Positions 1 to 23,710 of a stretch of DNA of 23,710 bases are shown here, piece by piece; the stretch's first letter is position 1, and each line of letters opens with the position of its first letter. The notes beneath the pieces were generated by a model that saw only the letters and a program-made list of their open reading frames with translations, did not search any database and was not told where the DNA came from. A program made the translations under genes and the position numbers. The stretch is taken from positions 1 to 23,710 of the forward strand of contig CAIMBV010000084.1 in NCBI GenBank assembly GCA_903839355.1, given 5' to 3'. Source of the DNA: an uncultured Actinomycetes bacterium. GTDB lineage: Bacteria > Actinomycetota > Actinomycetes > Nanopelagicales > Nanopelagicaceae.

Positions 1-1374
1 ACCCTCAATTGGAAGCCTTGTGATAGCGGTTTTCAATGCGCTCAATTTAAAGTTCCGGTGGACTACAGTCATATCGATAACGAGACGATCACCATTCAAG
101 TAATCAAACACGTGGCCAATGACCCGGCCAAGCGCATCGGTTCACTCATCATGAATCCAGGAGGTCCTGGTGGCTCCGCAATTCAATATGTAATGAGCGC
201 CGACTACATCGTCTCAAAGAGTATTGAAAATGTTTATGATTTGATCGGCTTTGATCCACGCGGGGTAAACCTTTCTGATCCGATTCGCTGTCTTACCGAT
301 AAACAGGAGGATTTCTTCCTGGGTGGAGATGGTTCGGTGCAGAACGCAGCGGATAAAAGCTCGGCCATTGCAGCTGCAAAATTGATGGCCACTTCTTGCG
401 CAAAGGCAGCGGGATCGAAACTTGGCCACTATTCCACTCTCGATAGCGCTCGCGATATGGAATTGCTGCGAATTCTTCTCAAAGAGCCGAAATTAAATTA
501 CATCGGCAAGTCTTATGGAACATTTCTTGGAACTTTGTATGCGGCTTTGTATCCCAAAACAACTGGCCGCATTGTCTTAGATGGCGCCGTCGATCCGAAT
601 GTGTCCGTGAGAGATCAGAACCTGGCACAAGCCGTTGGATTTGATACCGCCCTTAAATCTTTTGTGGCCGCTAATCCCCAATATTCAATCAAAGAGATAC
701 AAAACTTTTTACAGCTGAGCAGAACTAAACCGCTGCTCTCAATCCAACTTAGACCGTTATCAGAATCATTGGCAGTAACAGCGATTGCAGCCTCACTCTA
801 TGATCCTGCAAGCGGTTGGCAGGATCTCAAATATGCTCTCTCGCAAGCACTGAACCACAAAAACCCTAATGGCCTCTTCGATCTGGTCGACTCGTATAAC
901 AACCGCGATCTATCCGGACATTATGATTCAAACCAGACTGATATCGCCGAGATAATCTCTTGTCTCGATTTCAGTGATCCTCGCACCTTGGCTCAAGTTG
1001 ATGCAGATGCCAAGAATTTCAGCGCCGCGGCACCTATCTTCGGACCATACCTGGCTTATTCAGGACTTCCTTGCATGTATTGGCAGGCAAGACCAGTGAT
1101 TGAACCAAACCTAACTCACCTGGCCACCAACCCCTTACTCATTATCGGAACGACCCGTGATCCAGCGACTCCATACAAGTGGGCGCAGGGGCTTCACAAA
1201 GACTTATTGAACAGCACCCTTATAACGCTCAATGGAGATGGTCATACTGGCGCAAACCGAGGAAGTAGCTGCGTGGACAATGCCATGAACAGCTATCTCC
1301 TCACCGGGAAACCGCCTGCCAACGACATTACCTGCGATACCGACGCTGCACTCGCCGGGGCGGTGACGGCATAA
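1..1374 (+). CDS. TAP-like alpha/beta hydrolase (tripeptidyl aminopeptidase family), 5' end missing
   Basis: Serine hydrolase of the alpha/beta fold, of the actinobacterial tripeptidyl-aminopeptidase-like type that is usually exported and trims N-terminal peptides. The reading frame is open from base 1 and begins TLNWKPC..GFQCAQFKVPVDY, the usual start of the mature domain in this family, so the true start and any signal peptide lie before the window. The GTG at 58 is an internal Val codon. The oxyanion-loop motif NPGGPGGS is at 154-177. The nucleophile elbow GKSYG has its Ser at 510-512. The acid is likely the Asp of TTRDPATP (1159-1161), and the His is in GDGHTG (1243-1245). The C-terminal TAP-like domain has its paired cysteines. 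Family assignment is firm; the exact peptide substrate is unknown. Confidence 0.88.
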   Translation, partial: TLNWKPCDSGFQCAQFKVPVDYSHIDNETITIQVIKHVANDPAKRIGSLIMNPGGPGGSAIQYVMSADYIVSKSIENVYDLIGFDPRGVNLSDPIRCLTDKQEDFFLGGDGSVQNAADKSSAIAAAKLMATSCAKAAGSKLGHYSTLDSARDMELLRILLKEPKLNYIGKSYGTFLGTLYAALYPKTTGRIVLDGAVDPNVSVRDQNLAQAVGFDTALKSFVAANPQYSIKEIQNFLQLSRTKPLLSIQLRPLSESLAVTAIAASLYDPASGWQDLKYALSQALNHKNPNGLFDLVDSYNNRDLSGHYDSNQTDIAEIISCLDFSDPRTLAQVDADAKNFSAAAPIFGPYLAYSGLPCMYWQARPVIEPNLTHLATNPLLIIGTTRDPATPYKWAQGLHKDLLNSTLITLNGDGHTGANRGSSCVDNAMNSYLLTGKPPANDITCDTDAALAGAVTA

Positions 1375-1376
1375 CT

Positions 1377-1408
1377 GGGGATCTTAAAAAGTGGGGATGG
1401 TAAAAAGT
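1377..1408. repeat. Two-copy 16-bp tandem repeat
   Basis: GGGGATCTTAAAAAGT (1377-1392) is followed directly by GGGGATGGTAAAAAGT (1393-1408); 14 of 16 bases match. The repeat fills most of the gap between the hydrolase stop and the next start, and is followed by ACCCC, which could pair with either GGGG. Function unknown; it could be an operator or part of a weak terminator. Confidence 0.5.
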
Positions 1409-1436
1409 ACCCCTCCAGATAAGGCATTATTTCCCT

Positions 1437-2081
1437 ATGCGCCTCGACCATGTTTCTTATGTAACTAGCCACGAACAGCTCTCTGACACAGTTCAGCGTT
1501 TAGGTTCCACCCTAGGAACAACATTTGTAGATGGTGGAATCCATCCACGATTTGGAACTCGCAATTTCACAGCGCCACTTCACAATGGTCATTACCTCGA
1601 GGTTGTCTGCCCCTTGGATCATCCAGCTACAGATAGCAATGCATTCGGTAGAGCAGTCTCAAAGCGCGCAAATGAAGGTGGCGGTTGGTTGACCTGGGTC
1701 CTATCGACAGATGACATTGCACCGATCGAAACTCGCATTGGTCGCTCCGCTGCAGAGGGTCATCGTCGCAAGCCAGATGGAACCGATCTTCGTTGGAAGC
1801 AGATTGGCGTTTCAGATGTTTTGCAAGATAAGCAGCTGCCCTTTTTCATTGAGTGGTTGACCACGGATCATCCATCCAAGGATGGAGTGGCTACCGCCTC
1901 AATTACTAAAGTTGAATTCGCTGGGGATAAAGAGAAGATCAAGGAATACGCCGGCGAGGAAGTTTCTGATGCAATCGGAGATGTAGAAGTTATTTGGGTT
2001 GATCCAGCTACAAACGATGGCGATACTGGAATCGTTGCGGTCTACCTTCAAACTCCTACTGGAGAAGTTCGCGTCGATTAA
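1437..2081 (+). CDS. VOC-superfamily glyoxalase-like domain protein
   Basis: A 214-residue cytoplasmic protein beginning MRLDHVSYVT, where the His of the first beta strand is typical of the vicinal-oxygen-chelate fold. HPRFGTRNFTAPL (about residues 37-49) and HYLEVV (about 53-58, with a possible metal-binding Glu) match the glyoxalase-like (Glyoxalase_3-type) proteins common in Actinobacteria. Later conserved stretches are GGGWLTWV and LRWKQIGV, followed by LPFFIEW. The substrate is not known for this group. The start has no clear Shine-Dalgarno; CATTAT at 1425-1430 lies 6 nt upstream, so the message may be leaderless. The gene ends tail-to-tail with the next gene, their stop codons overlapping at 2078-2081. 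Confidence 0.8.
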   Translation: MRLDHVSYVTSHEQLSDTVQRLGSTLGTTFVDGGIHPRFGTRNFTAPLHNGHYLEVVCPLDHPATDSNAFGRAVSKRANEGGGWLTWVLSTDDIAPIETRIGRSAAEGHRRKPDGTDLRWKQIGVSDVLQDKQLPFFIEWLTTDHPSKDGVATASITKVEFAGDKEKIKEYAGEEVSDAIGDVEVIWVDPATNDGDTGIVAVYLQTPTGEVRVD

Positions 2082-2518
2082 TTAGCTCGAGTTACTTTAA
2101 ATCTGGCTCGATCTAACTCTTCACCATCTATCTCGCACGAGAATAGATAGTCGCCCAATTTTGGAATTGGCAGCAGAGGCATGTTGAAGCCCAAGTTAAT
2201 AACTTGCCATTCACCAGGTTGAAGAGCATCAGGTCGACCTACTTGGAAATTCATCTCGGCTCTGAAAGGCCCGAAGGTATCTGGACCCGTAGGCAGTAGA
2301 ACATCCTGCCCATCAATATCCTGTAACCGAATGATGAGATGGTGATCTTTATTTGTGAGATCCCAAGGAACCTTCACTTGAGCGGCAATTGCAACGTTTA
2401 TAGGCCAGGGTGCTGGAGCTTCTGCAGGTACCGAGACCCGATCAATTCCGCCGCCGGAGATGAATAAGAGGCCGTTGGGGGTCTCTACGTGGTTGCATAA
2501 AATTGCAGAAAGTTCCAT
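2078..2518 (-). CDS. DUF6941-like conserved actinobacterial protein
   Basis: A 146-residue protein starting MELSAILCNHVETPNGLLFISGGG. It resembles the DUF6941 family, small beta-rich actinobacterial proteins of unknown function; this is recognition from memory, not a search. It has no signal peptide or membrane segment. I chose the ATG at 2516-2518 because the longer open frame (to 2575) would run antisense through the tRNA gene and because the family begins at this Met. TACCCT (minus strand, 2526-2531) lies 7 nt upstream of the ATG with no Shine-Dalgarno, as expected for a leaderless gene. Function cannot be stated. Confidence 0.7.
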   Translation of the reverse strand: MELSAILCNHVETPNGLLFISGGGIDRVSVPAEAPAPWPINVAIAAQVKVPWDLTNKDHHLIIRLQDIDGQDVLLPTGPDTFGPFRAEMNFQVGRPDALQPGEWQVINLGFNMPLLPIPKLGDYLFSCEIDGEELDRARFKVTRAN

Positions 2519-2525
2519 AAACCAC

Positions 2526-2531
2526 AGGGTA
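2526..2531 (-). promoter_or_regulatory. -10-like box for the DUF6941-like gene (leaderless)
   Basis: TACCCT on the minus strand, 7 nt before the ATG at 2518, in the gap between this gene and the divergent tRNA. It fits the TANNNT pattern seen before several other starts here. Confidence 0.4.
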
Positions 2532-2544
2532 CTCTTACAACTCC

Positions 2545-2619
2545 GCCTCGGTGGCTCAGTGGTAGAGCAGCCCACTCGTAATGGGCAGGTCGCCGGTTCA
2601 ATCCCGGCCCGAGGCTCCA
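2545..2619 (+). tRNA. tRNA-Thr (anticodon CGT), CCA encoded
   Basis: A complete cloverleaf. The acceptor GCCTCGG (2545-2551) pairs with CCGAGGC (2609-2615). The D stem is GCTC/GAGC (2554-2557, 2565-2568). The anticodon stem is GCCCA (2570-2574) with TGGGC (2582-2586) around the loop CTCGTAA, putting anticodon CGT at 2577-2579. The T stem is GCCGG (2592-2596) with CCGGC (2604-2608) around TTCAATC. The discriminator is T2616, followed by an encoded CCA at 2617-2619. CGT reads the threonine codon ACG. All stems are perfectly paired. Confidence 0.96.
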
Positions 2620-2623
2620 GATT

Positions 2624-2647
2624 TTCTAGTTTTTCTAGAATTCTAGA
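2624..2647 (+). repeat. Overlapping CTAG inverted repeats downstream of tRNA-Thr
   Basis: Three CTAG tetramers in 24 nt. TTCTAG (2624-2629) can pair with CTAGAA (2635-2640) around a TTTTT loop, while TCTAGAATTCTAGA (2634-2647) is itself a perfect 14-bp palindrome. The two hairpins are mutually exclusive. It may serve tRNA 3' processing or termination ahead of the dehydrogenase. Confidence 0.45.
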
Positions 2648-2680
2648 TTGTGAAGTTTTTCGAAGAACGAAGGAGTTCTT

Positions 2681-4111
2681 GTGAGCACTAGCCTGAAGAC
2701 AGATCTATTCATTAATGGACAATGGGTCAAGGGTGCGGGCTCATTGCCGGTATTAAACCCAAGTACCAACTCACTTATTGCCGATATCTCCACAGCCGAC
2801 GAAGCGCAGTGCGACGCTGCTGTAAAAGCGGCTCATGATGCCTTTCCATCCTGGTCTAAGACCGCATCTCGAGTGCGTTCTGAGATTCTACGTAAAGCCT
2901 TTGAACTCATGATCGCTGAAGCCGATGGAATCGCCCGAGTTATCTCTATGGAGAATGGAAAGACCTTCACTGATGCAAAGGGTGAGGTCATCTACGCTGC
3001 TGAGTTCTTTCGTTGGTTTGCCGAAGAAGCTGTTAGAACCCCGGGTGATTTTCGCGCCGCCCCGAGCGGAGATAAGAGAATTCTGGTCACCCATCAACCC
3101 ATAGGAGTATCGCTGCTCATCACTCCTTGGAATTTTCCAGCGGCGATGGCAACTCGAAAAATTGGTCCAGCCTTGGCCGCCGGATGTACCGTAATTTTGA
3201 AGGCGGCATCAGAGACACCGCTGACTGCGCTGTGGATTATTGATATCTTGCAGCGGGCCGGAGTTCCTGCTGGTGTTGTGAATTTTGTAATGCCAGAAAA
3301 AACAGGAGCGATGGTTTCGCGCATGATGCATGATCCTCGCGTTCGCAATGTTTCATTTACCGGTTCTACTGAGGTCGGGAGAATTCTTCTCAAAGAATCT
3401 GCCGATTTGGTACTTCGTACCTCGCTCGAGCTCGGCGGTAACGCTCCCTTTGTTATTTTTGATGATGCCGATATAGATGAGGCTGTTAAAGGGGCGATGA
3501 TTGCCAAGATGCGTAACGGTGGAGCTGCCTGCACTGCGGCGAATCGATTTATTGTGGCAGAGAACGTTGCGGCAGAATTTATCGAGAAATTTAAATCAGC
3601 GATGGCCTCTCTCAAAATGTCAGATGGCCTTGCCGAAGGTGCACAGTTAGGTGCGAGCGTCTCACGTAAAGAGCGCGACAAGATTGCGCAATTAGTTGAT
3701 CAAGCGGTCACAGCTGGAGCAAGCCTTCACCTTGGTGGCGTGATCCCCGAAGGCGAGGGAGCTTTCTACCCAGCCACGGTTCTCTCTGTCGCTGCAGATA
3801 ATCCAATTCTGGCTCAGGAAGTATTTGGACCAGTTGCCCCAATCGTTACCTTTGGAAGCGATGAGGAGGCTATTGCGCTCGCCAATGCCACCGAATACGG
3901 ACTCATTGCCTACGTCTACTCGGGAGATCTCAAGAGAGCGATTCGTGTATCGGAAGCCATTGAGGCTGGCATGGTCGCCATCAACCGTGGAGTGATCTCT
4001 GATCCAGCAGCGCCTTTCGGTGGAGTTAAGCAATCTGGATTGGGACGAGAAGGCGGCTTCGCTGGAATTCATGAATTTCTCGAGACTAAATACATTGGGG
4101 TGGAGATTTAA
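2681..4111 (+). CDS. gabD: NAD(P)-dependent succinate-semialdehyde dehydrogenase-type aldehyde dehydrogenase
   Basis: A 476-residue cytoplasmic aldehyde dehydrogenase that should oxidise an aldehyde, probably succinate semialdehyde, to the acid with NAD(P)+. PWNFP (149-153) and Lys174 in the LKAASETP segment belong to the cofactor site. FTGST is at 226-230. The general base is Glu250 in ELGG, and the catalytic Cys284 is in GGAACTAANRF. The ending PFGGVKQSGLGREGG followed by EFLETKYIG is that of SSADH-like enzymes. The nucleophile context GAAC differs from the usual GQxC. Start GTG at 2681 is set by AAGGAG (2670-2675), 5 nt upstream, one of the few strong Shine-Dalgarno sites here. No GABA transaminase gene is adjacent, so the substrate is inferred from family only. 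Confidence 0.85.
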   Translation: MSTSLKTDLFINGQWVKGAGSLPVLNPSTNSLIADISTADEAQCDAAVKAAHDAFPSWSKTASRVRSEILRKAFELMIAEADGIARVISMENGKTFTDAKGEVIYAAEFFRWFAEEAVRTPGDFRAAPSGDKRILVTHQPIGVSLLITPWNFPAAMATRKIGPALAAGCTVILKAASETPLTALWIIDILQRAGVPAGVVNFVMPEKTGAMVSRMMHDPRVRNVSFTGSTEVGRILLKESADLVLRTSLELGGNAPFVIFDDADIDEAVKGAMIAKMRNGGAACTAANRFIVAENVAAEFIEKFKSAMASLKMSDGLAEGAQLGASVSRKERDKIAQLVDQAVTAGASLHLGGVIPEGEGAFYPATVLSVAADNPILAQEVFGPVAPIVTFGSDEEAIALANATEYGLIAYVYSGDLKRAIRVSEAIEAGMVAINRGVISDPAAPFGGVKQSGLGREGGFAGIHEFLETKYIGVEI

Positions 4112-4119
4112 TCAGGAGG

Positions 4120-4147
4120 AGCCTTCCTCTCTGCGGGAGTAGGCTTT
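4120..4147 (+). terminator. Weak terminator-like hairpin after the aldehyde dehydrogenase
   Basis: AGCCT (4120-4124) pairs with AGGCT (4141-4145), with partial pairing inside, and is followed by TTT. The stem is short and the T tract poor, so it could be an attenuator or chance. Confidence 0.25.
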
Positions 4148-4160
4148 GGGAATTCCAAAT

Positions 4161-4175
4161 AATAGGAGTCCTATT
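4161..4175 (+). promoter_or_regulatory. Perfect 15-nt palindrome containing the ribosome binding site of the ABC exporter operon
   Basis: AATAGGA (4161-4167), G, TCCTATT (4169-4175). The AGGAG Shine-Dalgarno (4164-4168) is inside it, and the last base is the first base of the TTG start codon. It could be a repressor operator, or at RNA level part of a structure hiding the ribosome site. A one-base loop cannot close fully as an RNA hairpin, which favours a DNA operator. Confidence 0.45.
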
Positions 4176-5911
4176 TGCTTACTCAGATTCTGAAGAAATA
4201 CCTGCGCCCTTATAAGAAGCAGGTCTATCTCATCCTGTTGATGTTGTTGATCCAAGCCATTGCCAGCCTCTATCTACCCAACCTCAACGCCGACCTCATC
4301 AATAACGGGGTAGCCAAAGGCAATGTGGGCTACATCTGGCATATCGGCGAAATTATGTTGGCTTCCAGCGCTCTCGTTATGGGCGCATCAGTTTGGCTTG
4401 CCTATCTTGCAGCTCGCGTTGCAATGGCCTTTGGACGCGATCTTCGCGGGGCGGTCTTCTCTGCTGTTGAGGGCTTCTCAGCTAGAGAACTCAATAAATT
4501 TGGCGCCCCCTCATTAATTACTCGTAACACCAACGATGTGCAGCAGGTTCAACTAGTTCTTTTTATGGGATTCACGATGATGATTGGTGCTCCCATTACC
4601 GGTGTTGGCGCGATCATCATGGCGCTGCGCTCAAACCTCAAACTCTCCGGTTTGTTGCTTGTCGTGCTTCCCATCATGTCACTTCTCATCGTTCTCTTGT
4701 TGAGACGGATCGTGCCCGCATTTCGTGTAATGCAGGTCAAGATTGATCGAATTAATCTGGTGCTTCGGGAACAGATCGCCGGTGTGAGAGTTATCAGAGC
4801 CTTCGTCAAGACTCGCCAAGAAGAGAGTCGATTTGCTGATGCTTCACTAGATCTGATGCGCACTCAACTGCGCGTAACCCGCACGTTCGCAGTGATGTTC
4901 CCATCGCTCTCAATGATTCTCAACCTCTCCTCGGTGGCGGTTATCTGGTTTGGCGGAAAGTTAATTCAATCCGGCAATTTGCAGATCGGAAATATGACCG
5001 CGTTCTTGAGTTACATTATGTTGATTCTTAGCAGCGTCATGATGGCAATCTTTATGTCACTTCAGATCCCAAGAGCGGCCGCGTGTGCTGAAAGAATTCA
5101 AGAGGTTTTAGATACCAAGTCATCTGTGATTGAAACTCTTACTCCGATTGAACCTAAAGAACGTCGCGGCGTGCTTCAATTTAATGAGGTTGAATTCCGC
5201 TATCCAGGTGCTGAGCATCCAATTCTTTCTGACATCTCCTTTACAGCTGAACCAGGAAAATTCACCGCGATTATCGGGTCTACCGGTTCTGGAAAATCTA
5301 CCCTTCTCAACCTGATCCCTCGCTTCATCGATGTAACAAGTGGATCGGTCACTCTTGATGGAGTTGATGTCAGGGATCAACCTCTTGAATCCGTCTGGTC
5401 GGAGATCGGATTAGTTCCTCAACGCTCATTTCTATTTGGTGGCACGGTCGCTCAGAATTTGCGTTACGGAAAAGCAGATGCGACAGATGAAGAATTGTGG
5501 AGTGCGCTAGAGATAGCGCAAGCCCGCGATTTCATTGAAGAACTACCAGAAAAACTTGAGGCACGTGTCGCGCAAGGTGGAACAAACTTCTCTGGTGGTC
5601 AGAGGCAGCGATTGTCAATTGCTCGCGCATTAGTAAAGCAGCCGCAACTTCTTATCTTTGATGATTCTTTTAGCGCGCTTGATTACACCACGGATTCAAA
5701 ACTTAGAAGTGCGCTCCACAATGTTATGGGGCACACCACCATGATCGTCGTTGCTCAGCGCGTATCAACTATCTTGCAAGCCGATCAAATTGTTGTTCTT
5801 AATGAGGGTCGGATAGCTGGAATTGGAACTCATGTAGAACTTATGAAGAGCAGTGAGACCTACCAAGAAATTGTCCTATCCCAGTTGAGCCCAGAGGAGG
5901 CGGCATCATGA
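4175..5911 (+). CDS. Heterodimeric ABC exporter, subunit with degenerate Walker B and switch (TM287/LmrC-like)
   Basis: A 578-residue half-transporter with an N-terminal six-helix membrane domain (about 15-300) and a C-terminal ATPase. Walker A GSTGSGKST is at 368-376, the signature FSGGQRQRL at 472-480, and Walker B LLIFDD at 492-497. The catalytic Glu is replaced by Asp497 and the switch His by Gln528 (VAQRVSTI). These substitutions mark the non-catalytic-site half of heterodimeric exporters such as TM287/288, LmrCD and TmrAB. The start is TTG at 4175 after TAGGAG. The stop overlaps the partner's ATG by four bases (5908-5911), so the two are translationally coupled. The substrate could be drugs or lipids; nothing in the sequence decides. 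Confidence 0.92.
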   Translation: MLTQILKKYLRPYKKQVYLILLMLLIQAIASLYLPNLNADLINNGVAKGNVGYIWHIGEIMLASSALVMGASVWLAYLAARVAMAFGRDLRGAVFSAVEGFSARELNKFGAPSLITRNTNDVQQVQLVLFMGFTMMIGAPITGVGAIIMALRSNLKLSGLLLVVLPIMSLLIVLLLRRIVPAFRVMQVKIDRINLVLREQIAGVRVIRAFVKTRQEESRFADASLDLMRTQLRVTRTFAVMFPSLSMILNLSSVAVIWFGGKLIQSGNLQIGNMTAFLSYIMLILSSVMMAIFMSLQIPRAAACAERIQEVLDTKSSVIETLTPIEPKERRGVLQFNEVEFRYPGAEHPILSDISFTAEPGKFTAIIGSTGSGKSTLLNLIPRFIDVTSGSVTLDGVDVRDQPLESVWSEIGLVPQRSFLFGGTVAQNLRYGKADATDEELWSALEIAQARDFIEELPEKLEARVAQGGTNFSGGQRQRLSIARALVKQPQLLIFDDSFSALDYTTDSKLRSALHNVMGHTTMIVVAQRVSTILQADQIVVLNEGRIAGIGTHVELMKSSETYQEIVLSQLSPEEAAS

Positions 5912-7881
5912 GTCAGCGCGCACCTCAAGGCGGCCGCCCTCCAATGGCTGGTGGGGTAGGTCGTGGCGGACCCATGGCAGGAATGATGGGTGGGCCCGTT
6001 CAAAAATCGAAAAACTTCAAAGGATCTTTGCGTCGCCTTCTTCGCGAAGTGGGCGAGGAGCGCAAGACGCTCTACGCAGTTTTCGTACTTATTTCGACAG
6101 CTGTGACTCTTGGTTCGTTCGGTCCGAAAATATTGGGACATGCAACCAACAACATCTTCTATGGATTTTTAGGCCGCAAGCTCCCAGCTGGTCTTACCAA
6201 GGCACAGGTTGTCGCACGGCTTCGAGCCAGCGGACAAAATACCTATGCCGATGTGATCAACAAGAGTGGAGTTGTTCCAGGCAAGGGCATTGATTTCACT
6301 GCTGTAGCCCACTGGATCTTCTTGGCGATCGGCTTGTATATCATCTCCTCAGTCTTCCTCTGGTTGCAGCAGTATTTAATGGCAGGTGTAACCCAGAAGA
6401 CCGTTTTTAGATTGCGTCGCTTGGCGGAAGAGAAGATCGGTCGTCTTCCATTGAGTTACTTTGATGGAACTTCTCGCGGGGATTTACTTTCGCGTGTCAC
6501 AAATGACGTTGACAACATCTCAACTTCGATGCAACAAGGTTTGTCGCAGATTCTTAACTCAGCGCTCACAGTGATCTCTGTTTTGATCATGATGATCTGG
6601 ATTAGTCCATTGCTTGCGCTTATCTCATTGATCGCTATTCCACTCTCTATGTTCGCCTCGGTTCGAATCGCTAAGGCATCTCAGAAGCAATTCATTGCGC
6701 AATGGGATTGGACCGGAAAGTTAAATGGGCATGTTGAGGAAATGCATACAGGAGCTGCGCTCGTTAAAGTCTTTGGGCGACGCAAGCAAGCGATCGCAGA
6801 CTTTGGGGCTCTCAACGAGAACCTCAATAAATCTTCCTTCAATGCTCAATTTATGTCTGGCATCATCATGCCTTCCACAACTTTTATTTCGAACCTCATT
6901 TATGTAGGAATTTCGGTATTAGGTGGATATCGAGTGGCGACAGGGTCGATGTCTCTGGGAGATGTGCAGGCATTTATTCAATACTCGCGCCAATTTGGAA
7001 TGCCCTTGGCGCAAATCGCAGGCTTGATGAATACCGTTCAATCAGGCGTTGCTTCGGCAGAGCGTCTCTTTGAACTATTGGATGCTCCGGAAGAAGAACC
7101 AGATCGCACTCCAAGTGTTCCCATTGCTCGTGCAACAGGAGCGATCTCCTTTAAAGATGTCTCATTTAGATACAAGGAAGATCAACCACTCATCGAGAAC
7201 TTCAACCTCGAGGTAAAGCCTGGTCAAACCGTGGCGATTGTTGGTCCAACGGGAGCAGGTAAGACCACGCTGGTTAATTTGATCATGCGCTTTTATGAGA
7301 TCAATGGTGGTGAGATCACCCTTGACGGCGTGAATACTCGCGATATCACTCGAGATGATCTGAGGCGCCAATTTGGAATGGTCTTGCAGGATACCTGGCT
7401 CTTCTCTGGAACCATTCAGGAGAATATTGCCTTTGGATCGAGCAACCCCTCACTTGAGGCGGTAACTCAGGCGGCAAAGGCTGCCAATATCGACCACTTT
7501 ATCCGAGGCCTACCTGGTGGTTATGGCTCTCTCCTTACGGATGACAACTCAACAGTCTCTAACGGAGAACGTCAGCTTCTGACGATCGCGCGGGCATTTA
7601 TGGCTGATCCGGCGATTTTGATTCTGGATGAGGCGACCTCTTCGGTTGATACGAGAACTGAGGTTCTGGTTCAACATGCGATGGCCAAGTTGAGAATGGG
7701 TAGAACGAGCTTTGTGATCGCACACCGACTTTCCACCATCCGTGATGCCGACACGATCCTGGTGATGGATAAGGGCACATTGATTGAGCAGGGCAACCAT
7801 GAAGAGCTGATGGCGGCTAAGGGCTTCTACTTTGATCTCTACGCCAGCCAATTCTCTTCGGCCACCTCAGAACAGATATAA
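5908..7881 (+). CDS. Heterodimeric ABC exporter, catalytic subunit (TM288/LmrD-like)
   Basis: A 657-residue partner of the preceding subunit. It has a Gly/Met/Pro-rich N-terminal segment (about 8-31), a membrane domain (about 50-385) with an enlarged first external loop (about 85-130), and an ATPase domain. Walker A GPTGAGKTT is at 446-454, the signature is degenerate (SNGERQ, 551-556, instead of SGGQRQ), Walker B LILDEA at 571-576 keeps catalytic Glu575, and the switch His606 is present. Its Walker motifs therefore pair with the intact signature of the partner to form the working ATP site, while its altered signature completes the degenerate site. The ATGA overlap with the upstream gene indicates one operon. 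Transport substrate unknown. Confidence 0.92.
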   Translation: MSQRAPQGGRPPMAGGVGRGGPMAGMMGGPVQKSKNFKGSLRRLLREVGEERKTLYAVFVLISTAVTLGSFGPKILGHATNNIFYGFLGRKLPAGLTKAQVVARLRASGQNTYADVINKSGVVPGKGIDFTAVAHWIFLAIGLYIISSVFLWLQQYLMAGVTQKTVFRLRRLAEEKIGRLPLSYFDGTSRGDLLSRVTNDVDNISTSMQQGLSQILNSALTVISVLIMMIWISPLLALISLIAIPLSMFASVRIAKASQKQFIAQWDWTGKLNGHVEEMHTGAALVKVFGRRKQAIADFGALNENLNKSSFNAQFMSGIIMPSTTFISNLIYVGISVLGGYRVATGSMSLGDVQAFIQYSRQFGMPLAQIAGLMNTVQSGVASAERLFELLDAPEEEPDRTPSVPIARATGAISFKDVSFRYKEDQPLIENFNLEVKPGQTVAIVGPTGAGKTTLVNLIMRFYEINGGEITLDGVNTRDITRDDLRRQFGMVLQDTWLFSGTIQENIAFGSSNPSLEAVTQAAKAANIDHFIRGLPGGYGSLLTDDNSTVSNGERQLLTIARAFMADPAILILDEATSSVDTRTEVLVQHAMAKLRMGRTSFVIAHRLSTIRDADTILVMDKGTLIEQGNHEELMAAKGFYFDLYASQFSSATSEQI

Positions 7882-7939
7882 ATATAAGGAAATAATCCAA
7901 TCTCGCCCGGTTTTTTTGCCTGCCAAACGCTCGCAAAAG

Positions 7940-8011
7940 GACCAGGTGAGGATGTAGGGTCTGCGGATATCTCACCCAGCGCATCATTGGATGCCCTCGC
8001 AAATCCGGAGG
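7940..8011 (+). promoter_or_regulatory. Candidate structured leader of the amino acid permease (pseudoknot plus Shine-Dalgarno hairpin)
   Basis: In the 137-nt gap before the permease, GGTGAG (7945-7950) pairs with CTCACC (7971-7976). Its loop holds GGTC (7958-7961), complementary to GACC (7940-7943) just outside the stem, which would make an H-type pseudoknot. GCATC/GATGC (7981-7985, 7990-7994) forms a second stem. CCTC (7995-7998) can pair with GAGG (8008-8011) of the Shine-Dalgarno. It does not match a riboswitch class I know; the stems are short, so this is only a candidate. Confidence 0.3.
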
Positions 8012-8018
8012 TTCCTGA

Positions 8019-9518
8019 ATGGCAAGCCCGACTCACGAAGAGATTGAGAATGAAGGAAATAGCCTAGCTTCCAACGTATTGGGTCTCTTCGAGTCCTCCA
8101 TCATGGGTATCGCGGGCTCTGCGCCCGCCTACTCAATTGCCGCGACGACCGTAACTTTGGCAATTGCTGTTGGCCTCTTTGGTCCAGGCGAGCTTCTCTA
8201 CTCTGGCATCGCAATGTTTGGCGTAGTACTTGCCTTCCACTACATGGGCAAGGTGAAACAAAATGCCGGAGCGACGTATGTGTGGGTTCGAAATGCACTT
8301 CACCCCATCCTTGGATATTTAGCAGGTTGGTCTCTGGTTACTGCCTCGATCATTTTTGGACTTGTCTCAACGCTCCCAGCTTCAACCGGCTTGCTCTCGT
8401 TGTTTACAAATAATCAAGCGACGATCAGCAACACCCACTGGACCACTCTCGTTGGTGCGCTCATCTTTATTTTTATGGTTGCGATCATCGCCTATGGCAT
8501 TGAATTTACCGCTAAAGCTCAGGTCGTCATGACCGTTGTTGAGCTCGGATTACTCTGGCTCTTTGATGTTATTGCAATATTCCACCACCCACACACTCAT
8601 CACTTTAGTTGGGGTTGGTTCTCCTTCACGCAGATTAAGGCTTACTCAAACGATTCAGCGGCCGCAGCAAGCTCTACTCCCTTTGCTTCACACTATGTAG
8701 TTGCACATGGTTTGAGCGCAATCCTCATCGGTGCTGTCTCTGGCGCCTTCTTCTATTGGGGTTGGGATGTCACAGCGAATCTGAATGAGGAGACCAAGAA
8801 TGGAAAGGATGATGCCGGACGTGGCGGAATCTTTGGCATCTTCTTTGTCTTTGCTACTTTCCTTCTCACAATTGTTGCGCTCAACATGGTGTTGAGCGAT
8901 GTGACTCTTCACAATAGCAGCAGCATCTTGAGCGATTTCGCTGCGGTATTGATCCCAGGATGGTTCGGCAAATTTATTATTGTCTCCGTCTTGCTCTCGA
9001 CCGTTGCAACTATTGAGACTCAGATGATTCAGGTAACGAGAACTCTCTTCTCTATGGGTCGCGACTTCACGATGCCAGGTGCATTCGGCCAAGTGCATAA
9101 GAAGTTCCGCACTCCATGGAATGCCACCTTGTTTACGACCTTCTTCGTGCTGGTCTTCTTTGTCGGATCGCAATTTATTAAAAAGGTTAATGACATCGCG
9201 CAGGCGGGCGTAGCGGCTATCGGAATTCAAATCTGCTTTTACTATGCACTTGCAGCAATCTCAGTACTGGTGCTTTATCGCCACTATCTCTTGAGAGATA
9301 TAAAGACCTTCCTTCTCGTTGGGCTATGGCCTGCGCTCTCAGGTCTCTTCTTGATTGCGGTTTTGGTCAAAGTTATTCCGACCTTGAGCCACCTCGCCCT
9401 GTGGGTAGGTGTAGGAACTGTGGTCATTGGAGTAGTTCCAATGGCGATCTTCTGGCGCCAAGGTTCTAGTTACTTCCACAAGGTGACTAAAGAAGAGCGT
9501 CGCGCACAACTCGACTAA
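8019..9518 (+). CDS. APC-superfamily amino acid permease
   Basis: A 499-residue integral membrane protein with about twelve hydrophobic helices, probably an H+- or Na+-coupled importer of amino acids or amines. The first helix carries GIAGSAPAYSI (30-40), the broken-helix segment that in this superfamily contacts the substrate carboxylate. Strongly hydrophobic segments recur to the C-terminus, which ends in a short charged tail (KVTKEERRAQLD). The ATG at 8019 has a good Shine-Dalgarno GGAGG (8007-8011), 7 nt upstream. It stands alone after the ABC exporter operon, with its own leader region. Substrate cannot be named. Confidence 0.88.
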   Translation: MASPTHEEIENEGNSLASNVLGLFESSIMGIAGSAPAYSIAATTVTLAIAVGLFGPGELLYSGIAMFGVVLAFHYMGKVKQNAGATYVWVRNALHPILGYLAGWSLVTASIIFGLVSTLPASTGLLSLFTNNQATISNTHWTTLVGALIFIFMVAIIAYGIEFTAKAQVVMTVVELGLLWLFDVIAIFHHPHTHHFSWGWFSFTQIKAYSNDSAAAASSTPFASHYVVAHGLSAILIGAVSGAFFYWGWDVTANLNEETKNGKDDAGRGGIFGIFFVFATFLLTIVALNMVLSDVTLHNSSSILSDFAAVLIPGWFGKFIIVSVLLSTVATIETQMIQVTRTLFSMGRDFTMPGAFGQVHKKFRTPWNATLFTTFFVLVFFVGSQFIKKVNDIAQAGVAAIGIQICFYYALAAISVLVLYRHYLLRDIKTFLLVGLWPALSGLFLIAVLVKVIPTLSHLALWVGVGTVVIGVVPMAIFWRQGSSYFHKVTKEERRAQLD

Positions 9519-9528
9519 AAGGCCCACT

Positions 9529-9550
9529 TCTCTTCGAGAGATAAATCTCT
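9529..9550 (+). terminator. Alternative hairpins after the permease
   Basis: AGAGAT (9537-9542) pairs perfectly with ATCTCT (9545-9550). The same AGAGA can pair upstream with TCTCT (9529-9533) around TCG. No T tract follows, so a terminator role is doubtful. Confidence 0.25.
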
Positions 9551-9609
9551 AAGGTTCCAACAGGGGCTACTTCCCACACTTTGAGAGTTCAAGGCAAGAT
9601 AATGGCGGC

Positions 9610-11541
9610 GTGAGAAAGTTACTTTTTAGCGCCGCCATTGTCATGTCTATTGCCACTCTTAGCTCCGCCCCATCGGGTTATGCGGCGACCACGCAACTAG
9701 GACCTCTCTCGATAATTTCAGTCTCGATTGATCAACAGACGGTTACGGTAACCCCACCTACTTCAAACTCACCCGGCACCTGGTCCATCTCGCTCGATAA
9801 TCCCGCTCTGGCCACCATAAATGGGCTCACCTTGACCCTGAAGGCAGTAGGAGCGGGTCAGTTGACCTTTACTCAGGCAGCAGCTGGCGGCTATAACTCA
9901 GTTAGTCGAAGTACGGTTATCAGAATCAATCCCGGCACTCCAGTGTTGGGAAGCTGGGCTCCCCTGACGACTCCACTGACAGCAGGTACCTTCAAGGTCA
10001 CACCCCCTTCTTCGTCTTCAACAGGAACATGGATCTATACGCTCTCAAATAACGTTTCTAATGGTTACACCTTGGCAACGATTGCAGGCAACATAGTTAC
10101 ATTGCTCGATGCGGGAACCGTGACAATTAATGCCACCCAAGCGGCTACCAGCACCTACTCGAGTGCAACCACGACAAATACCCTGCAGATAACTGCTATT
10201 AAGCCAACCGTCGGCGCATTCTCAGATGTCTCGATATCTAAAGACAGTGTCACCTCATTTAATCTAAAGGTTCCAACCTCAAACTCTCCAGGAGCATGGA
10301 CCTTCACCTCATCACTCCCCGGCGTGGCAAGTGTTGCCGGAAGCGTTGTAACTCCCAATAGTGTTGGAACGACCGTGATTACGGCTCATCAGGCGCCTGC
10401 AGCTGGATTTCAATCGGCGACTTTGATGATGAACTTAACGATTACCGCAACACCTCCAACTGTGGGAACACTAGCGCCGATTAACTACACCCTTGGAAGC
10501 ACCCCTAGTAACAATCTCTCTCTCGTTGCCCCGACTTCAAATTCCACTGGCACCTGGGTATACACGGTTGCCGATCCCGCGATCGCAACAGTTTCGGGTA
10601 ATACCTTGACCATACTAAAGGCGGGGTCGACAACTATCTCCGCTAAACAGAACCCAACAAGCACCTTTGGTTATTCTGCAGTCGTAACCGCGCCTCTTAC
10701 CGTCAATCAGATAGCACCGATTCCTACACTTCCAAATCTCAATCAGGTTGTCGGAGATCCTGCAATTCAAATAACTCCACCAACAACCGGATCTCCTGGC
10801 GCGTGGAGCCTTACTTCAAGTGATCCCTCGATTGCTTCCGTAACAGGACTTTCAATTACTGTTGTGAATGCCGGTAGCGCAACGCTAACGCTAACTCAAG
10901 CGGCTTCTGGTACCTGGTTAACAAACTCGACCACATTCACATTCTCGGTTGCTGGCTTAGTCCCAACTATTGGTTCCCTCTCTCCGATTAATGTGAGTCT
11001 TGGAACACCTGTAACTATTGTTAATCCAACTTCAAACTCAACTGGCGTATGGAGTTATTCCGTAGGTGATAGTGCAATCGCAAAAATAGTAAATAGCCAA
11101 CTGGTTCCGGTCGCCGTAGGAACAACCACGATCTCTGCCGTTCAAAAACCCGCAGGGAAATATGGTCAATCAAATACTGTTCAGAGCACAGTGACGATTA
11201 CTCCTGCTCCAAAGCCAACCCCAACCCCAACCCCAACTCCCACGGTAAAGCCAGTTCCCACACCCACTGTTAAGCCGACCCCAACTCCGACAGTAAAACC
11301 GGTTCCAACACCTACCGTCAAACCAAAACCCACCCCAACTAAAGAGCCAGTTGTTCCGATCGTGAGCGCAAAGGCCGTTGGTCGCTCAATCGTGGTCAGC
11401 GCCAAGAATGGGGTTGTTATCGTCCACATCAATGGACGTATTGGAAAGGTCGGAAAGAACCCCGTCGCTGCTGGAAATGATCTCGTTGTTATCGAATTCC
11501 AATCAAGGGTGATTTACTCTAAAGTCTTTGCCATCAAGTAG
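9610..11541 (+). CDS. Secreted protein with six Ig-like repeats, Pro/Thr linker and C-terminal beta domain
   Basis: A 643-residue exported protein. A signal peptide (MRKLLFSAAIVMSIATL.., cleavage near GYA-A at about 25) is followed by six repeats of roughly 80-90 residues. Each has a PTSNSPGTW-like strand, then an AIATVSG-like and a GTTTISAxQ-like strand: a bacterial Ig-like (Big-type) beta sandwich. Residues 532-580 are a rigid linker containing an eight-residue unit TPTVKPxP four times. Residues 581-643 form a separate, probably beta, C-terminal unit. There is no LPXTG motif or terminal membrane helix, so the mode of attachment is unknown; the tail may bind the wall. GTG start at 9610 with GATAAT (9598-9603) 6 nt upstream suggests a leaderless message. 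Likely adhesin or surface spacer; inferred. Confidence 0.8.
   Translation: MRKLLFSAAIVMSIATLSSAPSGYAATTQLGPLSIISVSIDQQTVTVTPPTSNSPGTWSISLDNPALATINGLTLTLKAVGAGQLTFTQAAAGGYNSVSRSTVIRINPGTPVLGSWAPLTTPLTAGTFKVTPPSSSSTGTWIYTLSNNVSNGYTLATIAGNIVTLLDAGTVTINATQAATSTYSSATTTNTLQITAIKPTVGAFSDVSISKDSVTSFNLKVPTSNSPGAWTFTSSLPGVASVAGSVVTPNSVGTTVITAHQAPAAGFQSATLMMNLTITATPPTVGTLAPINYTLGSTPSNNLSLVAPTSNSTGTWVYTVADPAIATVSGNTLTILKAGSTTISAKQNPTSTFGYSAVVTAPLTVNQIAPIPTLPNLNQVVGDPAIQITPPTTGSPGAWSLTSSDPSIASVTGLSITVVNAGSATLTLTQAASGTWLTNSTTFTFSVAGLVPTIGSLSPINVSLGTPVTIVNPTSNSTGVWSYSVGDSAIAKIVNSQLVPVAVGTTTISAVQKPAGKYGQSNTVQSTVTITPAPKPTPTPTPTPTVKPVPTPTVKPTPTPTVKPVPTPTVKPKPTPTKEPVVPIVSAKAVGRSIVVSAKNGVVIVHINGRIGKVGKNPVAAGNDLVVIEFQSRVIYSKVFAIK
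11203..11349 (+). repeat. Pro/Thr linker-coding repeat
   Basis: Encodes (PT)n then four tandem TPTVKPxP units. The four 24-nt units use different synonymous codons (for example GTA, GTT, GTA, GTC for Val), so the repeat is conserved at protein but not DNA level. Confidence 0.75.
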
Positions 11542-11566
11542 TTAGGCGTGCTTAGTTAGGGCGAAA

Positions 11567-12949
11567 TTGAGAAACCCGAAAGAACGATTAGAGATAGGTC
11601 CAGTTGCATTTTTAGTTGCTGGGCTAATGTTTATGGAGTTTCTTGATTTTTCTATTCTCCCGACCGCTGCTCCCACAATTGCACGTTCATTTCATGTTCT
11701 CTCTGCACAGGTAGGTATCTGCGCGACCGCGTATATGGTTGCGATAGTTATTTTGATCCCCATATCTGCCTGGTTGGCCGATAAATATGGGGTAAGAATT
11801 GTGCTCTTTAGCAGCATCTCTCTATTTAGTGCGGCCTCACTCTTATGCTCTTTGAGTACCAACTTAATTGAGCTAACAACTATGCGGATATTGCAGGGAA
11901 TAGGCGCAGCCTCAATGGTCCCCGTGGGAAGACTTATCCTGATGCGGTCAGTTGATAAGAACGAGGTAATTCGTGTCATTTCGTACTCCGTATGGCCAGC
12001 TCTTGCGGCACCTGCAGTCGCCCCTGTCCTTGGGGGATTTCTCATCAGCCATGCATCGTGGCATTGGATTTTTCTGGTTAATATTCCTATCGGTCTAGTC
12101 GCCTTATTGGTTGGTGCGAAGATCGTTCCGGCTATCCCAGGTGGAAAGGTAGAAAGCCTTGATTGGCCAGGATTTTATGGCTGCGCCGTCAGCTTGGGAA
12201 CGCTGGTCTTTGCCGCGGCGAATCTTGGGGCACCGCATATTAATCTCCTCTCTACTCTGGCCCTTACCTTAACCGGCGTAGGAGTTGGTATTCCAACGAT
12301 TCTGCACTTGCGCAAAGTAGCTAACCCTTTGATTGATGTATCTGTATTGAAGATTCAGACCTTCCACTTAAATAGCACCAGTGGATTGTTATTTAGAATT
12401 GCGCAAAACACAGCTCCATTCGTCTTGCCGCTACTTTTCCAAGATAAATTCGGCTGGAGCGCAGAGAAGGCGGGAGAAACTCTCTTCTTCTATATGTTAG
12501 GCAATTTAGGATTCAAAGTTTTTACCACGCCACTCATGAAGAAGTTTTCCTTTAAACCCCTCATCCTTATTTCTACTCTATTTAGTATTCCCTTAACTAT
12601 TTCACTCGGTCTATTGCGCTCATCAATTCCATTTCTCTGGATCGCCATTCTTTTGACCGTTACAGGAGGTGTGCGCTCCATTGGCATGACCTTGTACAAC
12701 ACGATTACATTTGCCGATACTGATCTAGAGATAATGTCTCACGCCAATACTTTGGCAAATATGGTGCAGCAACTTTCCACAGCCATTGCTGTTGCTACCG
12801 CGGTGATCGCCATAAATATTGGTCGCGCGCTAGCCGGTTCTACACATCAATTTTCCTTCGCCTTTGGATTTGCTGTTTGCGCCCTCTTGGTCTCACTCCG
12901 ATATGTCATTGCCCTTCCCCGAACTGCCGGTGAATCACTGCGTAAATAG
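11567..12949 (+). CDS. MFS transporter, DHA2-like (EmrB/QacA type)
   Basis: A 460-residue membrane protein of the major facilitator superfamily, probably a proton-driven exporter of drugs or metabolites. FLDFSILPTAAPTIA (about 25-39) in helix 1 is the DHA2-type motif. The helix 2-3 loop is AWLADKYGVR (68-77), with Ala where motif A usually has Gly. RILQGIGAASMVPVGRL (107-123) is motif B, and WHWIFLVNIPIGL follows helix 5. The number of hydrophobic segments fits 12-14 helices. The start is TTG at 11567, 25 nt after the Ig-repeat gene; no Shine-Dalgarno is seen, so the exact start is uncertain. Substrate unknown. It is followed closely by murT, but any functional link is not shown. Confidence 0.85.
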   Translation: MRNPKERLEIGPVAFLVAGLMFMEFLDFSILPTAAPTIARSFHVLSAQVGICATAYMVAIVILIPISAWLADKYGVRIVLFSSISLFSAASLLCSLSTNLIELTTMRILQGIGAASMVPVGRLILMRSVDKNEVIRVISYSVWPALAAPAVAPVLGGFLISHASWHWIFLVNIPIGLVALLVGAKIVPAIPGGKVESLDWPGFYGCAVSLGTLVFAAANLGAPHINLLSTLALTLTGVGVGIPTILHLRKVANPLIDVSVLKIQTFHLNSTSGLLFRIAQNTAPFVLPLLFQDKFGWSAEKAGETLFFYMLGNLGFKVFTTPLMKKFSFKPLILISTLFSIPLTISLGLLRSSIPFLWIAILLTVTGGVRSIGMTLYNTITFADTDLEIMSHANTLANMVQQLSTAIAVATAVIAINIGRALAGSTHQFSFAFGFAVCALLVSLRYVIALPRTAGESLRK

Positions 12950-12952
12950 GCG

Positions 12953-12958
12953 TATTGT
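12953..12958 (+). promoter_or_regulatory. -10-like box for murT (leaderless)
   Basis: TATTGT ends 6 nt before the GTG start of murT at 12965, and no Shine-Dalgarno lies between. Confidence 0.4.
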
Positions 12959-12964
12959 TAGAGC

Positions 12965-14086
12965 GTGGTGAGCCCAAGACTTCGCTTTGCAATATTGGTC
13001 GCCAAGCTAGCCAGTGCCACATCCCGCCTCGTTGGTAATAAGGGTGAAACGCTGCCCGGTCGCATTTTGCTGGCAATTGAACCTGAGGCGATCTCGCTCT
13101 TGGCGCAAAATAAAGAGGTAATTCTGGTCTCTGGAACAAATGGCAAGACCTCTACAACTCGAGCGGTTGTTTCACTCATCTCTCAACTTGGTCCCGTAAC
13201 GACCAGCGGCTCTGGATCTAATCTCGCCTGGGGAGCTGCGAACGCCCTGATGTCACCAGCGCCATATGCTGTTCTGGAGATCGATGAGCTCCATCTTCCT
13301 GGAATTATTGCTCAAACAGATCCAACTATCGTGTTATTGCTCAACCTCACGCGCGATCAATTACATCGGATGCACGAAGTTAAAAGGGTTGCCGATAGAT
13401 GGCATGTTGAGTGTACCGAGGCTAATGAGACAGTCTTTGTGGCGGATATTGATGATCCGTACATTAATTATGCGGTGGTAAATGCTGCGAACGTTGTCCG
13501 CGTTACCTTTGGAGGTCGAACTCATCCCGATGGTGCAGTGTGTCCGCGTTGTGGCTCGTATTTAACCTGGTGGCGCGGAATTTACTCATGCACATGTGGA
13601 CTTACCAACAAGGAATACGACCTTAAATTTAAGAAAGGTTCTGCGGCATACAGAAATGCTCTTCTGGCCAATGTCGTTGGTGAAATTGCCGGTGCCCAAC
13701 CGGTCGAATTTAGCGAAAGCCAGCTTGAACGCATAGCAACTAAAAAAATTGGCGACACGACGGCACAATTTAGATTGACTAAGAACCCCGCTTCATGGAC
13801 CGAAGCTTTGCAAGGTGAACTCCAACCCGAAGTAATTCTCGTCCTCAATGCTCGCCAGGTGGATGGAATTGATACCTCGTGGTTATGGGATGTCTCCTTC
13901 AAAACGCTTAAGGGCCACACCGTGATTGTCTGCGGGGAGAGAGCGCTTGATATGGCCTATCGCATTCATGTTGAGGGCATCGAAGCTACTGTCGTAGATA
14001 CTTTTGATGAAGCGATTACAAAGGTACAAGGTGGCGTCGTTACTGTACTTTCTGCTTACACCGCATTCTTTGAGTTGGTGATGTGA
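12965..14086 (+). CDS. murT: Lipid II isoglutaminyl synthase, Mur-ligase subunit MurT
   Basis: A 373-residue catalytic subunit that, with GatD, amidates the alpha-carboxyl of D-Glu in the lipid II stem peptide to D-isoglutamine, using ATP and ammonia from glutamine, at the inner face of the membrane. The P-loop SGTNGKTSTT is at 56-65, and EIDE (105-108) belongs to the Mur-ligase centre. An inserted zinc-ribbon-like loop has Cys193, Cys196, Cys209 and Cys211; the second pair is C-x-C. The C-terminal part is the DUF1727-type domain. GTG start at 12965; a second GTG at 12968 is possible. The end overlaps gatD by four bases. Somewhat short for the family, but all motifs are present. Confidence 0.93.
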   Translation: MVSPRLRFAILVAKLASATSRLVGNKGETLPGRILLAIEPEAISLLAQNKEVILVSGTNGKTSTTRAVVSLISQLGPVTTSGSGSNLAWGAANALMSPAPYAVLEIDELHLPGIIAQTDPTIVLLLNLTRDQLHRMHEVKRVADRWHVECTEANETVFVADIDDPYINYAVVNAANVVRVTFGGRTHPDGAVCPRCGSYLTWWRGIYSCTCGLTNKEYDLKFKKGSAAYRNALLANVVGEIAGAQPVEFSESQLERIATKKIGDTTAQFRLTKNPASWTEALQGELQPEVILVLNARQVDGIDTSWLWDVSFKTLKGHTVIVCGERALDMAYRIHVEGIEATVVDTFDEAITKVQGGVVTVLSAYTAFFELVM

Positions 14087-14775
14087 TGCTTGAAATCATA
14101 CGAATTCATAACGAACTTTTAGGTACGTATGGAGATCGGGGTAATGCCGATGTCCTTAAGTACCGTGCAGCTCTGCGGAAGATACCGGCGCGCGTCACCG
14201 AGATTTCATATTTAGATCCAGTGCCAAAGAGTGGAGATATTTATCTTTTAGGTGGAGCGGAGGATGCTGCGCAAATTCTCTCTCTCACCGCATTGCGCAA
14301 AGGCTCAGTTCTATCTCGGGCTGCGAATAAGGGAGCGGTCGTGCTCGCAATCTGTGCAGGTTTCCAAATTCTAGGGAGTCGTTATGTAACCCGAGATGAG
14401 GAGATAGCGGGACTTGGATTGTTGGATGTAGAAACCACTCCAGGAGATCGTCGCTTAGTCGGAGATATCGCGGTCGCCTCAAAACTTTTTGATCAACCTC
14501 TCACCGGATTTGAAAATCACAGCAGCGTGACGACTCTTGGGGCAGATGCATTGCCCTTTGGAAAAGTTTTACAAGGCAATGGAAATGGCGTTGCAGGTGT
14601 TGATGGAGCTATCGATAAAAATGTCTTCGGTACCTATTTACACGGTCCCGTACTCGCGCGTAACCCAGAATTTGCCGATTTACTCCTTGAAAGGGCGGTT
14701 GGTTCAACGCTTTCTGCGGTAAATGATGAATTGGCTATGCGATATGCCATGTGGCGAAGAGCGCTGATTAAGTAG
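14083..14775 (+). CDS. gatD: Lipid II isoglutaminyl synthase, glutamine amidotransferase subunit GatD
   Basis: A 230-residue class I glutamine amidotransferase (CobB/CobQ-like) that hydrolyses glutamine and passes ammonia to MurT. The start region LLGTYGDRGNADVL (12-25) is typical of GatD. The nucleophile Cys91 is in LAICAGFQILG, and His187 in GTYLHGPVLARNP. FENHSS (143-148) is also conserved. As in other GatD proteins I see no obvious third (Glu) triad residue after the His. The start is GTG at 14083 (GTGA overlap with murT) or the next codon ATG at 14086; both keep the genes coupled. It follows murT in the same order as in Staphylococcus and Streptococcus, supporting a MurT-GatD complex. 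Confidence 0.93.
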   Translation: MMLEIIRIHNELLGTYGDRGNADVLKYRAALRKIPARVTEISYLDPVPKSGDIYLLGGAEDAAQILSLTALRKGSVLSRAANKGAVVLAICAGFQILGSRYVTRDEEIAGLGLLDVETTPGDRRLVGDIAVASKLFDQPLTGFENHSSVTTLGADALPFGKVLQGNGNGVAGVDGAIDKNVFGTYLHGPVLARNPEFADLLLERAVGSTLSAVNDELAMRYAMWRRALIK

Positions 14776-14777
14776 GT

Positions 14778-14911
14778 TACAATTGGGTGTTGCATCCGCA
14801 ACACAACTCATAGAACCTCTGTTGTGATTTACACAAGTTCGTTTGCGAGTCTTACGTCAGTCCTCTGATAAGCACCACGAGACACGCATCTATGTCTCGA
14901 TTGGTATAACT
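14778..14911 (+). promoter_or_regulatory. Structured 5' leader of the DEAD-box helicase gene
   Basis: TACAAT (14778-14783) is a possible -10. Three perfect inverted repeats follow: GTGTTGC/GCAACAC (14787-14793, 14798-14804), TTGTG/CACAA (14822-14826, 14832-14836) and CGAGACA/TGTCTCG (14878-14884, 14893-14899). A five-codon open frame ATG TCT CGA TTG GTA TAA (14892-14909) ends 2 nt before the helicase ATG. Long structured leaders are known for cold-shock DEAD-box genes; here the role is inferred. Confidence 0.45.
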
Positions 14912-16624
14912 ATGTCCACGTTCCGTAATTTAGGTGTTACCCCTGCGCTCTGCGAGGCTCTCGAAGCTCAGGGTATTACCGCTCCCTTTCCTATTCAGAC
15001 CGCCACGCTGCCCGATGCCATAAAGGGACGCGATGTCCTTGGCCGCGGACAGACAGGCTCCGGTAAGACCTTGGCCTTCGGACTGGCAATGTTGACGCGC
15101 CTTAATGGCCGTACCGCCAAGCCTCACAAGCCACTTGGCTTAATTTTGTCTCCTACCCGCGAATTAGCAGTGCAGATCAATGATGTGGTTTCCCCTCTGG
15201 CTCGCAAGATCGGCCTCTCCTCTCAGGTTGTCGCTGGTGGCCTCTCCTACATCGGTCAGATCCAATCCCTCAAGCGTGGAGTTCCTGTAATCGTGGCAAC
15301 TCCCGGTCGTTTGATGGACCTGCTCGAGAAGAAGCACATCGATCTATCAGATGTAATGATCACCGTCCTCGATGAGGCAGATCAGATGGCAGATATGGGT
15401 TTCCTACCTGTTGTTAAAGAGATTCTCTCGCTCACACAAGAGGGTGGACAGCACCTCCTCTTCTCGGCGACCCTTGATCGCGATGTAGATTCACTCGTCA
15501 AGCGATTCCTCAAGGATCCGATCACACACTCGTTGGAGAATGAGAAGTCTCGCGCCGCCGATATGACTCACCACTTGCTATTGCTTGATCAACAACACAA
15601 AGATGAGATCTCATCACAAATTGCAGCTCGCGATGGTCGCACAATCTTCTTCGTTCGCACCAAACATGGCGCTGACAAGCTCGCTGAAAAGATGTTGCGA
15701 AGTGGTGTCCCAGTTGGCGTTCTCCATGGCGGAAAGTCACAAGGTCAACGCACTCGCGTACTCAAGGCATTTAAAGATGGACGTGCATCTGCGCTCGTTG
15801 CAACGGATGTAGCGGCGCGTGGAATTCACGTGGATGATGTCTCACTTGTAGTTCACGTTGATGCCCCTGCAGATCACAAAGATTATTTACACCGTGCCGG
15901 TCGTACTGCCCGCGCTGGTGCAACAGGAACCGTTGTCACACTAGCCACACACAAGCAGAAGAAGGCAGTCTTTGGGATTACCAATCGTGCAGCGGTAAAA
16001 CTCATCGAGAACCAGGTTCGCCCAGGCGATTCAAAGTTGCAAGAGATTACTGGCGCACAAGAGCCATCCGGAATTCCAATCGAGGTCGAAGCAGAGAAAC
16101 CTTCTCGCAATGATCGCAAACCAGGAAGCCGTAGTCGTTCAAATGATCGCGGAAATAGAGATGGTAATTTCAAGCCACGTAAATCTGGCGGTGGACGTTT
16201 TGAGAGTGCACCGAAGACAGAGAGCGTCGAGTCTCGAGAAGAACGCAGTTTCCAACCTGCTCGCGAAGAACGCCGCGCAACTCCAGAGCGTTCTTTCTCA
16301 TCTGATCGTCGACCAAAAGTTGACCGAGCCGAGCGTTCAGATCGTCCCTATCGCTCTGCACCCAAGAAGTGGGAGGAGAAGGCACGCGAATCACGCACTC
16401 GTGAAGAGAGCGCCACTCCAGCCGGAAACCGTGGACGCGTAGAGAGTTCGGCACCTGGTCGACCAGCCAAGAAGGCTCCCCGGATGCCTCTTGAGAAGCG
16501 AATCGCTCTAGAAAAGGCAGAGTCGCGTGCTCGTTCAGGTAAGCCTGGCGCTCCTAAGAAGTTTGCAAAGACTGGCGGTAAGCCTTTTAAAGCTGGAAAA
16601 CCAAGTCAGGCTAAGCGAGGCTAA
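14912..16624 (+). CDS. DEAD-box ATP-dependent RNA helicase with long basic tail
   Basis: A 570-residue RNA helicase, cytoplasmic, likely for RNA remodelling in ribosome assembly or cold adaptation. Q motif and FPIQ (26-29) are present, motif I GQTGSGKT at 46-53, PTREL at 81-85, TPGR at 130-133, DEAD at 154-157, SAT at 185-187, and RAGRTARAG at 328-336. From about residue 385 to the end is a low-complexity tail rich in Arg, Ser, Glu and Lys, probably disordered and RNA-binding. I chose ATG at 14912 (MSTFRNLGV) because it aligns with the family start. An upstream TTG at 14843 would add 23 unconserved residues and run through a leader hairpin. There is no strong Shine-Dalgarno. The 3' end overlaps the convergent hmuV by 14 nt. 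Confidence 0.92.
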   Translation: MSTFRNLGVTPALCEALEAQGITAPFPIQTATLPDAIKGRDVLGRGQTGSGKTLAFGLAMLTRLNGRTAKPHKPLGLILSPTRELAVQINDVVSPLARKIGLSSQVVAGGLSYIGQIQSLKRGVPVIVATPGRLMDLLEKKHIDLSDVMITVLDEADQMADMGFLPVVKEILSLTQEGGQHLLFSATLDRDVDSLVKRFLKDPITHSLENEKSRAADMTHHLLLLDQQHKDEISSQIAARDGRTIFFVRTKHGADKLAEKMLRSGVPVGVLHGGKSQGQRTRVLKAFKDGRASALVATDVAARGIHVDDVSLVVHVDAPADHKDYLHRAGRTARAGATGTVVTLATHKQKKAVFGITNRAAVKLIENQVRPGDSKLQEITGAQEPSGIPIEVEAEKPSRNDRKPGSRSRSNDRGNRDGNFKPRKSGGGRFESAPKTESVESREERSFQPAREERRATPERSFSSDRRPKVDRAERSDRPYRSAPKKWEEKARESRTREESATPAGNRGRVESSAPGRPAKKAPRMPLEKRIALEKAESRARSGKPGAPKKFAKTGGKPFKAGKPSQAKRG

Positions 16625-17216
16625 TAACTCGATCAAAGTACTTTGAGATGGCGTCTTGATTGTGAGAAATCACCAAGACGCCTTTCTTATTAGTTTTCAA
16701 CTCTTGAATAATTTCTAGGATTACTTCGGTCGAGCGAATATCTTGAGCGCTAAATGGTTCATCGAGCAAGTAATAGTTTGCCTCCTGGCTAAGTGCAAGT
16801 GCCAGACTCACTCTCTCTTGTTGACCGATTGAGAGCTCAGTAACTTTCTTTGAGAGCAATTCTTGTAGACCGAGTTTGGAAACAAATCGCGATGGATCTG
16901 CCACGCGCATCTTCTTGGGAAGCACGTGAAGTATTTCGGCAACAGTGAATGCCAAGGTAAATGATCTCCGTTGTGGTGCAATGGAACGTAACTTGGCTTG
17001 TGCAGGGGCGTTCAGGTTGGCAACGCTCAAACCATCGATCTCAATTGTTCCCGATTGAGGTTGTAGCAATCCCCCGATCAATCCTATAAGCGTGCTCTTG
17101 CCGGTTCCATTAGGCCCAGTAAGAAGTACCGCTTCCCCAGTATCTATGTGTGCACTGAAATCACGAAAGATCTGGTGGCTTCCACGCGAAAAAGAGAGTG
17201 ATGAAATGTTAATCAT
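16611..17216 (-). CDS. hmuV: ABC transporter ATPase of a haem/siderophore importer (HmuV-like)
   Basis: A 201-residue ATPase that would power the importer formed with the upstream permease. Walker A GPNGTGKST is at 34-42, and an altered signature LSIGQQERV at 129-137 replaces LSGGQ. Walker B YLLDEP (149-154) has Asp152 and catalytic Glu153; the switch is His185. At 201 residues it is well below the usual 250-270 of the FecE/HmuV group: the C-terminal extension is missing. I chose ATG at 17216 (MINISSLSFSRG) rather than the longer open frame, because it starts at the first beta strand and overlaps the permease stop by 8 nt, as expected for an operon. The haem assignment comes from the binding protein, not from this subunit. 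Confidence 0.75.
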   Translation of the reverse strand: MINISSLSFSRGSHQIFRDFSAHIDTGEAVLLTGPNGTGKSTLIGLIGGLLQPQSGTIEIDGLSVANLNAPAQAKLRSIAPQRRSFTLAFTVAEILHVLPKKMRVADPSRFVSKLGLQELLSKKVTELSIGQQERVSLALALSQEANYYLLDEPFSAQDIRSTEVILEIIQELKTNKKGVLVISHNQDAISKYFDRVISLA

Positions 17217-18189
17217 GCTGTATCCATGATGCGCGTCGTAGCCGTAGCAGAACAATCAAGGCTGGTGCTCCGAGCAGCGAAGTGAGAAGCCCAAGAGGTA
17301 TCTCATTCGGCTCGAAGAGAGTGCGAGCTAAGAGATCTGCCATAAGCAGGACGATTGCGCCGACCAGCGCACTCAGGGAGAGCATCTTTCGATGGGCTGG
17401 ACCAACAAGAAGGCGGACGATATGAGGGACGAGTAAACCGATAAAGGCGATAGAACCGACGGCGCTTACAGAAGCACCAATGAGGAAGGCGAGTCCGATA
17501 ATTGCGTACAGCCGTAAGCGTTTTGGGTTCACGCCCATGTAATGCGATGAACTCTCACCGAGCGAGTAAATATCTAATCTGCGTGAGACCAAGAAAGAGA
17601 TAATGATTCCAACTTCGATATATGGGGCGATCATTCCTACCGTTGAATTATTTAACAGCGTTAAAGATCCAAAATCCCAGAAAGTAATGGATTGAATCCC
17701 AGGCTTCGGTGACATCGAAATTAAGAGGCCAGCAATCGAAGTTAATATTGCAGAGATCGCAATACCAGTAAGCAGAAAGCCGAAACCTTTATTTGGCGCC
17801 AACCATTGGACGAGAAGCGCTGTTAGTGCAGCCGCTAGAACGGCGCTACCGATATTTGCTCTCGTTCCATAGATAGATGCACCTGAAGCAATCAGGGCAA
17901 TCGTTCCTAGAGTTGCACCACTGGATAACCCTATGAGCGTCGGTTCGGCGAGTGGGTTGCGGAAAATTCCCTGCGCAACCGCACCAGCTACTCCAAGACC
18001 CGCGCCAATAATTACCGCTCCAAGCGCTCGGGGAAATCGCACCTGCCACACGGTTGTTGCGTCAATGTTGTGTTTGCCTATGAGTGAGAGAACCGATTGA
18101 TGTAACTGAACGATTCCAATATCGAGTGAGAGCCAGAAGAGAAATAGAAGAAGGATTAATCCACTGCTATAGATCGCTACCTTCTTCAC
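17209..18189 (-). CDS. hmuU: FecCD/BtuC-type permease of a haem importer (HmuU-like)
   Basis: A 326-residue permease of the FecCD family, about ten helices, forming the dimeric membrane channel of a type II importer for haem, siderophores or cobalamin. Family motifs are present: VRFPRALGAVIIGAGLGVAG, QGIFRNPLAEPTLIGLSSG, and near the end VPHIVRLLVGPAHRKMLSLSAL (each in sequence order, interrupted here only by the quoting). EIPLGLLTSLLGAPAL closes the domain. The GTG start at 18189 shares the GTGA overlap with the stop of the upstream binding protein (18186-18189). The permease stop in turn overlaps hmuV. Tight overlaps show one transcription unit, hmuT-hmuU-hmuV. Confidence 0.87.
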   Translation of the reverse strand: MKKVAIYSSGLILLLFLFWLSLDIGIVQLHQSVLSLIGKHNIDATTVWQVRFPRALGAVIIGAGLGVAGAVAQGIFRNPLAEPTLIGLSSGATLGTIALIASGASIYGTRANIGSAVLAAALTALLVQWLAPNKGFGFLLTGIAISAILTSIAGLLISMSPKPGIQSITFWDFGSLTLLNNSTVGMIAPYIEVGIIISFLVSRRLDIYSLGESSSHYMGVNPKRLRLYAIIGLAFLIGASVSAVGSIAFIGLLVPHIVRLLVGPAHRKMLSLSALVGAIVLLMADLLARTLFEPNEIPLGLLTSLLGAPALIVLLRLRRASWIQHD

Positions 18190-19088
18190 AATTTAGCCGC
18201 CGCAATTATGAGTGGACGCAACTGTTGTGCCATTGGAATTGTGCGCGGCCCAAAGGAGAGCAAGAGAGAGTCATCTACTGTGACCACTCTTCGATGTTGT
18301 CCAGCTGGAGTCTCGGCGATTCCAGGAAGTTGAACAAGTCCAGATATTCCTCCCACGGAAGCCAGCCCCTTAGTCATGAGCAGTAATACATCCGGCTGTA
18401 ATTTGATCAGCTCTTCTGCAGTGAGCGCATTAAAAGGATTCTTCAAGTTAGCCGCCCCGACATCGGTAAATCCTTCGGCCTGAAGAATTGAGTCTGCTCC
18501 AGAACCAGGACCACCGATGAGATAAATTGAAGCTGTACCTCGAACATAAAGAAAGGCCACCTTGATACCAGTCTTTGGCGCTTTGAGCGATGTCACTTGA
18601 GCCTCAAGCGCTCTTCCCGCTTTAGGTGTCCCCAGTACCTGAGCGATCGTGCTCTCCTTTGCAGTTATATCTGCCAATGTGAAAGCACTTGGGATCATTA
18701 CTAATTTCACCTTTGCCGCTTTTAGAGTTGCTAGCGCCGTAGAAGGTGAGGTGTTTGAATCAATGAGTACTAGATCGGGGTGCTGCCCTAGGACTGCCTC
18801 TGCAGACACCTGCATCGCCGACTCATCGATTGGTATTGCCTTTAACTCTGGCATTGTGGAGGCAACATCGCGTCCTACTAAAATAGATTTGTAACCTAAC
18901 GCAGCGACAATCTCCGCCGATCCATTTGCCAAGGCAACCACTCGCTTGTATCGAGGAACTTCACCGCTATGAACAATTGGCAATGAGATTTGCGTTGCAC
19001 TTATATCTGACACCGCTGCGTAAGCTGTAGGTGAAAATGTGGTCAAAAGCAGGCATGCCACGCCTAACGCAACCGCTCGTGACTTCAT
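18186..19088 (-). CDS. hmuT: Periplasmic-binding-type haem-binding protein (HmuT-like)
   Basis: A 300-residue extracellular solute-binding protein of the helical-backbone (PF01497-type) group that should deliver ligand to the HmuU/HmuV importer. PRYKRVVALANGSAEIVAALGY opens the first lobe. LLLMTKGLASVGGISGL followed by LPGIAETPAGQHRRVV and, near the end, LSFGPRT are typical of HmuT haem-binding proteins rather than ferrichrome or B12 proteins. The signal peptide has a probable signal peptidase I site at AYA-AV (about 26). The only Cys near the start (residue 12) does not fit a lipobox, so the protein lacks the lipid anchor usual in monoderm bacteria. I chose ATG at 19088; the longer frame adds residues before the signal. 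TAACAAT lies 6-7 nt upstream, so it may be leaderless. Confidence 0.8.
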   Translation of the reverse strand: MKSRAVALGVACLLLTTFSPTAYAAVSDISATQISLPIVHSGEVPRYKRVVALANGSAEIVAALGYKSILVGRDVASTMPELKAIPIDESAMQVSAEAVLGQHPDLVLIDSNTSPSTALATLKAAKVKLVMIPSAFTLADITAKESTIAQVLGTPKAGRALEAQVTSLKAPKTGIKVAFLYVRGTASIYLIGGPGSGADSILQAEGFTDVGAANLKNPFNALTAEELIKLQPDVLLLMTKGLASVGGISGLVQLPGIAETPAGQHRRVVTVDDSLLLSFGPRTIPMAQQLRPLIIAAAKL

Positions 19089-19111
19089 CCGCGTATTGTT
19101 ACATCTCCTTT

Positions 19112-19138
19112 TCCGACATGGGTGGTTCACCTGTCGGA
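19112..19138. promoter_or_regulatory. Candidate operator between hmuT and the divergent secreted protein genes
   Basis: TCCGACA (19112-19118) is mirrored by TGTCGGA (19132-19138), and inside it GGTG (19121-19124) is mirrored by CACC (19128-19131). The arms match over 11 positions apart from a 2-nt bulge. If both divergent messages are leaderless, this covers the -35 region of hmuT and the upstream edge of the other promoter. Likely bound by a dimeric regulator; which one is unknown. Confidence 0.55.
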
Positions 19139-19171
19139 GCGAAAATCGTCCACTTCTTCTACATTATCGCC

Positions 19172-19648
19172 ATGAAACTCAAGGTCGGTGCCTTACTAGG
19201 TCTCCTACTCATGCTTGGTGGAACTCCAGCTTTTGCAGCAACAGGTCAACACGGAGAGGTTCTGACGGCGGTTCCAACATCTGGAATCAAGTCAGGTCAG
19301 ATCATCAGTGTGAGTGGCAAGAACTTTGATACCACAGTTGGAATCTACGTTGAGATGTGCCAAATAGTTCCCACCGGGACTCTTCCTGAGGTATGCGGGG
19401 GCGGAGTGAACATGACAGGGGCAAGCGCCGCCTCTTTCTGGATCTCCTCTAACCCACCTAGCTACGGCAAGAACTTAGCTATTCCATTTAAAGCTGGGGG
19501 TACTTTCAAAGTTGGACTCAAAGTCCAGCCACTCATTGGAAAAGTCGATTGCCGCAAAGTGCAATGTGCCATCTATGTGCGAGCAGATCACACTCGAACT
19601 CAAGATCGCACCCACGATATAAAGATTCCGATTTCATTTGCCAAGTAA
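19172..19648 (+). CDS. Secreted neocarzinostatin-like four-cysteine protein 1
   Basis: A 158-residue protein with a signal peptide (cleavage near AFA-A, residue 22-23) and a mature beta-rich domain. TAVPTSGIKSGQIISVSG is like the first strands of the neocarzinostatin fold (SxGLxDGxxVxVxG). Cys63, Cys75, Cys127 and Cys132 match that fold's two disulfides; the second pair has the same C-x4-C spacing, in VDCRKVQC, and is followed by a terminal IPISF strand. It is clearly homologous to the next protein. There is no membrane anchor. I chose ATG at 19172 (MKLKVG); TACATT (19160-19165) is 6 nt upstream, so it is probably leaderless. Position opposite hmuTUV suggests a role in binding haem or another ligand outside the cell; inferred. 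Confidence 0.72.
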   Translation: MKLKVGALLGLLLMLGGTPAFAATGQHGEVLTAVPTSGIKSGQIISVSGKNFDTTVGIYVEMCQIVPTGTLPEVCGGGVNMTGASAASFWISSNPPSYGKNLAIPFKAGGTFKVGLKVQPLIGKVDCRKVQCAIYVRADHTRTQDRTHDIKIPISFAK

Positions 19649-19676
19649 GCCCTTACAAATAAGAAAAGAGAAAAAA

Positions 19677-20117
19677 ATGAGAAAGAAGCTCATAGCAGCC
19701 GCCGCGGTCGCTCTCGTTGTGATGGCAGCACCGCTTGCCAACGCTAAGGCGATCGTGACTGTAACCCCAAGTAAGAATTTGCCACAGAAGGGTGCCGTGG
19801 TCACATTTAAATTTGCCAAGATGCCAGCGAAGAATGGCCTCTATGCTGAGGAGTGCATGGCCCCTGCAACTAAAGGCGCTACTCCAACAGTCTGTGATTC
19901 AGACCAGAAAGTTCAGGCCTGGGTGTCAACAGTAAAGGCTGATCTTGCGCAAGGAGCTACCTCAGCGAAGGGCAAAGTTACCTTCAAGCCAGTCCCCTAC
20001 TTCACTAACGGAGATTGCGTCCACACGACTTGCGTCTTCTTCATTACCAACGATCACAATGCCGCTGGTGATAAGTCTCAAGATCAAACGATTCCGTTTA
20101 CCTTCTCAAATAAATAA
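19677..20117 (+). CDS. Secreted neocarzinostatin-like four-cysteine protein 2
   Basis: A 146-residue protein, 28 nt after the first and homologous to it. The signal peptide ends near ANA-K (residue 23). Cys60, Cys73, Cys114 and Cys119 align with those of protein 1. Shared landmarks are (I/L)Y.E.C, P.VC, a Trp about ten residues on, DC...C, a DH pair (126-127) followed by spaced Asp residues, and a closing IPFTF strand. The ATG at 19677 follows an A/G-rich run (AAGAAAAGAG) acting as a weak ribosome site, so it is probably translated from the same message. The two copies have diverged considerably in sequence, so duplication is old. Ligand unknown. Confidence 0.72.
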   Translation: MRKKLIAAAAVALVVMAAPLANAKAIVTVTPSKNLPQKGAVVTFKFAKMPAKNGLYAEECMAPATKGATPTVCDSDQKVQAWVSTVKADLAQGATSAKGKVTFKPVPYFTNGDCVHTTCVFFITNDHNAAGDKSQDQTIPFTFSNK

Positions 20118-20137
20118 CCAAATAACTAGATGAGTAA

Positions 20138-20725
20138 TTAGTTTTTCGGCAGAGCTCGAAGTCCAGCTAGCGCGAAAGCAACAGCGCTCTGGATTTCGAG
20201 CTCTGCATCATTACCGGCATCTATTCGAATTGATGCCGCATCTGTAACACTTGATAAAAGCGCTGCGGCTACTCTTACATCTGCAACTCCGGTTTGCGAT
20301 AGAGCCTCTTGAAGCGGCGCCATCATTCGGCGGTGACCCAAAAGAATTTCATCTTTACGGGCATCGGGAGTAGTTATTGTGTTGAGAGACTTGACCAACA
20401 TATGCCTGCCATCTGCAACGTAGCGCAGACTCTCCGATATCCAAAGTTCAATTCGCTCAAATGGATCTTGCGTACCTTTTGTCGCCGTTGCCAAGCGTTG
20501 GGTGTAGTAGTCAAGCTCTTCTAAAACTAAATCGGCAACAAGATCCGCGCTGGATGCAAAATATTCGTAGATAGAACTTCGAGCTAATCCCGCCTTGGCT
20601 GCAACTGCTGCAACAGTTATCGACTCAGCTCCGGTTGCCAAGGCTAACTCCATGGCGGCATCCATTAACTGCTGGCGGCGCAACTCACGGTGAAGGACAA
20701 CTGTAGGTGCTTGGATCTTTGGCAT
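20138..20725 (-). CDS. TetR-family transcriptional regulator
   Basis: A 195-residue repressor-type protein. The N-terminal helix-turn-helix spans about residues 17-60: RRQQLMDAAMELALATG, ITVAAVAAKAGLARSSIYEYF. The C-terminal ligand-binding and dimer domain is helical (about 65-190). It is divergent from the azoreductase gene, and a perfect 24-bp palindrome lies in the gap, so autoregulation and control of azoR are the simple model. The ATG at 20725 fits the usual distance to the HTH. Inducer unknown, perhaps a quinone, azo or other redox-active compound given the partner. Confidence 0.9.
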   Translation of the reverse strand: MPKIQAPTVVLHRELRRQQLMDAAMELALATGAESITVAAVAAKAGLARSSIYEYFASSADLVADLVLEELDYYTQRLATATKGTQDPFERIELWISESLRYVADGRHMLVKSLNTITTPDARKDEILLGHRRMMAPLQEALSQTGVADVRVAAALLSSVTDAASIRIDAGNDAELEIQSAVAFALAGLRALPKN

Positions 20726-20758
20726 AAGAGAGCAAGTATCTCACTTTTTTCAAATGGC

Positions 20759-20782
20759 GAGTAGTTGAAACTTCAACTACTC
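20759..20782. promoter_or_regulatory. Perfect 24-bp palindrome, probable TetR operator
   Basis: GAGTAGTTGAA (20759-20769) and its exact complement TTCAACTACTC (20772-20782) flank AC. It lies in the 89-bp gap between the divergent TetR and azoreductase genes, a standard place for a TetR-family operator. Confidence 0.75.
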
Positions 20783-20814
20783 TGAGGACCAACCAACTAT
20801 TAGTAAGGTTCATA

Positions 20815-21423
20815 ATGTCTGATCTATTGCACCTAGAAGTAAGCCCATTAGGGGAGTATTCGATTTCACGCTCAATTTCTAAAGAGTTTCTGGAAGCTTT
20901 TGTTGCTCAAAATCCGGGTGCGGTCATTGTTAGCCGTGACCTGGCTAAGGACCCAATTCCCCATCTTGATGGCGAGACGCTCATGGCGGGGCGAACTGCA
21001 GAGGCTGATCGATCAGCCTCTGCGCAGGCCAAGCATGAGTATCGCCTGGGCTTAGCGCAGGAGGTTAATGAGGCTAAACACATCTTGATATCTACGCCTA
21101 TGTGGAACTTCACGGTTCCTTCCGTGCTTAAGGCGTGGGTTGATCAGATAATCATTACCGGTTTTACGAAAGTTAAAGGCAAGGTCACGCTCATAATCTC
21201 TCAAGGTGGCTCATATGCTCCAGGTGCACCACGTGCTGGATGGGACTGGGAAACGGGATACCTGAAGCAGGTCTTTGAATCACTTGGTGCAACAGATGTC
21301 ACCATTATTTTATCTGAGTTTGGATTGGCTGGAATAGTTCCTGCTCTTGCGGATTTCATCGATCGAAAAAATGAATCGATAGCTGCTGCAAAAGTGACAG
21401 CTAGGGTACGAGCCAGCGCTTAA
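20815..21423 (+). CDS. azoR: FMN-dependent NADH-azoreductase / quinone reductase
   Basis: A 202-residue flavodoxin-fold reductase that uses FMN and NAD(P)H to reduce quinones and azo compounds by two electrons; cytoplasmic homodimer in the family. The phosphate-binding loop is EVSPLGEYSISRSI (residues 8-21). The second FMN-contacting motif TPMWNFTVPSVLKAWVDQI (about 93-111) is the AzoR form of PMYNFxIPxxLKxWID. ISQGGSYAPG (about 127-136) is the third conserved loop. The ATG at 20815 is preceded by AAGG (20805-20808). Likely repressed by the divergent TetR protein. The stop overlaps that of the convergent transporter (21420-21423). Confidence 0.9.
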   Translation: MSDLLHLEVSPLGEYSISRSISKEFLEAFVAQNPGAVIVSRDLAKDPIPHLDGETLMAGRTAEADRSASAQAKHEYRLGLAQEVNEAKHILISTPMWNFTVPSVLKAWVDQIIITGFTKVKGKVTLIISQGGSYAPGAPRAGWDWETGYLKQVFESLGATDVTIILSEFGLAGIVPALADFIDRKNESIAAAKVTARVRASA

Positions 21424-22349
21424 GAAGCTACGCGCTTTCGATTACTAAAGATTCTAGAAGAGACAACCGCGCACAAGGTCATTGCTGTTCCTGTAACAAG
21501 GTATGCACTGACCTTGGTGTGAGCAGCAGGTGCCAACCAGTCCAGAGTTAGTGCGCCGATCAATTGACCGGTGACGCTAAATAAAATGAAGTTCAAGATA
21601 CCTAAGTGCTTAACCGTATATGCGCTCACCGCGATAAAGACAACACCGATTGGTCCACCCAGATAAACCAATAGCCCATGGGGAAGATGACCAATAGATC
21701 CACCTCTTATCAAATTGACAATCAATGCGATTGTTAAGACAAAGAAACCCATTAAGAAATTGACAAATGTCGTAGCTAGTGGCCTTGTTGAAACTACATT
21801 CATTCTGCCGTTAAGAGCTTGCTGAAAGGCAATAACAATTCCAACAAGAATAGCGAAGAATATGGGAGCTACTTTAAATGTGGCACTTTGTAACTGTGGC
21901 CAAACTGCGACTGTAACTGAAGCTAGTGTGATGACCGCGGTAATTGCTCTGATCAATGTAACGCGATGTTTTCCGGAGGGAGATAGTCCAATGAAATCAA
22001 CGAGCATTGAAGATGCAGTTTGACCACCAACGGTGCAGATCGTAAAGATGGCGACACCGATCACAGGCACCACGCTACTTTGGATGGCGACGAAGAAACC
22101 GCCCCCCATTCCGCCGATGATCTCCCATGGCTTCAATTTCCTAGATTTTAGGTTGCTCCATATGCGGATTAGCCCAAGACGATCTGGCTTGTTAAAGAGA
22201 CAGGCAGCGATCACAAAGATCCAACCTGTTCCAAATGAGATGAGGGCCGCAGCGATTCCGTTGTGAATATCGGTGGAGAGTTGTCCATTGAGTCTTGACT
22301 GAACGGCTGTAAGAGCTCCAACAACAATAGCTAAGACTGCAAATAACAT
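21420..22349 (-). CDS. DMT-superfamily transporter, YdcZ (DUF606) type
   Basis: A 309-residue inner-membrane protein with about ten helices arranged as two homologous halves. Each half starts with a (A/V)..(Q/G)xxLNG(Q/R) motif: AVQSRLNGQLS (about 15-25) and AFQQALNGRMN (about 173-183). This is the duplicated YdcZ family of the drug/metabolite transporter superfamily; the substrate is unknown for the family. The ATG at 22349 lies 8 nt after the stop of the LCP gene on the same strand, so the two are probably one transcription unit. No strong Shine-Dalgarno is seen. Confidence 0.85.
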   Translation of the reverse strand: MLFAVLAIVVGALTAVQSRLNGQLSTDIHNGIAAALISFGTGWIFVIAACLFNKPDRLGLIRIWSNLKSRKLKPWEIIGGMGGGFFVAIQSSVVPVIGVAIFTICTVGGQTASSMLVDFIGLSPSGKHRVTLIRAITAVITLASVTVAVWPQLQSATFKVAPIFFAILVGIVIAFQQALNGRMNVVSTRPLATTFVNFLMGFFVLTIALIVNLIRGGSIGHLPHGLLVYLGGPIGVVFIAVSAYTVKHLGILNFILFSVTGQLIGALTLDWLAPAAHTKVSAYLVTGTAMTLCAVVSSRIFSNRKRVAS

Positions 22350-22357
22350 GAAAGTCT

Positions 22358-23515
22358 TTAGTTAACGCAGGGAATTCCAGAGCCCTGCACTGCCGTCCCG
22401 TTTGCTAAGTGAGCAAAATTAAATTTGGTGGCGGTAGGTTTTGGAGTCGCGCTTGGTTTGGTACTTGCACCAGGAGCAGGTGAGGCAGTTACTTTTGGTG
22501 CAGGATAGAAGAGATCATGAACAAACTTACGAACTGTTGGGATGTCGATGATATTTACATCCTGGCCATTGCGAAGGGCATAACCCTCGATAGGAAGAGT
22601 GTAAAACTTGATGTGGCCACCGGTGAGCGCCTTTGCTTGAGGAAGGAAACCTAGAACATCCCAACCTGAATCAATCACCACATCTTTCTTGGCGACGGTC
22701 AGCAACGATTGCAATTTTCCGAGATCGCCAAAGATTCCTTGACTACGGAACTTGGTGATCACTCCTGTGATGAATGCCTGCTGACGATGGGTGCGATCGA
22801 GATCGCCATTAGGTAATCCGTGACGTTGACGCACAAATTCCAGCGCTTGAACTCCAGTTATGGTTTGTAACCCAGCCGGGAAAACAGCTCCAGAGTATTG
22901 CGAATCATTGACCGCATGACGCAAGCAGACTTGGATTCCACCCAGCGCAGTAGCAAGGTCATAGAAACCAACTAAGTTGACCTCGGCAAAATGGTCGATG
23001 GGAACGCCGAGTAATGAGGTGATAGTCGAGATAGTTGCAGCGCGACCCGCATCTCGGCTCTCCTTCTCTCGCAGAGGATTTGGCACACCTTTTTTAATGA
23101 GGGCATTTTCAGAGTTGTATTTTGCGAGCCCGTAAGCCTCTTTAATTTTCTGCATGCCCCATCCAGCTACCGCCACGTAATCATCACGTGGGATCGAGAT
23201 AGCTACCGCGTTTTTATCGTTGGCAGGGATGTGGATCAAGATCATTGTGTTGGTGTTATAACCACCGACCGATGAGCTGGAGCCGACGTGCATGAGATCT
23301 AGGAGTTTGCGAGGCAGATCGTTTCCGTTGTTATCGCGTCTGGAATCCAACCCAAGAAGCAGAATATTTGTATCCCCACCAGTGGACTGCTTATCTCCTT
23401 TGAGAACGTTGGAGCGGGGGATGGCACTTCCGGCAGTCTTGTCGAAGAAGTAAAAGGTGAAGGAGAGGAGGGTAATCGCGATAGAAATCGTCGCCATTAC
23501 TTTCCTCGAGTGCAT
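22358..23515 (-). CDS. LCP (LytR-CpsA-Psr) family cell-wall glycopolymer ligase
   Basis: A 385-residue membrane-anchored enzyme that transfers lipid-linked glycopolymers to peptidoglycan on the outer face of the membrane. One N-terminal helix (about 7-23) is followed by an extracellular LCP domain from TNILLLGLDSRRD (49-61). GYNTNTMILIHI (85-96) and ISIPRDDYV (107-115) supply the conserved Asp/Arg residues that hold the phosphate, and FVRQRHGLPNGDLDR (227-241) closes the active site. The C-terminus is a short Pro/Thr/Lys linker and a small tail with one Cys. I chose ATG at 23515 (MHSRKVM): minus-strand TAAGAT (23523-23528) lies 7 nt upstream, and the longer frame would overlap the divergent gene. 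Confidence 0.9.
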   Translation of the reverse strand: MHSRKVMATISIAITLLSFTFYFFDKTAGSAIPRSNVLKGDKQSTGGDTNILLLGLDSRRDNNGNDLPRKLLDLMHVGSSSSVGGYNTNTMILIHIPANDKNAVAISIPRDDYVAVAGWGMQKIKEAYGLAKYNSENALIKKGVPNPLREKESRDAGRAATISTITSLLGVPIDHFAEVNLVGFYDLATALGGIQVCLRHAVNDSQYSGAVFPAGLQTITGVQALEFVRQRHGLPNGDLDRTHRQQAFITGVITKFRSQGIFGDLGKLQSLLTVAKKDVVIDSGWDVLGFLPQAKALTGGHIKFYTLPIEGYALRNGQDVNIIDIPTVRKFVHDLFYPAPKVTASPAPGASTKPSATPKPTATKFNFAHLANGTAVQGSGIPCVN

Positions 23516-23522
23516 GGCGGGA

Positions 23523-23539
23523 ATCTTACCGACTAGAGT
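23523..23539. promoter_or_regulatory. Back-to-back -10-like boxes of two divergent leaderless genes
   Basis: TAAGAT on the minus strand (23523-23528) ends 7 nt from the LCP start. TAGAGT on the plus strand (23534-23539) ends 6 nt from the start at 23546. Only 5 bp separate them. Confidence 0.45.
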
Positions 23540-23545
23540 CTTGGC

Positions 23546-23710
23546 ATGGATCACGTCGGCGCTCTGGCCCTGGTGGGCTCAGGGGAATATCTGCCTGGAA
23601 TGGCAGAACTTGAAGGCGCCCTGCTGAAAAAAGGCATTGAGCGCGGATTTAGCAACTCATATGTGCAAATTCCATTAGCCGCAGGACGAGAGTCGGCAGA
23701 ACGGCTGCGA
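23546..23710 (+). CDS. Peptidase S51 / cyanophycinase-like protein, 3' end beyond window
   Basis: The first 55 codons of a plus-strand gene, open to the window edge. ALALVGSGEYLPGMAELEGALL matches the N-terminus of the class I amidotransferase-like S51 peptidase group (dipeptidase E and cyanophycinase relatives), where a GGGE-type loop precedes the first helix. The ATG at 23546 has no Shine-Dalgarno but has TAGAGT 6 nt upstream, as in other starts here. The catalytic Ser and His are beyond the window, so activity cannot be judged. Confidence 0.6.
   Translation, partial: MDHVGALALVGSGEYLPGMAELEGALLKKGIERGFSNSYVQIPLAAGRESAERLR

Follow-up and report, generated by a model that had tools for sequence, protein, structure and literature searches.

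NEAT-domain proteins of Firmicutes relay haem on the cell surface to an ABC importer, and neocarzinostatin folds hold flat ligands in a cleft. HtaA/CR domains (PF04213) are beta-sandwich domains encoded beside hmuTUV, in which haem iron is bound by a Tyr together with a helper His or Tyr (PMC12494546, in excerpt). ThiX of C. glutamicum is a lipid-anchored subunit of the bcc-aa3 supercomplex, and its soluble domain is unresolved in the excerpted account of the supercomplex structure (PMC8795186). Few freshwater bacteria are as abundant as the Nanopelagicales (acI), for which haem auxotrophy has been reported (PMC10202952 and PMC12381374, both in excerpt).

Two secreted proteins, A and B, encoded opposite an hmuTUV operon in the window (the whole stretch of 23,710 nucleotides that was analysed, from an uncultured member of the Nanopelagicaceae whose genome is 69% complete), were compared with these systems. 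They are like the apoproteins of neocarzinostatin, macromomycin, C-1027 and kedarcidin (PF00960) in predicted fold, cysteine pairs and actinobacterial secretion, and differ from them in an extra WISSNPPSYG loop (A), an invariant DH (A and B), scores under the Pfam and NCBIfam cut-offs, and linkage to haem import. ThiX shares Y-x3-C, W, DC-x4-C and DH with A and B, but unlike them is lipid-anchored. HtaA domains take the same place beside hmuTUV, and a pairing of axial Tyr and helper His like theirs is proposed below for A. A surface haem relay that feeds an ABC importer is what A and B would have in common with NEAT proteins; in Pfam, neither A nor B gave a NEAT row up to E 1. A and B are here read, with reasonable confidence, as secreted partners of HmuTUV that would bind haem or another tetrapyrrole outside the cell and relay it to HmuT.

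Organization of the locus

The original prediction described hmuTUV as one overlapping operon divergent from two tandem, homologous, secreted proteins with four cysteines each, and both descriptions held (Table 1). On the minus strand, hmuV and hmuU overlapped by 8 bases and hmuU and hmuT by 4 bases; all three genes matched Pfam models, and a haem-type substrate-binding protein, a FecCD permease and an ABC ATPase were thereby found in a single operon. An alternative upstream TTG start would extend hmuV to 17255. The best NCBIfam model for hmuV was the haem ABC transporter ATPase PRK13548, with a score under its cut-off, and the best NCBIfam rows for hmuU were a putative F420-0 permease and BtuC. 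A gap of 83 bases separated hmuT from the divergent gene A. The start of A was placed at the ATG that lies 3' of a palindrome in this gap, and an upstream GTG of the open frame was not taken as the start. A TetR-family gene was convergent with A and B. The palindrome and the TetR gene had been overlooked in the original prediction.

Table 1. Features of the locus, with positions in the window
Feature	Positions	Strand	Match or remark
hmuV, importer ATPase	16611..17216	-	ABC_tran, E 1.2e-26 (Pfam)
hmuU, FecCD-type permease	17209..18189	-	FecCD, E 1.1e-77 (Pfam)
hmuT, haem-type substrate-binding protein	18186..19088	-	Peripla_BP_2 (Pfam); signal peptide without lipobox
Palindrome CCGACA-N13-TGTCGG	19113..19137	.	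in the hmuT-A gap; conserved
TACATT, putative -10 box of A	19160..19165	+	6 bases before the ATG; read from sequence
Gene A, secreted protein of predicted neocarzinostatin fold, 158 aa	19172..19648	+
Gene B, second secreted protein of predicted neocarzinostatin fold, 146 aa	19677..20117	+
TetR-family regulator, at the end of the conserved locus	20138..20725	-	TetR_N, E 9.6e-10 (Pfam)

HmuT was compared with solved structures by phmmer and matched 5gj3 (E 8.6e-36) and CgHmuT 5az3 (E 1.4e-33). Twelve solved relatives were obtained at E <= 1e-6, of which five are named haem- or hemin-binding, and four more appear from their substitutions to be CgHmuT and its mutants. Haem in CgHmuT is contacted by axial His141 and by axial Tyr240 with Arg242 (PMC4926363, in excerpt). 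Equivalents of Tyr240 and Arg242 were kept in 19 of 19 aligned HmuT proteins, that of the window included; the equivalent of His141 was His in 17 of the 19 and Met in the HmuT of the window and of locus L042. In the window's clade this position is Met, and a lipobox was missing from HmuT at 15/15 short-B loci (regular expression).

Sequence and location of A and B

A and B were homologous along their length (profile-profile probability 97.6, E 4.7e-12; pairwise identity 25%, E 1.6e-5), each with a cleavable-looking signal peptide and, unlike ThiX-type lipoproteins, without a lipobox (both read from sequence). Cysteines were found at positions 63, 75, 127 and 132 of A and at 60, 73, 114 and 119 of B; the two proteins share the C-x4-C spacing of the second pair that had been noted at the outset. 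In the window's clade an envelope anchor was missing from A and B. Among A-bearing frames shorter than 450 aa (n = 140, repeats included), 102 stopped within 30 residues past the domain, those of the window's relatives included. The other 38 extended further, came mostly from high-GC relatives and mostly carried a linker and a transmembrane-like tail, with an LAxTG-like signal in 15 of them (regular expression). Going by where these frames end, A probably leaves the cell in the window's family and stays attached to the envelope elsewhere.

Predicted fold

Models were built with AlphaFold2 for A (pLDDT 83.7, 38 sequences) and B (pLDDT 84.3, 32 sequences), and both were Ig-like beta sandwiches of the neocarzinostatin family. 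With the model of A, 13 PDB chains were retrieved by Foldseek at E <= 1e-3, 11 of them neocarzinostatin-family proteins or mutants and the remaining two being chains of 4jw3, an entry sharing its title with PMC3754942, which in excerpt concerns binders of a neocarzinostatin variant. With the model of B a single chain reached 1e-3, the kedarcidin apoprotein. In VIA-align the neocarzinostatin family filled the ten best rows for each protein, and the drop in Z to unrelated rows was clear for B (8.9 to 7.1) and smaller for A (9.7 to 8.4).

In sequence the resemblance was weaker. The A profile matched eight PF00960 domains with probability 96 (E 4e-9), and the B profile with a probability of only 14, so that B is placed in the family by its model and through A. 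Against PF00960 itself, A scored 21.1 bits under a cut-off of 25 and B had no match; against NF040680, the NCBIfam enediyne chromoprotein model with a cut-off of 86, A scored 36.4 bits (E 4e-9) and B 27.8 bits (E 1.9e-6). The neocarzinostatin resemblance claimed in the original prediction holds for the predicted fold, as the check by structure prediction proposed there confirmed, and is weak in sequence. Many relatives of A are already labelled PF00960.26 in precomputed annotation. At locus L158 a B'-type piece scored 27.5 bits, above the cut-off of PF00960; no Pfam row at E 0.01 was obtained for two complete B' proteins or for two A proteins of high-GC origin. The two cysteine pairs appear to match the PF00960 places, those of A by alignment to the eight domains and those of B by way of A. 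Among the window frames inspected, which were read directly and of which part were scanned, none stood out as an enediyne-type gene.

The best solved relative of both profiles was ThiX (7QHM), at E 3.8e-5 for A and 9.4e-6 for B.

Conserved residues

Residues of A were counted in 127 non-identical A-domain sequences scoring >90 bits against the A profile. Tyr59, Cys63, Cys75, Trp90, Cys132, Asp139, His140 and Asp149 were invariant (127/127), which bears out the attention drawn to the DH pair at the outset, and Arg137 and Arg146 (126/127 each) and Cys127 (125/127) were nearly so. Invariant columns in 32 sequences of B included Y-x3-C, W, C-x4-C and DH. In a cysteine-based alignment Tyr59 and Arg137 of A fall at what we take to be positions 33 and 98 of neocarzinostatin. 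Crevice positions engineered in neocarzinostatin are 33, 37, 47, 52, 78 and 98 in the excerpted text of PMC3754942. Tyr59 and His140 may form an axial-Tyr/helper-His pair as in HtaA domains, with Arg137 as a candidate contact of a haem propionate; the invariant Tyr and His could instead serve structure or protein contacts.

Linkage of A with hmuTUV

Within the window's genus, A was found in 22 of 25 genomes (0 of 16 genomes of other genera in the same draw), and hmuT was divergent from A at 20/20 loci. Four loci (L038, L040, L041 and L046) retained the unit despite different outer neighbours. Across the class, A was detected at E <= 0.01 in 60 of 296 genomes and 26 of 114 genera, with 52 genomes at E < 1e-20. 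The A locus was examined in 40 of the 49 genomes outside the window's genus that had strong A matches (E < 1e-20), and HmuT and HmuU lay within the A stretch at 37 of the 40 (exceptions L088, L091 and L092). A scan of 80 A-bearing contigs, a set that overlaps the genus loci (many are the same), gave HmuT at >60 bits on 77, and on the other three the locus was cut off by the contig end; the contigs included those of Ca. Planktophila lacus, IMCC26077, Actinoplanes, Paractinoplanes, Nonomuraea, Actinomadura and Crossiella. As a control, 20 stretches around other neocarzinostatin-type genes were used (19 from one search, and L191 from another). HmuT and HmuU were found together in one of the 20, namely L191, which is itself A-like (E 4.6e-11). 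The proposed search for co-occurrence of the family with hmuTUV thus found it adjoining hmuTUV in other genomes far outside the window's genus. In control stretch L192 a FecCD-type permease was present and HmuT hardly so.

Joint presence, HtaA and haem synthesis

In 121 Nanopelagicaceae genomes, surveyed for A at E <= 1e-8 and HmuT at E <= 1e-30, A was found in 50 and HmuT in 49; 48 had both, two A only (G115, a weak match, and G340), one HmuT only (G399) and 70 neither (Fisher p 4e-30 for joint occurrence, kinship ignored). The matched stretches were 118-310 bp apart in the 48 genomes. Because eight genera (g1, g18, g19, g20, g21, g117, g125 and g126) contain both-bearing and neither-bearing genomes, the pair was probably gained or lost jointly several times. 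In the class (296 genomes), 49 of 52 strong-A genomes had HmuT at E <= 1e-40. In G137, one of the three without HmuT, A lies <1 kb from a contig end.

No HtaA domain (PF04213) was found in the 121 family genomes, nor any PF04213 match in A, B or the 69%-complete genome of the window, where its absence had been predicted. The 94 HmuT-bearing genomes of the class, for which at most eight HmuT candidates per genome were scored, were divided into 25 with A and HtaA, 24 with A only, 37 with HtaA only and 8 with neither; a strong A match was thus missing in 45. One frame with both HtaA and neocarzinostatin-type domains was found in each of 22 class genomes, the domains being paired by contig and frame length and one frame being seen in detail. 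The neocarzinostatin-type domain was recognized in 21 of these frames by PF00960 at E <= 1e-3, sometimes under its cut-off, and in that of G118 by the A profile, which matched 12 of the 22. Because of these 25 genomes and 22 fusion-bearing genomes, A reads as an alternative to HtaA in the window's family and as an HtaA partner elsewhere. The original reading of A and B as a haem binder alternative to HtaA is therefore supported for the family, and for the class as a whole they are not merely an alternative.

At locus L087 haem oxygenase is encoded between hmuT and A, and A is followed by a frame of 1834 aa that has three HtaA domains and two of neocarzinostatin type. A adjoins an HtaA-WxL gene in Actinoplanes lutulentus (L145), with a haem oxygenase gene ~2.4 kb away, and in Nonomuraea solani (L164) an HtaA-WxL gene is downstream of hmuV.

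Ferrochelatase, the iron-inserting enzyme of haem synthesis, was found in 8 of the 121 family genomes, including a 99%-complete genome of the window's genus (G010), and none of the eight had A or HmuT (Fisher p 0.02 for exclusion of A, kinship ignored; weak taken alone). A, HmuT and ferrochelatase were all missing from 62 of the 121 genomes, some of them incomplete, so the locus is not the sole answer to haem auxotrophy there.

Palindrome, putative promoter and TetR gene

The palindrome was sought in 79 non-identical divergent hmuT-A gaps (some loci having been entered by two routes) and was exact in 32, had one mismatch in 27 and had two to four mismatches in 20. In shuffled gaps it appeared at <=1 mismatch in 0-5%. 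Among 31 genomes of the genus, 17 had the exact palindrome at 21 sites in total, at least 15 of which lie in known hmuT-A gaps, and a backward control pattern gave one site. The hmuT-A gap was the single exact site in the window's 69%-complete genome. The palindrome is a probable operator common to the divergent hmuT and A promoters. TANATT stood at the place of TACATT in 18 of 21 genus rows (the other three were reversed by the aligner); TACATT is a probable -10 box of A, which would give a leaderless transcript. The TetR gene followed B at 19 of 20 genus loci and was present at 40 of 46 further loci (two of which were entered twice); in three of the six loci without it the contig was cut. 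Its product is a candidate reader of the palindrome.

Discussion

Genome comparison can hardly tie A and B to haem import more firmly than it does here. The reading of the two proteins as partners of HmuTUV is based on the predicted fold, gene linkage, joint presence and absence, the conserved palindrome, and the HtaA fusions of related domains. Haem or another tetrapyrrole arriving outside the cell would be taken up in the neocarzinostatin-type cleft of A and B and passed to HmuT, which would deliver it to HmuUV; for the Nanopelagicaceae the gain would be a supply of haem for use as a cofactor. A and B themselves are likely to bind haem.

Were they to hold no haem, A and B might be receptors for haem proteins or an envelope dock for HmuT, which alone would bind the ligand. 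The HmuT of the window's clade is without a lipobox and may need to be retained by another part, many high-GC relatives have an A with a transmembrane or sorting-like tail, and the invariant residues of A could be a protein contact. On the other hand, A and B of the window's clade are likewise without an anchor, and neocarzinostatin folds are cleft binders of flat ligands, with Tyr59 and Arg137 aligned, as we take it, with crevice positions 33 and 98; a role without haem binding is thus considered unlikely. It is very unlikely that the ligand of the importer and of A and B is something else, for instance a different tetrapyrrole, a corrinoid or a siderophore. FecCD/Peripla_BP_2 importers do serve several ligands, and the NCBIfam rows of the permease and the Met in place of the haem-ligand His in HmuT fit such a role, but haem-type proteins lead the solved relatives of HmuT, the Tyr-Arg pair of CgHmuT is kept, and HtaA proteins and haem oxygenase occur in loci elsewhere. 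The rank of ThiX as best solved relative of both profiles would suit proteins that serve the respiratory chain as ThiX does, or that buffer or detoxify surplus haem, and that have only regulation in common with the importer. Of the 51 family genomes with A or HmuT, however, 48 have both, and no respiratory gene was found among the seven window neighbours scanned, which makes a role of this kind highly improbable.

If A and B are partners of HmuTUV, the neocarzinostatin fold, known from antibiotic carriers, gains a nutritional role. The locus points to two particular secreted proteins, to an importer and a probable operator, and to residues that are candidate ligands. In the open-licence literature no paper was found with both neocarzinostatin and HtaA, and among the matches listed there was no mention of neocarzinostatin with haem uptake; among those matches, this would probably be an extracellular haem relay on a fold with no earlier tie to haem uptake. 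A wider and rather doubtful proposal is that the DH branch of the fold (Y-x3-C ... W ... DC-x4-C ... DH) might be a general extracellular haem-handling module of actinobacteria. It would be secreted or envelope-anchored next to HmuTUV, joined to HtaA in very large surface proteins and, in the form of ThiX, lipid-anchored on the bcc-aa3 supercomplex, which is rich in haem; the task of ThiX there would be to hold haem and not to serve thiamine synthesis. In that case the scaffold of the enediyne carriers would also be that of a haem-carrier family. Should the partner reading of A and B hold, many actinobacteria gain a named part of haem uptake. Relatives of A in the sequence sources were mostly unnamed or labelled hypothetical.

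HmuT and the proteins encoded in the position of B

Lipobox and axial-residue calls on HmuT, the substrate-binding protein of the haem-type importer, were made by regular expressions, and loci were split into those with short B and those with long B'. In the window HmuT is encoded at 18186–19088. The lipobox was absent from HmuT in all 15 short-B loci, and the residue at the axial His position was Met in 14 of these 15; in the long-B' loci, HmuT carried both the lipobox and His in 33 of 42. Lipobox loss together with Met in the short-B loci looks like one clade event.

B' (309–341 aa) stands in the place of the secreted protein B in nine loci from the window's genus (L038, L040, L041 and L046–L051). 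Its N-terminal domain is B-like and is followed by further domains; the B' of L048, the one scanned among these nine, returned no Pfam match. In IMCC26077 (L143), a C-terminal stretch similar to that of B' follows A itself.

Likeness to ThiX and extra A-like copies

The best solved relative of both the A profile and the B profile was ThiX (PDB 7qhm, chain M), which has Y-x3-C, W, DC-x4-C and DH in common with A and B. ThiX is a lipoprotein that belongs to the respiratory supercomplex of C. glutamicum as an accessory subunit. Two or three A-like copies per locus were found in L150, L159, L164 and L167 (Nonomuraea, Actinomadura, Crossiella) and in L069. A WxL wall-binding domain was joined to one A-like copy in L159 and, with a match below the cut-off, in L164.

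Ferrochelatase, A and HmuT across Nanopelagicaceae

A, HmuT and ferrochelatase were all missing from 62 of 121 family genomes (e.g., G149, G179), at least two of these 62 being single contigs of 99–100% completeness. Ferrochelatase was found in eight of the 121 (G010, G138, G327, G370, G384, G225, G398 and G402), whereas PMC7527133 (2020) states that a pathway for haem synthesis had not been recorded in any Nanopelagicales.

Database records and neighbouring genes

The hmu-A locus was also present in three records titled 'MAG: Bifidobacterium breve' (L141, L142 and L172), whose organism labels look doubtful. Within the window, the 643-aa repeat protein is probably a surface protein; the flavodoxin-fold reductase was present in 7/20 loci from the genus.

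Neighbouring genes in the window
Feature	Position (nt)	Description	Basis
643-aa protein	9610–11541	Secreted-looking; repeated units and a proline-threonine-rich stretch	Direct reading
Flavodoxin-fold reductase (Flavodoxin_2)	20815–21423	Adjoins TetR gene
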